Origin: Comamonadaceae bacterium ALPHA2B
GTDB lineage: Bacteria; Pseudomonadota; Gammaproteobacteria; Burkholderiales; Burkholderiaceae_C
Reading direction: 5' to 3'
DNA length: 64,000 nt
NCBI GenBank assembly: GCA_005503065.1
Contig: SCOE01000007.1
Span: 1-64,000 of the forward strand
A model generated the notes under the pieces. That model searched no databases and was not told the DNA's origin. It saw only the letters and a program-made list of their open reading frames with translations. Below are positions 1 to 64,000 of the stretch, piece after piece (the stretch's first letter is position 1; each line of letters starts with the position of its first letter). Both the position numbers and the translations under genes were made by a program.

Positions 1-2
1 GT

Positions 3-1010
3 GGAGGCGATGGAGGCGGAGGTGGTCTTCCCGACATCGGGATCCCCACCTATCGGGCCGAGGCGCCCATCTACACCGCCCTGGGTTCGCAGCTGCGCCA
101 GGCCGACCTGGCGATGCTCGGCGGCTCGCGCCAGCGCGCCGGCGACGACGCGGCCGGTGGTGCCGACGCCGATGGGCGCCTGGGCCGCCGCGCGTGGGCC
201 CGCTTCATCACGGTGGACAAGGACATCCGCCAGGGCGGCGAGCTGGCACCAACGAGCCGCGGCCGCCTGAAGGGGCTGCAGGCCGGCACCGACCTGTGGG
301 TCGACGGACCGTGGCGCGCCGGCGTGTACGTCGGCCAACTGGAAGGCGACCTGCGCGTGCGCGGCTTCGCGCGGGGCATGGCGGGCCACGACGCGGGATC
401 GACCGACGTGCGCAGCCAGTTCCTGGGCGCGTATGCGACCTGGCAGGGCGACTCCGGCCTGTATGTCGACGGCGTGCTGCAGGCATCGCGCCACCGCTAC
501 GGCGTGACGCCCACGCTGGGGCCGCGCAGCGGCGGCAAGGGCAACGGGCTGCTGGCGTCGGTCGAAGTCGGCAAGAGCTTTCCGATCGCGCCGGGCTGGA
601 GCCTGGAGCCGCAGGTGCAGCTGGTGCACCAGCGCCTGAACCTGGACGACGCGGTGCTGTCGGGCGCGACCGTGCAGCAGGACCTGCACAGCGGCTGGAT
701 GGCGCGTGCCGGCTTGCGGATCAAGGGCGACCTGAGCACGGCCGCCGGGCCGGTGCAGCCCTATGCGCAGGTCAACTGGTACCGGCGCTCCTCGGGCACC
801 GACACGACCCGCTTCATCGGCCTGGGCGGCGCCACCGGCTTCGGCACGGCCACGGGCGGCAGCAGCGCCGAACTGGTGGCCGGCGCGAGCTGGCAGTTCA
901 GGCCCGGTGCGAGCCTCTATGGCGAAGTGGGCAAGAGCTGGGCCACGGGCGGCGACACGCGCGTGCGCGGCGGCCTGAACGCCAGCCTGGGCGTGAAGGT
1001 GCGCTGGTAG
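3..1010 (+). CDS. Autotransporter beta-barrel domain (5'-truncated by window)
   Basis: C-terminal part of a type V autotransporter; the open frame runs in from the left edge, so the start and nearly all of the passenger are outside the window. The visible 335 residues begin with a Gly-rich linker (GGDGGGGG), followed by about 270 residues of alternating hydrophobic/polar strands typical of the pertactin-like outer-membrane barrel (for example GLQAGTDLWVDGPWRAGVYV and LYVDGVLQASRHRY) and end in an aromatic residue (KVRW), as expected for BamA-dependent barrels. Known for the family: the barrel inserts in the outer membrane and exports the N-terminal passenger. The passenger function cannot be judged from here. 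Confidence 0.88.
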   Translation, partial: GGDGGGGGLPDIGIPTYRAEAPIYTALGSQLRQADLAMLGGSRQRAGDDAAGGADADGRLGRRAWARFITVDKDIRQGGELAPTSRGRLKGLQAGTDLWVDGPWRAGVYVGQLEGDLRVRGFARGMAGHDAGSTDVRSQFLGAYATWQGDSGLYVDGVLQASRHRYGVTPTLGPRSGGKGNGLLASVEVGKSFPIAPGWSLEPQVQLVHQRLNLDDAVLSGATVQQDLHSGWMARAGLRIKGDLSTAAGPVQPYAQVNWYRRSSGTDTTRFIGLGGATGFGTATGGSSAELVAGASWQFRPGASLYGEVGKSWATGGDTRVRGGLNASLGVKVRW

Positions 1011-1038
1011 AGGCCTGCGCGCGGCGCGATGTGCTCTG

Positions 1039-1749
1039 CTAGTCGTCGCTGCGGCCGGCGAGCAGCGTGCGCCACACCAGCGCACCCAGCACCGCGCCGG
1101 CGATGGGCGCCGCCCAGAAGAGCCACAGTTCGCTCATCGCGTATCCCGGTCCGAAGAGCGCCACGCCCGTGCTGCGCGCCGGGTTGACCGAGGTGTTGGT
1201 CACCGGGATCGACACCAGGTGGATGAGCGTGAGGCACAGGCCGATCGCCAGGCCGCCGAAGCCGGCGGCCGCCCTCTTGGCCGTGGCGCCCAGGATGACG
1301 ACCAGGAAGACCGCCGTGAGGACCACCTCGCACACCAGCGCCGCCTGCATCGAGTAGCCGCCCGGCGAGTGCTCGCCGTAGCCGTTGGTGGCGAAGCCGC
1401 CCGGTTGCGCGCCTGCCTTGCCGCTGGCGATGAGCCACAGCACGCCGGCCGCCGCGGCGGCCCCGAGCACCTGCGAGACGATGTAGCCCGCCAGGCGCGA
1501 AGCCGGGAAGCGCCCGCCGACGGCCAGGCCGATCGACACCGCAGGGTTGAAGTGGCCACCCGAGATGGGCCCCAGTGCATAGGCCCCCGTGAGCACGGTC
1601 AGGCCGAAGGCCAGCGCCACGCCGGCGAAGCCGATGCCCAGTTGCGGAAAGCCGGCTGCGAGCACCGCGCTGCCGCAGCCGCCGAGCACGAGCCAGAAGG
1701 TGCCGACGAATTCGGCCGCCCACGCCTTGAAGGTGTGTTGTGTGTCCAT
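1039..1749 (-). CDS. aqpZ: Aquaporin Z
   Basis: Water channel of the inner membrane, MIP family, 236 residues from the chosen start ([10 protein letters not shown]), which matches the usual AqpZ length of about 230. An in-frame upstream Met would add 31 residues of low-complexity leader overlapping the likely promoter, so it was not used. Both half-helix signatures are present: GGHFNPAVS in the first half and [10 protein letters not shown] in the second, with the Arg after the second NPA that forms the selectivity filter and a conserved His in LIHLVSIPV. Six hydrophobic segments are visible. Single gene, convergent with the autotransporter gene. Confidence 0.93.
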
Positions 1750-1784
1750 TCCCTGAAGTCCTTGTGTGTGTCGAGAAAAAGAAT

Positions 1785-1842
1785 GACGGCCGCAGGGCCG
1801 TCGTTCGGGCGCGGATTCTAGGAACGGGCGGGGCGTTACCAA
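1785..1842 (-). promoter_or_regulatory. Candidate aqpZ promoter and leader hairpin
   Basis: Reading the minus strand, TTGGTA (1842-1837) is followed after 16 bases by TAGAAT (1820-1815), a reasonable sigma-70 pair. Just downstream lies a perfect 7-bp hairpin (GACGGCC, loop CTGC, GGCCGTC; 1802-1785) followed by ATTCTTTTT, which looks like an intrinsic terminator placed inside the leader, about 40 bases before the aqpZ start. It could be an attenuator, a 5' stabilising stem-loop, or a terminator for transcription arriving from upstream. Sequence inspection only. Confidence 0.4.
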
Positions 1843-1968
1843 CCGATTCGCCGGCGCATTGCGCGCAGCTCTTCACACTGGCCGCGGGTTTTCGCTGGCG
1901 CTGCGCGGGCCACCTGCCGCGCTATGCTGGCCGCCCCCGGCCCTAGGCCGATGCTGGAGCCCGTTGCG

Positions 1969-3009
1969 ATGCCGAGGATTGCTGCCAAAACGATAGCTGC
2001 CTGCGCAGCACTGGCGGGCGCTGCAGCCCTTTTTTCCTTAAACGCCCAGGCGCAGGGCGTGGTCAACGCGCTGTGCAGCACCGATGCCGGCTGGTGCGAA
2101 GCCGCGGCCGCCGAATTCACGCGGACCACCGGCATCAAGGTGAACCAGGCCCACAAGGGCACGGGCGAGATCGCGGCGCAACTGCGTGCCGAAGCGCAGA
2201 ACCCCAAGACCGACCTGTGGTGGGGCGGCACGGGCGATCCCTTCCTGCAGGCAGCCGAGCAGGGTCTGCTCGACGCCTACCGCCCGGCCTACATCAACGA
2301 CCTGTACGACTGGGCGGTGCGCCAGTACGCGATGAGCGGCAACATGGTCGGCGGCTTCTACACCAGTGCCATCGGCTTCGGCTTCAACACCGACACGCTC
2401 AGGAAGAAGAAGCTGCACGAGCCGAAGTGTTGGGCCGACCTGGTCAAGCCCGAGTACAAGGGCGAGATCGAGATCTCCCATCCCGCGACCAGCGGCACGG
2501 CCTACACCGTGATCGCCGGCCTGGTGCAGCAGATGGGCGAGGACGCGGCCTTCGACTACCTCAAGAAGCTGCACGCCAACGTGAGCAACTACACGCGCAG
2601 CGGCCAGGCCCAGGCGCCCAACGTGGCCAAGGGCGAAGTGGGCATCGGGGTGAGCTTCATCTTCGGCTTCGAGAAGTGGCGCTACGACAAATTCCCGGTC
2701 AAGACGGCGGCGCCCTGCGAGGGCACGGGCTACGAGGTGGGCGGCATCGCGCTCGTCAAGGGCGCGCGCAACAAGGCCAATGCCATCCGGTACTACGACT
2801 TCCTCATGAGCCCCGCCGGCCAGGCGCTGGGCGCGAAGAACGGCAGCCTGCAGTCGCCGGCCAACCGCACCTTCAAGCCCGACCCGCGCATCCCGTCGAT
2901 GGCGGACGTGAAGCTCATCAAGTACGACTTCGAGAAATACGGCAAGGCGGCCGAGCGCAAGCGGCTGATCGAGCGCTGGACCCGCGAGGTCGAGTCGCTG
3001 CCGCGCTGA
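1969..3009 (+). CDS. Periplasmic iron-type ABC substrate-binding protein
   Basis: Extracellular solute-binding protein of the AfuA/FutA (PotD-like) class, 346 residues from MPRIAAK; two upstream in-frame Met codons would spoil the signal peptide. Residues 1-30 form a signal peptide ending in NAQAQ. Typical features are GTGEIAAQLRAE, DLWWGGTGDPF, GFNTDTLRKK and the closing region NRTFKPDPRIP. Such receptors bind ferric iron, 2-aminoethylphosphonate or polyamines. No permease or ATPase gene adjoins it, so its partners must lie elsewhere. Odd: the hydrophobic core of the signal peptide is encoded by a copy of the dispersed GATAGC repeat described separately. Confidence 0.85.
   Translation: MPRIAAKTIAACAALAGAAALFSLNAQAQGVVNALCSTDAGWCEAAAAEFTRTTGIKVNQAHKGTGEIAAQLRAEAQNPKTDLWWGGTGDPFLQAAEQGLLDAYRPAYINDLYDWAVRQYAMSGNMVGGFYTSAIGFGFNTDTLRKKKLHEPKCWADLVKPEYKGEIEISHPATSGTAYTVIAGLVQQMGEDAAFDYLKKLHANVSNYTRSGQAQAPNVAKGEVGIGVSFIFGFEKWRYDKFPVKTAAPCEGTGYEVGGIALVKGARNKANAIRYYDFLMSPAGQALGAKNGSLQSPANRTFKPDPRIPSMADVKLIKYDFEKYGKAAERKRLIERWTREVESLPR
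1985..2043 (+). repeat. Dispersed GATAGC repeat, copy R1 (inside a CDS)
   Basis: Contains ATAGCTGC at 1993-2000, then 15 bases, then GGGCGCT, and a downstream CAGCC/TTTTTTCCTT tail. The same blocks with exactly 15 bases between them recur at five other sites in this window. This copy lies in frame in the signal peptide of the iron-type receptor and is translated as IAACAALAGAAALFSL. Confidence 0.75.
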
Positions 3010-3036
3010 GCCCTGAGGCCGTCATCCCCGAGCTGC

Positions 3037-3642
3037 TCAGGGCGCGCTGGCGGTGAAGCCGATCTGGCCGCTGTACTGGCCGGCCGGCGGGTTGGCGGCG
3101 GCGAAGGCGAAGCTCCAGTTGGCACTCTGCTGGGTGACCAGGTTGCCGAAGGCGGTGCCGGCCACGTTGACCGCGGTGCCCGAGCCGCTGGCCGGCAGCG
3201 GCGGCGCGGGCAAGCCGGCGTTGTCGGAACTGATGGTCACCGTGTTCATCGGCAAGGTGGCCGACCCGCTGCTCAGCGGCGCCGCCACGCTGGCGCGCAG
3301 GGTGACGGTGCCGGCATTGCTGCGCACCTCGACAGGCAGCACCGCATTGCTGGCCGCGACGGCCCAGCCCGGCGCGCCGCTGTTCCAGGGCACGGCCACG
3401 CCGGCGCCGTTGGCGGGCGTGGTCGGCGCTGCAGGAATCGACGGCGTGAGCGCGAAGCCCACCGTCGGCACGGTGGCACCTGTCGGGCCGATGCGCAGGT
3501 AGATGAACTTGTCGATCCTAACGGTGAAGTCCAGGCGCGCCGTGGCGGCATAGGGGCTGGTGTCGTCCGTCGTTTCCTCGGCCCGCGCCGGCAGGGCCAG
3601 CGCCGGGGCCATCAGACACAAGGCCCAGGCCCGGCGCCTCAT
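3037..3642 (-). CDS. Small secreted fimbrial-type subunit, paralogue 3
   Basis: 201-residue secreted protein with a signal peptide (cleavage near PARA-EE, residue 21). It is Thr/Ala/Gly-rich with beta-strand periodicity and ends GQIGFTASAP. Residues following the mature N-terminus contain KFIYLRIGPTGATVPTVGF, which lines up with KLILLRVGSTNTTVDTLTW and NRLTLRVGSTGGTIDNVAF in the other two small secreted proteins of this locus, so the three are likely related. Last gene of the set; its start overlaps the chaperone stop by 4 bases (ATGA). Likely a chaperone-dependent surface fibre subunit. No named family was recognised. Confidence 0.65.
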   Translation of the reverse strand: MRRRAWALCLMAPALALPARAEETTDDTSPYAATARLDFTVRIDKFIYLRIGPTGATVPTVGFALTPSIPAAPTTPANGAGVAVPWNSGAPGWAVAASNAVLPVEVRSNAGTVTLRASVAAPLSSGSATLPMNTVTISSDNAGLPAPPLPASGSGTAVNVAGTAFGNLVTQQSANWSFAFAAANPPAGQYSGQIGFTASAP

Positions 3643-4451
3643 CGGAACTCGGCCTCCACCTCGAAGCTGCCGTCCTCCCAGTCGAAGGTGCCGCGCGCCC
3701 GCACGGGATAGGCGGGGCGCGCCGTCGGGCCGCCTTCCTCGGCCGCACGCGGGGTGAGCGCGAGCGCGCGCGTCTGGCCCGGCAGCACCGGCGTGCTTTC
3801 CGGCAGCCATTCGTGCCGCTGGCCGTTGGCGTCGACGCCTTCGAGGCTGCCGCCGAGCCGGCCGTGCGCGTCGCCGTCGTTGCGCACCGTCACCACCGGC
3901 GTGCGTCCCTGCGTGCCTTCGCGCATGCCGACACCGAGCATGGACAGGCGCGGCGCCGCCTCGTCGACGGCGAGGTACACCGCCACCGCGATGCGCCCGG
4001 TGACGGGCAGGGCCAGGCTCAGGCCGCTGCCCTGCACCGCCGCCTGGTAGGCCGGCTCCACGCCCTCGACCGCCAGCATGAAGCGGCATTCGCTGCGCGG
4101 CGCGTCGGGCGGCACGTCGACCTGGAAGCGGAAGCTGCGGCGCTCGCGCGGCGCGAGCCGCACCCGGGGCCGCTCCAGCAGGACCCAGGGGCGGCAGCTG
4201 CCGGGCAGGAGGGCGTCGTGGTAGCTCACGCTGCCGTCCTCGCCGAAGCGCCAGTCGATGGTGCGGACCGCGACCTCGGTCGCCTGGTTGCCGACGTTCT
4301 GCAGTTCCAGGGCCTGGCCGATCCGGCCGCCGCGCTTGCCCGAGAGCTCGAAGCGCGAGGGCGCCACGGCCATCTCGAAGGGCGCGGCCAGGGCCGCACC
4401 GGCGGCCACGGCGCCGGCCAGCAGCAGTGCTGCGACACGCATGCCTCTCAT
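3639..4451 (-). CDS. PapD-like periplasmic pilus chaperone
   Basis: 270 residues with signal peptide (residues 1-23, ending ALA-AP). The mature protein starts PFEMAVAPSRFELSGKRGG, matching the first strand of PapD-type chaperones, including the Arg near the N-terminus. The first Ig-like domain has LELQNVGNQATEVAVRTIDW and PRERRSFRFQVDVP, and the G1-like strand is ALPVTGRIAVAVYLAV. Known role: it donates a strand to incomplete pilin subunits in the periplasm and hands them to the outer-membrane usher. It overlaps both neighbours by 4 bases, consistent with one operon. This is the anchor for calling the locus fimbria-like. Confidence 0.8.
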   Translation of the reverse strand: MRGMRVAALLLAGAVAAGAALAAPFEMAVAPSRFELSGKRGGRIGQALELQNVGNQATEVAVRTIDWRFGEDGSVSYHDALLPGSCRPWVLLERPRVRLAPRERRSFRFQVDVPPDAPRSECRFMLAVEGVEPAYQAAVQGSGLSLALPVTGRIAVAVYLAVDEAAPRLSMLGVGMREGTQGRTPVVTVRNDGDAHGRLGGSLEGVDANGQRHEWLPESTPVLPGQTRALALTPRAAEEGGPTARPAYPVRARGTFDWEDGSFEVEAEFR

Positions 4452-4966
4452 GGCAACACCTCCATTTCGAAGTAGGACTCGTAGTCCAGGGCACCGCCGG
4501 GCACGGGCCGCAGTTCGCGGCGGTCGAACTGCACCCGCAGGTCGAAGCGCTCGCTCATCCAGGGGCCCGGGACGGTGCCGCTCCAGACCATGCGGCGCTC
4601 CCCCGGCCTGGCCATGCCCGGGGCGAAGAGCCCGCCCGTGCGCCACTCCACCCGCATGCCCGCCGGCGATCGCAGCCCGGGGATGAAGGGCGGCACCACG
4701 TAGAAGATGCGTGCCCGGCGGCCCACGAAGGGCGCGGTGGCCAGGCGGTATTCGATGCCGTCGAAGCGCACGGTGATGAAGGGCGATGCGGCGGCGCCGA
4801 GGCCCGCGTCGGCGTCCTCGTCCGGGCGCGCCTGCACCCGGCTGCGCGGCGAGGTCGAATCGTCCAGCCGGTGCACCTGCGACATGGCTGCACCGCCGGC
4901 GGCCAGCAACAGTGCGGCGAGCGCGGTCGCACACGTGCGTCGGCGAAAGGACGAGGGTCCAGCCAT
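4448..4966 (-). CDS. Secreted protein of the fimbria-like locus, function unknown
   Basis: 172 residues; hydrophobic signal peptide (TALAALLLAAGGAAM), then an acidic linker rich in Asp/Arg and a compact region with FITVRFDGIEYRLATAPFVG and ARIFYVVPPFIPG, ending FEMEVLP. Not recognised as a known family. It lies between a subunit gene (3-base gap) and the chaperone gene (4-base overlap), so it probably works with them as a tip, adaptor or second chaperone-like factor. That role is inferred from position only. Confidence 0.6.
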   Translation of the reverse strand: MAGPSSFRRRTCATALAALLLAAGGAAMSQVHRLDDSTSPRSRVQARPDEDADAGLGAAASPFITVRFDGIEYRLATAPFVGRRARIFYVVPPFIPGLRSPAGMRVEWRTGGLFAPGMARPGERRMVWSGTVPGPWMSERFDLRVQFDRRELRPVPGGALDYESYFEMEVLP

Positions 4967-4969
4967 GGT

Positions 4970-5581
4970 TCAGAACATCGTCGCGGTGAAGGTCACCCGC
5001 CCGGTGTAGGTGCCGGAGGGGTAGAGCGTGCTGTTCGCATATCGGAAGCGCAGCGCGTTGTTCATCTCGGTGCGGGCCGACAGCAGCGAGAGCAAGGGCA
5101 GCGGGAACTGCGCCAGTTGCTGCGGGCTGCCGGAGGCGTTGAAGCTGCCGCTCTGGATGTCCAGTCCCGTCGCGTCGGGGTTGGTCGACACCCAGCTGAT
5201 GGTCGAGAACGGGATGCTGGTGCTCCCGCAGCTGGTCGGCGTGGTGCACCCCAGGCCCGGCGCGGCCGTCACCGTGAGGCGCACGGTGGTCACGGCCAGC
5301 GCCAGCAGCGCCTTGTCGGCGGTCAGCAGCACGGTCACGGTGTCGGGCCGCGTCACCGGTGCGGGGCTGGGCTGGAGGTTGGCGCCGCTGACCGTGAAGG
5401 CGACGTTGTCGATGGTGCCGCCGGTCGAGCCCACGCGCAGCGTCAGCCGGTTGCCCGACAGGGTCAGCAGGGTGGTGGTGATGACCGCCTGCGCCGCGCC
5501 GGCCGGCGCCAGCAGGAGCGCCAGAGCGACCGCGCCGGGGACGAGGGCGCGCCGCTCGTGCGAGCCGCTGCGGTGGTGCAC
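4970..5581 (-). CDS. Small secreted fimbrial-type subunit, paralogue 2
   Basis: 203 residues with a signal peptide (cleavage after GAAQA, about residue 32). Contains the shared motif NRLTLRVGSTGGTIDNVAF, a Cys pair in CTTPTSC that could form a disulfide, and ends SGTYTGRVTFTATMF, an alternating pattern like the last strand of pilin-type Ig folds. It sits 3 bases from the next gene on each side. Best reading is a fibre subunit exported via the adjacent chaperone and usher-like barrel; no database family was recognised. Confidence 0.65.
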   Translation of the reverse strand: MHHRSGSHERRALVPGAVALALLLAPAGAAQAVITTTLLTLSGNRLTLRVGSTGGTIDNVAFTVSGANLQPSPAPVTRPDTVTVLLTADKALLALAVTTVRLTVTAAPGLGCTTPTSCGSTSIPFSTISWVSTNPDATGLDIQSGSFNASGSPQQLAQFPLPLLSLLSARTEMNNALRFRYANSTLYPSGTYTGRVTFTATMF

Positions 5582-5584
5582 GGC

Positions 5585-6205
5585 TCAGATGCCGGTGGCG
5601 GTGTAGGTCAGCGTGGCCGTGTGGTTGCCGGCGGCCCATCCGGTCGGCGTGCCGGTCAGGGTATAGGCCCAGGTGCCGCTCGCCACGACGTTGGAGGGAA
5701 AGGCGGTGGATGTGCAGGCGCCGAGGTTGGCGCCCGGATGCGGCAACGTGCCGGTGGCCGTCACGCTGAAGTCGGCGCCCGTCGGTCCCGGCCCGGTGCC
5801 GGGCAGCCAGGCGCTCAGCGCGCAGTTGATGGTGGCGGTGCCGGCGTTGGTCCAGGCGTAGACCGACAGTGCACCCGGCTGCGTGCCGAAGGCAAAGCTC
5901 GGCGCGGTGCCGTCCCAGTTGACGGCGGTGCTGCTGCCGTTGGCGGCTGCCGTGGGCACCGGCGGAATGCTGGCGGTGGCGGTCCACGTCAGGGTGTCGA
6001 CCGTCGTGTTGGTGCTGCCCACCCGCAGCAGGATGAGCTTGGGCACGCGCACCGACAGGTTGACGCGGGCGGTCGCGGTGACCGTGCCGGTGCCGGCGTC
6101 GTTGTAGCCGTAGGTGGCTTCGGCACGTGCCGGTGCGCTGGCGGCGGCGAGCAGCAGGCCGCAGGCCGCGGCGAGCGCGCAAGGGCGCAGGAGGGGTGCG
6201 TTCAT
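5585..6205 (-). CDS. Small secreted fimbrial-type subunit, paralogue 1
   Basis: 206 residues, signal peptide ending APARA (residue 28). The mature start has ATARVNLSVRVPKLILLRVG, closely matching ATARLDFTVRIDKFIYLRIG of paralogue 3, so the two are likely duplicates. Two Cys (NCALSAWL and GACTSTAF) could pair. It ends NHTATLTYTATGI, resembling a terminal pilin strand. First subunit gene after the usher-like gene, 89 bases downstream of it. Confidence 0.67.
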   Translation of the reverse strand: MNAPLLRPCALAAACGLLLAAASAPARAEATYGYNDAGTGTVTATARVNLSVRVPKLILLRVGSTNTTVDTLTWTATASIPPVPTAAANGSSTAVNWDGTAPSFAFGTQPGALSVYAWTNAGTATINCALSAWLPGTGPGPTGADFSVTATGTLPHPGANLGACTSTAFPSNVVASGTWAYTLTGTPTGWAAGNHTATLTYTATGI

Positions 6206-6294
6206 GGTGGGTCTTTCGAGTCCAGGCGGGTGAAGGGCCGGTCCGTGGCGGACCGGTGGCGCGGTGCAGGCACCGGCTCGGCGTGTGATGCGGT

Positions 6295-8508
6295 TCATGG
6301 CGCCACCCTGATCACGGGGATCGAGGCGTACGCGCTGCCCCGCAGCGGCACATCGACGCTCGTGCCCGAGTCGGCACCGCCCCAGGGCAGCGGCACGCTC
6401 TCGGGCGTGAGGCTCAGCTGGTGGCGTCCGGTCGTCACCAGCGGGAATTCGAAGCGGCCCTCGCGGTCGGTGGTCGTGCGGTGGCGCCCGTCGAGCACGA
6501 CCTCGACGCCGGCCGCACCGCCTTCCCCGGCCTGCGCGAGGCCGTCGCGGTTGGCATCGAGGTACACGCGGCCCTCGACGCGGCCGCTGCCGGCGCCCGC
6601 CCGCACGCCCAGCGGCGCATAGGGCGCGCCGCTGCTGCCCTCCCAGCGCAGGAAGACGTGGACGCTCTTGTCGCTGCCGCGGTACACCTGCGGTCCGAAG
6701 GACGAGGTGGGCACCGCGGCGGCGCGCGTCTGGTTCAGGCTGGCGGCCAGCCCGAGGCGCCAGCCGCCGCCCAGCTCCTTCTCGGCCGACACGTAGCCCG
6801 ACAGTCCCCGGCTGGCCCACAGGTCGCCGCTCTGGGAGGTGTAGCGCAGGCTGCCCACCAGGCTCAGCGTGGGCTGCGGCCAATAGCGGAATTGCAGGCC
6901 TGCGGTCGGGTAGCGGCGCGTCGTGCCGCCGCTGCGGTCGCGCGCGTAGCCGAGCGTGGTGACGAATTCGGTGCGCTGGGTTTCCTGGCGGCTGCCGAGC
7001 CATTCCTGTTCCCATTGCAGCTCTTCGCCGGTGGCGGCCGTGCCGTCGAGCACAACAAGCTCGTTGCGGTGCAGGGTTAGGCTCAGCCGGCTGCGCGGCA
7101 GGCCGAACAGACGGGTCTGGTAGTAGGCGTTGGCATAGAGGCTGCGCGAGCGGCTGGGCCCCTGCGTGAGCCCGCCGTCGCCGGCAAAGCGGGTGTCGTA
7201 CACGTTGAAGCTGCCGCCCAGGGAGGTGTGGCGGTCCAGCGTCCACTGCAGGTAGCCGCTCGCGCCGGACCGGTCGTAACCGACGGCGGTGAAGTTGCTG
7301 CCCGGTGCCGCGTGTTCCAGGTCCACGCCGACGCCCCAGCTCAGCCGGCTGTCGGCGCGGTCCATGCGCCAATAGGCGCCGCGCGTGCCGATCGGCAGCG
7401 GCAGGTCGCCGAAGTGCAGATTGGGCGCCGCCGCGTAGGCGCCCGCTTCGTGCCGGAAGCTGCCCAGGCGCAGGCTGGCCTCCAGAAACAGCCCGCTGGC
7501 GCTGCCGGTCGCGACACCGGGGGTGTCCGAGCGCACGCGGCTGCCGATGGCGGTCGCGCGCCAGCGCAGCGCGTCCCCGGCCGGCGATGGCGGTCCGCGG
7601 CCCACCGACAGCGCCCAGCTGGAGACGTCCTTGGCGCCCGCGCCCAGGCCGCTCAGCGGGTCGAGGTAGAAGGCGGGCACGCCGCGCGCCTCGTCGAGCT
7701 GGCCGGCCACATACCACTGATCGCCCAGGCGCTGCGTGCCGCCCAGCCAGCTCAGCCGGCCGCCGCTGCGCTCGAAGCCTGCAAAGGGCCCGCCGGTGAG
7801 CAACCCGCGCTGGCCGGTGCCGGCGCGCAGGTCGAAGTCCGGGCCGTAGACCCGTGTGGACAGGCCGCGCACGACGGTCGTGCCCAGCGACAGCCGGTCG
7901 TGGCGCGCGAGTCCGTCCGTCAACGCGCTGTAGCCGTCGCCCAGCGTGGTGTCGGCGAACACCGTGGGCGACAGGGGCAGGCCCAGGCTGCGCAGGGTGG
8001 CGCGGGCGCTGCTGCGTTCGCGCGCGTAGCCCAGTCCGCCGATGCCGCCCCAGCCGGCCTGCAGGTCGCCTTGCAGCGTGCGGCCGTCGACCTGCAGCAG
8101 GAGGTCACCCCAGTCGCGCGTCTCCTGCCGGTATTCGCCGCGCAGGCCGTATTCCGCGCCGCTGCGCCGCGTGAGCCCTGTGCCGGTGGCGCTGCCTGCG
8201 CCGGCGCGGCTTTCGAACAGCCAGGACCGCACACCCTCGGGCGGCTCTCCGCCGGCCGGGGCCGAGTCGGTTTCGGCCTGTGCGGGGTCCATGAAGCGGT
8301 CGTGGTAGGCGGGCGGCTCGGCCTCGACGAGCGCCCGCAGGCGCGCCTCCTCGGCCGCCTGCCGGCTCAGGGGGCGGATGCGGGCGTCACTCAAGGGCGT
8401 GCCCTCGTCGGCCGCGGCCGGTGCCGCGAACAGTGGAAGAAGCAGCCAGGACACCAGGTGTCCCCACCGCGGTCCGGCCGTTGATGCCGCGCATCCGTCA
8501 CCCCGCAC
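6295..8508 (-). CDS. Usher-like outer-membrane barrel with C-terminal SdrD/carboxypeptidase-like domain
   Basis: 737 residues. Signal peptide 1-33 (LLLPLFAAPAAA), a linker, then about 550 residues of amphipathic strands with many aromatic girdle residues, typical of a large outer-membrane barrel (LGDGYSALTDGLARHDRLSL, TSLGGSFNVYDTRFAGDGG). Residues about 641-715 form a separate sandwich domain with GRVYLDANRDG and TTTDREGRFEFPL, resembling SdrD-B/carboxypeptidase-regulatory folds. Classical ushers end in carboxypeptidase-like domains, and the gene leads a locus with a PapD-like chaperone, so an usher role is the best inference. It is shorter than FimD (about 830 or more residues) and shows no clear usher N-terminal chaperone-binding domain. 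Confidence 0.6.
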   Translation of the reverse strand: MRGDGCAASTAGPRWGHLVSWLLLPLFAAPAAADEGTPLSDARIRPLSRQAAEEARLRALVEAEPPAYHDRFMDPAQAETDSAPAGGEPPEGVRSWLFESRAGAGSATGTGLTRRSGAEYGLRGEYRQETRDWGDLLLQVDGRTLQGDLQAGWGGIGGLGYARERSSARATLRSLGLPLSPTVFADTTLGDGYSALTDGLARHDRLSLGTTVVRGLSTRVYGPDFDLRAGTGQRGLLTGGPFAGFERSGGRLSWLGGTQRLGDQWYVAGQLDEARGVPAFYLDPLSGLGAGAKDVSSWALSVGRGPPSPAGDALRWRATAIGSRVRSDTPGVATGSASGLFLEASLRLGSFRHEAGAYAAAPNLHFGDLPLPIGTRGAYWRMDRADSRLSWGVGVDLEHAAPGSNFTAVGYDRSGASGYLQWTLDRHTSLGGSFNVYDTRFAGDGGLTQGPSRSRSLYANAYYQTRLFGLPRSRLSLTLHRNELVVLDGTAATGEELQWEQEWLGSRQETQRTEFVTTLGYARDRSGGTTRRYPTAGLQFRYWPQPTLSLVGSLRYTSQSGDLWASRGLSGYVSAEKELGGGWRLGLAASLNQTRAAAVPTSSFGPQVYRGSDKSVHVFLRWEGSSGAPYAPLGVRAGAGSGRVEGRVYLDANRDGLAQAGEGGAAGVEVVLDGRHRTTTDREGRFEFPLVTTGRHQLSLTPESVPLPWGGADSGTSVDVPLRGSAYASIPVIRVAP

Positions 8509-8529
8509 TGACCCCTCGGAAAAAACAGT

Positions 8530-8546
8530 CTTGCAACGCGCAAGAT
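8530..8546. promoter_or_regulatory. Perfect inverted repeat in the usher-like/htpG divergent region
   Basis: TCTTGC, 5-base spacer AACGC, GCAAGA. It lies 22 bases upstream of the usher-like start on the minus strand and about 190 bases before htpG. Possible operator for the fimbria-like locus; no regulator is adjacent. A separate TACAAT at 8657-8662 could be an htpG -10 box, but no convincing -35 was found. Confidence 0.35.
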
Positions 8547-8738
8547 TGACCGCATCTGCCCGGCGCGTCGACCTGTTTTCTGCTTAAGACGGAAGGCTTA
8601 GCAGGGATGCCGCAGACTTGCGGAACCGGGCAGGCGGCGCACGCACGGCGGCTGCGTACAATTTTTCGCCCTGTCTCGCGCCGCGTCGGCGAGGGGACGT
8701 CCGGCCCGCACGTGGGCTCCCATTTCCTGTTCAGAACG

Positions 8739-10724
<1,986 letters not shown>

Positions 10725-10741
10725 CGCGAGAAGGAACCGAG

Positions 10742-10972
10742 ATGCCCACCATCCGAGTCGAACTGCTGGAAGGCCGCACGCCCGAGCAGAAGCGCGCCCT
10801 GGCCGAAGCGCTGACCGAGGCCACCGTCCGCACGCTGGGCAGCTCGCCCGGCGCGGTGGACGTGCTGTTCTTCGATGTGCCGCGCCACAACTGGGCGACC
10901 GGCGGCGTGTTGTGGAGCGACAAGGCGGCGGCACCTGCGCCCGCGGGCACGGCTTCGGGCTCAAGCGCCTAG
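10742..10972 (+). CDS. 4-oxalocrotonate tautomerase family protein
   Basis: 76 residues. Begins MPTIRVELLEGRTPEQKRAL; after Met removal the N-terminal Pro is the catalytic base of the tautomerase superfamily, and the Arg of the GRTPEQK segment is conserved in this group. The usual 4-OT core is about 60 residues; the last 15 are an Ala/Gly/Ser tail. Known role: enol-keto tautomerisation in meta-cleavage pathways, though many homologues have unassigned substrates. It follows htpG closely and may be co-transcribed. Confidence 0.88.
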   Translation: MPTIRVELLEGRTPEQKRALAEALTEATVRTLGSSPGAVDVLFFDVPRHNWATGGVLWSDKAAAPAPAGTASGSSA

Positions 10973-10973
10973 A

Positions 10974-11059
10974 ACCGTTTGCGCTGAGCTTGGCCTGTCC
11001 TGAGCCCGTCGAAGGATCGAAGCGCCGCGCAGGGCTTCGATAGGCTCAGCCCGAACGGC
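10974..11059. repeat. Imperfect long palindrome of the TGAGCC/TCGAAG type
   Basis: Outer arms CCGTTTGCGCTGAGC (10975-10989) and GCTCAGCCCGAACGG (11043-11057) with nested TGAGCC...TCGAAG and CTTCGATAGGCTCA arms. One minus-strand frame reads KPFGLSLSKP, a spurious peptide familiar from many proteobacterial genomes carrying this repeat. It fills the gap between the convergent tautomerase and srkA genes, where it may also act as a bidirectional terminator. Confidence 0.75.
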
Positions 11060-11081
11060 TTCTTACCGATCGCACTGAATT

Positions 11082-12113
11082 TCAGGCGTACAGGGGCTCG
11101 TCCGCCATCGCCTCGCACTGATCCTGCAGCATCTGGATCTGGCCCTTCCAGTAGTCGCTGCTGCCGAACCAGGGGAAGGTGATCGGGAAGATCGGGTCCT
11201 GCCAGCGGCGGGCCAGCCAGGCCGAGTAGTGGAGCAGCCGCAAGGTGCGCAGCGGCTCGATCAGCGCCAGCTCGCGGCGGTCGAAGTCGCGGAACTGCTC
11301 GTAGCCGTCGAGCAGGCCGCTCAACTGGCCGGTGCGCTGCGCGCGGTCGCCTGACAGCAGCATCCACAGGTCCTGGACCGCGAAGCCGGTGCGCGCATCG
11401 TCCAGGTCGACGAAGTGCGGGCCGCCGCCCTCGCGGTCGGTCGGCGTCCAGAGGATGTTGCCGGGGTGGCAGTCGCCGTGCAGGCGCAGGCTCCGGAGTT
11501 CCGAATCGAATCGGCCTCCAGCGCCCGTGGACAGGGCGGTGGCAGCTATCAAATCGAGAGCATCGTCGCAGGCCCGCTCCCAGTCCTTCTGCACGTCCAG
11601 CGGCACCATCTCGTGGCCCAGCAGCCAGTCGCGCGAGTCGATGCCGAAGTTCTTCAGGTCGAGGGTCGGCCGGTGCACGAAGGGGCGCTTCGCGCCCACG
11701 GTGTGGATGCGTGCGAGGAAGCGGCCGATCCATTCGAGCACCTCGAAGTCGTCGAGCTCCGGCGCGCGTCCGCCGCGCGAGGGGCTGACGCTGAAGGCGA
11801 AGCCGGCGTGGTGGTGCAGCGTGCGTCCGTCGATCACGCGCGGCGCGACCATCGGCACCTCGGCCGCGGCCAGTTCGAGGGCGAAGTCGTGCTCCTCCTG
11901 GATCTGCGCGTCGCTCCAGCGCCCGGGCCGGTAGAACTTCACCACCACCGGCTTCTCGTCCTCGATGCCGACCTGGTAGACGCGGTTCTCGTAGGAGCTC
12001 AGCGGGACCAGCCGGCCGTCGCCGTACAGGCCGACGCCGGCCAGGGCGTCGAGCACTGCGTCGGGCGTGAGCGATTCGTAGGGGTGGGGCGTGGCGGGCG
12101 CGGTGTCGGGCAT
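11082..12113 (-). CDS. srkA: Stress response kinase SrkA (YihE/RdoA family)
   Basis: 343 residues; APH-fold Ser/Thr kinase. Visible are the Lys-bearing strand PVVVKFYRPGRW, the catalytic loop LHGDCHPGNILW and the metal-binding FVDLDDARTG that replaces DFG. Family proteins are about 325-330 residues and phosphorylate stress and death-pathway targets in the cytosol. Odd: residues about 184-204 (LIAATALSTGAGGRFDSE) are encoded by a copy of the dispersed GATAGC repeat and lie just before the catalytic loop; similar proteins recalled from enterobacteria are shorter here. Convergent with the tautomerase gene; 32 bases downstream of the DUF2855 gene. Confidence 0.9.
   Translation of the reverse strand: MPDTAPATPHPYESLTPDAVLDALAGVGLYGDGRLVPLSSYENRVYQVGIEDEKPVVVKFYRPGRWSDAQIQEEHDFALELAAAEVPMVAPRVIDGRTLHHHAGFAFSVSPSRGGRAPELDDFEVLEWIGRFLARIHTVGAKRPFVHRPTLDLKNFGIDSRDWLLGHEMVPLDVQKDWERACDDALDLIAATALSTGAGGRFDSELRSLRLHGDCHPGNILWTPTDREGGGPHFVDLDDARTGFAVQDLWMLLSGDRAQRTGQLSGLLDGYEQFRDFDRRELALIEPLRTLRLLHYSAWLARRWQDPIFPITFPWFGSSDYWKGQIQMLQDQCEAMADEPLYA
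11502..11564 (-). repeat. Dispersed GATAGC repeat, copy R2 (inside srkA)
   Basis: On the minus strand: ATGCTCTCGATTTGATAGC with ATAGCTGC (11549-11542), 15 bases, then GGGCGCT and GGAGGCCGATTC. It keeps the srkA frame and uses the same reading phase as copy R1 (IAA...GAG versus IAA...GAA). Confidence 0.75.
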
Positions 12114-12145
12114 CGCGCCATTGTCCGCCTCGCGCCGCGGGCGCC

Positions 12146-13261
12146 TCAGGCGGCCAGCGAGAGGATGTGGCCGTCGCGCGGATCGCCGCGGCCGGCCAGC
12201 ACGGCCTGCCAGGCCTGCGCCACCGCCTCGGGGCCGCGGTGCTGCTGCACGCGCAGCCAGGGTGCATCGCCCTGCGTGGCACGCGCGGTGAAGGCGTGCC
12301 AGGCCTGTGCCAGCTTCTGGCCGAAGGCCTCGGCGCCCCACTCGCCGGTGCGCTTCTTGATCTGGGCCGGTGCGAAGAAGAAGGTCGCGCGCGGGCCGGG
12401 CAGGGCCTTGGCGCTGCCCTCCGGCGCGCGCTGGTCGACGTGCGTGTTGCCGATCACCATGCTGTAGCGCAGCTTCGCGAAGCGCTCGTGGATGGCGCGG
12501 CGCAGTTCGCCGTTGCCGGCGAAGTCCACGTACACGCATTGCGTGGCGGCGTCCAGCCGGTCGAGCTCGTCGTAGCCCAGCACCTGCGTGTAGCAGCCCA
12601 GGCCATCGCAGAAGGCGCGGTTGGCGGCGGAGGAGAGGCCCACCACGCGCACGCCCGGCCGCTGCGCGAGCTGGAAGGCGGTGCCGTAGGCGGTCTTGCT
12701 CGAGGCACTCGAGAGGATCACCGTCGGCGCGCCGTCGGCCCCAGCGCCGAAGAAGTCGTTGTCGCCCAGGAAGTCGTCGATCAGCCAGGAGGTGATGAAC
12801 AGCGGCCGCAGCAGGGCCTGCACGTCCTCGCTGTCGGCGGTGTAGAGCGGATCGCGGTTGCAGCGGAAGTAGACGTTGTAGACGGCCGGGAGTTCGGCCC
12901 GGTGCGCGGCCGCGTCGGTGAAGCGCTCGGGCGAAAGCCGGTCCGGCGTCAGCACCAGCTGCGAGGCCATGGGGAAGTAGCCGTAAAGCCGCTCGCCCAC
13001 CGCCACGCCCGGGTGCAGCGACTGCACGACGCGGCCGAAGCCCCACACCGGCACTTGGCCCCAGCCCTCTTCCGCCGTGGGGAAGAACTGCCAGTAGCTC
13101 ATCGCGTCGCCGAAGGCGGCGTAGGTGATGTTGTTGGAGGTCAGCGCGAAGGCATCGACGCCGACGCGCACCTGGCCCGGCGCGAGGGCCGTGTCTTCGC
13201 GCGTGTGCAGGCGGGCTTTGGACAGCGAGTCCTTGCGGACGATGAATTCGGTGGTGGACAT
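12146..13261 (-). CDS. DUF2855 family protein
   Basis: 371 residues matching the DUF2855 pattern: an N-terminal MDR-like part (PGQVRVGVDAFALTSNNITY, YGYFPMASQLVLTPDRL) and a Rossmann-like middle with VILSSASSKTAYGTAFQL and VVGLSSAANRAFC. Related to zinc-independent alcohol-dehydrogenase or quinone-reductase folds; the substrate is unknown. Upstream of srkA on the same strand with a short gap, possibly co-transcribed. No signal peptide; cytosolic. Confidence 0.82.
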   Translation of the reverse strand: MSTTEFIVRKDSLSKARLHTREDTALAPGQVRVGVDAFALTSNNITYAAFGDAMSYWQFFPTAEEGWGQVPVWGFGRVVQSLHPGVAVGERLYGYFPMASQLVLTPDRLSPERFTDAAAHRAELPAVYNVYFRCNRDPLYTADSEDVQALLRPLFITSWLIDDFLGDNDFFGAGADGAPTVILSSASSKTAYGTAFQLAQRPGVRVVGLSSAANRAFCDGLGCYTQVLGYDELDRLDAATQCVYVDFAGNGELRRAIHERFAKLRYSMVIGNTHVDQRAPEGSAKALPGPRATFFFAPAQIKKRTGEWGAEAFGQKLAQAWHAFTARATQGDAPWLRVQQHRGPEAVAQAWQAVLAGRGDPRDGHILSLAA

Positions 13262-13370
13262 GGGCGCGTTCCCTGGTGGCTGCGAGGCCCCGCACCTTAG
13301 CGCCCGCGCATGACCACCGCCAGCGCGGCTGGCACCTGGCCGTCGCGTGGGCGACCACGCCCAGACCTTC

Positions 13371-14510
13371 TCAGGCCAGCGGCTCGAAGCGATCGCCCGG
13401 CGTCAGCGGCGCATGCCGGTAGGTGGCCGGGGTGCGGTCGAGCTTGACCGGCGCGCCCAAGCCGCGGTAGCCGCCTTCCATCTCGACCACCATGCCGCGA
13501 TGCAGCGTGTGCGGGTGCTGCAGCGCGGCGTCGACCGGCAGCACCGGCGCGGCGGGCACGCCGGCCGCCATCAGGTCGTCGACCAGCGTACGGCCGTCGA
13601 AGGCCGCGAGCTGCGCCTCCAGCGTCTGCTTCAGACCTTCGCGGTGGATGGAGCGCGCGCCGGCGGTGGCGTAGTTCGGATCCTGCGCCAGGTCGGGCAG
13701 GCAGATCACGCGGCAGAAGGCGGCGAACTGCCGGTCGTTGCCCACCGCGACGAAGACGGGATCGGTGCCGGTGCGCAGGGCGTCGTAGGGGTAGATGTTG
13801 GGGTGCGCGTTGCCGGTGCGCTTCGGGTTGCGGCCGTCCATGAACCAGTTGGCCGCGTGCGGGTGCAGCAGCGACAGGCCGCTGTCGTAGAGCGCCGCCT
13901 CCACCAGCTGGCCGCGGCCGCTGCGCTGCCGTTCCTGCAGCGCGAGCAGCACGCCGATCACCGCGTTCAGGCCCGTCACCATGTCCACCACCGGCAGGCC
14001 CACGCGCAGCGGGCCACCCTCGGCCTCGCCGTTGATGCTCATGATGCCGGTCATCGCCTGCACCGCGGCGTCGTAGCCGGGCAGGGCGCCCAGCGGCCCG
14101 TCGCTGCCGAAGCCCGACACGCGGCACCACACCAGGCGCGGGAAGCGCTGCGACAGCGTGTCGTGGCCGATGCCCCAGCGCTCCATCGTGCCGGTCTTGA
14201 AGTTCTCGATCAGCACGTCGGCCTCGGCGACCAGGGCGAGCAGCTTTTCGCGGTCGGCCGGCAGCGTCAGGTCCAGGTGCTGGATGCGCTTGTTGCGGTT
14301 CAGGCCGTGGTAGTACGACGCCACGCCATCGCGGAAGGGCGGCCCCCAGGTGCGGGTGTCGTCGCCGCCGGGCGGCTCGACCTTGAGCACGTCGGCCCCG
14401 TGGTCACCCAGGATCTGCCCGCAGTACGGGCCGCCGAGGATGCGCGACAGGTCGAGCACGCGGATGCCGGCGAGCGCGCCGGCGCCGGGGGAGGGCGCAG
14501 AAGAGGTCAT
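13371..14510 (-). CDS. CaiB/BaiF family (class III) CoA transferase
   Basis: 379 residues from MTSSAPSPGAG. Family marks include IRVLDLSRILGGPYCGQILG, GADVLKVEPPGGDDTR, NRNKRIQHLDL, LIENFKTGTMERWG and the central GRGQLVEAALYDSGLSLL. These enzymes move CoA between carboxylic acids (carnitine, formyl, succinyl and related donors). Third gene of a minus-strand run behind an acyl-CoA dehydrogenase and a Bug receptor, suggesting uptake, CoA activation and oxidation of one organic acid. Substrate not assignable. Confidence 0.9.
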   Translation of the reverse strand: MTSSAPSPGAGALAGIRVLDLSRILGGPYCGQILGDHGADVLKVEPPGGDDTRTWGPPFRDGVASYYHGLNRNKRIQHLDLTLPADREKLLALVAEADVLIENFKTGTMERWGIGHDTLSQRFPRLVWCRVSGFGSDGPLGALPGYDAAVQAMTGIMSINGEAEGGPLRVGLPVVDMVTGLNAVIGVLLALQERQRSGRGQLVEAALYDSGLSLLHPHAANWFMDGRNPKRTGNAHPNIYPYDALRTGTDPVFVAVGNDRQFAAFCRVICLPDLAQDPNYATAGARSIHREGLKQTLEAQLAAFDGRTLVDDLMAAGVPAAPVLPVDAALQHPHTLHRGMVVEMEGGYRGLGAPVKLDRTPATYRHAPLTPGDRFEPLA

Positions 14511-14550
14511 GGTGGGAGGCCGGCGGGATCGATATGCGGGCGGAGCGCGG

Positions 14551-15555
14551 TCAGTCGAGGCGGGCGCCGGACTGCGCGACCACGCCCTTCCATTTGGCCG
14601 TCTCGGAGGCGATGAAACGCGCCAGCTGTGCCGGCGAGCTGTCGGGCGCGGGCTCCAGGCCTTGCGCGGCGAACAGGGCCTTGACCTTGGGCGAGGCCAG
14701 CACCTCGATGAAGGCGCCATTGAGCTTCGCAATGCGGTCGGCCGGCGTGCCCGCGGGCGCGACGATGCCGAAGAAGACGCTCACGTCGTAGCCCTTGTAG
14801 CCCTGCTCGGCGATGGTGGGCACGTCGGGCAGCGCCTGCGAGCGGGTGGCCGTGGCCACGCCCAGCGCGCGCAGCTTGCCGGACTTGACGTAGGGCAGTG
14901 CGGTGAGGATGTCGGTGAAGGTCATGCCCACCTGGCCGCCGAGCAGGTCGTTGAGCGCCGGGCCCGTGCCCTTGTACGGCACGTGCTGGATGTCGGTGCC
15001 GGCCACCGAATTGAACAGCACGCCCGCCAGGTGCGAGGACGCGCCGTTGCCCGAGGAGGCATAGCTCAGCTTGCCCGGGTTGGCCTTCGCGTAGGCGACC
15101 AGTTCCTTCACGTTCTTCACCGGCAGCGAGGGATTCACCACCAGGATGTTGGGCAGGTGGCCCACCTGGATCACCGGCGCGAAGCTCTTGCCCGGGTCGT
15201 AGGTGATCTTGCTGTAGAGGCTGCTGTTGATGGCCAGCGGCCCCGAGGTGCCGAAGAGCAGCGTGTGGCCGTCGGCTTCGGCGCGCGCGACGTAGTCGGC
15301 GCCGATGTTGCCGCCCGCGCCGGCGCGGTTCTCCACCACCATCGGCTGGCCCAGGCGCGTCGTCATCTCGGCGGCCAGGGTGCGTGCCATGGCGTCGGTG
15401 GGGCCGCCCGGCGGGAAAGGCACGACCAGCATGATCGGCTTGGACGGGAAGGCATCGGCGGCGAAGGCGGCGGGCACGCAGGCGGCCGACGCCAGGAGGG
15501 CGGTGCCGGCCGTCACGAGCGCGCGGCGCGAGAGCGGGAAGAGGGGGGTGCGCAT
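14551..15555 (-). CDS. Bug/TTT-family periplasmic solute receptor (TctC-like)
   Basis: 334 residues from MRTPLFPLSRRAL. Signal peptide with paired Arg (possible Tat signal) ending AFAAD. Bug hallmarks: PIMLVVPFPPGGPTDAMART, VVENRAGAGGNIGADYVAR, VPYKGTGPALNDLLGGQVG and the C-terminal FIASETAKWKGVVAQSGA. These proteins bind carboxylates for TctAB-type transporters or signalling, but no TctAB gene is adjacent here. It lies between the acyl-CoA dehydrogenase and CoA transferase genes, 60 and 40 bases away, implying one operon. Confidence 0.92.
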   Translation of the reverse strand: MRTPLFPLSRRALVTAGTALLASAACVPAAFAADAFPSKPIMLVVPFPPGGPTDAMARTLAAEMTTRLGQPMVVENRAGAGGNIGADYVARAEADGHTLLFGTSGPLAINSSLYSKITYDPGKSFAPVIQVGHLPNILVVNPSLPVKNVKELVAYAKANPGKLSYASSGNGASSHLAGVLFNSVAGTDIQHVPYKGTGPALNDLLGGQVGMTFTDILTALPYVKSGKLRALGVATATRSQALPDVPTIAEQGYKGYDVSVFFGIVAPAGTPADRIAKLNGAFIEVLASPKVKALFAAQGLEPAPDSSPAQLARFIASETAKWKGVVAQSGARLD

Positions 15556-15615
15556 GGTGTGTCTCCTTGGGTTCGTTGTGGTCGGGGCTGCCACGGCCCG
15601 CGCGGCGCGAAGCGC

Positions 15616-17316
15616 TCAGGCGGCGACGGCGGCCGGTGCGTTCTGCCACGCGGCCGGCAGCACGTCGGGGCTCAGCGGGTCGCGCGGCAGCGCGCGGTGC
15701 AGCAGCGCCAGCTGGGCCCAGCGCATGCGGTCGGCCGAGCCGGTGCGTGCGGCCTCCCAGGCCATGGCGGCGGCGCTGGTGCAGTGGTACAGGGCCGAGG
15801 CGGCCTGGCGGGCCAGCACCTCGCCGCCTGCTTGCGCGGCGGTCTCGGCCAGCGCGGCGGCGCGATCGAAGGTCTCGCGCAGCGCCTGCGCGAAGGCCGG
15901 CGGCACCGCCGCGGCGGCCGGGTCGGCGAGCAGGCGTTCGAGGTGGGCGCGCAGCACCGGCAGCGATCCCTCACGCTGGATGGCGCGGATCACGTCCAGG
16001 GCGACGATGTTGCTGGTGCCTTCCCAGATCGAGCCGAGGTGCGCGTCGCGCACCAGGCGCGGGTCGCTCCATTCCTCGATGTAGCCGCAACCGCCGCGCA
16101 CTTCCATCGCGTCGCCGGTCACCTTGCGCGCGTCGCGGCAGGCGCGGAACTTGATGAGCGGCGTGAGGATGCGCAGCAGCGCATAGGCCCCGTCCTCGCC
16201 CGCATCGGCACGCTGCAACGCCCGCGCAGTCTGGAACACCATCGTGCGGGCCTGTTCGGCCGGCACGCGCAGCTTGTCGAGTTGGCGCTGCATCAGCGGC
16301 ATGTCGGCCAGGCGCTTGCCGAAGGCGCGGCGCTCTGCCGCGATGTACTCGGCTTCGGCCACCGCGCGGCGCATCAGGCCGGCCGCACGCACGCCGTTCG
16401 ACAGCCGCGAGTTGTTCACCATGTCGGCCATCTGCACGAAGCCGCGGCCCTGCTCGCCGACGAGGTAGGCCACCGCGCCCTCGAGCCGGATCTCGCCGCT
16501 GGCCATGGAGCGCGTGCCCATCTTGTCCTTCAGGCGCACGATGCGGTAGTGGTTGAGGCTGCCGTCGTCGAGCCGGTGCGGCAGCAGGAAGAGCGAAACG
16601 CCCTTGAGCCCCGGCGGCCCGCCGTCGACGCGCGCGAGCACCATCGCGAAGTCGGCATCCGGGTTGGAGCAGAACCACTTGTCGCCGGTCAGGCGCCATT
16701 CGCCGTGCTCGCCCGGACGCGCCAGCGTGGTGGTGGCGGCGATGTCCGAGCCGGCGGCCTGCTCGGTCATGAACATCGCGCCCTGGGCGAGCTCGTCGAA
16801 ATCCAGCGACACCAGGCGCGGCAGGTAGCGCGCCACCAGCGCCGGGTCGCCGAACTTCTTGAGCGTTCGGGTGAGCGAGTCGGTCATCGAGACCGGGCAG
16901 CACAGCCCGAACTCGGCCTGCACGAAGAGGTAGAACAGCACGTACTTGACGGCCGGTGGCATCTTGCCGCGCCAGCCGAAGGTCTCGTCGCGGTGCGAGA
17001 TCGCGCCCATGGCGAACTCGGACAGTGCGAGGCGCTCCATCTCCACATAGGCCGGGTGCTTGACGATGCGCTGCACGTCCAGCCCCGTGCGGGTGCGGCT
17101 CTCGAGCTCCGGCGGGTGGTGGTCGGCGATGCCGGCCAGCTCGTCGAGCAGGCCGCCGGCCAGCCCGCCGAGACGCTCGAAGTGCGGCGCCATGTGGCGC
17201 CGCAGGTCATCCGGCAGGTAGAGCGGCAACAGGCGGTGCAGTTCGGCGTCGACGGTATAGAGGTTCTGCCCGTGGCGGTCCGGGATGGGGTGTGTCACCG
17301 CAGTGGATTCGGTCAT
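15616..17316 (-). CDS. AidB-like acyl-CoA dehydrogenase
   Basis: 566 residues from MTESTAVTHPIPD, longer than standard acyl-CoA dehydrogenases (about 380-400) and matching the AidB/DNA-alkylation-response subgroup. It has the FAD-binding MTEQAAGSDIAATTT, the middle-domain GDKWFCSNPDADFAM, and IWEGTSNIVALDVIRA with the catalytic-position Glu, plus an extra C-terminal helical part. Known subgroup members oxidise acyl-CoA or act in alkylation protection; the CoA transferase in the same operon favours acyl-CoA oxidation. First gene of the operon, divergent from a LysR gene. Confidence 0.9.
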   Translation of the reverse strand: MTESTAVTHPIPDRHGQNLYTVDAELHRLLPLYLPDDLRRHMAPHFERLGGLAGGLLDELAGIADHHPPELESRTRTGLDVQRIVKHPAYVEMERLALSEFAMGAISHRDETFGWRGKMPPAVKYVLFYLFVQAEFGLCCPVSMTDSLTRTLKKFGDPALVARYLPRLVSLDFDELAQGAMFMTEQAAGSDIAATTTLARPGEHGEWRLTGDKWFCSNPDADFAMVLARVDGGPPGLKGVSLFLLPHRLDDGSLNHYRIVRLKDKMGTRSMASGEIRLEGAVAYLVGEQGRGFVQMADMVNNSRLSNGVRAAGLMRRAVAEAEYIAAERRAFGKRLADMPLMQRQLDKLRVPAEQARTMVFQTARALQRADAGEDGAYALLRILTPLIKFRACRDARKVTGDAMEVRGGCGYIEEWSDPRLVRDAHLGSIWEGTSNIVALDVIRAIQREGSLPVLRAHLERLLADPAAAAVPPAFAQALRETFDRAAALAETAAQAGGEVLARQAASALYHCTSAAAMAWEAARTGSADRMRWAQLALLHRALPRDPLSPDVLPAAWQNAPAAVAA

Positions 17317-17343
17317 GGCGCGCCTTTCGTGTTTGCGCCATTG

Positions 17344-17403
17344 TTCGAATCGCGTCGATCCGTGTCCAATATCGTTTGGGTCTTCTTCGATAGGCGATTC
17401 GAA
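17344..17403. promoter_or_regulatory. Likely LysR operator pair between divergent genes
   Basis: Perfect 10-bp inverted repeat: TTCGAATCGC (17344-17353) and GCGATTCGAA (17394-17403), centres 50 bases apart. The second arm touches the LysR start codon at 17403, the first is 27 bases from the acyl-CoA dehydrogenase start. The placement fits autorepression plus control of the divergent operon. Confidence 0.65.
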
Positions 17404-18296
17404 TGATGGAATTGCGCCACCTGCGCTACTTCTCGGTGCTGGCCGACGAACTGCACTTCGGGCGAGCGGCACAGCGCCTCGCGATCTCGCAGCCACCGCT
17501 GTCGGTGGCGATCCGCCAGCTCGAGGAGTCGATCGGCGCACGCCTGTTCGAGCGCAACAGCAAGGAGGTGCGCCTCACCGCCGCGGGCGCTGCGCTGCGC
17601 GAGTCGGCGCGCCAACTGCTGCATCGCAGCGAGGAGATCGTGCGCGAGGCGCGGGATGTGGCCTCCGGCTCCGCCGGGCACCTGCGCATCGGCTTCGTCG
17701 GCGCCATGCTGTACCGCGGACTGCCGCAGGCGCTGCGCGCATTTCGCCGCCGGCATCCGGGCGTACGCATTTCACTCATGGAGATGAACTCCGCCGAGCA
17801 GATGGCGGAGCTGCTGCACGACCGGCTGGACCTGGGCTTCGTCCACACGCACCGCATGCCGCAGGGCCTGCAGCAGCGGCTGCTGCTCACCGAGCCCTTC
17901 GTGTGCTGCCTGCCGGCGCGCCATGCGCTCGCTCGCCGCCGCGTGGTGGCGCTCGCCGATCTGCAGGAGCAGCCCTTCATCCTGTTCGCGCGTTCGGCTT
18001 CACCCGACTACCACGAGCGCATCCTCTCGATCTGCGCCGGCGCCGGTTATCAGCCCGAGGTGCGCCACGAGGTCCGGCACTGGCTGGCCGCGGTATCGCT
18101 GGTGTCGCAGGACATGGGGGTGGCGCTGGTGCCGGAGGCGCTGAAGCGCAGCGTGCTCAAGGGAGCGGTGTTCCGTCCTTTGCAGGAGGCGGTCGCGCAG
18201 TCCGAGGCCTATGGTGTCTGGCGTTCGGCGCCGCGCAACCTGCTGGTCGAACGGCTGCTCGAAGAAATGCCCCGCGCGTTGCCGCGGGGGCATTGA
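17403..18296 (+). CDS. LysR family transcriptional regulator
   Basis: 297 residues. Winged-helix DNA-binding domain at the N-terminus (MELRHLRYFSVLADELHFGR, ISQPPLSVAIRQLEESIGAR, LTAAGAALRESA) and a PBP2-type effector domain with LRIGFVGAMLYRGLPQALRA. Two consecutive ATGs (17403, 17406) could start it. Divergent from the acyl-CoA dehydrogenase/Bug/CoA transferase operon and therefore its probable regulator, responding to a related carboxylate or CoA ester (inference). Confidence 0.93.
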   Translation: MMELRHLRYFSVLADELHFGRAAQRLAISQPPLSVAIRQLEESIGARLFERNSKEVRLTAAGAALRESARQLLHRSEEIVREARDVASGSAGHLRIGFVGAMLYRGLPQALRAFRRRHPGVRISLMEMNSAEQMAELLHDRLDLGFVHTHRMPQGLQQRLLLTEPFVCCLPARHALARRRVVALADLQEQPFILFARSASPDYHERILSICAGAGYQPEVRHEVRHWLAAVSLVSQDMGVALVPEALKRSVLKGAVFRPLQEAVAQSEAYGVWRSAPRNLLVERLLEEMPRALPRGH

Positions 18297-18297
18297 G

Positions 18298-18319
18298 AAG
18301 CCGCACGCAGGCGCGGCTT
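18298..18319. terminator. Terminator-like hairpin between convergent lysR and ohr
   Basis: AAGCCGC, 8-base loop, GCGGCTT, in the 54-base gap between convergent genes. On the minus strand it is preceded by TCTTTTC rather than followed by a T-run, so any terminator function is weakly supported; a second weaker GGCC stem lies next to it. Confidence 0.4.
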
Positions 18320-18350
18320 GAAAAGACGGCCCGCCAGGGGCCGATGCCGG

Positions 18351-18779
18351 TCAGGCAATGACGATGTCGACCGGGATGTTGCCGCGCGTCGCGTTCGAGT
18401 ACGGGCACACCTGGTGGGCGGTGTCGACCAGCTTCTTCTTGGCTTCGGCATCCAGGCCCGGCAGGCTGATGTTCAGCGTCACGGCGACGCCGTAGGCCGC
18501 GCCACCGTTGGTCGGGCCGAGGGAGACCTTGGCGTCGACGGCAACGTCTTCAGGCACCTTCACGCCGACCTTGGGCGCGACGGCCTTCATGGCGCCGATG
18601 AAGCAGGCCGAGTAGCCGATGGCGAAGAGCTGTTCCGGGTTCGTGCCCGCCTTGCCCGAGCCGGGGGGGTTGAGCTTCACGTCGAGCGCGCCGTCGCTGG
18701 ACTTGCCGGCGCCGCCGTCGCGGCCGCCCGTGGTGTGGGCTTCGGCGGTGTAGAGAACCTTGTCGAGTTGCGTGGTCAT
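18351..18779 (-). CDS. ohr: Organic hydroperoxide resistance protein Ohr
   Basis: 142 residues, the usual length. Ohr/OsmC fold with the two redox Cys: Cys59 in YSACFIGAM and Cys125 in VCPYSNATRGN, plus the Arg/Glu (Arg20, Glu49 region) that tune the peroxidatic Cys. Starts MTTQLDKVLYTAEAHTTGGRDG, typical for Ohr rather than OsmC. It reduces fatty-acid and aromatic hydroperoxides in the cytosol using lipoylated partners. Second gene after ohrR with a 54-base gap that holds two direct copies of GGGAGAAATG (18802 and 18821). Confidence 0.97.
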   Translation of the reverse strand: MTTQLDKVLYTAEAHTTGGRDGGAGKSSDGALDVKLNPPGSGKAGTNPEQLFAIGYSACFIGAMKAVAPKVGVKVPEDVAVDAKVSLGPTNGGAAYGVAVTLNISLPGLDAEAKKKLVDTAHQVCPYSNATRGNIPVDIVIA

Positions 18780-18833
18780 GGTCGTTCCTTCGGTGGTGGT
18801 TGGGAGAAATGCCGGTTGGCGGGAGAAATGAAA

Positions 18834-19289
18834 TCAGGCTGCGGCAGCACGCACGCGGTCGCGCAGCGACTGCAGCTGGCGCGTGAGCGTCACCAGCTCG
18901 TCGATGGAGCATTCGCTGGCCGCCAGCAGGCAGGCCGGCACGCCAGCGGCGCGGCCCTTGAGCCGGCGGCCCGCGGCCGTCAGCGTGATGTGGACGCGGC
19001 GCTCGTCGGCCACGTCGCGCACCCGGGCCACGAGGCCATTGGCCTCCAGCCGCTTGAGCAGAGGTGTGAGCGTGCCCGAGTCGAGCGACAGGCGCTCGCC
19101 CAGGGCCGAAACCATGAGGCCGTCCTCTTCCCACAGGGCCAGCATGACGAGGTACTGCGGGTAGGTGAGACCCAGCTTGTCGAGCTGCGGCTTGTAGAGC
19201 CGGGTCATGGCCAGCGAGGCGGAATACACCGCGAAGCACAGCTGGTTGTCCAGCTTGAGCAGTTCGGCGGTGTCCGGGGTGGAAGGCAT
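18834..19289 (-). CDS. ohrR: MarR family organic peroxide sensor OhrR
   Basis: 151 residues from MPSTPDTAELL. MarR winged helix (SALGERLSLDSGTLTPLLKR, RRVHITLTAAGRRL). The sensing Cys18 lies in DNQLCFAVYS, and Cys120/Cys127 near the C-terminus (AGVPACLLAASECS) make it a likely 2-Cys type, as in Xanthomonas, in which oxidation gives an intersubunit disulfide. It represses ohr; placed upstream of ohr on the same strand, so it probably also represses itself through the operator just upstream. Confidence 0.95.
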   Translation of the reverse strand: MPSTPDTAELLKLDNQLCFAVYSASLAMTRLYKPQLDKLGLTYPQYLVMLALWEEDGLMVSALGERLSLDSGTLTPLLKRLEANGLVARVRDVADERRVHITLTAAGRRLKGRAAGVPACLLAASECSIDELVTLTRQLQSLRDRVRAAAA

Positions 19290-19296
19290 GGGCTGA

Positions 19297-19331
19297 ATTC
19301 TATCGAGCAATTAAATTGTGTGCAATTAAAT
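19297..19331 (-). promoter_or_regulatory. ohrR-ohr promoter with overlapping OhrR operator
   Basis: Minus strand: -35 TTGCAC (19325-19320), 17-base spacer, -10 TAGAAT (19302-19297). The spacer and -35 carry an AT-rich palindrome (CAATTAAATTG, 19308-19318) and two copies of GCAATTAAAT (19307 and 19322), resembling known OhrR sites built on CAATT/AATTG. Binding there would block RNA polymerase. It stands out as AT-rich in an otherwise GC-rich region. Confidence 0.75.
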
Positions 19332-19383
19332 ATCGGCGGCCATTGGCAAGCATTCGTAACGGCTGCCGGGCAGCGCGGGTGCC

Positions 19384-19403
19384 GGGCCGGCGCGAGCCGG
19401 CCC
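19384..19403 (-). terminator. Strong GC hairpin after the serine hydrolase gene
   Basis: Perfect 8-bp stem GGGCCGGC, loop GCGA, GCCGGCCC, 8 bases past the stop codon of the minus-strand serine hydrolase gene. No T-run follows, so it may act as a terminator or as a 3' stabiliser. Confidence 0.45.
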
Positions 19404-19411
19404 ATCGTTCA

Positions 19412-20743
19412 TCAGCGTGCCATCAACGCGGTGGCCATGGCATGAAAGGCCGGCAGCGTCAGCGGGTCATTCCCGGCGTTGGCCGCGATCGGATGGGCGG
19501 CGTAGCGCACGATCACCGTCTCGGCCTTGGGATCGACGTAGATGCTCTGGCCGTGGATGCCGCGGGCCATGTACGCGCCATGGTCGTTGTGCGTGACCCA
19601 CCACATGTCCTTGTACGACCAGCCGGGCAGCAGCGCATAGCCCGCCTTGGCGAAGGCACCGCGCTCGCCGCCGCGGGCGATCCCGGCCACCGCGGCGGCC
19701 GGGATCGCCTGCTGCCCGTTCACGCGGCCGCCGTTGCGCATGGCCTCGCCGAAACGCGCCAGGTCGCGCAGCGTGGTGTTGAGCCCGCCGCCCCCGGATT
19801 CGGTGCCCACGCGGTCGACCATGAAGTACCCGTCCTGCTCGGCACCGATGCGCTGCCAGATCTTCTGGCTCAGCAGCTCGGCCAACGACTGGTTGCTGGC
19901 GCGGCGCAGGATCCACGCCAGCACCTCGGCGTTGACCGTCTTGTAGGCGAAGGCATCGCCATGCGTGCCCTCCTTCTGCAGGGTCTTGAGGAAATCGTAG
20001 AAGGTCTTCGGGCCAGCGTAGTCGCGGCCCTGGGGCAGCATGCCGCCGGCGCGGGCATAGTCCCAGACCTCGGCCTTGGGATCGGCGTAGTCCTCCGAGT
20101 ACTTCACGCCGATGGTCATGTCCATCACCTGGCGCACCGTGGCGTCCGCGTAGGCGGTGCCCGCCATCTCGGGCAGGTAGCGCGTGACGGGTGCGGCGGG
20201 GTCGAGCCGGCCCTCGGCCGCAAGAATGGCCGCCAGCGTGCCGACGAAGGACTTGGTGACCGACATCGCGAGGTGCGGCCGCTCCGGCGTCAGTGCGCCG
20301 GCATAGCGCTCGAACACCACCTGGCCGCGGTGCAGCACGAGGATGCCGTCGGTGTAGGTGCGCGCGAGCATCTGCTCGAAGTCCATGTCCTCGCCGCTCC
20401 CCAGGGCCTTGAAACGCACCTGTCGAGGGTCGACGGGCGTGGCGGCCGCGGGCAAGGGCAGCGCGGCGCCCGGGCCGCGCCACACGTTGGCGGTGGGCAC
20501 CAGTTCGCGGATGTGCGAGAAGGTCCAGCGGGTGCGCGGGTACACGTTGCCGCGCGGGTCGTCGAAGGCGATGACCTTGTCCGGCGGCGGCGGGAAGCCC
20601 TGCATCCAGCCCTGTGCCTGGACCGAGGTGGTGGCCGGATCGGGAAGCGCGGGCGCCGAGGTGCCGGTGGTCTGGGCGGTGGTGGAGTTCATGAAGGCAG
20701 CGCAGAGCGCGGCCGCCGCGGCGGCAAGGCGGAGGTTGGACAT
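19412..20743 (-). CDS. Serine hydrolase, class C beta-lactamase-like
   Basis: 443 residues from MSNLRLAAAAAAL; signal peptide ending about MNSTTAQ. The SxxK catalytic motif is Ser161-Val-Thr-Lys164 in LAMSVTKSF, and the substrate-pocket region contains VKYSEDY and YKTVNAEVLAW, with a late HGQSIYV segment. The family (Pfam beta-lactamase) includes esterases, peptidases and nylon-oligomer hydrolases (EstB/NylB type); true beta-lactamase activity is not implied. Upstream, the crotonase gene lies 91 bases away on the same strand. Confidence 0.88.
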   Translation of the reverse strand: MSNLRLAAAAAALCAAFMNSTTAQTTGTSAPALPDPATTSVQAQGWMQGFPPPPDKVIAFDDPRGNVYPRTRWTFSHIRELVPTANVWRGPGAALPLPAAATPVDPRQVRFKALGSGEDMDFEQMLARTYTDGILVLHRGQVVFERYAGALTPERPHLAMSVTKSFVGTLAAILAAEGRLDPAAPVTRYLPEMAGTAYADATVRQVMDMTIGVKYSEDYADPKAEVWDYARAGGMLPQGRDYAGPKTFYDFLKTLQKEGTHGDAFAYKTVNAEVLAWILRRASNQSLAELLSQKIWQRIGAEQDGYFMVDRVGTESGGGGLNTTLRDLARFGEAMRNGGRVNGQQAIPAAAVAGIARGGERGAFAKAGYALLPGWSYKDMWWVTHNDHGAYMARGIHGQSIYVDPKAETVIVRYAAHPIAANAGNDPLTLPAFHAMATALMAR

Positions 20744-20834
20744 GGGAGCGATTCCTGGTGATTGTGGACGCGCCCGTGACGCCCGACCGCCAGGGCACGC
20801 GGGCGTGTGCAGGCCCTGGGCGGCGTGGTCGCGC

Positions 20835-21656
20835 TCAGCGGCCCGTGAAGCGCGGCGGCCGCTTCTCGATGAAGGCGCGCACACCCTCGGCCGCGTCCTC
20901 GCTGAAGATCAGCTTCTGCTTGACGGGCTCGAAGTCCTCCGTCGCGGCCACGGGCCCCTGCTCGATCGCCTTGATCACGTTCAGGCGCGTGGCCACCACC
21001 GCCAGAGGAGCTTGCGCGGCGATGCGTTCGGCAATGGCGAAGGCCGCGTCGAGCTGCTGGCCGGCCGGCACCACCTTCTGCACGAAGTTGAGGCGATAGG
21101 CCTCCGCACTGTCGAACTCGTCGGCCGTCAGCAGGTGCAGCATCGCGTTGCCCATGCCGGCGCGTTCGGCCATGCGCAGCGTGGCGCCGCCCGAGGCCAT
21201 GATGTTGCGCGCCACCTCCAGCTGCGAGAAGCGGCAGTTGTCGGCGGCCACCGTGATGTCGGCCGCCAGCATGAGCTCGATGCCGACCGTGAAGCAGATG
21301 CCCTGCACCGCGGCCACCATGGGCTTGGTCCGGCGTCGGTAGCCCGGCTGGCCCATGTTGTGCGGCTCCACCAGCGTGCCGTCGGCCGGGATGGCGACGC
21401 CGCCGGCCTTCATGAATTCCGAGATGACCGGCAGGTCCAGCCCGGCGGTGAAATGGTCGCCGAAGGCATGCAGCACCCCCACCCGCAGCGCGTCGTCGTC
21501 GTCGAGCCGGGTGTAGGCCTCGGCGAGCTGGCGGAACATGGCCGGCGTCCAGCCGTTGCGCTTGGCCGGCCGGTTGATGCCGACGAGCAGCACATGGCCG
21601 CGCACCTCGGTGCTGATGCAGCCTTCGGCGGGTGGGATGGGGGTCTGGATGTCCAT
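20835..21656 (-). CDS. Enoyl-CoA hydratase/isomerase (crotonase) family protein
   Basis: 273 residues. Crotonase fold marks: VLLVGINRPAKRNGWTPAMF, the oxyanion region AFGDHFTAGLDL and AAVQGICFTVGIELMLAADI, and RFSQLEVARNIMASGGATLR. The second catalytic Glu of true hydratases is not obvious in MASGGATLR, so it may be an isomerase or hydrolase-type member. It acts on acyl-CoA in the cytosol. Monocistronic or paired with the serine hydrolase downstream. Confidence 0.88.
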   Translation of the reverse strand: MDIQTPIPPAEGCISTEVRGHVLLVGINRPAKRNGWTPAMFRQLAEAYTRLDDDDALRVGVLHAFGDHFTAGLDLPVISEFMKAGGVAIPADGTLVEPHNMGQPGYRRRTKPMVAAVQGICFTVGIELMLAADITVAADNCRFSQLEVARNIMASGGATLRMAERAGMGNAMLHLLTADEFDSAEAYRLNFVQKVVPAGQQLDAAFAIAERIAAQAPLAVVATRLNVIKAIEQGPVAATEDFEPVKQKLIFSEDAAEGVRAFIEKRPPRFTGR

Positions 21657-21734
21657 GGGTGTCGAGTCTCCTGGGCCGAACCATAGTGGAACGCCGTGCG
21701 CCGGCCAGTCGCGTAGAGGACGGCTGCGCGGCCG

Positions 21735-22712
21735 TCAGGCAGGCCGGTGCTTCATGCGGCGGGCGGTGGCGACCACCACCTCGCGCAAGGCCTGCACCGT
21801 CGGGTGGCCATCGAGCTCCTTCAGGGTGAAGAAACTGACCGGCGGGAGGTTCCAGTTCAGCCGGTAGGGCAGGGCGGCCCAGCCGCTGGCGCGCTCCATC
21901 TCCTCCATGACGTCGCGGGCGAAGATGGTGATGGCGTTCGGCTCCTGGCGCAGCACCATCTCGATGCCGCGCAGCGAAGTGGTCTCCAGGATCGGCATCG
22001 GCGGCTGCACGCCGGCGCCGACGAAGACCGCGTTGTAGGTCCGGCGCATGGGCGTGTTGGGCGGCGGCAGGATCCAGTCGAGCTGCGCGAGCCGGGCCCA
22101 GTCCAGCGGGCCGCGCGAGAGCCGCTTCACGTTGCGCGCGCCCACGATCAGGCAGGGCTCCTGCTCGTAGATCGCCTGCTGCACGAGCCCGCTCGCGTCG
22201 CCGTCGTAGGAGCGGCCGATGGCGCAGTCGATCTCGCGCGCCAGAAGGTTCGCCACCAATTCGTCGGTGGTGCCCTCGCGCACCATCACCGAGATGCGTG
22301 GCGAGCGGTCGAGCAGGTGCGTCAGCGCCGCCGACATCAGCTGATGCGGCACCTGCTGCGTCAGGCCCAGCCGCAAGCGGCCGCTGCGGCCCGCCTCGAT
22401 CGAGGTCAGCACGCGGGTCGTGGCCTCCAGCTCCGCGAGCCAGCGGCGCGCGTAGTGCAGCACCGCGTCGCCGGCCGGCGTGGGCACCAGCCCGCGGCTG
22501 CTGCGCGTGAACAGGGTGCTGCCGAAGATGTCCTCCACCTCGTGCAGCGCCTTCGTGATCGCGGGCTGGCTCAGGTGCATCTCGGCCGCCACGCGGCCCA
22601 GCGAGCGGTGGCGGTCGATGGTCTGCAACAGCGCCAGCTGCCGCAGCTTCAGGCGCGACAGCAGTGCGTGCTGCAGCTCGGTGGCGGGGTCTTTCGCGTT
22701 CGGCATGCCCAT
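21735..22712 (-). CDS. LysR family regulator (GbpR-like)
   Basis: 325 residues. DNA-binding domain: LKLRQLALLQTIDRHRSLGR, HLSQPAITKALHEVEDIFG, LFTRSSRGLVPTPAG; effector domain: GRLRLGLTQQVPHQLMSAAL, CLIVGARNVKRLS. The LKLRQL...TKALHEVE pattern is typical of the GbpR/PcaQ-type subgroup controlling sugar or aromatic-acid uptake. Divergent from the GAF/VOC/hydrolase/ABC operon at 22781 and very likely its regulator. A second Met at residue 3 is an alternative start. Confidence 0.92.
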   Translation of the reverse strand: MGMPNAKDPATELQHALLSRLKLRQLALLQTIDRHRSLGRVAAEMHLSQPAITKALHEVEDIFGSTLFTRSSRGLVPTPAGDAVLHYARRWLAELEATTRVLTSIEAGRSGRLRLGLTQQVPHQLMSAALTHLLDRSPRISVMVREGTTDELVANLLAREIDCAIGRSYDGDASGLVQQAIYEQEPCLIVGARNVKRLSRGPLDWARLAQLDWILPPPNTPMRRTYNAVFVGAGVQPPMPILETTSLRGIEMVLRQEPNAITIFARDVMEEMERASGWAALPYRLNWNLPPVSFFTLKELDGHPTVQALREVVVATARRMKHRPA

Positions 22713-22747
22713 AACTCCATGGTTATCGGTCCATCAGAAATTATTTC
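22711..22747. promoter_or_regulatory. Candidate LysR operator, divergent catabolic operon
   Basis: ATAAC (22711-22715) and GTTAT (22722-22726) form a T-N11-A-like palindrome overlapping the LysR start; a second palindrome GAAAT/ATTTC spans 22737-22747. Both sit in a 68-base AT-richer gap between the divergent genes. Confidence 0.5.
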
Positions 22748-22780
22748 ATTTTGGTGAATCCGCGGTCCTAGACTTTTTGC

Positions 22781-23353
22781 ATGGACCTGCAACAACCGAT
22801 CGCCGCCTCCGCCGTCACCGCCGAGTTTCTGGACACGCTGGAGGGCGCCGTCGATGCCGCGCAGGCGCTGGCGCTGATCGATGCCTGCCGTGCCCGTATC
22901 GCCGGTGGTGGCATCTTCAGCATCCAGCAGAACGTCACCCGGGCCGACGACGCGCCAGGCCAGGTGCTGCTGCGGCGCTTCTACTCGTCCGCGGCGGGCA
23001 CCTTCCCCGTCAACGGCACCAAGCGCAAGACCCTCACACGCTGGACGCAACGCCTGTTCGTCGAAGGCCGGCCCTTCGTGGGCGAGGGCGAGGCAGCGCT
23101 GGCCGAACACTTCGACGATTTCGACCAGATGCGCGCCTTCGGCCTGCGCAGCGTGGTCAACGTGCCCCTGATGCAAGGGCCGTTGTGCCATGCGACCTTC
23201 AACGTCTTCGGCACGGCCCCACGATGGCAGCCGGAGCAGGTCTTCGCGTTCCGGCTGCTGGCCCTGGCGGCGGCGCGCTGGGTGCCGGCCGCGCCCGGCT
23301 TGAGCTACCGCTTCAGCGCAGCCGAGATGGCGGATGCCAGCGCCGCGGCCTGA
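22781..23353 (+). CDS. GAF-domain-like protein of unknown function
   Basis: 190 residues, no signal peptide. Central part reads like a GAF sensor or small-ligand fold: TRWTQRLFVEGRPFVGEGEA, DQMRAFGLRSVVNVPLM, CHATFNVFGTAPRWQPEQV (loss-of-ligand GAF proteins in catabolic operons share this pattern). First gene of the operon controlled by the divergent LysR protein. It may sense the substrate or help an enzyme; no catalytic residues are evident. Confidence 0.72.
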   Translation: MDLQQPIAASAVTAEFLDTLEGAVDAAQALALIDACRARIAGGGIFSIQQNVTRADDAPGQVLLRRFYSSAAGTFPVNGTKRKTLTRWTQRLFVEGRPFVGEGEAALAEHFDDFDQMRAFGLRSVVNVPLMQGPLCHATFNVFGTAPRWQPEQVFAFRLLALAAARWVPAAPGLSYRFSAAEMADASAAA

Positions 23354-23380
23354 GCGCGACACGAACGAGAGGAGCACGCC

Positions 23381-23788
23381 ATGCCCGTCAACGCACTGCA
23401 CCATTTCACGATCCGCTGCACGCCCGAAGAGCTGCCGCCGCTGCTGGACTTCTACACCCGCGTGATGCGGCTGAGCGCCGGCGCACGGCCGCAGATGCCG
23501 GCGCCCGGCGCCTGGCTCTACGCCGACGGTCAGCCCATCGTGCACCTCTACGCCCACCTGGCCAGCGCCGAGAGGCCGGTCGAGCCGGCCACCGGCCATG
23601 TGGACCACATCTCGTTCCGTGCGCGCGGCCTCGAGGAGATGCGCGCCCACCTGCGCGCATCGGGGATCGACTTCACCGAGGCGCCCATCCCCGGCTGGGC
23701 GATCCACCAGCTCTTCCTGCACGACCCGCGGGGCCTGCGCATCGAGATGACCTTCTGGATGGACCAGGAAGAGGGAGCCGCGGCATGA
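23381..23788 (+). CDS. VOC superfamily protein (glyoxalase/dioxygenase fold)
   Basis: 135 residues in two beta-alpha-beta-beta-beta modules. Probable metal ligands: His in LHHFTIRC, His in GHVDHISFRA and Glu in RGLRIEMTFW, the standard VOC positions. VOC members include glyoxalases, extradiol dioxygenases and epimerases; a single-module-pair protein of this size is not a full type I extradiol dioxygenase. It overlaps the hydrolase start by 4 bases. Confidence 0.85.
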   Translation: MPVNALHHFTIRCTPEELPPLLDFYTRVMRLSAGARPQMPAPGAWLYADGQPIVHLYAHLASAERPVEPATGHVDHISFRARGLEEMRAHLRASGIDFTEAPIPGWAIHQLFLHDPRGLRIEMTFWMDQEEGAAA

Positions 23789-24576
23789 CGCGCTTCGTGC
23801 AGGCCGGCGAGGTGCGGATCGCCTTCGACATCGAGGGCGAGGGTGATCCGCTGCTCCTGATCCATGGGGCCGAAGCCTCGCGGCAGATGTTCGCCGCGCT
23901 GGTGCCGCAGCTCGCACCCCATTTCACCGTGATCGCCTACGACCAGCGCGACTGCGGCGAGACGGAGGCGCCCGAGCATCCTTGCACCCTCGCCGACCTG
24001 GCTCGCGACGCGCAGCAGCTCATCCAGGTGCTGGGTTTCCGGCGCGCCCACGTGTTCGGCTCGTCCTTCGGCGGCCGGGTGGCGCAGGCGCTCGCGGTGC
24101 TGCATCCGCGTTCGGTCGACCACCTGGTGCTCGGCAGCACCTGGCCGCTGCCGCGGCCCTACGAGGAGCTGTGCCCGGATGCGCGCCGGCTGGCCGAGCT
24201 GCGCGCCGCCCTGCCGGCCACGGCCGAGGAGCTGGCGACCTGGTTCTTCCCGGAAGACTTCCTGCGCACGCGACCTGACCTGCGCCGCCTGTTCGCCGCC
24301 GCGCGGCCCGCCTCGGCACGCTCGGTGCGCCGCGGCGAGACGGTGCGCACCACGCTCGAGCGCGGCGTGGCCGACATCGTCGCACCCACGCTGGTCTTGG
24401 CCGGCGAACTCGACCGCGTCGTGCCGCCCAGCGTCACCCTGTCGATGGCCGGGCGCATCCGCAGCGCCGACGCGGTGCTGCTGCCCGGCGTCGGCCATGT
24501 CACCGCGCTGCAGGTGCCGCAGGTGCTGGCGCAGCACATCCTCCGTTTCCTCCGGCCCGAAGGAGCCAAGCCATGA
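23785..24576 (+). CDS. Alpha/beta hydrolase
   Basis: 263 residues. Oxyanion motif LLIHGAE, nucleophile Ser94 in FGSSFGGRVA, acid in LAGELDRVVPP and His in LPGVGHVTAL. Similar in layout to meta-cleavage-product hydrolases and 3-oxoadipate enol-lactonases. Its 4-base overlaps with the VOC gene upstream and the ATPase gene downstream tie it to the operon. Confidence 0.9.
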   Translation: MTRFVQAGEVRIAFDIEGEGDPLLLIHGAEASRQMFAALVPQLAPHFTVIAYDQRDCGETEAPEHPCTLADLARDAQQLIQVLGFRRAHVFGSSFGGRVAQALAVLHPRSVDHLVLGSTWPLPRPYEELCPDARRLAELRAALPATAEELATWFFPEDFLRTRPDLRRLFAAARPASARSVRRGETVRTTLERGVADIVAPTLVLAGELDRVVPPSVTLSMAGRIRSADAVLLPGVGHVTALQVPQVLAQHILRFLRPEGAKP

Positions 24577-25373
24577 GCACGAACCCCGAGCGCGCGCGCG
24601 GGCGCACCGACTACATCCGCATCGACGGCCTGTCCAAGCACTTCGGCGACGGCGGCGAGGGCGTGCTGGCGCTCAAGGACATCGACTGCACCATCGAGCA
24701 GGGCAGCTTCGTGACCATCGTGGGCCCGAGCGGCTGCGGCAAGAGCACCCTGCTGCGCATCCTGGCCGGCCTGCTCGACTACGACATCGGCCGGGTCACG
24801 CTCGACGGCCAGCCCATCCGCGGCACGCGGCGCGACGTCGGCGTGGTGTTCCAGAGCTCGATCCTGCTGCCCTGGCGCACCATCCTGGAGAACGTGATGC
24901 TGCCTGCCGAAGTGCTGGGCATCCCGGCGAAGCAGGCCCGCGAGCGTGCGATGCAACTGCTGGCCATGGTGCGGCTGGAGGGCTTCGAGCACAAGCTGCC
25001 GCGCCAGCTCAGCGGCGGCATGCAGCAGCGTGCCTCCATCGCGCGGGCGCTGCTGCACGACCCCAAGATCCTGCTGATGGACGAGCCCTTCGGCGCGCTC
25101 GACGCCATGACGCGCGAACGCATGAACCTCGAGCTGCAGCGCATCTGGATGGAGAGCGGCAAGACGGTGGTGCTCATCACCCACTCCATTCCCGAGGCCG
25201 TGTTCCTCGGCGACCGGGTGTTCGTGATGTCGCCGCGCCCCGGCACGCTGGAGCGGGTGCTGACCATCGACCTGCCGCGCCCCCGTGCCATGGACGTGAT
25301 GTCGCACCCGGCCTTCGCCGCGGCGTCCGCCTCCATCCGCGAACGTTTCTCCCACGCCGCCTCCTTCGACTGA
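24573..25373 (+). CDS. ABC transporter ATP-binding protein (TauB/SsuB-like)
   Basis: 266 residues. Walker A GPSGCGKST (51-59), Q-loop VVFQSSILLPWRT, signature LSGGMQQRASIARAL, Walker [13 protein letters not shown] and the switch His in VLITHSIPEA. The LPWRT after the Q-loop and [11 protein letters not shown] are typical of nitrate/taurine/sulfonate importers. Energises the adjacent permease; overlaps the hydrolase by 4 bases. Confidence 0.95.
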   Translation: MSTNPERARGRTDYIRIDGLSKHFGDGGEGVLALKDIDCTIEQGSFVTIVGPSGCGKSTLLRILAGLLDYDIGRVTLDGQPIRGTRRDVGVVFQSSILLPWRTILENVMLPAEVLGIPAKQARERAMQLLAMVRLEGFEHKLPRQLSGGMQQRASIARALLHDPKILLMDEPFGALDAMTRERMNLELQRIWMESGKTVVLITHSIPEAVFLGDRVFVMSPRPGTLERVLTIDLPRPRAMDVMSHPAFAAASASIRERFSHAASFD

Positions 25374-25386
25374 CCGAGGAACTGCC

Positions 25387-26280
25387 ATGAGCATTGCCAT
25401 GCTGACATCGAACGACGCCGCCGAGCCCGCGGCCGCGCCCGTCGCCGTTTCGCCCCGTCCCGCCCCGCGCGTGCGGCGATCGCATCCTTTCGCCTCCACG
25501 CGCGTGCAGTCGATGCTGCTGCTCGTCGCGCTGCTGGGCGCGTGGGAGGGGGCCGTGCGCCTGTTCAAGGTGCCCACGCACCTGGTGCCGCCCGTGAGCG
25601 ACATCGCCGTCGCCCTCTGGCGGGGGCTGGCCACCAGCCCGTGGGCGAAGGACGGCTTCTGGTACCACGGCGGCGTGACCGTGGCCGAGATCCTCCTGGG
25701 CTTCCTCATCGGCAGCGGCGTCGGCCTGGCCATCGGCATCGTGGTGTCGCAGATGCCCAGGCTGGAGGCGCTGCTCGAGCCCTACGTGGCAGCGCTGCAG
25801 AGCGTGCCCAAGGTGGCCATCGCGCCGATCATCGTGGTGTGGCTGGGCTTCGGCATCGGTTCCAAGGTGATGATCATCTGCCTGCTCACCTTCTTCCCGG
25901 TGCTGGTGACGAGCATTGCCGGCTTCAAGGCCGTGGATGCCGACCGCATCGACCTGCTGCGCTCCCTGTCCGCCACGCGCTGGCAGATCTTCCGCAAGGC
26001 CAAGTTCCCCAGTGCGCTGCCCTATGTCTTCGCAGGGCTCAACATGGCGGCCGCCTTCAGCGTGGTGGGCGCGGTGGTGGGCGAATTCGTCGGCGCGCAG
26101 GCCGGGCTGGGCGTGCTCATCCTGCAGATGGAAGCCCAGGCCGACACCGGCGGCAGCTTCGCGGTCTGCGTGGTGCTGTCGGTCATCGGCATCGTGATGA
26201 CCGACGTGCTGCGCCGCATCCAGCGCCGCGTGCTGCACTGGATGCCGGCCGACAGCTCGCAGCGCACGGTCAGCGTCTGA
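25387..26280 (+). CDS. ABC transporter permease (TauC/SsuC-like)
   Basis: 297 residues with a hydrophilic Ala/Pro-rich N-terminal tail of about 40 residues, then six membrane segments. The cytoplasmic EAA-type loop reads DLLRSLSATRWQIFRKAKFPSALPYVFAGL, which couples to the ATPase. Inner-membrane subunit, 13 bases after the ATPase gene. Substrate is set by the receptor encoded next. Confidence 0.93.
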   Translation: MSIAMLTSNDAAEPAAAPVAVSPRPAPRVRRSHPFASTRVQSMLLLVALLGAWEGAVRLFKVPTHLVPPVSDIAVALWRGLATSPWAKDGFWYHGGVTVAEILLGFLIGSGVGLAIGIVVSQMPRLEALLEPYVAALQSVPKVAIAPIIVVWLGFGIGSKVMIICLLTFFPVLVTSIAGFKAVDADRIDLLRSLSATRWQIFRKAKFPSALPYVFAGLNMAAAFSVVGAVVGEFVGAQAGLGVLILQMEAQADTGGSFAVCVVLSVIGIVMTDVLRRIQRRVLHWMPADSSQRTVSV

Positions 26281-26333
26281 CGCACCGCACCTCCTTGTCG
26301 TGATTCGCAACTTGCTTCCTGAAGGACCCCATC

Positions 26334-27431
26334 ATGTTGAATCGTCGTGACTTCGGATTCGGCCTGGGTGCACTGGGGCTGGCCGCCGGCCTGCCCGCAC
26401 TGGCCCAGAACGTGCGCGTGATGCGGCTGGCGAACACCGCCGCCGTCAACGACCCGCAGCAGTGCTTCGTCACCGCCGGGCAGCACCCGCGGCTCAACTT
26501 CTACAAGCCCAACGGGGTGGATCCCGAGTACGTGAACATGTCCAGCATGACCCAGGCCCTGCAGAGCCTGCGCGCCGGCCACGTGGAGTTCGGTCCGGCC
26601 GTGCCCGGCCTGCTGCTGCCGGCCATGGCCAAGGACCCGTCGCTCGACCTGGTCAGCGTGTACAAGTGGCTGCCGCGCAATGCCAACGTCATCGTGGTCA
26701 AGCCCGACAGCCCGATCAAGTCGGCGGCCGACCTGGCCGGCAAGCGCATCGGCGTGCGCAGCCAGGGCGACACCGGCATCGTGCTCACCCGCACCATGCT
26801 GGCCGAACTGGGCCTGAAGGATGACAAGTGCGAGTACATCGCCATCGGCGACGGTGCGCCGGCCGGCGCGGCCATCGACAACGACCGCGTGGACGCGATG
26901 GTCGCCTTCGACACGGCGACCGCGCGCATCGAGCTGGTCGGCACCAAGCTGCGCTACGTGCCGCTCACGCCGAAGTTCGCGCAACTGGGCTCGGGCTGGC
27001 TGTGCGTGCCGCGCAAGCTGCTCAAGGAAGAGCGCAAGGCCGTGGTGGCGCTGTTCCAGGGCATCGCCAAGTCGACGATCTTCTCCAACGCCAACCTCGA
27101 TGCGGCCATCGACCTGCACTGGGCCGTGTACCCCGAGAGCAAGCCCAAGGGCCGCAGCCTGGACGAGGCGCGCAAGGAGCTGAACTTCATCCTCAAGGAC
27201 CGCAAGAACAGCTGGATGCGGCGGCCCGACGACCCGGACCAGCGCATGGGCGCGTCCTCCCTGGCGGAGTGGAAGTCCAACATCGAGATCGCCGCCGAGA
27301 GCAGCAAGAACCCGAAGCTCGCCGACGAGCTGGGCGACCCGAACCGCCTGTTCACCAACGAGCTGATCGACGACATCAATGCCTTCGACAAGCAGGCGGT
27401 GATCGACATGGCCCGGTCGTTCAAGCTCTAG
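26334..27431 (+). CDS. ABC transporter substrate-binding protein (NMT1/TauA-like)
   Basis: 365 residues with a signal peptide ending GLPALAQN and a paired Arg (MLNRRDFGFG), so possibly Tat-exported. NMT1/SsuA-like layout: VNMSSMTQALQSLRAGHVEF, SAADLAGKRIGVRSQGDTG and RVDAMVAFDTATARIELVG. It probably binds the aromatic or heterocyclic acid degraded by the surrounding enzymes (inference from operon). Longer than SsuA (about 320), with a charged C-terminal part. Confidence 0.9.
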   Translation: MLNRRDFGFGLGALGLAAGLPALAQNVRVMRLANTAAVNDPQQCFVTAGQHPRLNFYKPNGVDPEYVNMSSMTQALQSLRAGHVEFGPAVPGLLLPAMAKDPSLDLVSVYKWLPRNANVIVVKPDSPIKSAADLAGKRIGVRSQGDTGIVLTRTMLAELGLKDDKCEYIAIGDGAPAGAAIDNDRVDAMVAFDTATARIELVGTKLRYVPLTPKFAQLGSGWLCVPRKLLKEERKAVVALFQGIAKSTIFSNANLDAAIDLHWAVYPESKPKGRSLDEARKELNFILKDRKNSWMRRPDDPDQRMGASSLAEWKSNIEIAAESSKNPKLADELGDPNRLFTNELIDDINAFDKQAVIDMARSFKL

Positions 27432-27450
27432 TCGCCCGAGGAGCCCGATC

Positions 27451-28569
27451 ATGGACGTTCTCGTTTCCGGTGCCAGCATGGCGGGCCTCTCGGCCGCCTA
27501 CTGGTTCGCGCGGCTGGGCCATCGCGTTTGCGTGGTCGAGCGCGCCGAGGGCCTGCGCCCCGGCGGCGCACCCATCGACGTGCGCGGCAAGGCGCTCGGC
27601 ACGGCGCAGCGCATGGGCATCCTCGGCACCATCCAGGCCCAGAAAGTGAGCCTGATCGAGCCCGGCCCGGTGCTCGACGGTGCCGGGCGGCAGGTCGCCA
27701 CGCTCGATCTGCGCTGGTTCGCCAACGAGACCGACGAGGACGTCGAGATCGCGCGCGACCGGCTCAACCGCATCCTGCTCGAGGCCATTCCCGAGGGGGT
27801 CGAGTTCCGCTTCAAGGCGTCGATCGCGTCGCTCGCCGACGGCCCGCAGGGGGTGGACGTCACGTTCAGCGACGGCGGCCAGGAGCGCTACGACCTCGTG
27901 GTGGGCGCCGACGGCCTGCATTCCAACGTGCGCAAGCTCGCCTTCGGTCCCGAGAAGGACTACGTGCGGCACTTCGGCCACTACGTGGCGCTGGTCGACC
28001 TGCCTTCCGATCGGGACTGGCAGCGCGCGATGCTCAACGTGCCCGGCCTCACGATCGCGGTGCGCGACGCGGGCGACGGCCCGCAGGCCATGATGCTCGC
28101 GGCCAGCCCCCCGATCGACTACGACTGGCGCGACGCCGATGCGCAGCGGCGCCTCATTGCGCAGTTCCTGTCGCGCGTCGATGCCTGGCAGGTGCCAGCC
28201 CTGCGCGCGGCCTTCGCCGACCCGGCCGCCCGTGGCTTCTATTTCGATTCGGTGAGCCAGACCCACATGCCGGGCTGGACGCGCGGCAACGTCGCGGTCA
28301 TCGGCGATGCCGGCCATTGCGCGGCGCTGCTCTCGGGCATGGGCACCACGCTGGCCATGGTGTCGGCCGAACTGCTCGCGACCACGTGGACCGCGCACGG
28401 TGGCGACATGGCCGCCGCATCGCCGGCCTACCACGCGCAGCTGCGTCCCTACGTCGACCAATGCCAGGCCTTCGCCCACGAAGGGGCGCCGATCATGGTG
28501 CCGCCCACGCAGGAGGCGCTGGACCGGCGCAATGCGGAGTTCCGGGCCTATGCGGCCCGGTACGCCTAG
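27451..28569 (+). CDS. FAD-dependent monooxygenase (PHBH fold)
   Basis: 372 residues. N-terminal Rossmann segment VLVSGASMAGLSAAYWFARLG (first Gly of the usual GxGxxG is followed by Ala-Ser-Met), middle DLVVGADGLHSNVRK (the DG motif) and the GD motif NVAVIGDAGHCAALLSGMG. Class A flavoprotein hydroxylases insert oxygen into aromatic rings using NAD(P)H. The Gly-Ala-Pro-rich PIDVRGKALG region is common in the tetracycline-hydroxylase-like subset. Last but one gene of the operon. Confidence 0.9.
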   Translation: MDVLVSGASMAGLSAAYWFARLGHRVCVVERAEGLRPGGAPIDVRGKALGTAQRMGILGTIQAQKVSLIEPGPVLDGAGRQVATLDLRWFANETDEDVEIARDRLNRILLEAIPEGVEFRFKASIASLADGPQGVDVTFSDGGQERYDLVVGADGLHSNVRKLAFGPEKDYVRHFGHYVALVDLPSDRDWQRAMLNVPGLTIAVRDAGDGPQAMMLAASPPIDYDWRDADAQRRLIAQFLSRVDAWQVPALRAAFADPAARGFYFDSVSQTHMPGWTRGNVAVIGDAGHCAALLSGMGTTLAMVSAELLATTWTAHGGDMAAASPAYHAQLRPYVDQCQAFAHEGAPIMVPPTQEALDRRNAEFRAYAARYA

Positions 28570-28618
28570 CGGCGCCCGGCACGCGGGGCGCCGGGCGCGT
28601 CCTCGTCACAATGCCCGA

Positions 28619-29338
28619 ATGACCCAAGCACCGCTGCTCACTGCTGTGGACCACGGCGTGATGACGCTCACGCTCCACCGTCCCGACAAGCTCAACGCCA
28701 TCGACAACGCGCTGGCCGAGGCATTGCTCGAAGCGATCGAAGCGGCCGGGTGCGACGACGCTGTTCGCGCGGTGCGCGTGCGCGGCGAGGGCCGCGCCTT
28801 CTGCGCCGGCCGCGACGTGGGCGCACCGCCCACCGAACGCGACCTGGTGCTCGTGCAGGCGGTGGCTTCTGCCCTGGTGCGCCTGGACAAGCCGGTGCTC
28901 TTCGCCGTCCACGGCTGGACGCTGGGTGCGGGGCTGGAATGGATGCTCGACGCCGACATCGTCATCGCGGCGAGCGACGCGCGCTTCCGGCTGCCGGAGG
29001 CCTCGCTCGGCGTGTTCGTCACCGGCGGCCTCAGCGCCACGCTGGCCGCCTGCGCCGGTGTGGCCCGCGCGAAGGCCCTGACGCTGCTGGGCGAAACGTT
29101 CGGCGCCGACGAGGCCCGGGCCTGGGGCCTGGTGTGGCGCGTGGTGGCGCCCGGGGAACTGGATGTCGCGTCGATGCAGATGGCGCGCCAGCTGGCGGCG
29201 CTGGCGCCGGCGGTGGCGCGCCAGTTCAAGCGCGTCTTCCACGAGGTCGGGCTGGCGAACTTCGATGCCGCCATCGCACGGGAGAACGCTGCGCACGCAG
29301 CCCTTGCCGCCGCCGGCGCAGCCGCGGACAGCCGCTGA
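28619..29338 (+). CDS. Enoyl-CoA hydratase family protein
   Basis: 239 residues from MTQAPLLTAVDHG. Crotonase marks: MTLTLHRPDKLNAIDNALAE, GRAFCAGRDVG (oxyanion) and FAVHGWTLGAGLEWMLDADI, then FRLPEASLGVFVTGGLSA with Glu at the catalytic position region. The short form (about 240 rather than 260) is common. An isolated start 49 bases after the monooxygenase; a TCACAAT box at 28606 might give it its own promoter. Confidence 0.87.
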   Translation: MTQAPLLTAVDHGVMTLTLHRPDKLNAIDNALAEALLEAIEAAGCDDAVRAVRVRGEGRAFCAGRDVGAPPTERDLVLVQAVASALVRLDKPVLFAVHGWTLGAGLEWMLDADIVIAASDARFRLPEASLGVFVTGGLSATLAACAGVARAKALTLLGETFGADEARAWGLVWRVVAPGELDVASMQMARQLAALAPAVARQFKRVFHEVGLANFDAAIARENAAHAALAAAGAAADSR

Positions 29339-29362
29339 GCGCCGCGCCTCGCGCAGGGGCGG

Positions 29363-30211
29363 TCAGTAGGTGTAGACGCCCCGGCCGGTCTTGCGGCCGA
29401 GCTGGCCGGCGGCCACCATCTCCTTGAGCAGCGGGCAGGGACGGTACTTGGAGTCGCCGAACTCCTCCAGGTACACCTCCATCACGGCCAGGCACACGTC
29501 CAGCCCGATCATGTCGGCCAGCGCCAGCGGGCCGATGGGCTGGTTGCAGCCGAGCTTCATGCCGGCGTCGATGTCCTCGGCCGTGGCCAGGCCCTCGGCC
29601 AGCACGAAGAAGGCCTCGTTGATCATCGGCACCAGGATGCGGTTGACGACGAAGCCCGGCGCGTTCTTCACCGTGATGGGCGACTTGCCCAGCTTCAGCG
29701 CCAGCGCCTTGACGGCGTCGTGCGTGGCGTCGCTGGTGAGGTAGCCGCGGATCAGCTCCACCAGCGCCATCATCGGCACCGGGTTGAAGAAGTGCATGCC
29801 GATGAAGCGGTCGGGCCGCTGGGTGTCGGCGGCCAGCTGGGTGATCGAGATCGACGAGGTGTTCGACGCGATGATGACCTCGGGCGCGAGCAGTGCGTCG
29901 ACCTGCCGCAGGATCTTGGTCTTGAGCCCGTGGTTCTCGGTCGCGGCCTCGATCACGAGCTGCGCGGCCTTGAGGTCGTCGTAGTTCGTCGAGCCCTGGA
30001 CCAGCTTCAGCGCGTCGGCCTTCTGGGCTTCGGTGAGCTTCTCCTTCTTGATCAGGCGGTCGAGGCTGCCCGAGATGGTGGCGACGCCCTTGTCGACGGC
30101 CGGCTGGGCGATGTCGACCATCACCACGCGGATGCCCGAGACGGCGCAGGCCTGCGCGATGCCGTTGCCCATGGTGCCGGCGCCGATGATGCCGACGGTC
30201 TGGATGTCCAT
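29363..30211 (-). CDS. 3-hydroxybutyryl-CoA dehydrogenase
   Basis: 282 residues. NAD-binding GIIGAGTMGNGIAQA (residues 8-22), catalytic-His region RFIGMHFFNPVPMMALVELI, conserved NTSSISIT and APGFVVNRILVPMINEA, and C-terminal LGRKTGRGVYTY. Full length for FadB2/Hbd/PaaH-type enzymes, which oxidise (S)-3-hydroxyacyl-CoA in the cytosol. Stands alone, convergent with the crotonase gene. Confidence 0.95.
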   Translation of the reverse strand: MDIQTVGIIGAGTMGNGIAQACAVSGIRVVMVDIAQPAVDKGVATISGSLDRLIKKEKLTEAQKADALKLVQGSTNYDDLKAAQLVIEAATENHGLKTKILRQVDALLAPEVIIASNTSSISITQLAADTQRPDRFIGMHFFNPVPMMALVELIRGYLTSDATHDAVKALALKLGKSPITVKNAPGFVVNRILVPMINEAFFVLAEGLATAEDIDAGMKLGCNQPIGPLALADMIGLDVCLAVMEVYLEEFGDSKYRPCPLLKEMVAAGQLGRKTGRGVYTY

Positions 30212-30299
30212 TGAAATGCTCCTGGAAGAAGTGGGGAAGAACGCAATGGACGAATGCTAACGGCCGCGCCTCGCGGCGGGCCGTCCCCAGGTCAACAAT

Positions 30300-31961
30300 T
30301 CAGCGCGCCGGCCGGATGCGGTAGATCGCGTTGTTCAGGTCGGCCGACACGTACACGCTGCCGTCCGGCCCCACGGCCACGCCGGTGGGCACGTAGGGCG
30401 GCGGCAGGCCGGGGCCGGCAGCCAGGCCGATGGGCAGGTTCTCGGCCACGGTGCGTTGGCTGCCGTTGGCGGGGTCGATCTCCACCAGCCGCCTGGCCGC
30501 CGATTCCGCCACGATGAAGCTGCCCCACGGCGTCTGCGCCAGGCCCTCGGGCATCGCCAGGCCTTGGGCCACGGCCACCGGTGCGCCACCCGCGGACGGC
30601 GACAGGGGCACGCGCAGCAGCCGGCCGGCGGCCTCGGTGACGTACACCGCGCCGTCGGCTCCCAGCACCATCTGCACTGGCCCCTGGATGCCGCTGGCCA
30701 GCACCTGCCGCGTCGCGAACTTGTCGCCGCTGGCGCGGGTGATGCTGCCGGTGGCGATCTCGGCGACGAGCACGCTGCCGTCCTCCAGCGGGATCGCGTC
30801 GTAGGGCGCCTTCAGGCCGTGGATCACCGCCGTGGTCTTGCGCGTGGCGCGGTCCACCAGCTGCACCGTGCCGGTGAACCACGACGACAGCGCGAAGCGC
30901 GTCTTCGACAGGCCCACGGCGAAGGGGTACTCCAGCTCCGGCTCGCGCTGCATGCGGAAGATGTCGCTCACCGCGCCGTTCCTCAGGTCGACCTCGCGGA
31001 AGCCGAACACGTCGGCCACCCAGAGCCGGTCGCCGTCGGCCTTCATGCCCGCCGGTACGGCCACGGCGCCGCCGGTGAGGCGCCGCAGCTCGCCGGTGGC
31101 GGGGTTGAAGGCATCGACGGCGTTGTTGGCCATGTTCGACACGTAGATCGTGCCCTCGGGTGCGATGGCGAGGTTGTCGAGCGAGGGCGTGAGCTGCTTG
31201 GCCACGGTCTTGCGGCCGGTCGCAAGCTCGACGCGCACCAGCTCGCCGGTGCGGGTGTCGACCACCCAGAGGTTGCCCTTGCCGTCGAGGTTGGCGGCGG
31301 CCGGGATCTGGAAGCCGCCGGCGATCACGCTCATGTCGCCATTGGCCGGGTTGATCTTCACCACCTGGCCCTTGAACCACAGCGGCCCGTAGAGCCAGCC
31401 GTCGGGACCGACCTCGAAGCCGTTGAAGCCGCCCATGTCCTTCTTGATCAGGCGCGGCGGCTGCTGGCCCGTGCGGTCGATCTCCCACAGCGCATCGCCC
31501 AGGAAGACCTGCGAGGCGTAGAGCCTGCCGCTCTGGCGGTCGAAGTCGAGCGAGTTCAGCCCGGGCAGGTCCTTCGCCAGAACGCGCATCGGCGCGGTGT
31601 CGCTCTCGCGATAGCGCAGCATGCCCATGAGGTAGTTGGTCCAGGCCAGCTCGCCGCGCGGGCCGACGGCGATGTCGTCGGCCTGGCCCTCGGGGGCGGC
31701 GATGAACACGCGCGCCTGGCCGGTGCGGCGGTCGACCTCCCACATGCTGTTGCCGACGACGGAGCCCGCCAGCAGCCGGCCCTGCCGGTCCACCGCCAGG
31801 CCGTGGACGCCGGCGAAGGCGGACGGCTGCACCAGGGCCTCGGGCGCGGACCAGGCAGCGGGCCGTGTCGGCGGCGCCGTGGTGCAGCCGCCCAGGGCGG
31901 CGAGGAGGGCGGGAACGGCAAGCGCGAACGCGGCCGTGCGGCGGCGCAGTGAGATGGGCAT
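30300..31961 (-). CDS. Beta-propeller (SMP-30/NHL-like) lipoprotein
   Basis: 553 residues from MPISLRRRTAAFA; signal peptide with lipobox LAALGGC, lipidated Cys26. The rest is a chain of about 12 propeller blades with recurring LDGKGNLWVVDTRTGELVRV and VGPDGSVYVSADL type repeats, so probably two six-bladed propellers. SMP-30/strictosidine-synthase-like propellers include lactonases; catalytic metal ligands could not be assigned. Predicted outer-membrane- or inner-membrane-anchored periplasmic protein. A repeat copy lies between it and the divergent AtuA-like gene. Confidence 0.82.
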   Translation of the reverse strand: MPISLRRRTAAFALAVPALLAALGGCTTAPPTRPAAWSAPEALVQPSAFAGVHGLAVDRQGRLLAGSVVGNSMWEVDRRTGQARVFIAAPEGQADDIAVGPRGELAWTNYLMGMLRYRESDTAPMRVLAKDLPGLNSLDFDRQSGRLYASQVFLGDALWEIDRTGQQPPRLIKKDMGGFNGFEVGPDGWLYGPLWFKGQVVKINPANGDMSVIAGGFQIPAAANLDGKGNLWVVDTRTGELVRVELATGRKTVAKQLTPSLDNLAIAPEGTIYVSNMANNAVDAFNPATGELRRLTGGAVAVPAGMKADGDRLWVADVFGFREVDLRNGAVSDIFRMQREPELEYPFAVGLSKTRFALSSWFTGTVQLVDRATRKTTAVIHGLKAPYDAIPLEDGSVLVAEIATGSITRASGDKFATRQVLASGIQGPVQMVLGADGAVYVTEAAGRLLRVPLSPSAGGAPVAVAQGLAMPEGLAQTPWGSFIVAESAARRLVEIDPANGSQRTVAENLPIGLAAGPGLPPPYVPTGVAVGPDGSVYVSADLNNAIYRIRPAR

Positions 31962-32079
31962 GAGAGACGTCTCCGGATGGTTGTTGTGCTGTGTGGCCGT
32001 TGCGGCCCGCGGACCGCAACGGCCAGGCGGAGTCTTCGCAGCCGCCGCCCGCCGCGCAGTCACGCAGGGGACAAATTCT

Positions 32080-32143
32080 TGAAACAAATCGGCTTGCAGC
32101 GCCCGCGCCGCCTGCGCAAGCAGCTATGAAAACCATAGCAAAC
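32080..32143 (-). repeat. Dispersed GATAGC repeat, copy R3 (intergenic)
   Basis: Minus strand: TTGCTATGGTTTTCATAGC hairpin (GCTATG/CATAGC), CTGC, then 15 bases after ATAGCTGC to GGGCGCT, then GCAAGCCGATTTG. Between the divergent propeller-lipoprotein and AtuA-like genes. Confidence 0.8.
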
Positions 32144-32235
32144 GGCATCAATCCCGGGCAGCAGCCAGTTGGCGCAAGCCGCGCCGGCGGGGCGCTGCGT
32201 ACGCTCCGCCGCAGCCCGCCACCGCACCGCCGCCC

Positions 32236-34089
32236 ATGACCGCCGACATCGCCCAGCCACCTGCCCGCCGCACCGTGCGCATCGGCGGCGCCTCGGGCTT
32301 CTGGGGCGACAGCAGCGTGGCGGCGGGGCAGCTGGTGCGCGGCGGCGCGCCGATCGACTACCTCGTCTTCGACTACCTGGCCGAGACCACCATGGCCGTG
32401 CTGGCCGGTGCGCGCCTGCGCCAACCCGAGATGGGCTGGGCCACCGATTTCGTCGAGGTCGCCATGCGCGACGTGCTGGCCGACTGCGTGGCGCGCCGCA
32501 TCCGCGTGGTGAGCAACGCCGGCGGTGTGCAGCCCGAGGCCTGCGCAGACGCATTGCGCGCGCTGGCGCGGGCGCAGGGCATCGACGTGCGCGTGGCCGT
32601 GGTGCTGGGCGACGACGTGAGCGCGCAGATGCCGGCGCTGAACGCGGCCGGCGTCGAAGACATCACGACCGGCGAACGCGTGCCCGCACGCGCGTTGAGC
32701 GCCAATGCCTACCTCGGGGCGCAGGGCATCCGCGCGGCGCTGGCGGCCGGCGCCGACGTGGTCGTCACCGGCCGCTGCGTCGACAGCGCCGTGACGCTCG
32801 GGCCGCTGTTGCACGAATTCGGCTGGGCGGCCGACGACTGGGACCGCCTCGCGGGCGGCAGCCTGGCCGGCCACGTCATCGAATGCGGCTGCCAGGCGAC
32901 GGGTGGGCTGCACACCGACTGGCAGGCAATTCCCGACTGGCCGACCATCGGCTACCCCATCGTCGACGTGGCGGAGGACGGCAGCTTCACGCTCGGCAAG
33001 CCGCCGAACACCGGCGGCGCGGTCCTGCGCGCGGCGGTGGCCGAGCAGCTGCTCTACGAGATCGGCGACCCCGCCGCGTACCTGCTGCCCGACGTGCGCT
33101 GCGACTTCACGCAGGTGCGCATCGAGCAGGTCGACGCACAGACCGTGCGCGTGAGCGGCGCGCGGGGCGGCCCGCCGCCCACGGGCTACAAGGTGTCGGC
33201 CACCGTGCTGGACGGCTGGCGCTGTGCGGGCGCGATGGTGATCGTCGGCCGCGAGGCGCCGGCCAAGGCGCGCCGCACGGCCGAAGCCATCCTGGCGCGC
33301 ACGCGGTCGCTGTTCCAGGCGCGCGGCCTGGCCGACTACACGGGCACGCACGTCGAGGTGCTCGGCACCGAATCCATCTATGGCCCGCATGCGCGCCCTG
33401 GCGCCGCCGACGCGCGCGAGGTGCTGATGCGCGTGGTGGTCGACCACGCCGACAGGAAGGCGCTCGAACTCTTCGCACGCGAGATCGCGCCCGCCGGCAC
33501 CTCGTGGTCGCCCGGCACCACCGCACCCGGCTCGATGGCGGGGCGGCCGCCGGTCGTGCCGCTGATCAAGCCCTTCGCCTTCGTGCTGCCCCGGGAGGCG
33601 GTCGCCGTGCGTGTGCGCCTGGACGGCGACGAACTGCCGCTGGCCGCTGCGCCCGGCCTGCAGGCGCCCACCGCTGCGGCACCGGTGCCGCCGCCCGGGG
33701 CGGTGGCGCTGCCGGCCGATGCGGTCGAACTGCCCCTCGTCGCCCTGGCCTGGGCGCGCAGCGGCGACAAGGGCGACATCGCCAACATCGGCGTCGTCGC
33801 GCGGCGGCCCGAGTGGCTGCCCTGGCTCTGGGCCGCGCTCACGCCCGAAGCGGTGGCGGGCTGGTTCGCCCACCTCATGACGACCCGGCAGGTCGAACGC
33901 TTCCACCTGCCCGGCATCCACGCGCTGAACCTGCTGCTGCACGGCGCGCTGGCCGGCGGCGGCCCGCGCTCGCCGCGCCTGGACCCGCTGGGCAAGGGCA
34001 TGGCGCAGATGCTGCTGGACATGCCCGTGAAAGTCCCGCCCCGCATCGCGGCGCAGGCGGCGCAAGATGCCGGCCTTGCCCACCACTGA
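32236..34089 (+). CDS. AtuA family protein (acyclic terpene utilization-like)
   Basis: 617 residues. AtuA/DUF1446 pattern: VRIGGASGFWGDSSVAAGQL, PIDYLVFDYLAETTMAVL, VVSNAGGVQPEACADALR, ADVVVTGRCVDSAVTLGPL and, near the C-terminus, LVALAWARSGDKGDIANIGV. AtuA is encoded with geranyl-CoA carboxylase genes in Pseudomonas citronellol/geraniol utilization; its biochemical role is not established. Here it precedes an esterase gene and an AraC regulator, and carboxylase genes lie about 17 kb further on. Confidence 0.93.
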   Translation: MTADIAQPPARRTVRIGGASGFWGDSSVAAGQLVRGGAPIDYLVFDYLAETTMAVLAGARLRQPEMGWATDFVEVAMRDVLADCVARRIRVVSNAGGVQPEACADALRALARAQGIDVRVAVVLGDDVSAQMPALNAAGVEDITTGERVPARALSANAYLGAQGIRAALAAGADVVVTGRCVDSAVTLGPLLHEFGWAADDWDRLAGGSLAGHVIECGCQATGGLHTDWQAIPDWPTIGYPIVDVAEDGSFTLGKPPNTGGAVLRAAVAEQLLYEIGDPAAYLLPDVRCDFTQVRIEQVDAQTVRVSGARGGPPPTGYKVSATVLDGWRCAGAMVIVGREAPAKARRTAEAILARTRSLFQARGLADYTGTHVEVLGTESIYGPHARPGAADAREVLMRVVVDHADRKALELFAREIAPAGTSWSPGTTAPGSMAGRPPVVPLIKPFAFVLPREAVAVRVRLDGDELPLAAAPGLQAPTAAAPVPPPGAVALPADAVELPLVALAWARSGDKGDIANIGVVARRPEWLPWLWAALTPEAVAGWFAHLMTTRQVERFHLPGIHALNLLLHGALAGGGPRSPRLDPLGKGMAQMLLDMPVKVPPRIAAQAAQDAGLAHH

Positions 34090-34105
34090 CCCCTGACGCG
34101 ACGCC

Positions 34106-35071
34106 ATGCTGCATCCCCAAGCCCGAGCCCTGATCGACCTCATCGAATCCCGCGGCCTGCCGCCCACCCATACGCTGCCGCCCGTCGAAGCCCGGGCCTT
34201 CTATCGCGAACGCCGCAGCTTCACGCAGCCCGATGCGCCCGAGGTTGCCGAGGTGCGCGAGCTGCGCGCGCCGGGGCCGCTGGGCGACATCCCGCTGCGC
34301 GCCTACCGCCCGCTCGGCGCCACGCCCGATGCCGTGCTGCCGGTGCTGGTGTACTACCACGGCGGTGGCTGGGTCATCGGCGACCTCGACACGCACGACG
34401 TGCTGTGCCGCGAACTGTGCAACGCCGGCGGCTGCGCCGTGGTGGCGGTCGACTACCGCATGGGGCCCGAGGTGCGCTTCCCCGGCGCCGTGAACGACGT
34501 GCTGGCCGCCACGCGCTGGGTCGCGTCGCAGGCGAAGCAGCTGCGCATCGATTCCACGCGCCTGGCGGTGGGCGGCGACAGCGCGGGCGGCAACCTCGCG
34601 GCCGTGGTGTCGATCGCCGCGCGCGACGGCGCCGACGGCCAGGGCCCGCTGCCGATCGCCTTCCAGCTCCTCATCTACCCCGGCACCGACATGCGGCGCG
34701 GCCACGCGTCGCACAGCACCAACGGCCAGGGCTATGTGCTGACGGCCGACACCATCAGCTACTTCCACGACCACTACATCGACGACGCGAAGCACGACCT
34801 GGACTGGCGCGCCTCGCCGCTGCTGGCCGAGAGCCACGCGGGGCTGCCACCCGCGCTGGTGATCACCGCCGGCTACGACCCGCTGCGCGACGAAGGGCTG
34901 GACTACGCACGCGCCCTCAGTGCTGCCGGCACGCGGGTGAGCTACGTCTGCTTCGAGCGCCAGATCCACGGCTTCATCACCATGGGCCGCGTGCTGGACG
35001 AGGCGCACACCGCGGTGGCGCTGTGTGCGGCCGAGCTGCGCCGCGCGCTGAGCGCGCCGACGCGGGGCTGA
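34106..35071 (+). CDS. Alpha/beta hydrolase, hormone-sensitive lipase family
   Basis: 321 residues. HSL-family HGGG oxyanion motif (YYHGGGW, 85-88), nucleophile Ser159 in GGDSAGGN, acid in TAGYDPLRDEG and His in FERQIHGFI. Cytosolic carboxylesterase on short- to medium-chain esters. It starts 16 bases after the AtuA-like gene, so the two likely form an operon; hydrolysis of a terpene ester or branched ester to feed CoA activation is plausible but unproven. Confidence 0.92.
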   Translation: MLHPQARALIDLIESRGLPPTHTLPPVEARAFYRERRSFTQPDAPEVAEVRELRAPGPLGDIPLRAYRPLGATPDAVLPVLVYYHGGGWVIGDLDTHDVLCRELCNAGGCAVVAVDYRMGPEVRFPGAVNDVLAATRWVASQAKQLRIDSTRLAVGGDSAGGNLAAVVSIAARDGADGQGPLPIAFQLLIYPGTDMRRGHASHSTNGQGYVLTADTISYFHDHYIDDAKHDLDWRASPLLAESHAGLPPALVITAGYDPLRDEGLDYARALSAAGTRVSYVCFERQIHGFITMGRVLDEAHTAVALCAAELRRALSAPTRG

Positions 35072-35313
35072 GCCGCATGCGGCGTCGCACGGCCCGTCCA
35101 AAAATCGTCCGTTTCGACGACGCCGTGCCGCACAGGCGCCTGAACAATCGCGGCGCGCCGGGGCCGTGGGCCGAGCCCACTAGGGAAAGCACCGGCGTGC
35201 GCAGGCCCCACGTGGCAGGGGCCGTCGATACGATCCGCCGGACCGCGCCGGCGTGCCGGTGCGGGACGCGGTGGGCCGAGTGTCTTGAGAAGAACCCGAG
35301 GAGACCGAGCAGC

Positions 35314-36126
35314 ATGCAGACGACCAGGGTGGTGCAGGCCGATGGCGGCGAGCGCCTGATGTGGCTGACGACGACACGCGTGTTCTATGCCGGCCTGCTG
35401 GGCGCGGCGAGCGAACGCAACTTCGGCGGCTACGGCATCTACGTGTCGCCGCGCGGCCTGCCCAACCGCATCCGCATCGGCGGCGGGGCCTGGCAGTCGG
35501 GCGAGCTGTTCGTCGTGCCGCCGCAGGTGCCGCACCGCGTGGAGAGCGCCGAGCCGCTGATCCTCAACCTGCTGGTCGAGGCCGATGCGGCCGATCCCGA
35601 TGCGCTGCCGGCCGTGCTGCGGCATTGCGGCCCGGTCCAGGATGCGGCCTTCGTGCGCCGCGTGCGCTCGGCCCATGCGCACCTGCTGCACGCGTCCGGC
35701 CGCGAGTGCTTCGACAGCTTCGACTTCGATCGCCTGTTCTTCGGCGAGGCGCTGGCGCCGCGGCCGATGGATGCGCGCATCCGCCGCATCGTCGAGCGCG
35801 TGAACGCCGACCCGGCCGCAGCGCGATCGGCCGAGCAGTGCGCCGACGACGTGCACCTGTCCTTCTCGCGCTTCCTGCACCTGTTCAAGGCGCAGACGGG
35901 CATGACCTACCGGGCCTTCCGCGCCTGGAAGCGTGCGCGCAGCCTGCTGCGCTACGTGCGCGAGTCGGCCAGCCTCACCGACATCGCGCTCGACGCCGGG
36001 TATCCCGACTCCACGCACTTCAGCCACTCGATCCGGCAGATCTACGGGCTGAAGCCCAGCGACATCGTCGCCGGCTCGCGGCGCCTGGCGCTGCACGACG
36101 CCGCGGGCAGGGTGCTATGCAATTGA
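35314..36126 (+). CDS. AraC family transcriptional regulator
   Basis: 270 residues from MQTTRVVQADGGE. N-terminal cupin-like sensor (YVSPRGLPNRIRIGGGAW, VVPPQVPHRVES) and C-terminal two-HTH AraC domain (CADDVHLSFSRFLHLFKAQTG, SLTDIALDAGYPDSTHFSHS, IYGLKPSDI). Lies between the esterase and the livH gene in the same direction and likely controls one or both sets. Odd: its last codons (VLCN, stop) overlap a dispersed repeat copy. Confidence 0.9.
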   Translation: MQTTRVVQADGGERLMWLTTTRVFYAGLLGAASERNFGGYGIYVSPRGLPNRIRIGGGAWQSGELFVVPPQVPHRVESAEPLILNLLVEADAADPDALPAVLRHCGPVQDAAFVRRVRSAHAHLLHASGRECFDSFDFDRLFFGEALAPRPMDARIRRIVERVNADPAAARSAEQCADDVHLSFSRFLHLFKAQTGMTYRAFRAWKRARSLLRYVRESASLTDIALDAGYPDSTHFSHSIRQIYGLKPSDIVAGSRRLALHDAAGRVLCN

Positions 36127-36180
36127 TTGCTGCTCGCGCCCGTTGCGTGGGCGTTACGAGCCGATTTGGCTTGAAGTCCT
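36111..36180 (+). repeat. Dispersed GATAGC repeat, copy R4 (degenerate)
   Basis: TGCTATGCAATTGATTGC, then ATTGCTGC followed by 15 bases and GGGCGTT, then CGAGCCGATTTGGCTTGAA. Shares ...GCCGATTTG...TTCAA/TTGAA downstream block with copy R3. Overlaps the 3' end of the AraC gene and fills most of the gap to livH. Confidence 0.7.
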
Positions 36181-36198
36181 GAGCGGAGGGCCAGCGCT

Positions 36199-37074
36199 TT
36201 GCAAGTCCTCCAGCTTCTGCTCTCGGGCATTGCGCAAGGCTGCATCTACGGCCTCATCGCGCTGGGCTTCGTGCTGATCTACAAGGCCACCGAAACCGTG
36301 AGCTTCGCGCAGGGCGACCTGATGATGCTCGGCGCCTTCACCGCCTTCGCGGGCATGACGCTCTTCGGCCTGCCCTTCTGGTTCGCGGCCATCCTGGCCG
36401 TGGTGGCGATGGCGGCCTTCGGCATGCTGGTCGAACTGGCAGTGATCCGGCCCATCCTCGGCCAGCCGCAGTTCTCGATCGTGATGCTCACCATCGGCAT
36501 CGGTTACGTGCTGCGCGGGCTCATCACCATGGTGCCGGGCATCGGCACCGAGACGCACACGCTGCCCGTGCCCTACAAGGACCAGGTCTGGAAGCTTGGT
36601 GGCCTGGTGGTGAACGTGGAGCAGGCGGTGGTGATCGGCGCCACGGCGGTGCTGTGCGTGCTGCTGTTCGCCATGTTCCGCTACAGCAAGCTGGGCATCG
36701 CGATGCAGGCGAGCTCGCAGAACCAGCTCGCGGCCTACTACATGGGCATCCCCGTGAAGCGGCTCAACGGGCTGGTGTGGGGCCTGGCGGCGGCGGTGGC
36801 GACGGTGGCCGGCATGCTGCTGGCGCCCATCACCTTCGTGCACGCCAACATGGGGCTGATCGGGCTCAAGGCCTTCCCCGCCGCTGTGGTGGGCGGCTTC
36901 GGCAGCCTGCCGGGCGCGATCGTCGGCGGGCTGGTGATCGGGGTGGTGGAGTCCTTTGCCGGTTTCTACCTGCCCGACGGCTTCAAGGACACGGCACCGT
37001 ACATCGTGGTGCTGGCGATGCTGATGCTCAAGCCGAACGGGCTGTTCGGCGAGAAGCTGCGCAAGAAGGTTTGA
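36199..37074 (+). CDS. livH: Branched-chain-type ABC permease LivH
   Basis: 291 residues; TTG start at 36199 (MQVLQLLL) preceded by GCGGAGGG, the only start with a ribosome site, giving the usual LivH length. Eight or so membrane segments; typical GIAQGCIYGLIALGFVLIYK, FAQGDLMMLGAF and AFPAAVVGGFGSLPGAIVGG. Half of the Liv-type channel in the inner membrane. A CoA ligase gene in this set suggests an organic acid rather than an amino acid substrate. Confidence 0.92.
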   Translation: MQVLQLLLSGIAQGCIYGLIALGFVLIYKATETVSFAQGDLMMLGAFTAFAGMTLFGLPFWFAAILAVVAMAAFGMLVELAVIRPILGQPQFSIVMLTIGIGYVLRGLITMVPGIGTETHTLPVPYKDQVWKLGGLVVNVEQAVVIGATAVLCVLLFAMFRYSKLGIAMQASSQNQLAAYYMGIPVKRLNGLVWGLAAAVATVAGMLLAPITFVHANMGLIGLKAFPAAVVGGFGSLPGAIVGGLVIGVVESFAGFYLPDGFKDTAPYIVVLAMLMLKPNGLFGEKLRKKV

Positions 37075-37086
37075 AGGCAGGTTGCG

Positions 37087-38163
37087 ATGCGCTACATCTT
37101 CAAGACCAGCTACGCGCAGGACATCGCGCTCGCCAAGCATGGCGGCCACCGCTTCTGGTATTCGGCGCTCGGCGTGGTGCTGCTGGCCGCGCCCTGGCTG
37201 CTCGACGAGTACTGGCTCGCGCAGCTGAACTTCGTGCTCATCTATTCGGTGGTCGGCCTGGGGCTGATGCTGCTGGCGGGCTTCACGGGCCAGTTCTCGA
37301 TCGGGCACGCGGCCTTCCTGGGCACCGGTGCGTACACGCAGGGGGTGCTGACCAACATGGGCGTGCCCTTCCCGCTGGCGATGGTGGCGGCGGCGCTGCT
37401 GTCGGCGGGCGTGGGCGTGGTGGTGGCCATGCCGGCATTGCGCGTCAAGGGCATCTACCTGGGCATCGCCACGCTGGCCTTCGGTTTCATCGTCGAGGAG
37501 GTGTTCGCCCGCTGGGAGAGCGTCACCGGCGGCAACGCCGGGCTGCACGTGAAGTCGCCGAAGCTCTTCGGGCTGGACTTCGGCAGCGGCGAGGCCTTCT
37601 ACTTCGTGTGCCTGCTCACCACGGTGCTGTGCACGCTGGGCGTGCTCAACCTGCTGCGCGCACCCACCGGCCGCGCCTTCGTCGCGATTCGCGATTCGGA
37701 GATCTCGGCGCAGAGCATGGGCATCCACCTGGCGCGCTACAAGACGCTGTCGTTCGCGATCTCCGCCGCGCTGGCCGGGCTGGGTGGTGCGCTGTATGCG
37801 CACAAGATCAGCTTTCTCTCGCCCGACCAGTTCAGCATCCTGCAGTCCATCGACCTGCTGCTGCTGGTGGTGATCGGCGGGCTGGGATCGGTGCACGGCG
37901 TGTTCCTCGGCGCGATCTTCCTGATCTCGATGCCGCAGCTGATCTCGCTGTCCAAGGACTGGCTGCCCCCGGTCATCGGGCAGGCGCCCGGACTGCAGGG
38001 CCTGGTCTACGGCCTGGTGCTGATCGCCTTCGTGCTCTTCGAGCCGATGGGCCTGTACGGGCGCTGGCTGAAGGTGCGCACCTACCTGCAGCTGTTCCCG
38101 TTCTACCGCCGCGGCATGTTCAAGCGGCAGAAGTCGTTCACCAAGTCGGATCGGCTGAAATGA
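37087..38163 (+). CDS. livM: Branched-chain-type ABC permease LivM
   Basis: 358 residues. LivM pattern: YSVVGLGLMLLAGFTGQFSI, GHAAFLGTGAYTQGVLTN, APTGRAFVAIRDSEISAQSM, ALAGLGGALYAHKISFLSPD and GGLGSVHGVFLGAIF. Second membrane subunit, pairing with LivH. Stop overlaps the livG start by 4 bases (ATGA). Confidence 0.93.
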   Translation: MRYIFKTSYAQDIALAKHGGHRFWYSALGVVLLAAPWLLDEYWLAQLNFVLIYSVVGLGLMLLAGFTGQFSIGHAAFLGTGAYTQGVLTNMGVPFPLAMVAAALLSAGVGVVVAMPALRVKGIYLGIATLAFGFIVEEVFARWESVTGGNAGLHVKSPKLFGLDFGSGEAFYFVCLLTTVLCTLGVLNLLRAPTGRAFVAIRDSEISAQSMGIHLARYKTLSFAISAALAGLGGALYAHKISFLSPDQFSILQSIDLLLLVVIGGLGSVHGVFLGAIFLISMPQLISLSKDWLPPVIGQAPGLQGLVYGLVLIAFVLFEPMGLYGRWLKVRTYLQLFPFYRRGMFKRQKSFTKSDRLK

Positions 38164-38981
38164 GCCGGGACATTCTGCTGTCCGCCCAGGACCTGAGCGT
38201 GCGCTTCGGCGGCGTGCTGGCCGTCAACAAGGTGAGCTTCGAGGTGCGGCGTGGCGAGGTGTTCACGCTGATCGGGCCCAACGGTGCGGGCAAGACGACG
38301 GTGTTCAACCTCATCAGCCGCATCTACCAGCCGACCACCGGCCAGATCACCTGGCATGGCGGCCCGGCATCCGGTGGGCCGCTGAAGCTCACCGACCAGC
38401 CGCCGCACGCCATCGCGGCGCTGGGCATCGCGCGCACCTTCCAGAACATCGAGCTGTTCGAGCATGCGACGGTGCTGCACAACCTGCTGATCGGCCGCCA
38501 CACGCACCGCGCGACGGGCTTCTTCGGCGAGCTGTTCTTCACCGCCGCCACGCGGCGCGCCGAGATCGCCGCGCGCGAGAAGGCCGAGCAGGTGATCGAG
38601 CTGCTCGACCTCCAGCACCACCGCGATTCGCTGGTGGCGGGGCTGCCCTACGGCGTGCGCAAGGTGGTGGAGCTGGCGCGTGCGCTGTGCACCGAGCCCA
38701 AGCTGCTGCTGCTCGATGAGCCATCCTCTGGCCTGAACGTGGAGGAGACGGCCGACATGGCCTTCTGGATCCAGGACATCCAGCACGAGCTGGGCATTTC
38801 GGTGCTGATGGTGGAGCACGACATGACGCTGGTGTCGAAGGTGTCGGACCGCGTGCTGGCGATGAACCAGGGCGAGGTGCTGGCGATGGGGTCGTCGCGT
38901 GAGGTGCAGTCGGACCCGAAGGTGGTCGAGGCGTACCTTGGGACGATCGAGGACGTGAGCAGCTTGCGGAGGGCGGCATGA
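38160..38981 (+). CDS. livG: Branched-chain-type ABC ATPase LivG
   Basis: 273 residues. Walker A GPNGAGKT (39-46), FQNIELF after the Q-loop position, signature LPYGVRKVVELARAL (the LivG variant of LSGG), Walker B LLLLDEPSSGLN and HD-switch VEHDMTLVSKVSDRV. One of two ATPases energising LivHM. Normally followed directly by livF; here 577 bases of palindromic repeats intervene. Confidence 0.94.
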   Translation: MSRDILLSAQDLSVRFGGVLAVNKVSFEVRRGEVFTLIGPNGAGKTTVFNLISRIYQPTTGQITWHGGPASGGPLKLTDQPPHAIAALGIARTFQNIELFEHATVLHNLLIGRHTHRATGFFGELFFTAATRRAEIAAREKAEQVIELLDLQHHRDSLVAGLPYGVRKVVELARALCTEPKLLLLDEPSSGLNVEETADMAFWIQDIQHELGISVLMVEHDMTLVSKVSDRVLAMNQGEVLAMGSSREVQSDPKVVEAYLGTIEDVSSLRRAA

Positions 38982-39055
38982 TGGGTTCGGACATGTCGTG
39001 GGCCGTGGGCCGTCCGCCCGTCATGCGCCGCCGGCCCTGCGATGCCGGTGCGCCG

Positions 39056-39191
39056 GCCCCCTTCGGGGGCTTCCCTGCGATGCTCGGCCGGGGCTCGCGT
39101 CGCAGAACTCGCTGCGTTCACTTCGTTCACTCCGCTCAGACAGCTGCGACGAGTCAGTGCACGAAGCACGCCTGTCCTTCGGCAGGCGTGC
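39056..39191 (-). repeat. Structured GAGCG repeat, copy A
   Basis: Read on the minus strand: hairpin GCACGCCTG/CAGGCGTGC (39191-39166), stem CGTCGCAG (39151-39144) ... CTGCGACG (39105-39098) enclosing TGAGCG, two 9-base GTGAACG units and AGCGAGTT, then CGAGCATCGCAGGGAAG, then hairpin GCCCCC-GAA-GGGGGC (39070-39056). Similarity to copy B continues further outward on the hairpin-1 side. Confidence 0.85.
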
Positions 39192-39384
39192 GTCGCCCCG
39201 GCCTGCGCTTCTCGGCGGCGCACAAGGCATCGCATGGCCGGCGGCGCATGCCGGGCTCCGAGGTGGCGCGCACGCCGCGCCTCTTGCAGGGCACTGCCGC
39301 AAACCCGCTTGATTCGGGCGCAATGTGTCCACGGCGCGGGGCGGCAGGCAGCGGGGAGCGAATCGGCGCGGCCGAGCAGCGCAG

Positions 39385-39479
39385 CCAGGCGGGGGAAAAG
39401 AAGGACGCATGTCTGAGCGAAGCGAGTTTGCGTCCTTCCCCCGCCTGGCGAGCAGCGCAGGGAAGTCGCCGCAGGCGAC
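39385..39479 (+). repeat. Structured GAGCG repeat, copy C
   Basis: Stem arms CCAGGCGGGGGAA (39385-39397) and AAGGACGCA (39401-39409) pair with TGCGTCCTT (39429-39437) and TTCCCCCGCCTGG (39436-39448). The loop contains TGAGCGAAGCGAGTT, lacking the two 9-base units of copies A and B. It is followed by CGAGCAGCGCAGGGAAG and hairpin GTCGCC-GCA-GGCGAC (39465-39479). Confidence 0.85.
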
Positions 39480-39558
39480 CCGCGGCGTTTGAGCGGACCG
39501 GTGCCTGCCGTCCCGCGCCGGCGCGCCCCTCATGTGACTTGTCGGAAGGCGCCTCAGC

Positions 39559-40332
39559 ATGAGCACCGAAGTCCTCCAACTGCTCAACGTCGAGAGCGCC
39601 TACGGCCCCATCAAGGCCATCCGCGGCGTGAGCCTGAGGGTGCGCCAGGGCGAGATCGCCACCGTGCTGGGCAGCAACGGCGCGGGCAAGACGACGATCC
39701 TCAAGACCATCTCGGGCATCATCGACCCGCGCAAAGGGTCGATCCACTTCAAGGGCCTGGACATCACCGCCAAGGACCCGGCCTTCATCGTGCAGCAGGG
39801 CCTGTCGCACGTGCCCGAGGGGCGCGAGGTGTTCCCGCTGCTGTCGGTGAAGGACAACCTGCTCATGGGCGCCTACACCCGCAGCGACCGCGACGGCGTC
39901 GCGCGCGACATCGAGACGGTGTTCGGCTACTTCCCCATCCTGCGCGAGCGCGCCGCGCAGGATGCGGGCCTGCTCTCGGGCGGGCAGCAGCAGATGCTCG
40001 CCATCTCGCGCGCCATCATGGCCGCGCCGCAGCTCATCCTGCTCGACGAACCTTCGCTCGGCCTCTCGCCCAAGCTCACCAAGGAGATCTTCGAGATCGT
40101 CGTGCGCATCAACCGCGAGCGCGGCACCACCATCCTGCTGGTCGAGCAGAACGCCAACATGGCCCTCAACGCCGCCGACCATGGCTACGTGCTCGAGAAC
40201 GGACGCATCGTCATGGAAGACACCTGCGAGCGCCTGCGCGAGAAGGACGACATCAAGGAGTTCTACCTCGGCCTGCAGGACGAAGGCGCTCGCGGCGAGC
40301 GCCGCTGGAAAAAGAAGAAGACCTGGCGATGA
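39559..40332 (+). CDS. livF: Branched-chain-type ABC ATPase LivF
   Basis: 257 residues. Walker A LGSNGAGKTT (residues 37-46), FIVQQGLSHVPEGREVFP, signature LLSGGQQQMLAISRAIM, Walker B LILLDEPSLGLSP, VEQNANMALNAADHG. Slightly long at the C-terminus with a basic tail (RRWKKKKTWR). Second ATPase of the Liv set; stop overlaps the CoA ligase start by 4 bases, showing translational coupling to that enzyme. Confidence 0.94.
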   Translation: MSTEVLQLLNVESAYGPIKAIRGVSLRVRQGEIATVLGSNGAGKTTILKTISGIIDPRKGSIHFKGLDITAKDPAFIVQQGLSHVPEGREVFPLLSVKDNLLMGAYTRSDRDGVARDIETVFGYFPILRERAAQDAGLLSGGQQQMLAISRAIMAAPQLILLDEPSLGLSPKLTKEIFEIVVRINRERGTTILLVEQNANMALNAADHGYVLENGRIVMEDTCERLREKDDIKEFYLGLQDEGARGERRWKKKKTWR

Positions 40333-42221
40333 GCGCATCCACCTCCGCCCCCCTCCACACCCCCGCCGGCCTGTGGGACCTGGGCCACCTCCGGCCGCGC
40401 ACCGACATCGCCGTGCCGGGCGACACCATCCCCGCCGTGTTCTGGAACGCGGTGGAACTGCGCAACGATGCCGTGTGGATGCGCCAGAAGGAACTGGGCA
40501 TCTGGCGCACCTGGACCTGGCGCCAGACCGCGGAGGCGGTGCAGGAGATCGCCGCCGGCCTGCTGGCGCTGGGCTTCGCGCGGGGCGAGTGCGCGTCGAT
40601 CCTGTCGAACACGGTGGTCGAATGGGTGCTGTGCGACCTGGCCGTGCTCAGCTGCAACGGTGTGGCCAACGGCATCTACCCGACGGATGCCGCCTCGCAG
40701 GTGCACTACCTGTGCGAGGATTCCCGGACCACGCTGCTCTTCGTGGAGGACGACGAGCAACTCGACAAGGCGCTGGAGGTGCGCGAGCGTCTGCCGTTGC
40801 TGCGCAGGATCGTCGTGTTCGACATGGAAGGCCTGCGCGATCTCGACGACCCGGGCGTCATGAGCCTCGACGCCGTGCGCGCGCTCGGCCGTGAGCACCT
40901 GCGGGTCCATCCGCAGGCCGTGCGCGAGCGCGTCGACGGCTGCCGGCCGGAGGACCTGGCCATCCTCATCTACACCTCGGGCACCACCGGCAAGCCGAAG
41001 GGGGCGATGCATTCGCACCATGGTCTCGTCTACACCATGCGTGGCTACAACACCCTGGTGGCGCAGGACGAGCGCGACGAGCGCATGTGCTTCCTGCCGC
41101 TGTGCCATGTGGCCGAGCGCATGGGCGGCGAGTACTTCGCGATGTACACCGGCTCGGTGCTCAACTTCGTCGAGAACCCCGAGACGGTGCCCGAGAACGT
41201 GCGCGAGATCGCGCCCACGGTCTTCACCGCCGTGCCGCGCGTGTGGGAGAAGTTCTATTCCGGCGTGATGATCGCGCTCAAGGAGGCGAGCGGCGTGCAG
41301 CAGGCCGCCTACGCCTGGGCCATCGGCGTCGGGCGGCAGATCGCCGACAAGGTGCTGGCGGGCGAGCCGGTCGACGCCGGGCTGAAGTTCCGCTTCCGGC
41401 TCGCGCGCTGGCTGGTGCTGGACAACGTGCGCAAGCTCATCGGCATCCACCGCGCGCGCTTCCTCGTCACCGGCGCGGCGCCGATCTCGCCCGAACTGGT
41501 CAGGTGGTACCTCTCGCTGGGCGTGCCCATGCTGGAGGTGTGGGGCATGACCGAGAGTTGCGGCGCCTCCACCGGGGTGCCGGCGGCGCGCATCAAGCCC
41601 GGCTCCATCGGTCCGGCCGCCGGCTACAACGAAGTGCGCATCGATCCCGCCACAAGCGAGATCCTGGTGCGCGGCCCGAACGTGTTCATGGGTTACCTGA
41701 ACCAGCCCGAGAAGACCGCGGAGACCATCGACGCCGAGGGCTGGCTGCACACCGGCGACGTCGGCCTGATGGAGGAGGACGGGTATTTCCGCATCACCGA
41801 CCGCATGAAGGACATCATCATCACGGCGGGCGGCAAGAACATCACGCCCAGCGAGTGGGAGAACGAGCTGAAGTTCAGCCCCTACGTGACCGATGCGGTG
41901 GTCATCGGCGATGCGAAGCCCTACCTGACGGTGATCATCATGATCGACCAGGAGAACGTGGAGAAGTTTGCGCAGGACCACGACGTGCCCTTCAGCAACT
42001 ACGCCAGCCTCACGCGCGCCCAGGAAGTGCAGGACCTGATCCAGGGCGAGATCGACCGCGTGAACGCGAAGTTCGCGCGCGTGGAGCAGATCAAGAAGTT
42101 CTTCCTGCTCGACACGCAGCTCTCGGCCGAGGACGAGGAGCTGACGCCGACGATGAAGCTCAAGCGCAAGCTGGTGCAGACGAAGTACGCCTCGCAGATC
42201 GAGGCCATGTACCGAAGCTAG
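40329..42221 (+). CDS. AMP-forming acyl-CoA synthetase (long-chain FadD/FAA-like)
   Basis: 630 residues from MSASTSAPLHTPAG. Adenylation motif YTSGTTGKPKGAM begins at residue 215; further motifs LVTGAAPISPELVRWYLSLG, EVWGMTESCGAS, GWLHTGDVGLMEEDGYF and KDIIITAGGKNITPSEWE. It forms acyl-CoA from a carboxylic acid, ATP and CoA in the cytosol. Being coupled between livF and livK, it probably activates the acid imported by this Liv system. The chain and ring preference cannot be told. Confidence 0.93.
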   Translation: MSASTSAPLHTPAGLWDLGHLRPRTDIAVPGDTIPAVFWNAVELRNDAVWMRQKELGIWRTWTWRQTAEAVQEIAAGLLALGFARGECASILSNTVVEWVLCDLAVLSCNGVANGIYPTDAASQVHYLCEDSRTTLLFVEDDEQLDKALEVRERLPLLRRIVVFDMEGLRDLDDPGVMSLDAVRALGREHLRVHPQAVRERVDGCRPEDLAILIYTSGTTGKPKGAMHSHHGLVYTMRGYNTLVAQDERDERMCFLPLCHVAERMGGEYFAMYTGSVLNFVENPETVPENVREIAPTVFTAVPRVWEKFYSGVMIALKEASGVQQAAYAWAIGVGRQIADKVLAGEPVDAGLKFRFRLARWLVLDNVRKLIGIHRARFLVTGAAPISPELVRWYLSLGVPMLEVWGMTESCGASTGVPAARIKPGSIGPAAGYNEVRIDPATSEILVRGPNVFMGYLNQPEKTAETIDAEGWLHTGDVGLMEEDGYFRITDRMKDIIITAGGKNITPSEWENELKFSPYVTDAVVIGDAKPYLTVIIMIDQENVEKFAQDHDVPFSNYASLTRAQEVQDLIQGEIDRVNAKFARVEQIKKFFLLDTQLSAEDEELTPTMKLKRKLVQTKYASQIEAMYRS

Positions 42222-42258
42222 ACAGACCGGTTCCCATCAACGAGAGGAGACAGCCGCC

Positions 42259-43425
42259 ATGAAGACCTTCCGCTTTGCCGCCGTCGCGATCGCCGTCCTC
42301 GCGCTCGGCACGCCGTTCGCCCACGCCCAGCAGGGCGTGAGCAAGGACGAGATCCGCATCGGCACCATCCAGGACCTGTCGGGCCCGCTCGCCGGCTTCG
42401 GCAAGCAGTCGCGCAACGGCATGCAGCTGCGCGTGGACGAGATCAACGAGCAGGGCGGCATCAACGGCCGCAAGCTCAAGCTCTACGTGGAGGACTCGGG
42501 CTACGACCCGAAGAAGGCCGTGCTGGCGGCGCAGAAGCTGGTCAACCAGGACAAGATCTTCATCATGGCCGGCCACATCGGCACGGCGCAGAACATGGCG
42601 GCGATGCCGGTGCAGTTCGACAAGAACGTCATCAACTTCCTGCCAATCACCGCCGCGCGGGAGATGTACGAGCCGCTGAACCGCCTCAAGTACTCCTTTG
42701 CCGCCACCTACTACGACCAGATCCGCCTGGCGCTGCCCAAGATGGTCAAGGACAAGGGCGCCAAGAAGGTCTGCACCATCTACCAGGACGACGAGTTCGG
42801 CCTGGAGGTGCAGCGCGGGGCCGAAGCGGGCCTCAAGGCCGCGGGCATGGAACTGGCCGAGAAGACCTCGTTCAAGCGCGGCGCCACCGACTTCAGCTCC
42901 CAGGTCGCGAAAATGAAGGCCGCCGGCTGCGACCTGGTGGTGCTGGGCACCATCATCCGCGAGACCATCGGCACCATCGGCGAAGCGCGCAAGACCGGCT
43001 TCAACCCGACCTTCCTCGGTTCCAGCGCGGCCTACACCGACCTCATCCACAAGCTGGGCGGCAAGGCCATGGACGGCATGTACGCGACCATGACGGTGCA
43101 GAACCCGTACACCGACGAGGCGGACCCCAAGATCCGCTTCTGGGCCAACAAGTACAAGACGAAGTTCAACGAGGACCCGACGGTGTTCTCGGTCTACGGC
43201 TACATGATCATCGACACCTTCGCACAGGTGGCGCAGAAGGCCGGCGCCAACCTGAGCACCGACTCCTTCATCAAGGTCATGGACGCAAGCACCTTCCCGC
43301 CCGACATGTTCGGCGCGCCGAAGATGACCTACACCGCCGCCAAGCGGCTGGGCAACGACCAGTCGCGCCTGTCGCAGATCGTGGATGGGAAGTGGAAGGT
43401 GGTGTCGGACTACGTGGCGCAGTAG
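42259..43425 (+). CDS. Liv-type ABC substrate-binding protein
   Basis: 388 residues with signal peptide (TFRFAAVAIAVLALGTPFAHA, cleavage before QQG). Periplasmic-binding type 1 fold: IRIGTIQDLSGPLAGFGKQS, LYVEDSGYDPKKAVLAAQKL, VCTIYQDDEFGLEVQRGAEA, GATDFSSQVAKMKAAGCDLV. Such receptors serve amino acids, amides, urea or aromatic acids; here the ligand is probably the acid activated by the upstream ligase. Closest relatives are LivK/HAAT family. Ends the operon, followed by repeat DNA. Confidence 0.93.
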   Translation: MKTFRFAAVAIAVLALGTPFAHAQQGVSKDEIRIGTIQDLSGPLAGFGKQSRNGMQLRVDEINEQGGINGRKLKLYVEDSGYDPKKAVLAAQKLVNQDKIFIMAGHIGTAQNMAAMPVQFDKNVINFLPITAAREMYEPLNRLKYSFAATYYDQIRLALPKMVKDKGAKKVCTIYQDDEFGLEVQRGAEAGLKAAGMELAEKTSFKRGATDFSSQVAKMKAAGCDLVVLGTIIRETIGTIGEARKTGFNPTFLGSSAAYTDLIHKLGGKAMDGMYATMTVQNPYTDEADPKIRFWANKYKTKFNEDPTVFSVYGYMIIDTFAQVAQKAGANLSTDSFIKVMDASTFPPDMFGAPKMTYTAAKRLGNDQSRLSQIVDGKWKVVSDYVAQ

Positions 43426-43692
43426 AGCCTGGGCGGCGGGTCTGAAGCGGGTGCTGTTTCGCCCGCAGCCGGCGCGTGGAGGCGTCGGCTGTGCATCGGG
43501 CGCATCTTTTCGCCGCCACGTAGCCGAACGCGCTGGCTCCGCGCCGCCACATCCCCGAAAGGCATGGCCTGCGTGCAGGCAGGGGGAAGGGCGCGGTCGG
43601 AGGCGGTCGATCCCCCCCATTGCAGGCCCTGGTGCCGGTGAGGGCGTGGCGGCGCGCCTGTGGGGTGCCGAGGAGCGCAGCGCGGACGGGCT

Positions 43693-43828
43693 GCGGGCCT
43701 GCCGAAGGACAGGCCCGCTTCGTGATCTGACTCGCGGCAGCTGTTTGAGCGCAGTGAACGCAGTGAACGAAGCGAGTTCTGCCGCGGCCCGTTCGCGCGA
43801 GCACCGCAGGGCAGTCGGCGAAGCCGAC
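43693..43828 (+). repeat. Structured GAGCG repeat, copy B
   Basis: Hairpin GCGGGCCTG/CAGGCCCGC (43693-43718), stem CGCGGCAG (43733-43740) with CTGCCGCG (43779-43786) enclosing TGAGCG, two 9-base GTGAACG units and AAGCGAGTT, then CGAGCACCGCAGGGCAG, then hairpin GTCGGC-GAA-GCCGAC (43814-43828). Every stem differs from copy A by compensating changes. Confidence 0.87.
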
Positions 43829-43936
43829 CACCCCACCGAAGCGCCGACGCGCCCTCACCGGTGCCGGGGCCGGCCCATCGTCCCGAACGTGCCGTCGCCA
43901 GCCACGAACCACTGGCCCAGCCTCCATGCGAGCCCG

Positions 43937-43966
43937 CAAAAGAAAAGGGGCCCCCGCAAGGGCCCC
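43937..43966 (-). terminator. Intrinsic terminator of the tctBA operon
   Basis: On the minus strand: GGGGCCC, 6-base loop, GGGCCCC, then TTTTCTTTT. Lies 46 bases past the tctA stop codon, as expected for a rho-independent terminator. Confidence 0.85.
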
Positions 43967-44011
43967 GGTGCAACGAACAGGCGGGCCACACGCCCATCTG
44001 CGCATGCAACC

Positions 44012-45529
44012 TCACTCTTCGACGAAAGCCTCTTCGCGCTTGGATTTCACCGAAGGCAGCAGCACGATCACCAGCAGCGCCAGGGCGGCGACCAGCAGGC
44101 CGGCCGAGATGGGCCGGGTGACCAGCACGCTCCAGCTCCCGCGGGACAACAACAGCGCCCGGCGCAGGTTCTCTTCCATCATCGGCCCGAGGATGAAGCC
44201 CAGCAGCAACGGCGCCGGTTCCACCCGCAGCTTGATGAACACGTAGCCGATGAAGCCGAAGATGGCGACCATCCACACGTCGAAGGTGTTGTTGTTGGTC
44301 GAGTACACGCCGATCGCGCAGAACAGCACGATGGCCGGGAACAGCAGGCGGTACGGCACCTTCAGCAGCTTGATCCACATGCCGATCAGCGGCAGGTTCA
44401 GCACGATCAGCATCAGGTTGCCCAGCCACATCGAGGCGATGAGGCCCCAGAACAGCTCGGGGTTGCTGGTCATCACCTGCGGGCCGGGCTGGATGTTGTG
44501 GATGGTCATCGCGCCGACCATCAGCGCCATCACCGGGTTGGGCGGGATGCCCAACGTCAGCAGCGGGATGAAGGACGTCTGTGCGCCGGCGTTGTTGGCC
44601 GACTCGGGGCCTGCCACGCCGCGGATGTTGCCGCGGCCGAAGGCGACCTCGTTCGGGCCCATCTTGAGCTTCTTTTCCAGCGCGTACGACGCGAAGGACG
44701 CGAGCAGCGCACCGCCGCCGGGCAGGATGCCCAGGGCCGAGCCCAGCGTGGTGCCGCGCAGCACGGCCGGCGCCATCTTCTTGAAGTCCTCCTTGGTCGG
44801 CCACAGGCCCGTCACCTTGCTGGTGAAGACCTCGCGCTCCTCGTCGGGCTGCGACAGGTTGCCGATGATCTCGCCGTAGCCGAACACGCCCATCGAGATG
44901 ACGATGAAGCCGATGCCGTCGGTCAGTTCCGGAATGTCGAAGCTGAAACGTGCCACGCCCGAGTTCACGTCGGTGCCCACCAGGCCCAGCAGCAGGCCCA
45001 GCACCACCATCGCGATCGCCTTGAGCAGCGAGCCGGAAGCCAGCACCACCGCGCCGATCAGGCCCAGCACCATCAGGCTGAAGTACTCGGCCGGGCCGAA
45101 CTTGAAGGCCAGTTCCGTGAGCGGCGGCGCGAAGGCCGCCAGGATGATGGTGCCCACGCAGCCGGCGAAGAAGGAGCCCAGCCCGGCTGCCGCGAGGGCG
45201 GGGCCGGCGCGCCCCTGCCGCGCCATCTGGTAGCCGTCGATGCAGGTCACCACCGAGGACGATTCGCCCGGCAGGTTGACCAGGATGGCGGTGGTCGATC
45301 CGCCGTATTGCGCACCGTAGTAGATGCCGGCCAGCATGATCAGCGCCGACACCGGGGGCAGCGCATAGGTGGCCGGCAGCAGCATCGCGATGGTGGCGAC
45401 CGGGCCGATGCCCGGCAGCACGCCGATCAGGGTGCCCAGGATGCAGCCGATCAGGCAGTACAGCAGGTTGGTCCAGGTGACCGCGACGCCGAAGCCCGTG
45501 GCCAGGTTGGCGAAAAGATTGAAGTCCAT
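44012..45529 (-). CDS. tctA: Tripartite tricarboxylate transporter large permease TctA
   Basis: 505 residues, about 12 membrane segments. TctA marks: LLYCLIGCILGTLIGVLPGI, PATYALPPVSALIMLAGIYY, GAQYGGSTTAILVNLPGES and GIPPNPVMALMVGAMTIHNI. Inner-membrane channel subunit of a sodium-coupled carboxylate importer that uses a periplasmic Bug receptor. Follows tctB by 16 bases; the divergent Bug gene at 46372 may supply the receptor. Confidence 0.96.
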   Translation of the reverse strand: MDFNLFANLATGFGVAVTWTNLLYCLIGCILGTLIGVLPGIGPVATIAMLLPATYALPPVSALIMLAGIYYGAQYGGSTTAILVNLPGESSSVVTCIDGYQMARQGRAGPALAAAGLGSFFAGCVGTIILAAFAPPLTELAFKFGPAEYFSLMVLGLIGAVVLASGSLLKAIAMVVLGLLLGLVGTDVNSGVARFSFDIPELTDGIGFIVISMGVFGYGEIIGNLSQPDEEREVFTSKVTGLWPTKEDFKKMAPAVLRGTTLGSALGILPGGGALLASFASYALEKKLKMGPNEVAFGRGNIRGVAGPESANNAGAQTSFIPLLTLGIPPNPVMALMVGAMTIHNIQPGPQVMTSNPELFWGLIASMWLGNLMLIVLNLPLIGMWIKLLKVPYRLLFPAIVLFCAIGVYSTNNNTFDVWMVAIFGFIGYVFIKLRVEPAPLLLGFILGPMMEENLRRALLLSRGSWSVLVTRPISAGLLVAALALLVIVLLPSVKSKREEAFVEE

Positions 45530-45545
45530 GGTCGCTCGCCCCTGC

Positions 45546-46034
45546 TCAACCCGAAATGAAGGTCGGCCAGACCTGGATCTGGAGCTTGAGCGCCAGGATG
45601 AAGGCGACGTAGCTGCCCGCGGCCAGCACGATGGCCAGGATCAGCGTGTCCTTGAAGCGGAACTGGGTGCCCGCCATGCTCGCGATGAAGGTCAGCGCGA
45701 AGATCGCGATGATCAGGCCCATCGCGGGCAGCCCGATGCTGGGCAGTCCGCCCAGCAGCACGCCGAAGGCCAGATTGGCACCGAGCACGAAGGCCAGGGG
45801 CTTCCAGGCCCAGCGGCCGATCTTGCCGCCGTCGGTCGTTTCCACCACCAGCGACTGGAAGATGATTGCCGCCCCGATCAGGGCGAGCAGCACACCCAGC
45901 ATCAACGGGAAGTAGCCCGGGCCCATGCGGGCACCGTCGCCGACGTTGTAATTGGTCGCGCCGATGGCGAACACGCCGCCCACGACCACGAACATCGCGC
46001 CTGAAAAAAAGTCTGCCTGGCTCTTGATTGCCAT
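45546..46034 (-). CDS. tctB: Tripartite tricarboxylate transporter small permease TctB
   Basis: 162 residues with four membrane segments (FFSGAMFVVVGGVFAIGATN, GYFPLMLGVLLALIGAAIIF). Contains the MGPGYFP motif typical of TctB. Forms the membrane complex with TctA. First gene of the minus-strand operon. Confidence 0.93.
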   Translation of the reverse strand: MAIKSQADFFSGAMFVVVGGVFAIGATNYNVGDGARMGPGYFPLMLGVLLALIGAAIIFQSLVVETTDGGKIGRWAWKPLAFVLGANLAFGVLLGGLPSIGLPAMGLIIAIFALTFIASMAGTQFRFKDTLILAIVLAAGSYVAFILALKLQIQVWPTFISG

Positions 46035-46371
46035 ATGTCTCCACCTCTGACTAGGAACTGACGAGCGTCGTCGCCGAAGCCTGACTCCTGGCTGACCGTG
46101 CGCTACGGACTAATGCGTAGAGCCGCCTGAAGTTCATGCGAGGAATCGGCCGCCAGCGCCCATCCCGCCTGCGCAGGATGCTATTGAAGTGATAGCATCG
46201 AAAGGCTGCATCCATGCGGCAGGCACGCCCATCGGCGTGCGGCAGCGGGGGCATCGCGAAGCGGCACCGGCCCGGCGCGCGCTGCTGGGGCACACTCCGG
46301 CCCTCCCGCGCGCACGCGCGCCCGAGCGGCGCGCGGCACCCCACCACGAGACAAGCCAACGGATTCCTCCC
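46035..46371. other. Divergent tctB/Bug gap with repeat copy
   Basis: 337 bases between divergent starts. Contains repeat copy R5 (46141-46200). An in-frame Met at 46189 would extend the Bug protein by 61 residues of basic, non-signal sequence and is rejected as a start. No clear promoter or operator was seen. Confidence 0.5.
46141..46200 (-). repeat. Dispersed GATAGC repeat, copy R5
   Basis: Minus strand: ATGCTATCACTTCAATAGCAT hairpin region (GCTATC.../...AATAGC), then ATAGCATC followed by 15 bases and GGGCGCT, then GGCGGCCGATTCC. Between divergent tctB and the Bug gene. Confidence 0.75.
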
Positions 46372-47370
46372 ATGACCCTGACCCGACGCTCCCTCCTCGC
46401 CCGCCTCGCCGCCAGCGGCGGCGGCCTGGCCCTGGCCGCCACGGCCGGCCCCGTGCTGGCGCAGGCCGCCTGGCCGGCCAAGCCGATCCGGCTGATCGTT
46501 CCGTTCCCGCCGGGCGGCGGCACCGACATCCTGTCGCGCCTGGTCGCGACCAAGCTCACCGAGGTGAGCCACTGGACCGTGGTGCCCGACAACCGCGGCG
46601 GTGCCGGCGGCACCATCGGCATCGCCGAGGCGGCGCGTGCGCAGCCCACCGGCTACGACATCGTCATGGGCCAGAAGGACAACATGGTCGTCGCGCCCTG
46701 GCTGTACAAGAACCTGAGCTACGACCCGGTGAAAGACCTCACGGCCGTGGCCCATGTGGCGTACACGCCGGTCGTCATCGTCACGCGCGCCGAATCGAAG
46801 TTCAAGACGCTCAAGGACGTGGTCGACGCCGCGCGCGCCCAGCCCGATGCGGTGACCTTCGGCTCGCCGGGCAACGGCACCACCATCCACCTGGCCGGCG
46901 AGATCTTCAAGAGCGCCGCCAACATCAAGATCCGCCACGTGCCCTACAAGGGCAGCAATGCGGCCATGATGGACGTGCTGGCCGGCAACGTGGACCTCAT
47001 GGTGTCCTCGCTGCCCTCGGCCATCGCCCAGCTCAAGTCGGGCAAGCTGCGCCCGCTGGCCGTGACCTCGGGGAAGCGCAGCAGCTCGATGCCCGACATC
47101 CCCACGGTCGCCGAACTGGGCTATGGCAAGGACTTCGACGTCAGCACCTGGTACGGCCTGTTCGCACCCGCGGGCACGCCCAGGGACGTGGTGACCCGGC
47201 TCAACGCCGAGGTGAACAAGCTGCTGGCGCGCGCCGACGTGCAGGCCGCCATCCACGAGCAGGGCGCCGAGTACCAGGCCATGACGCCCGAGCAGTTCGG
47301 CACGCTGCTCAAGACCGACTATCTGAAGTGGAAGGACATCGTCAAGGCCTCCGGCGCCACCATCGAGTGA
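46372..47370 (+). CDS. Bug/TTT-family periplasmic solute receptor
   Basis: 332 residues from MTLTRRSLLARLAASGGG; twin-Arg signal peptide ending GPVLAQA, so possibly Tat-exported. Bug marks: PIRLIVPFPPGGGTDILSRL, VVPDNRGGAGGTIGIAEAAR, VPYKGSNAAMMDVLAGNVDL, SMPDIPTVAEL and YLKWKDIVKASGATIE. Divergent from tctBA, the best local candidate for the receptor (TctC role) of that transporter; ligand likely a di- or tricarboxylate (inference). Confidence 0.93.
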   Translation: MTLTRRSLLARLAASGGGLALAATAGPVLAQAAWPAKPIRLIVPFPPGGGTDILSRLVATKLTEVSHWTVVPDNRGGAGGTIGIAEAARAQPTGYDIVMGQKDNMVVAPWLYKNLSYDPVKDLTAVAHVAYTPVVIVTRAESKFKTLKDVVDAARAQPDAVTFGSPGNGTTIHLAGEIFKSAANIKIRHVPYKGSNAAMMDVLAGNVDLMVSSLPSAIAQLKSGKLRPLAVTSGKRSSSMPDIPTVAELGYGKDFDVSTWYGLFAPAGTPRDVVTRLNAEVNKLLARADVQAAIHEQGAEYQAMTPEQFGTLLKTDYLKWKDIVKASGATIE

Positions 47371-47404
47371 GCGGCTGCCGCGGCAGCGCTGCCGGGCATG
47401 CCGC

Positions 47405-47629
47405 TCACGGCGACGCCTGCTTGTTGCGCAGGGGCGCCAGCAGCGGCTTGAGCCCGTTGTGGTCGATCTCCAGCATCAGCGCCAGCAGCCGCCCGATCTC
47501 GCCCTTGGGAAAGCCCTCGCGCGCGAACCACGCGAGGTAGTTGCCGGGCAGGTCGGCGATCACGGTGCCCTTGTGCTTGCCGAAGGGCATCGGCAGCGTC
47601 ACCAGGCGTTGCAGGTCGTCGGGGTTCAT
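47405..47629 (-). CDS. DUF3820 family protein
   Basis: 74 residues. MPFGKHKGTVIADLPGNYLAWFAREGFPKG matches the short DUF3820 domain (given here in two parts: MPFGKHKG and NYLAWFAREGFPKGEIG). The family is small, cytosolic and of uncertain function, sometimes linked to exonuclease-like or quorum-regulated proteins. Start overlaps the stop of the upstream lipoprotein gene by 4 bases. Confidence 0.85.
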   Translation of the reverse strand: MNPDDLQRLVTLPMPFGKHKGTVIADLPGNYLAWFAREGFPKGEIGRLLALMLEIDHNGLKPLLAPLRNKQASP

Positions 47630-48072
47630 CGCGTCTTCGTCCAGGTGGTTCCGTCGCGCGAGCGCCAGGTGCCGCCGGTGGCGCAGCAGCCGCCGGCGCC
47701 GAAGGCCATGCGGCCCAGTGTCGCCGTCACGCTGCCGTCCGCCTCGGCAACCAGCGACTGGCGGTCGCAGCTCGTGAAGAAGGGGTAGGGTTCGGGCGCC
47801 AGCACGCGCTCCCAGTCGACCTGCGTGCCGCGCACGGCGCGGATGCGGAACACCTCGCAGTCGTGCGCCACCAGGTGCATCGGCTGGCCGGCCAGCGTGC
47901 CCTGGAACACCCGCGCGGGCGATGCGTCGCGCAGGGCAACGAAGGCCTCGTTCGGCGCTTCGGCCGTGGGGCCGTCGCAGCCCGCAGCGAGCAGGGAGGC
48001 CAGCAGGGCTGCGGCGACGCGCTGGCGTCTTCGCACAGGGCGGGGTTCCGGCAAGGACGGGAGAGGACGCAC
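47626..48072 (-). CDS. Small putative lipoprotein
   Basis: 148 residues; basic N-region then hydrophobic AAALLASLLAAGC with Cys32 as lipidation site. Mature part has paired Cys (HDCEVFR, TSCDRQ, GGCCATGG) and a WRSRDGTTW tail. No family recognised. Conserved-looking composition and coupling to the DUF3820 gene by a 4-base overlap support it as real. Confidence 0.72.
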   Translation of the reverse strand: MRPLPSLPEPRPVRRRQRVAAALLASLLAAGCDGPTAEAPNEAFVALRDASPARVFQGTLAGQPMHLVAHDCEVFRIRAVRGTQVDWERVLAPEPYPFFTSCDRQSLVAEADGSVTATLGRMAFGAGGCCATGGTWRSRDGTTWTKTR

Positions 48073-48103
48073 CGCCGCACTGTACCCAAGCCTGCCGAGG
48101 CCC

Positions 48104-49279
48104 CTACATCCACCCGAGCTGCCTGGCCGCCAGCTCCTTCATGATCTCCTCGGCGCCGCCGCCGATCATCATCACCTTCACCTCGCGGTAGATGCGTTCG
48201 CTCACCGTGCCGCGCATGTAGCCCATGCCGCCGAGGATCTGCACGGCGGCGTCGGCGCAGAACTGCATCGTCTGCGTGGCCTGGTTCTTCAGCAGGCACA
48301 CGTCCGCGACCCAGGCCGGGGCGTTGACCTGGCCCCCGGCCTCGAGCGCGTCACCCTGCGCGGCCACGGCGTCGAGCCAGGCCTCGGTCGCGGCGATGCG
48401 CATCTGCATGTCGGCCAGCCGGTGTCGCACGGCCTGGTGGCCGATCAGCGGGCTGCCGAAGGTGTGGCGCTGGCGCGCCCAGGCCAGGGCCTCGTCGAGG
48501 CAGGCCTGCGCGAAGCCAAGCGCGCTCGCGGCCAGGCCGAGCCGCTCGCCGTTGAAGTTGCCCATGACCATGCGAAAGCCCGCGCCTTCCTCGCCCAGCA
48601 GGTAGCGCGCCGGCACACGCACGCCGTCGAAGTGCAACTGCGCCGTGTCGGAGCACCACCAGCCCATCTTGCGCAAGGGCGTGCGCGTGAGGCCTGCGCT
48701 GTCGCCGGGCACCAGCAGCAGCGAGATGCCGCGCGCGCCCTTTTCGTCGCTGCCGCCGGTGCGCACCGCCACGGTGAGCCAGTCGGCGCGCATGCCCGAG
48801 GTGATGTAGATCTTCTCGCCGTCGAGCACGTAGTCGTCGCCGTCGCGCCGCGCGCGGGTGCGGATCGCGGCCACGTCCGAGCCGCCGCCCGGCTCGGTGA
48901 CGGCAAGCGCGGCGATGCGCTCGCCGCGCAACACCGGCGGCACCACCTCCTGCTGCAGCGCATCGCTTCCGTGCAGCACCACCGGCGGCAGGCCGATGTT
49001 GTGCGAGAACAGGCTGGCCAGCACGCCGCCGCTGGTGCCGTGGCGTGCGAAGGCGATCCACAGCGCCGTCTTGATCGCATGCGGCACCGGCGTGCCCCCG
49101 AGCGATTCCGGGTAGCCGATGCCCAGCAGCCCCAGCTCGCCCGCACGCCGGTACAGCGCCCGCGGGAACTCGCCCGCCTCGTCCCACGCGGCCGCGTGCG
49201 GCGCGACCTCGTCCTGCGCGAAGCGGCGCACCGTGTCGGCGAGGGCGGTGCGTTCGAGGTCAAGGTCGGATGGGGCCAT
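48104..49279 (-). CDS. Acyl-CoA dehydrogenase, isovaleryl/long-chain type
   Basis: 391 residues. FAD/acyl sites: LAVTEPGGGSDVAAIRTRAR, DGEKIYITSGMRADWLTVAV, LGGMGYMRGTVSERIYREVK. The MCAD-type catalytic Glu position reads IGGGAEEIM (Gly instead of Glu), while GNFNGERLGLAASALG carries the helix-G Glu used as base by isovaleryl-CoA and long-chain acyl-CoA dehydrogenases. This suits branched substrates such as isovaleryl- or citronellyl-CoA. Last enzyme gene of the carboxylase-reductase-dehydrogenase run. Confidence 0.93.
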   Translation of the reverse strand: MAPSDLDLERTALADTVRRFAQDEVAPHAAAWDEAGEFPRALYRRAGELGLLGIGYPESLGGTPVPHAIKTALWIAFARHGTSGGVLASLFSHNIGLPPVVLHGSDALQQEVVPPVLRGERIAALAVTEPGGGSDVAAIRTRARRDGDDYVLDGEKIYITSGMRADWLTVAVRTGGSDEKGARGISLLLVPGDSAGLTRTPLRKMGWWCSDTAQLHFDGVRVPARYLLGEEGAGFRMVMGNFNGERLGLAASALGFAQACLDEALAWARQRHTFGSPLIGHQAVRHRLADMQMRIAATEAWLDAVAAQGDALEAGGQVNAPAWVADVCLLKNQATQTMQFCADAAVQILGGMGYMRGTVSERIYREVKVMMIGGGAEEIMKELAARQLGWM

Positions 49280-49290
49280 GTCAGTGGATA

Positions 49291-49414
49291 CGGGCAGCCG
49301 AACGCAGAGGGCGCAAAGATCTCGCAGAGGGCGCAGAAGAATCCATTCGAAACCCTTTCATGTCTCTTCTGCGTCCTCTGCGGAACCTCTGCGCCCTCTG
49401 CGTTCGGCTGCCCG
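49291..49414. repeat. 124-bp hairpin element with 25-bp perfect arms
   Basis: Outer arms 49291-49315 and 49390-49414 are exact reverse complements (start CGGGCAGCCGAACGCAG). Inner arms CGCAGAGGGCGCAGAAG (49323-49339) and CTTCTGCGTCCTCTGCG (49366-49382) pair with one wobble. Loop about 26 bases. Fills the gap between two same-strand acyl-CoA dehydrogenase genes. Resembles a REP/MITE-type unit built on CGCAGAGG-CGCAGA. Confidence 0.9.
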
Positions 49415-49426
49415 AATTGAAGAGCC

Positions 49427-50584
49427 TCACCTTGGCGCCCGCTTCGCGATGCCCATGGTCTTGGCCAGGATGCCCAGCATCACCTCGTCGGCGCCGCCGC
49501 CGATGGAGCCGAGGCGGCCGTCGCGGTACAGGCGCGAGACGCGGTTTTCCAGCGTGAAGCCCATGCCGCCCCAGAACTGCAGGCAGGTGTCGGCCACCTG
49601 GCGCGTGAGCCGGCCGGCCTTGAGCTTGGCCATGGAGGCGAGCTCCAGCACGTCCTGCCCCTCGAGGTACAGGTCGCAGGCGCGGTACGTCAGCGCGCGC
49701 AGGGCCTCCACCTCGGTCTTGAGCTCCGCCAGCTTGAACTGCACCCACTGCTGGTCGGCCAGCGTGGTGCCGAACATGCGGCGCTGCTGCGCCCACTCGA
49801 TGGTCTCGGCGATGCAGTCCTCCATCGGCACCAGGGCGCTCGCGGCGGCCCACAGGCGCTCCTCCTGGAACTGCTGCATCTGGTAGACGAAGCCCTGGCC
49901 TTCCTCGCCGATCAGAAAGCGCCGCGGCACGCGCACCTCGTCGAAGTGGATCAGGCCCGTGTCGCTGCTGTGCATGCCGATCTTGCGGATCTTCTTCGCC
50001 TTCTCGATGCCGGGCCGGTCCATCGGCACCATGACGAGCGACTTGTTGCGATGCACCGGCCCGTCGCTGGTGTTGACGAGCATGCACATCCAGTCGGCCT
50101 GGAGGCTGTTGGTGATCCACATCTTCTGGCCGCTGATGACGTACTCGTCGCCGTCCTGGCGCGCGTGGCTCTTCACGCCGGCCACGTCGCTGCCGGCACC
50201 GGGCTCGCTCACGCCGATGCAGCCCACCGTGTCGCCCGCGATGGCCGGCGCGAGGAATTCGCGCTTGAGCTCCTCGCTGCCGAAGCGTGCCAGCGCCGGC
50301 GTGCACATGTCGGTCTGCACGCCGATCGCCATCGGCACGCCGCCGCAGCGCACGTGGCCCAGCGCTTCGGCCATCGCCATCGCATACGAGTAGTCGAGCC
50401 CGCCGCCGCCGTAGGCCTCGGGCTTGTTCAGGCCCAGCAGGCCCAGCTCGCCCAGGCCCTTGAAGATCCGGTGCAGCGGCGCGATCTCGGCTTCCTCCCA
50501 TTCGTCCACGTACGGGTTGATGTGCGCGTCGATGTAGCGGCGCAGTGTCTTCTGGATCTCGAGGTGTTCGTGGGTGTAGTGCAT
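49427..50584 (-). CDS. Acyl-CoA dehydrogenase, isovaleryl/citronellyl type
   Basis: 385 residues. GCIGVSEPGAGSDVAGVKSH, SGQKMWITNSLQADWMCMLV, FWGGMGFTLENRVSRLYRDG. As in its neighbour the late position is IGGGADEVM, without the MCAD Glu, and QQFQEERLWAAASALV supplies the alternative helix-G Glu. AtuD-like citronellyl-CoA dehydrogenases share this arrangement. Together with carboxylase genes upstream it fits an Atu/Liu-type pathway; the exact substrate is not certain. Confidence 0.93.
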   Translation of the reverse strand: MHYTHEHLEIQKTLRRYIDAHINPYVDEWEEAEIAPLHRIFKGLGELGLLGLNKPEAYGGGGLDYSYAMAMAEALGHVRCGGVPMAIGVQTDMCTPALARFGSEELKREFLAPAIAGDTVGCIGVSEPGAGSDVAGVKSHARQDGDEYVISGQKMWITNSLQADWMCMLVNTSDGPVHRNKSLVMVPMDRPGIEKAKKIRKIGMHSSDTGLIHFDEVRVPRRFLIGEEGQGFVYQMQQFQEERLWAAASALVPMEDCIAETIEWAQQRRMFGTTLADQQWVQFKLAELKTEVEALRALTYRACDLYLEGQDVLELASMAKLKAGRLTRQVADTCLQFWGGMGFTLENRVSRLYRDGRLGSIGGGADEVMLGILAKTMGIAKRAPR

Positions 50585-50622
50585 GGGGGCCTTGGATGGG
50601 CTTCAAATACGGATGTCCGCCT

Positions 50623-51534
50623 TCATGGCGCGTCGAACACGCGCGGCGTCACCGCGCGGTGGAAACCGTCGAACGGCGCGACGGCCGGCCGCTGCTGCGC
50701 GGCCGCGTCGGGCACCTGCATGGGCCAGCCCATGCGCACCTGGGGGCGGGCGCCGTCCACGCGCAGCACGGTGCCGCTGATGAAGGCGGCCGCGGGGCCG
50801 AGCAGGAAGCAGATGGCGGCGGAGGTCTCGGCCTCGGTGCCGAAGCGGCCGGCCGGCACGGTGCGGCGCATGGCGCGCAGCATGTCGCCGGCCTCGGGCG
50901 GGTAGTGGTCCATGCCGCTGGAGGCGATGTAGCCCGGCGCCACGGCGTTCACGCGCACGCCGCTCACGGCCCACTCGGCGGCCGCGGTCTCGGTGAAGCT
51001 CACCATGCCGGCGCGCGCGGCGCCGCTGTGGCCCATGTTCGGCATCGAGCCCCACATGTCGGCCACGATGTTGACGATGGCGCCGCCGGCCGCCTTCATC
51101 GCCTGCAGGTAACACTCGCGCGCGAACAGGAAGCCGCCCGTGAGGTTGGTGTGGATCACCGCATCCCAGCCCTTGGCCGAGATGCTTTCCAGCGGCGCGA
51201 TGTACTGGCCGCCGGCGTTGTTGACCAGCGCGTCGATGCGCCCGTGCGCCGCCATCACCGCGGCCACCGTGGCCTTGACCGGGCCCTCCTGCCGGATGTC
51301 GCAGGCCTGCACCTCGGCCCGGCCGCCGCTCGCCGCGCAGTCGTGCGCGATCTCGGCCTGCACGGCCGCCAGCTTGTCGCGGTTGCGGCCCACCAGCACC
51401 ACGTGCGCCCCGAGCGCCGCCAGCTCGTGCGCCGTGCAGCGGCCGATGCCGGAGCCGCCGCCGGTGACGATGACCACCTGCCCCGCGAAGAGGCCGGGCG
51501 CGAACACGGAGCGGTACGAGGAGGGCGTGGTCAT
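50623..51534 (-). CDS. SDR family protein, PECR-like (2-enoyl-CoA reductase-like)
   Basis: 303 residues from MTTPSSYRSVFAPG. NADP-binding VTGGGSGIGRCTAHEL and NNAGGQYIAPLE. The usual YxxxK is replaced by HSGAARAGM (His for Tyr, Arg for Lys), as I recall in mammalian peroxisomal trans-2-enoyl-CoA reductase, whose flanking sequence is also similar (GAARAG...EWA). This suggests reduction of an enoyl-CoA double bond rather than ordinary alcohol dehydrogenation. Lies between carboxylase alpha and the dehydrogenases in one run. Confidence 0.9.
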   Translation of the reverse strand: MTTPSSYRSVFAPGLFAGQVVIVTGGGSGIGRCTAHELAALGAHVVLVGRNRDKLAAVQAEIAHDCAASGGRAEVQACDIRQEGPVKATVAAVMAAHGRIDALVNNAGGQYIAPLESISAKGWDAVIHTNLTGGFLFARECYLQAMKAAGGAIVNIVADMWGSMPNMGHSGAARAGMVSFTETAAAEWAVSGVRVNAVAPGYIASSGMDHYPPEAGDMLRAMRRTVPAGRFGTEAETSAAICFLLGPAAAFISGTVLRVDGARPQVRMGWPMQVPDAAAQQRPAVAPFDGFHRAVTPRVFDAP

Positions 51535-51543
51535 GCGTGATGT

Positions 51544-51610
51544 CTCAAGGAAAAAGTGGCTGCGGCGCCCGCTGGTCGGGCGCAAGCAGCTATCAATTCA
51601 ATAGCAATTC
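51544..51610 (-). repeat. Dispersed GATAGC repeat, copy R6
   Basis: Minus strand: TTGCTATTGAATTGATAGC hairpin, ATAGCTGC, 15 bases, GGGCGCC, then GCAGCCACTTTTTCCTTGAG, which matches the tail of copy R1 (GCAGCCC, TTTTTTCCTT). Between the carboxylase alpha and SDR genes. Confidence 0.8.
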
Positions 51611-51629
51611 GCATCCGTGCCCGTCCGGC

Positions 51630-53600
51630 TCAGCCTTCCTCGGCCGGCGCGTCGGCCACCTCCGCCAGCACCTGGCGCGCGGCGACCTGGTCGCCCACGC
51701 GCACCTGCAGCGCACGCAACCAGCCGGCCCGTGGAGCGCCGTGCAGATGTTCCATCTTCATCGCCTCCACGGTGATCAGGGCTTGCCCGGCCGCCACGGT
51801 GTCGCCCTCCGCCGCCAGCACCGCAACCACGCGGCCCGTGGTGCTGGCACGCAGCAGGCCATCGCCCACGGCCGTGCCGCTGGGCGCGGCGCTGCGGCGG
51901 CTGTGGTCCTCCACCCGCCACGCGCGGCCCCGGGCATGCAGCAGCAAGGCTTCGGTGCCGGGCTCGCGCGCGAAATGCACCGTTTCCTGCTGCGTCGCGC
52001 CGCCGGCCTCGTCCTCCCAGGCCAGGCGCAGTGCGTCGTCGTGGCTCGCCAGCAGGGCGATGCGCCAATGCCGGTCGCCGGCCTGCACACGCCAGCGCGC
52101 ATCGCGCTGGGGCGACAGCCGGGCCTCGTGGACCTGGCCATCGAGCTGGAATCGCAGCGGGCAAGCGAGCCCGTGCACGAGCGGGGAGGGCATGCCCCGC
52201 CCCGCGGCTTGCAGCGCGAGGGCCGCCAGAGCCACCGCGTCGGCGTCATCCTCCGGCGCCAGCAGGGCGTCGAGGTGCTCGGCCACGAAGGCGGTGGTGG
52301 CCTTGCCGCGCACGAAGGCCGGCTGCACGAGGCAGCGCTCCAGGAAGTGCTGGTTGGTGTGGATGCCCAGCGCCTGCGTCTCCTGCAGCCCGCGCAGCAG
52401 GCGTCGCCGGGCGTCTTCGCGCGTGGCGCCATGCGCGATGAGCTTGGCGACCATGGGGTCGTAGTAGGGCGGCACCGCGATGCCCGGGCGCAGCGCATGC
52501 TCGGTCCGCAGCCCGCGCGCGGTTCGCCATTGCACCAACGTGCCGCTGTCGGGCACGAAGCCCGCGGCCGGGTCTTCGGCGCACAGGCGCACCTCGATCG
52601 CGTGGCCCTCGAAACGCACCGCGTCCTGCGCCAGTGGCAGCCGCTCGCCGGCGGCGATGCGCAACTGAAGCGCCACCAGGTCGAGCCCGGTGATCGCCTC
52701 CGTCACCGGGTGCTCGACCTGCAGCCGCGTGTTCATCTCCATGAAGTAGTAGCGGCCCTCGGCGTCGAGCAAGAACTCCAGCGTGCCCGCGCCCACGTAG
52801 CCGATGGCGCGGGCGGCGGCCACGGCGGCGGCGCCCATGCTTTCGCGCAATGCGGCGTCCACCGCGGGCGAGGGCGCTTCCTCGATCACCTTCTGGTGCC
52901 TGCGCTGCACCGAGCAGTCACGCTCGCCGAGGTGGATGACGTGGCCGTGGCGGTCGGCCAGCACCTGGATCTCGATGTGGCGCGGCGCGGCCAGCGCGCG
53001 CTCGAGGATCACACTGCCGTTGCCGAAGGCGTGTTGCGCCTCCGAACGCGCACTGGCCAGCAGCGCCGCGAAGTCTTGCGCCGCATCGACGCGCCGCATG
53101 CCGCGGCCGCCGCCACCCGCCGTGGCCTTGATCATCACGGGCCAGCCGATGCGCGCGGCCTCGGCCGCCAGCCGGGCGTCGCCCTGGTCCTCGCCCTCGT
53201 AGCCCGGGATGCAGGGCACGCCCGCGGCCTGCATGCGTCGCTTGGCGCCCGCCTTGTCGCCCATCGCGCGGATGGCCTCGGGCGAGGGGCCGACGAAGAC
53301 CAGGCCGGCCGCGGCGCAGGCGGCGGCGAAGTCGGCGTTCTCGGCCAGGAAGCCGTAGCCCGGGTGCACGGCCCGGGCGCCGCTGGCCAGCGCGGCGTCG
53401 ACGATGGCGTCGATGCGCAGGTAGCTCTGCCCGGGCAGCGGGCCGCCGATGCGCACCGCCGCATCGGCCTGGCGCACGTGCTCGGCGTCGGCATCGGCGT
53501 CGGAGTACACGGCCACGGTGCGCAGGCCCAGCGTCCTGGCCGAACGCATGATGCGCAGCGCGACCTCGCCGCGGTTGGCGATCAGGACCGCGTCAAACAT
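51630..53600 (-). CDS. Acyl-CoA carboxylase biotin carboxylase/BCCP subunit (MccA/AtuF-like)
   Basis: 656 residues. Biotin carboxylase: IANRGEVALRIMRSARTLGL, HPGYGFLAENADFA, ATP-grasp IKATAGGGGRGMRRV, ERDCSVQRRHQKVIEEAPSP and MNTRLQVEHPVTE; C-terminal biotinyl domain with EAMKMEH (Lys615). The layout and length fit 3-methylcrotonyl- or geranyl-CoA carboxylase alpha. It carboxylates biotin with ATP and bicarbonate, passing CO2 to the beta subunit encoded upstream. Which acyl-CoA is used needs the beta-subunit pocket residues. Confidence 0.95.
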   Translation of the reverse strand: MFDAVLIANRGEVALRIMRSARTLGLRTVAVYSDADADAEHVRQADAAVRIGGPLPGQSYLRIDAIVDAALASGARAVHPGYGFLAENADFAAACAAAGLVFVGPSPEAIRAMGDKAGAKRRMQAAGVPCIPGYEGEDQGDARLAAEAARIGWPVMIKATAGGGGRGMRRVDAAQDFAALLASARSEAQHAFGNGSVILERALAAPRHIEIQVLADRHGHVIHLGERDCSVQRRHQKVIEEAPSPAVDAALRESMGAAAVAAARAIGYVGAGTLEFLLDAEGRYYFMEMNTRLQVEHPVTEAITGLDLVALQLRIAAGERLPLAQDAVRFEGHAIEVRLCAEDPAAGFVPDSGTLVQWRTARGLRTEHALRPGIAVPPYYDPMVAKLIAHGATREDARRRLLRGLQETQALGIHTNQHFLERCLVQPAFVRGKATTAFVAEHLDALLAPEDDADAVALAALALQAAGRGMPSPLVHGLACPLRFQLDGQVHEARLSPQRDARWRVQAGDRHWRIALLASHDDALRLAWEDEAGGATQQETVHFAREPGTEALLLHARGRAWRVEDHSRRSAAPSGTAVGDGLLRASTTGRVVAVLAAEGDTVAAGQALITVEAMKMEHLHGAPRAGWLRALQVRVGDQVAARQVLAEVADAPAEEG

Positions 53601-53657
53601 GGCTTGCCTGCATTCCTTTCCAGCGGGAGAAGAAGCCGCATCCGGGAAGGCCGACGC

Positions 53658-55277
53658 TCATGGCCTGGCCACCCCGAACTGCATCGCCCGCGGCCGGTGC
53701 GCCTCGGCGGCGCGGCAGATGGCCAGGGTCTCGATCAGTACCGCGCGCGTGTCCCGCGGGTCGATCACGCCGTCGTCCAGCAGCAGCGCGCTGGTGGTGA
53801 ACACGCTGGTCTGGCGCTCGAAGCGCTCCATCACCTGGGCGCGCATGGCGTCGATCTTCTTTGGGTCGACCGCGCCGCGCCGCGCCATGCCGGCCTCCAT
53901 CACGGTGGCCATGGTGCCGGCCGCCTGCTCGCCGCCCATGACGGCGGTGCGCGCGTTGGGCCATGAGAAGCAGAAGCGCGGTGCGAAGCCCCGCCCGCAC
54001 ATGCCGTAGTTGCCGGCGCCGAAGGAGGCACCGCAGTGCAGCGTGATCTGCGGCACCGTCGCGTTGGTCACGGCCTGGATCATCTTGCTGCCGTGCTTGA
54101 TGATGCCGCCCTGCTCGTGGGCCTTGCCCACCATGTAGCCGGTGATGTTCTGCAGGTAGACGATGGGCGTGCCGCTCTGGCAGCAGGCCTGGATGAAGTG
54201 CGTGGCCTTGTTGGCGCCGTCGCTGTCGATGGGGCCGTTGTTGGTGATGATGCCCACCGCATGGCCGCCGATGCGGGCATGGCCGCACACGGTGGCGGCG
54301 CCGTAGTCCGGGCTGAAGTCGAGAAAGCGCGAGCCGTCGACGATGCGTGCGACCGGCTCGCGCATGTCGACCGGCCGGCGCGGGTCGGCCGGCATCACCC
54401 CCAACAGCTCCTCGGCGTCGTGGCGGGGCGGCTCCACGCCGGCAGCCGGCGGCAGCACGCGCGGCCAGTCCATGGCGCCGACGATGGCGCGCGCGATGCC
54501 GATGGCCTCGCGGTCGTCCGCGGCCAGGTGGTCGCCCAGGCCGGAGACGTGCGTGTGCATCTCGGCGCCGCCCAGCTCCTCTTCGGTCGCGATCTCGCCC
54601 GTCGCGGCCTTGAGCAGGGGCGGTCCGGCCAGGAAGGCGCGCGTGCGGCCCTTCACCATCACGATGTGGTCCGACAGCCCGGTCTGGTAGGCGCCGCCGG
54701 CGGTGGACGAGCCGTGCGTCACCGTCACCACCGGCAGCCCCGCGGCGGACAGCCGCGCGAGGTTGGCGAAGATCTGCCCGCCGCGCACGAAGTCCTGCAC
54801 GCGGTACTGCATCAGGTTGGCGCCGGCGCTTTCCACCAGTTGCACGTAGGGCAGGCGGTTCTGCAGCGCGAGCTCCTGCACGCGCAGCTGCTTGTCCAGC
54901 CCCATCGGCTGCAGCGCGCCGGCGTCGATGCCCGAGTCGGACGCGATCACCATGCAGCGCACGCCCTCGACGACGCCGATGCCGGCGATCAGCCCGCCGC
55001 CGGGCACGCTCTTCGCCGCGTCGGGCGTGTCGTGGCCGAGGCCCGCGAGCGTGGCCAGCGGCAGGAAGGGCGCGCCGGCGTCGAGCAGGAGAGCCAATCG
55101 CTCGCGCGGCAGCAGCTGGCCGCGCTGCGCGAAGCGGGCGGCGCTGGCCTGCGATGCGGCTGCGGCGCGCGCCTCGTGCGCACGCACCTGGCCGAGCAGG
55201 TCCAGCATCGCCTGCCGGTTGGCGGCGAAGTCCTCGCCCGAGGTGGCAAGGCGTGATTCGATGACGGGAGCGGGCAT
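53658..55277 (-). CDS. Acyl-CoA carboxylase carboxyltransferase subunit (MccB/AtuC-like)
   Basis: 539 residues. Carboxyltransferase N- and C-halves: [110 protein letters not shown]. Fits methylcrotonyl-CoA (leucine/isovalerate) or geranyl-CoA (terpene) carboxylase beta. First gene of the run that continues with alpha, PECR-like reductase and two isovaleryl-type dehydrogenases; no 3-methylglutaconyl-CoA hydratase or HMG-CoA lyase gene adjoins. Confidence 0.94.
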
Positions 55278-55399
55278 GTGCCGACGAATTTAGGGGGCGG
55301 CTTCGCGGCGGGCTTGCGCCAACCTGCTGGGTGCACGCGGGGCGTGGCTACCATCGGCGTTTCGTCCATCCCTCCCATTCACGCAGCGAGCCCGCCACC

Positions 55400-56605
55400 A
55401 TGACCCGCCTCGGCACCCCCCTGTCTCCCAACGCCACCCGTGTGATGCTCCTGGGCTCCGGCGAGCTCGGCAAGGAGGTGCTGATCGCGCTGCAGCGCCT
55501 GGGCGTGGAGACCATCGCCGTCGACCGCTACGAGAATGCGCCCGGCCAGCAGGTGGCGCACCATGCGCGCACCATCACCATGAGCGACCCGGCCCAGCTT
55601 CGCGCGCTGATCGAGGCCGAGAAGCCCGACCTGGTGGTGCCCGAGATAGAGGCCATCGCGACGCCCCTGCTCGAGGAGCTGGAGGCCGCGGGCGTGGTGC
55701 GTGTCATCCCCACCGCCCGCGCCGCGCGCCTGACCATGGACCGGGAGGGCATCCGCCGCCTGGCCGCGGAGACGCTGGGCCTGCCGACCAGCCCCTACAG
55801 GTTCTGCGACTCGCTGGACGAGCTGCAGGCTGCGATCGATGCGGGCATCGGCTATCCCTGCATCGTCAAGCCGGTGATGAGCAGCTCCGGCAAGGGCCAG
55901 AGCAAGATCGACGGCCCGGCCGACGTGAAGAAGGCCTGGGACTACGCCATGGCCGGCGGCCGCGTGAGCCACGGCCGCGTGATCGTCGAGGGCTTCATCG
56001 ACTTCGACTACGAGATCACCTTGCTGACCGTCCGCGCACGCGCGGCGGATGGCAGCATCCAGACCCAGTTCTGCCAGCCCGTGGGCCACATCCAGGTCAG
56101 CGGCGACTACGTCGAGAGCTGGCAGCCGCACCCCATGCACCCGGCGGCGCTGGAAAAGGCACAGGACATCGCGCGCAAGGTGACCGCTGACCTGGGCGGC
56201 CAGGGCCTCTTCGGCGTCGAGCTCTTCGTCAAGGGCGAGCAGGTGTGGTTCAGCGAGGTGAGCCCGCGCCCGCACGACACCGGCCTGGTGACGCTCGCCA
56301 CGCAGTGGCAGAGCGAGTTCGAGCTGCACGCCCGCGCCATCCTCGGCCTGCCGGTGGACACCACGCTCAAGAGCGCGGGCGCCAGCGCGGTGATCTACGG
56401 CGGCGCCGACGCGGTGGGCATCGTCTTCGACGGCGTGGACGAGGCGCTGGCCGTGCCCGGCACCGACCTGCGCCTGTTCGGCAAGCCCGAGAGTTTCGTC
56501 AAGCGCCGCATGGGCGTGGCGCTGGCGCACGCCGACGACGTGGAGACCGCACGCCGCCGCGCCAAGGAGGCGGCCTCGCGCGTCAGGCCGCGCCGGGTCG
56601 ACTGA
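55400..56605 (+). CDS. purT: Formate-dependent phosphoribosylglycinamide formyltransferase PurT
   Basis: 401 residues from [17 protein letters not shown]; upstream in-frame codons are not conserved-looking. ATP-grasp fold: [90 protein letters not shown]. It makes formyl-GAR from GAR, formate and ATP in purine synthesis. Single gene divergent from the carboxylase run. Confidence 0.97.
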
Positions 56606-56653
56606 GCGGGAGCGGGCGCAGCCGGCAACGGCCAGGAGGGGCCGCTGGGCACG

Positions 56654-57634
56654 CTATTGCACAGGCGCAATCTTGCGTGCCTTCACCACGTCGCCCCACA
56701 ACTTCAACTCCGTCGCCGTGAGTGCGCGCAGGGCCTCCGCCGTGCTGCCCACCGGCAGCGCCGACACCGCCGCCAGCCGGCTCCTGACCTCGGGTGTCGA
56801 GGCCACCTTCTGCCAGGCGCTGGTGAGGGCGTCGAGCACCTCCTGGGGCGTTCCTGCCGGCGCCCATACCCCACACCACGCGTCGATCACGTAACCGGGG
56901 ACGGTCTCGCCGACCGCCGGCAGGTCGGGCAGGGCGGCCGCGCGTTGCGCCCCCGTCTGCGCCAGGGGCCGGACCTTGCCGCTGGCCACCAGCGAGGGCA
57001 CCTGGGCGGCCGGGCTCATGGACAGCTGCACCACGTTCGACAGCAGGTCCGCGCTGAAGTTGCCGGCGTAGTTGACGGCCAGCACTTCGGCGCCGGTCTG
57101 CAGAGCCAGCAACTGCGAGCCCAGGTAGGCCGCCGATGCGAAGCCCGTGACGCCCATGGCGAGCTTTCCTGGATTGGCCTTGGCGTAGGCGACGAACTCG
57201 GGAAAAGTCGCGACCGGTACCTGCGTGTTGACCATCCACACGAAGGGCGAAGCGGCGAAGCGCGAGACCGGCGCGAAGTCCTTGAGCGGGTCGTAGCGCA
57301 GGTTGGCGACGACATGCGGATTCATCGTCATCGTCTGGTTGAAGGTGAAGAGCAGTGTGTGCCCGTCGGGCTTGGCGCGCGCTGCCCGCTGCACGCCGAT
57401 GACGCCGCTGGCACCGACCACGTTCTCCACGACGACGGGCTGGCCCAGCACCTCCGACAGCCGCTGGGCGCCGATGCGGCCGACGATGTCGACCCCTGTG
57501 CCGGCCCCCGCGGGAAGCACCAGGTTGATCGGCCGGGAAGGGAAGCCGCCCTGCGCCGCGGCGGGCAAGGTCAGGGCCCAGGCCCACAGAGCCGCCCCCA
57601 GGAAGAACACGCTTCGGCCGTTGGTCTTGCGCAT
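56654..57634 (-). CDS. Bug/TTT-family periplasmic solute receptor
   Basis: 326 residues from MRKTNGRSVFF (an ATG five codons upstream is an alternative). Signal peptide ending LPAAAQ. Bug marks: PINLVLPAGAGTGVDIVGRI (with Ala-Gly in place of the usual Pro-Pro-Gly-Gly), VVENVVGASGVIGVQRAARA, VNYAGNFSADLLSNVVQLSM and the late LTATELKLWGDVVKARKIA. Orphan receptor next to an aromatic catabolic operon on the same strand; probably binds an aromatic or aliphatic acid. Confidence 0.88.
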   Translation of the reverse strand: MRKTNGRSVFFLGAALWAWALTLPAAAQGGFPSRPINLVLPAGAGTGVDIVGRIGAQRLSEVLGQPVVVENVVGASGVIGVQRAARAKPDGHTLLFTFNQTMTMNPHVVANLRYDPLKDFAPVSRFAASPFVWMVNTQVPVATFPEFVAYAKANPGKLAMGVTGFASAAYLGSQLLALQTGAEVLAVNYAGNFSADLLSNVVQLSMSPAAQVPSLVASGKVRPLAQTGAQRAAALPDLPAVGETVPGYVIDAWCGVWAPAGTPQEVLDALTSAWQKVASTPEVRSRLAAVSALPVGSTAEALRALTATELKLWGDVVKARKIAPVQ

Positions 57635-57680
57635 GGTCACCCCTGTCATGTGTGCACGTGTGTGGCGGTGTGGTGGCCGT

Positions 57681-58070
57681 TCACGCCGCCGGCAGCGCCG
57701 TGGCCTGCCAGTGAAGCAGCTGCAGCGCCGTTTCCGATTCGACCCAGACGGTCACGAAGGCATTGCGCATGACCTTCGTCTCGCCGCCGACGTCGAGGGT
57801 GGTCCGCGTCGTCCCGCTCAGGACGATGGTCGGGCCGGCCGTGCGGACGCGTTGTTCCGTCCGGACGGCCTCGACGAAGCGGTAGCGGCCTGCCGCGATG
57901 GACGACAGGAAGGCCGCCTTGTCGTCGGTCTTGCCGTTGGCGTGGGTGTGGACATAGTCCGACGTCAGCATGTGCTCGAGCGCGGCGGTGTCCTGCGCAT
58001 ACAGCGCCTGGTAGCGCGCCTCGTCCGCCGCGAGGACTGTCGTCGCCTGGTCGTCCGGTGCGTGCGTCAT
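57681..58070 (-). CDS. NTF2-like (SnoaL-type) protein
   Basis: 129 residues with the cone-like NTF2 pattern: VLAADEARYQALYAQDTAAL, YVHTHANGKTDDKAAFLSSI and a late TVWVESETALQLLHWQATAL. Members bind small ligands or act as lyases/dehydratases; the His in YVHTHANG is common in the DUF4440 subset. Overlaps the FAH-family gene by 4 bases, so it belongs to the catabolic operon and is its last gene. Confidence 0.83.
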   Translation of the reverse strand: MTHAPDDQATTVLAADEARYQALYAQDTAALEHMLTSDYVHTHANGKTDDKAAFLSSIAAGRYRFVEAVRTEQRVRTAGPTIVLSGTTRTTLDVGGETKVMRNAFVTVWVESETALQLLHWQATALPAA

Positions 58071-58855
58071 GCGTCTGCCTCCTGCGCGACCACGGGGTTG
58101 GCGAGCGTGCCGATGCCGTCGATCTCCACCTCGAAGATGTCGCCGGGCCGCAGCGGGCCCACGCCGCCCGGCGTGCCGGTCATGATCAGGTCGCCTGGCA
58201 TCAGGGTGATGGACCGGCTCAGGTAAGCGACCAGGGCATCCACGCCGAAGAGCAGGTCCGAGGTGTCGCAATCCTGGACCACCGCGCCATTGAGCCTGCC
58301 GCGCAGCCGCAGGGCCGAAGGGTCGACCGAGGTCTCGATGAACGGCCCCACCGGCGCGAAGCTGTCGAAAGCCTTGCCCACCGTCATCAGGCCCATGGCC
58401 ATTTCCTGGCGCTGGATCGTGCGCTCGCTGACGTCGTTGCCGCAGGTGTAGCCCAGCACGTGGTCCAGCGCGTGCTCGAGCGGGACGTGCCGGGCGCGGC
58501 GGCCGACCACCGCGACGAGTTCCGCCTCGTAGTGGACCACCGTGCTTTCGCGCGGATAGACGATGGGCCTGCCCGGCGCGAGCAGGCTGGTGTCCGGCTT
58601 CATGAACACGGACGGGATCTCCGGCAGAGTGCGACCCGTCTCGAGGATGTGGGCACGGTAGTTCAAACCGATGCCGAAGATGCGCGGCCGTTCCACCGAC
58701 GGCACCAGGAGCGTCAGGCTGCCCAGCGGCCAGCGCTCGTCGCCGAGCGTCATGTCCCCCTCGAAGGGCGAGCCCTGCAGGGCCCGCACGGTCCGTGCGT
58801 CCTCGAGCACGCCGAAGCGCGCGCGCCCTTCATGCACGAATTTGCAGATCTTCAT
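58067..58855 (-). CDS. Fumarylacetoacetate hydrolase family protein
   Basis: 262 residues. FAH domain: FGIGLNYRAHILETGRTLPE, VHYEAELVAVVGRRARHV (Glu-x-Glu metal ligands), CGNDVSERTIQRQEM, and LMPGDLIMTGTPGGVGPLRPGD. Hydrolyses C-C bonds or decarboxylates/hydrates 2-oxo acids in aromatic meta- or homogentisate-type routes. Its company (flavin hydroxylase, extradiol-type VOC dioxygenase) favours processing of a ring-cleavage product. 4-base overlaps on both sides. Confidence 0.92.
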   Translation of the reverse strand: MKICKFVHEGRARFGVLEDARTVRALQGSPFEGDMTLGDERWPLGSLTLLVPSVERPRIFGIGLNYRAHILETGRTLPEIPSVFMKPDTSLLAPGRPIVYPRESTVVHYEAELVAVVGRRARHVPLEHALDHVLGYTCGNDVSERTIQRQEMAMGLMTVGKAFDSFAPVGPFIETSVDPSALRLRGRLNGAVVQDCDTSDLLFGVDALVAYLSRSITLMPGDLIMTGTPGGVGPLRPGDIFEVEIDGIGTLANPVVAQEADA

Positions 58856-59613
58856 GGTTCTTCTCCTGAAGGATGAATGGGAAGGGTCAGGCGGCGCACC
58901 ACGGCCAGCAGGCCGCTGGCCAGCAGCACCAGCGCGGTCGCCAGCACGATGCCTCGGTACACGCCGACCGAGTCGCCGAGCTGCCGCGCCTCCTCGATGC
59001 CATGCCCGATGCCTGCCTTGGCGGCCAGGTACTCGCCCACCAGCGCCGCGCTCACTGCCCAGGGCAATGCCACCTGCAGGCCGGTGAAGACGAAGGGCAG
59101 CACGCTGGGCACGACGATGTGCCGGGTCAGCTGGGCCCGCCCGGCTCCGAACACCCGCGCAGCCATCAACAGGCGTGCATCGACCGTCGCCAGGCCCGCG
59201 TAGGTCAGCGAGAAGACGATGAACAGCACCGTCAGCGCGACCAGCAGCACCCTGGGCATCCAGCCGGTGCCGAACCACAGGACGAGCAAGGGCACCAGGC
59301 CGAGTTTCGGAATGCTCATCACGGCCGTGATGAAGGGTTGCGTCATCGCATCGATCCGGGGCGAGAGGCGCAGCAGGACGGCCAGTCCGCTGCCGGCGAG
59401 CAGGCCCGGCACGGTGCCCGCCACCAGCAGCGCCGTGGTGGCCGCCACGTCGGCCAGCAGGCGTCCGGCGCGTGCCTCGTCCCACAGCCGGTCCACCACC
59501 TGCCCGATGCCCGGCACCCAGTACGGGCCCAGCCACCGGCTGGCCACCTCCCAGGCCAGGGCGAAGACGACCAGCCCCAGCAGCCTGGCCGGCACGAAGC
59601 GGCGCCGTCTCAT
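58852..59613 (-). CDS. ABC transporter permease, second of two
   Basis: 253 residues, six membrane segments; [20 protein letters not shown] at the start, [20 protein letters not shown], and coupling loop [20 protein letters not shown] before [14 protein letters not shown]. SsuC/TauC-type. It overlaps the ATPase and FAH genes by 4 bases. A second similar permease (60444-61220) in the same operon suggests a heterodimeric channel. Confidence 0.93.
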
Positions 59614-60440
59614 GGCGGGCTTCCGCCTCGCAGGCAGCTTCGGATGGCGTCGTAGTGCCCGGCGAAGCTCGGGGCCTTGAAGATCGCTTCGGGGTCGCGC
59701 GGCCGCGGGATGTCCAGGCGCCGCTCGAGCACCACGCGCCCCGGCGATCCGCAGAGCACCACGACCCGGTCGCCCAATGCGATGGCCTCGTTGATGTCGT
59801 GGGTGACGAAGAGAACGGTCTTGCGTTCCGAGGCCCACAGCGCCAGCAGATCCGACTGGAGCTGGGCGCGCGTCTCCGCATCGAGTGCGCCGAAGGGCTC
59901 GTCCATCAGCACCACGGGCGGGTCGTAGGCCAGCGTGCGCGCCAGCGACGCGCGCTTGCGCATGCCGCCCGAGAGCTGGTGCGGGTAATGCCCCGTCCAT
60001 TGCGCCAGGCCCACCTGCTCGACCAGCCGCCGCGCGCGCGCCACGTCGGATGCCGAAGGCTTGCCGGCCAGGGTCAGCGGGAACATCACGTTGTCCCACA
60101 CCGTGCGCCACGGCAGCAGGTTGTCGTCCTGCGTGACGTAGCCGATCTGCCGTCCGCTGCCGGGCCGCAGCGGCAGCCCTTCGCCACCGACCGTGCGGCC
60201 ACCGAAGACGATGCGGCCCGCCGAGGGGGCCAGGGTCTGGGCCACGACGTTCAGCAGCGTGGACTTGCCGGCGCCGGACGAGCCCATGATGGTCACGAAC
60301 TCGCCGTCGTGCACCGTCAGATCCACCTCGCGCAGGATCCAGCGGGCCGTCGCTGCCCGGTCCTGGCCGTAGCAGACACCGAGCTTGTGCAACTGCAGCA
60401 GCGCCGTGGACGGTGCGATGGCGTGGACTTCGGGTCTCAT
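59610..60440 (-). CDS. ABC transporter ATP-binding protein
   Basis: 276 residues. Walker A GSSGAGKS (53-60), Q-loop [12 protein letters not shown], signature [15 protein letters not shown], Walker [13 protein letters not shown], switch [14 protein letters not shown]. Nitrate/sulfonate/thiamine-precursor importer class. A single ATPase serves two permease genes flanking it. Confidence 0.95.
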
Positions 60441-60443
60441 GGT

Positions 60444-61220
60444 TCAGGCCCCCACGGGACGCGAGCCGGTGGGCTGCCCGGTCTGCCAGCGCAGGCACCG
60501 CGCCTGCAAGGCCGCCAGGAGCGCACCGAGGGCCAGCACGATGCACATCACCGTGACCAGCGCGACGAACACCAGTGTGGTGTCGAAGTCCGACGCGCCA
60601 TATTGGGCCAGGTAGCCGATGCCGCGGTTGGACGAGATGATCTCGCCGACGATGGCGCCCGCGATCGCATAGGGCACCGCCACCCGCAGCCCGCCGAAGA
60701 GATAAGGCACGACCGCGGGCCACACCACATGCCGCAGCAACTGCAGCTCCGTGGCGCCGAAGACCCGCACCGTGCCCAACAGCCTCGCGTCGACCGCCCG
60801 TACGCCGTCGAGCGTGCTGTAGAAGACGATGAAGAAGATGGCGGTGGCCACCAGCGCCACCTTGGCGCCCGGCCCCACGCCCAGCCACAGGATGAACAGC
60901 GGCACCATCGCCGTCTTGGGAATGCCGTAGCCGATGGCCGCGATGCCGAGCACCCCTTCGCGGACGAAGGGGTGGCGCCGCAGGGCCATCGCCAGCACGC
61001 AGCCCGGCACCGCGCCGAGCACGAAGCCGCCGAAGGCTTCGGCGAGCGTGAAGCGTCCGTGGAACCAGAGGTCGCCGTTCGCAAGCATCGAAGCCATCCG
61101 CTGCGCCACCAGAACCGGCGAGCTGATCCAGTAGGCGCCGAGCAGCCGGGACGCGGCCTCCCACGCGCCGAGCAGCGCGGCGCCCAGCACCAGCCTGTCG
61201 ATCCAGGATCGATGCACCAT
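60444..61220 (-). CDS. ABC transporter permease, first of two
   Basis: 258 residues, six membrane segments; VLGAALLGAWEAASRLLGAY, EAFGGFVLGAVPGCVLAMAL, YGIPKTAMVPLFILWLGVGP, and coupling loop RLLGTVRVFGATELQLLRHV. Clearly related to the other permease of this operon, though not a recent duplicate. Starts 14 bases after the receptor gene. Confidence 0.93.
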   Translation of the reverse strand: MVHRSWIDRLVLGAALLGAWEAASRLLGAYWISSPVLVAQRMASMLANGDLWFHGRFTLAEAFGGFVLGAVPGCVLAMALRRHPFVREGVLGIAAIGYGIPKTAMVPLFILWLGVGPGAKVALVATAIFFIVFYSTLDGVRAVDARLLGTVRVFGATELQLLRHVVWPAVVPYLFGGLRVAVPYAIAGAIVGEIISSNRGIGYLAQYGASDFDTTLVFVALVTVMCIVLALGALLAALQARCLRWQTGQPTGSRPVGA

Positions 61221-61234
61221 GGCTGCGTCGCCCG

Positions 61235-62239
61235 CTACCTGGAGGCGCCGACGAATTCGTCGGTGTAGAGCGTTCTGGCGAGTGAAGCCAGCGCCGCCTT
61301 GTCGTCCTGCGGCCCGAACATCGTCTGCACCGTGTGCTCGAAGGCCCTGCCCATCGGCATGGAGCGTGCCGGCGTGTTGCGCTGGAAGCTCTCGAAAGCC
61401 TGCTTCAGCAGGTCGGGATCCATCTTGTCGAAGCGCCTGGCCAGAAGGGCGTAGGCCTTCTGCGGCTCGGCGGCGATGAGCGCCAGGCTGCGGTCCAGTG
61501 CCGCCACCAGCTTCCTGCAGGTGGCCGCGGCGTTCGTGCAGTAGCCGTCGCGCGCGACCAGCACGTTGTAGGTCGTCGGATTCAGGCCCGGGAAGTCACC
61601 GCGTGGGCCGCTGATCCACAGCTGGGCGCCGCGGCGCACCGCCTCGAGCGTGAAGGGGCTCGAGAAGACGAAGCCGTCCACCTCCTTCTTCTGGAGCGCA
61701 GCGTCCATGCCAGGGGGCGCCACGAAGACCAGCCGGATGTCACGGTCCGCATCGATGCCGGCCTGGCGCCCCACGTAGCGCAGGAAGGCGTGGGGCAGGC
61801 CGTTCGCCGCGTCGACGGCCAGCGTCAGGCCCTTGAGCGCGCGGGCCCGCTCGACCGGCGTGCGCGCGGCGGCCAGCCGTTGCGCCGCCTCGGCCGACAG
61901 CACGACTTCGGTCGTCGCGTTCTCCTGCAGGCCCGCGATCGCCAGCGTCTTCTGGCCGCGTTGGGCCGCCCGCAGCTGCAGCAGCCCGGCGATGCTCGTG
62001 AAGTCGGCGCTGCCGCCGATCAGGGCATTCAGCGCGGCGGGGCCGGCGAGCTGGCTCACGTCCGTCTCCACGCCGGCTTCCTTGAAGTAGCCGGCATCCT
62101 CCGCGATGTACACGGGCGCAAACAGGATCGATACCGCCGGCAGGACCAGCCGGACCTTCGCGGGCTGGGCCCATGCAGCCAGCGAGGCCGCGGCCAGCAA
62201 GGCACCGATCGCGAGGCGCCGGGCCATGTTGTTCGACAT
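61235..62239 (-). CDS. ABC transporter substrate-binding protein (NMT1/SsuA-like)
   Basis: 334 residues; signal peptide ending ASLAAWAQ. SsuA/NMT1 pattern: AVSILFAPVYIAEDAGYFKE, LAGPAALNALIGGSADFTSI, KGLTLAVDAANGLPHAFLRY. Presumed receptor for the two-permease importer and for an aromatic substrate of the encoded enzymes. Met5 is an alternative start. Confidence 0.9.
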   Translation of the reverse strand: MSNNMARRLAIGALLAAASLAAWAQPAKVRLVLPAVSILFAPVYIAEDAGYFKEAGVETDVSQLAGPAALNALIGGSADFTSIAGLLQLRAAQRGQKTLAIAGLQENATTEVVLSAEAAQRLAAARTPVERARALKGLTLAVDAANGLPHAFLRYVGRQAGIDADRDIRLVFVAPPGMDAALQKKEVDGFVFSSPFTLEAVRRGAQLWISGPRGDFPGLNPTTYNVLVARDGYCTNAAATCRKLVAALDRSLALIAAEPQKAYALLARRFDKMDPDLLKQAFESFQRNTPARSMPMGRAFEHTVQTMFGPQDDKAALASLARTLYTDEFVGASR

Positions 62240-62265
62240 GCGTGTCTCCTTGGTGTCCGGACGGT

Positions 62266-64000
<1,735 letters not shown>

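Follow-up and report, generated by a model that had tools for sequence, protein, structure and literature searches.

Head-to-head pairs of large branched repeats at gene junctions in Burkholderiales, probably a family of small mobile DNA elements

Three structured repeats in the window

The window, meaning the whole stretch of 64,000 nucleotides analysed, carries three structured repeats, A, C and B. A and C lie between a LivG-like gene ending at 38981 and a LivF-like gene at 39559–40332, both named after their best NCBIfam matches, which scored below the curated cut-offs. An earlier note had placed copy A at 39056–39191 (minus strand), C at 39385–39479 (plus strand) and B at 43693–43828 (plus strand). 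All three were found there, with the stems it described. The stems differed between copies as CGTCGCAG/CTGCGACG versus CGCGGCAG/CTGCCGCG and GCACGCCTG/CAGGCGTGC versus GCGGGCCTG/CAGGCCCGC, and the tail stems GCCCCC/GGGGGC, GTCGGC/GCCGAC and GTCGCC/GGCGAC were all paired. The block GAACGAAGCGAGTT occurred three times in the window with at most two mismatches (expected 0.33), and three or more occurrences were reached in 1 of 100 shuffles. A second conserved internal-loop strand, CGAGNAGCGCAG, was located 5′ of the core.

The core positions of the copies held and their boundaries were revised: each copy sits inside an additional outer stem and had been cut too short (Table 1). The copies are also not three separate units, as A and C form the two ends of one element of ~505 bp. 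Only one half of a second element survives, namely B. The orthologous site carried a full pair in six other genomes, and at the site in the window the partner of B gave no model match.

Table 1 Positions of the paired element A–C, of unit B and of their parts, in window coordinates.
Feature	Position	Strand	Remarks
Whole paired element A–C	39016–39520		Outer inverted repeats; model matches on minus, then plus strand; empty site in six congeners
Unit A, R-like end	39016–39256	minus	Core 39048–39223
A outer stem	39226–39256 / 39016–39046	minus	31 nt, 94% complementary
A internal-loop motif, 5′ strand CGAGAAGCGCAG	39203–39214	minus	Aligned with other units
A apical segment TGAGCG...AGCGAGTT	39106–39138	minus	Two GTGAACG-type repeats
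A internal-loop motif, 3′ strand CGAGCATCGCAGGG	39073–39086	minus	
A tail hairpin GCCCCC-GAA-GGGGGC	39056–39070	minus	GNA triloop
Centre between A and C	39257–39331		
Unit C, short type without side hairpin	39332–39520	plus	L-like 3′ flank; core 39364–39487
C outer stem	39332–39354 / 39498–39520	plus	
C internal-loop motif, 5′ strand CGAGCAGCGCAG	39373–39384	plus	
C apical loop TGAGCGAAGCGAGTT	39414–39428	plus	
C internal-loop motif, 3′ strand CGAGCAGCGCAGGG	39449–39462	plus	
C tail hairpin GTCGCC-GCA-GGCGAC	39465–39479	plus	
Unit B alone, R-type end	43622–43874	plus	Core 43660–43836
B outer stem	43622–43667 / 43829–43874	plus	
B internal-loop motif, 5′ strand CGAGGAGCGCAG	43669–43680	plus	
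B side hairpin GCGGGCCTG-CCGAAGGA-CAGGCCCGC	43693–43718	plus	
B stem CGCGGCAG/CTGCCGCG, apical TGAGCG...AGCGAGTT	43733–43786	plus	
B internal-loop motif, 3′ strand CGAGCACCGCAGGG	43798–43811	plus	
B tail hairpin GTCGGC-GAA-GCCGAC	43814–43828	plus	

Distribution, pair architecture and filled and empty sites

A covariance model, R1, gave 21 matches in the whole source genome. Copy C was left out of the model, because MAFFT misaligned it when run together with the long units. Of 40 related genomes searched with a covariance model, 21 carried units, as did 114 of 200 genomes of the family; the matches per genome in these searches and in the congener comparison are lower bounds. The number of units was 14 in genome G120, at least 14 in G136 and 68 in G227, the highest count where all matches were listed, and G231 had at least five pairs.

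Each unit, ~240–270 nt long, branches at a three-way junction and contains conserved internal loops. Pairs follow a fixed layout. Neighbouring units were head to head (divergent) in 88 of 89 cases, with at least four loci counted twice among the 88 pairs (L144, two in L169, L183). Core-to-core spacing was nearly constant in two complete or near-complete genomes: all six pairs of G120 had a spacing of 111, and of the eight pairs of G193 with the best scores, seven had 112. Two end types, L and R, were distinguished by short motifs, and usually one of each was present where both ends could be typed. Non-orthologous copies had sharp element ends. Three pairs of G019 enclosed an ORF between two like ends, and none of these three cargo ORFs had a Pfam match at the curated cut-off. 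Two L+L pairs (L125 and L185) were without cargo; like ends are therefore not peculiar to cargo copies. Units were located at gene ends, and between divergent genes in just 4 of 75 contexts, as judged from gene calls by a codon-score script, not annotation, with 13 of the 88 pairs having no gene on one side.

Between close relatives, copies were present or absent at gene–gene junctions. Five sites of G120 were without any unit in its close relative G231, and four of these were short collapsed junctions there, with flanks 85–96% identical. One G231 junction, TGA-C-ATG, corresponded to a pair in G120 and to a dissimilar single unit in G232. Among 15 congeners, the A–C site was filled in six and empty in six. 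Inspection by eye revealed no target-site duplication at the ends, where the junctions carry 30–45 nt or more of unaligned DNA. The polarity, insertion, is argued rather than proven, as G231 could have lost the copy at any of the sites by deletion. Orthologous units were strongly conserved, while the centre and the outside drifted (a "gene side" row of this comparison was out of register and excluded), and centres showed little conservation across the orthologous sites compared. The strong conservation of orthologous units could reflect a host function instead of mere mobility.

Covariation, strand bias and loop types

Pairing within the units is maintained through covariation. From 114 relatives, 84 non-redundant ones were kept for the alignment, after removal of fragments and of sequences ≥95% identical. 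Against a tree-based null, significance (E < 0.05) was reached by 22 column pairs: 20 were base pairs of the model, and the remaining two were nested in the apical region. Double changes were found in 47 of 53 pairs, a number reached in 0 of 500 shuffles. The earlier proposal that the fold, and not the sequence, is kept thus holds on a large data set, and neither three isolated chance matches nor a lack of covariation was what the searches returned.

On the unit's own strand, G·U pairs outnumbered A·C pairs by 63:5 in R, 48:1 in L and 54:18 in untyped units, in core alignments fitted to a model that favours G·U. The outer-stem count, 197:64, was free of that effect, its scoring being neutral to G·U. 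By orientation to co-directional genes, the ratio was 46:5 in antisense and 33:5 in sense units, and pairing was retained equally (95.6% in antisense units vs 95.5%).

Among 207 tail hairpins, 117 had a GNA triloop, one a GNRA loop and none a TNCG loop. Loops other than triloops were found in 64, with TACC frequent (13). In DNA, GNA mini-hairpins are described as extra stable and nuclease-resistant (PMC4686876).

Interpretation and comparison with known systems

The three repeats are probably members of a widespread family of small mobile DNA in Burkholderiales. The family is apparently undescribed, with no match in Rfam or the literature searched. On balance, we favour the reading that A–C and B are, respectively, a complete and a half copy of a non-autonomous mobile element with ends that fold as single-stranded DNA. 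A mobile single-strand unit was among the three options of the earlier note, and polymorphic insertion, own-strand G·U bias and GNA triloops favour it. The two ends of the element, each a branched hairpin of ~240–270 nt, face outwards on either side of a short centre. In the mechanism we propose, the folding strand would start at the centre and lead outwards to either end, i.e. both 3′-terminal strands, and the ends would fold as single-stranded DNA during processing. GNA-capped branched hairpins and twin GA/GCA internal loops are the predicted recognition signal, and its reader would be a putative host- or element-borne nuclease or transposase acting in trans. New copies may arise by insertion between genes, and core exchange between copies, with which the core swap at the C11 site described below agrees, may spread variants with each copy's internal pairing intact.

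More tentatively, the element might represent a novel type of mobile DNA in bacteria, with ITR-like ends in which both 3′-terminal strands form large branched GNA-capped hairpins whose shape is read by a putative trans-acting enzyme, loosely like parvoviral terminal repeats. Such an element might target stop/start junctions inside operons, pick up passenger genes and swap self-complementary cores between copies.

A divergently oriented pair of structured RNAs, or a gene-end RNA device acting as a bidirectional 3′-end or stability element, seems rather doubtful. Covariation would then be RNA covariation, which together with a one-strand G·U bias is a classic RNA sign; the location at gene ends, rarely between divergent genes, and the retention of orthologous units beside drifting centres and surroundings also fit. 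However, no sigma-70-like promoter was found in 38980–44010 of the window, and the centres are poorly conserved. None of 196 units had a T5 run in the 60 nt 3′ of the core, antisense units kept the same pairing with a similar bias, and GNA triloops, rather than GNRA or UNCG loops, prevailed in the tail hairpins. Rfam gave no match in the window at gathering score, and six matches at E ≤ 10 in 38950–43950, all far below gathering scores. A termination site, also considered earlier, is disfavoured by the lack of T5 runs and by the equally well kept units antisense to transcribed genes. For the minus-strand gene next to B, a separate terminator-like hairpin is present (43966–43947). The preference for single-stranded DNA over RNA is indirect, based on loop type, strand bias and the absence of promoters, and transcripts running outwards from the centre would place the fold on the same strands.

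A cruciform or nucleoid site working as double-stranded DNA, in protein binding, supercoiling or replication, is unlikely. Long near-perfect palindromic arms, orthologs retained in several species and the gene-end location are consistent with it, but an excess of G·U over A·C is unexpected if both strands fold alike, and closely related genomes differ in which sites are occupied. Functionless covariation is more unlikely still. It would stem from template switching in quasi-palindromes or fold-back copying, with conversion spreading cores. At the C11 site the whole core was replaced inside an unchanged outer stem, and hairpins of near-identical type-2 copies differed as whole pairs, as this predicts. 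Fold-back correction is strand-blind, however, and should therefore leave G·U and A·C in equal numbers, contrary to the own-strand bias; one pair showed one-sided intermediates (T·G, C·A, T-A) among three orthologs, and the unpaired motifs were among the most conserved parts of the units.

Least likely of all is a REPIN/BIME, an inverted REP doublet moved by a RAYT (Y1) transposase: the inverted doublets, singlets as remnants, intergenic location and single Y1_Tnp match in 14 of 15 genus genomes (the exception, G003, has two unit matches among those listed) speak for it, but the units are about ten times REP length and Y1_Tnp (PF01797) was not found in four of eight element-bearing genomes (G120, G231, G227 and G136), one of them, G120, a single contig and 100% complete. 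These carriers contradict RAYT as mover, unless they have a Y1 protein too divergent for PF01797 to detect. No R1 match was present in 20 Y1_Tnp loci, and a search of eight such loci with R2 gave three matches at E 0.33–0.84, all in one locus, L336. That the repeats are more than a decayed REP, as first suggested, agrees with branched units of this length in inverted pairs and with the four carriers in which no RAYT-type gene was found.

No copy with a transposase between its ends was seen among the copies at hand. Y2_Tnp (IS91 type) was rejected as mover, with a match in one of nine genomes. The integron integrase (TIGR02249) scored above cut-off in seven of the nine, not in the source genome or G074, and the 105,846 bases surrounding the seven genes contained no units. 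The integrase is only a lead as mover, in a set with no element-free control genomes. G120 carries an apparently ordinary integron cassette array. A phage origin was also rejected, as element L276:540-1300 matched 0 of 50,697 phage records. On viral contigs, two patterns gave 1 and 29 stretches, with a true pair on one contig. In plasmid records, B had no match, a type-2 element had partial matches in five, and L276:540-1300 had one short match.

Integron attC sites are recombination sites used as a folded single strand, with the core sites GTTRRRY and RYYYAAC. The element resembles them in being kept by fold rather than sequence, but GTTRRRY plus RYYYAAC occurred in the 60-nt flanks of 0 of 196 units, and the loci of the seven integrases were without a unit match. 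REPINs/BIMEs are described as non-autonomous extragenic inverted doublets of palindromic units, with singlets as remnants and a predicted ssDNA or mRNA fold (PMC3116915). The element agrees with them in these respects: its palindromic units likewise form inverted doublets between genes, with singlets left as remnants, it is probably non-autonomous, and a folded single strand is predicted for it too. It differs in its three-way junction and unit length, REPs being a few tens of bases, in its L and R ends, in copy number, with 68 unit matches (G227) as the maximum where all were listed, and in the carriers without a detected RAYT-type gene. Bacterial MITEs are short, non-autonomous and intergenic, with inverted ends and sometimes passenger DNA (PMC10969869). 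Terminal inverted repeats and polymorphic insertion are common to both, but here the ends are set by fold, not sequence, with no target-site duplication seen by eye and no parent insertion sequence found among the copies seen. BRE, ~90 bp, GC-rich, repeated and mostly intergenic, is reported from Comamonadaceae, Bordetella and Azoarcus (PMC3110155). By that description, it is likewise repeated, mostly intergenic, GC-rich DNA of Comamonadaceae, but in places tandem in variable number, where the element forms inverted pairs. The Burkholderiales-1 motif, marked "?" (Weinberg 2010, PMC2864571), is likewise a structured candidate from Burkholderiales, as judged by its table entry, which gives no Rfam number. 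The element is common and sits at gene junctions. If the single-stranded DNA reading is true, it would offer large, naturally occurring DNA folds whose covariation has statistical support and from which rules of single-stranded DNA structure could be learned. It would also point to an enzyme that reads DNA by shape, and covariation by itself would be no proof of RNA.

Structure and covariation of the unit

The three copies and paired stems claimed in the earlier note were present in the sequence. Each copy is the middle part of a larger structure, enclosed by inverted repeats of 31 nt (A), 23 nt (C) and 46 nt (B). A and C form a divergent pair of units. B is of the R type, one of the two kinds of unit end (L and R), and a full pair occupies the orthologous site in six other genomes. 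On a unit's own strand, which runs from the centre of the element to its outer end, the outer stem is followed by the internal-loop strand CGA-GNAGC-GCAG and a stem; long-type units then add a side hairpin with TTCGTGANCTGACT. Next come a stem with apical TGAGCG...AGCGAGTT, a further stem, the internal-loop strand CGA-GCANC-GCAG and a tail hairpin, before the outer stem closes the unit. The two internal-loop strands are opposed, with an A·A mismatch. The variable pair beside it (columns 16/232) was A-T in 38, G-C in 35, C-G in 34 and unpaired in 3 of the 110 sequences that could be scored at these columns. Unit B is separated from a minus-strand gene, presumably TctA-like but with no NCBIfam match, by a terminator-like hairpin that carries a T run.

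Coordinates of the repeat units and associated features
Feature	Location	Strand	Locus
Copy A	window 39056-39191	minus	
Copy C	window 39385-39479	plus	
Copy B	window 43693-43828	plus	
Terminator-like hairpin	window 43947-43966		
TctA-like gene (assumed)	window 44012-45529	minus	
'Type 2' copies	G000 (window's genome) C8, C9, C14, C24, C31, C78, C77:86065		L001, L003, L007, L008, L009, L014, L013
'Type 2' tail piece, 44 nt	L003:1867-1910		L003
Fifth G231 site	G231:C11:486500-487800		L320
CGTTAGGC repeats	G120:C1:3092000-3109000		L337

Across 114 units, 95.2% of cells were paired, 47 of 53 pairs showed both-sided changes, and the covariation score was 0.452 vs 0.110 in shuffles. As shuffles are blind to relatedness, an R-scape-like test was run on 84 non-redundant rows; the null comprised 40 alignments in which substitutions were re-dealt over the branches of a FastTree phylogeny. 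The covariation proposed from three copies was significant in this test (E<0.05 for 22 column pairs). Twenty of these belong to the 48 testable model pairs, and the two outside the model are nested in the apical region. The other 28 testable model pairs fell below significance in the tree-based test, many of them because they changed little.

Folding strand and molecule

Helix-internal G·U pairs outnumbered A·C mismatches by 165:24 on the own strand (R units 63:5, L units 48:1, untyped 54:18). Because the alignments were biased toward G·U, the outer arms were also aligned with G·U and A·C scored equally, giving 197:64. This excess suggests that one strand per unit folds, from centre to outer end, which would be both 3'-terminal strands of the element. 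In co-directional contexts, units antisense to the genes were 95.6% paired with a G·U:A·C ratio of 46:5, and sense units 95.5% with 33:5. Since antisense units are paired and biased like sense units, read-through mRNA is unlikely to be the selected molecule. No sigma-70-like promoter was found in the window region examined. The loop types point to DNA as the folding molecule: among 207 tail hairpins, 143 had triloops (117 of them GNA), one had GNRA and none TNCG. In DNA, GNA mini-hairpins are reported to have extraordinary stability and to resist nucleases (PMC4686876), and Weinberg et al. used the same kind of reasoning when arguing from loop type for RNA in the STAXI motif (PMC2864571).

Distribution and paired architecture

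The repeat extends beyond the copies first noted. R1, a covariance model built from four units, matched 21 times in the genome that contains the window. Of 40 related genomes, 21 had matches (15/15 of the genus, 5/9 other genomes of the family and 1/16 from other families of the order). Among the matches listed, a pattern scan of named genomes included Xenophilus, Pseudacidovorax, Rubrivivax, Methylibium, Ideonella, Rhizobacter, Piscinibacter, Albitalea, Ramlibacter, Quisquiliibacterium and Zoogloea, with model matches at no fewer than 114 places. R2, built from those 114 units, matched 114 of 200 genomes and 87 of 141 genera of the family (E<=1e-4, stricter filters). IMG/VR contig 2816332133_000001 (L347) held the only true divergent unit pair among 30 viral contigs of two pattern scans.

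Neighbouring matches less than 1500 bp apart (n=89) were divergent, minus then plus, in 88 cases, on the same strand in one and never convergent. Short-motif typing (L, GATTT/TGAGC loops; R, GCCT/GAAGC) assigned 48 of the 88 pairs to L+R, three clearly to L+L, one clearly and three probably to R+R; the rest were unclear on at least one side. Core-to-core spacing was 111 in all six pairs of genome G120; of the eight best-scored pairs in G193, seven had a spacing of 112. It was more variable, up to 432, in the window's genus. Alignment of non-orthologous G120 copies revealed sharp ends, CGCGGCAGG...CCTTTGCCGCG. Some G120 and G231 copies (L321-L323, L327, L328, L276-L278) have an additional terminal inverted repeat of ~25 bp, GCTTGCGGCCCTTTGCTGAC, ~55 bp outside the element, which likewise covaries; other copies in G120 (L279-L281) lack it. 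In one pair (L071) the centre contains a different repeat, TTCGACAGGCTCAGCCCGAACGG, possibly a RAYT-type REP.

At two orthologous sites with seven loci each, mean identity was 0.86-0.91 in cores, 0.78-0.94 in outer arms and 0.58-0.65 in the centre and outside. The core figure may derive partly from gene conversion, because at the C11 site one unit's whole core was swapped for another subtype, with outer stem and flanks nearly unchanged.

Probable mobility, variant copies and candidate enzymes

For five G120 sites, the two flanks were joined and used as queries against eight genomes of the same genus. G231 had a unit at none of the five: four were short collapsed junctions whose flanks were 85-96% identical, whereas the fifth held ~458 bp of other DNA without a model match, its edges resembling the outer inverted repeat. 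At one gene junction, NifE/NifN-like by eye (L280, L329, L325, L330), the gene gap is 1 base in G231 and 3 in G230, while G120 has a pair and G232 a dissimilar single unit; the element possibly targets stop/start junctions. Among the matches listed for the 15 genomes of the window's genus, the A-C site was occupied in G000, G004, G008, G010, G013 and G014 and empty (gap <=155 bp) in G003, G005, G006, G007, G009 and G011. These calls cover 12 genomes; G001, G002 and G012 were placed in neither class.

A 'type 2' element with core motifs in common occurs as seven near-identical ~580 bp copies, each at its own site in the genome that contains the window. It has an extra T/A-rich tail hairpin at both ends, and tail hairpins differ by whole base pairs even among close copies. 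Large plasmids from Variovorax paradoxus and Comamonas odontotermitis carry related DNA directly after annotated ABC substrate-binding protein genes. A tail piece matched three Pasteurella multocida plasmids at 93%. In three G019 pairs (L088, L093, L087), an orphan ORF of ~100-280 aa is flanked by units of the same kind (L-L or R-R), which would fit element ends able to carry passenger genes.

The RAYT-type transposase raised in the earlier note does not seem to be needed, as Y1_Tnp (PF01797) was not found in four carriers: G120 (one contig, 100% complete), G231, G227 and G136. Y2_Tnp occurred in one of nine genomes. An integron integrase scored above cut-off in seven of the nine genomes examined, though not in the window's, and no unit was present at those seven loci. 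The CGTTAGGC repeats beside a G120 integron integrase have the appearance of an ordinary cassette array.

Rfam gave no match at gathering score, and no description of the element was found in the open-access literature searched. We class it as a further form of non-autonomous mobile repeat arranged in inverted pairs, distinct from REPINs, with the beta-proteobacterial repeat element (BRE) and Burkholderiales-1 as possible relatives.
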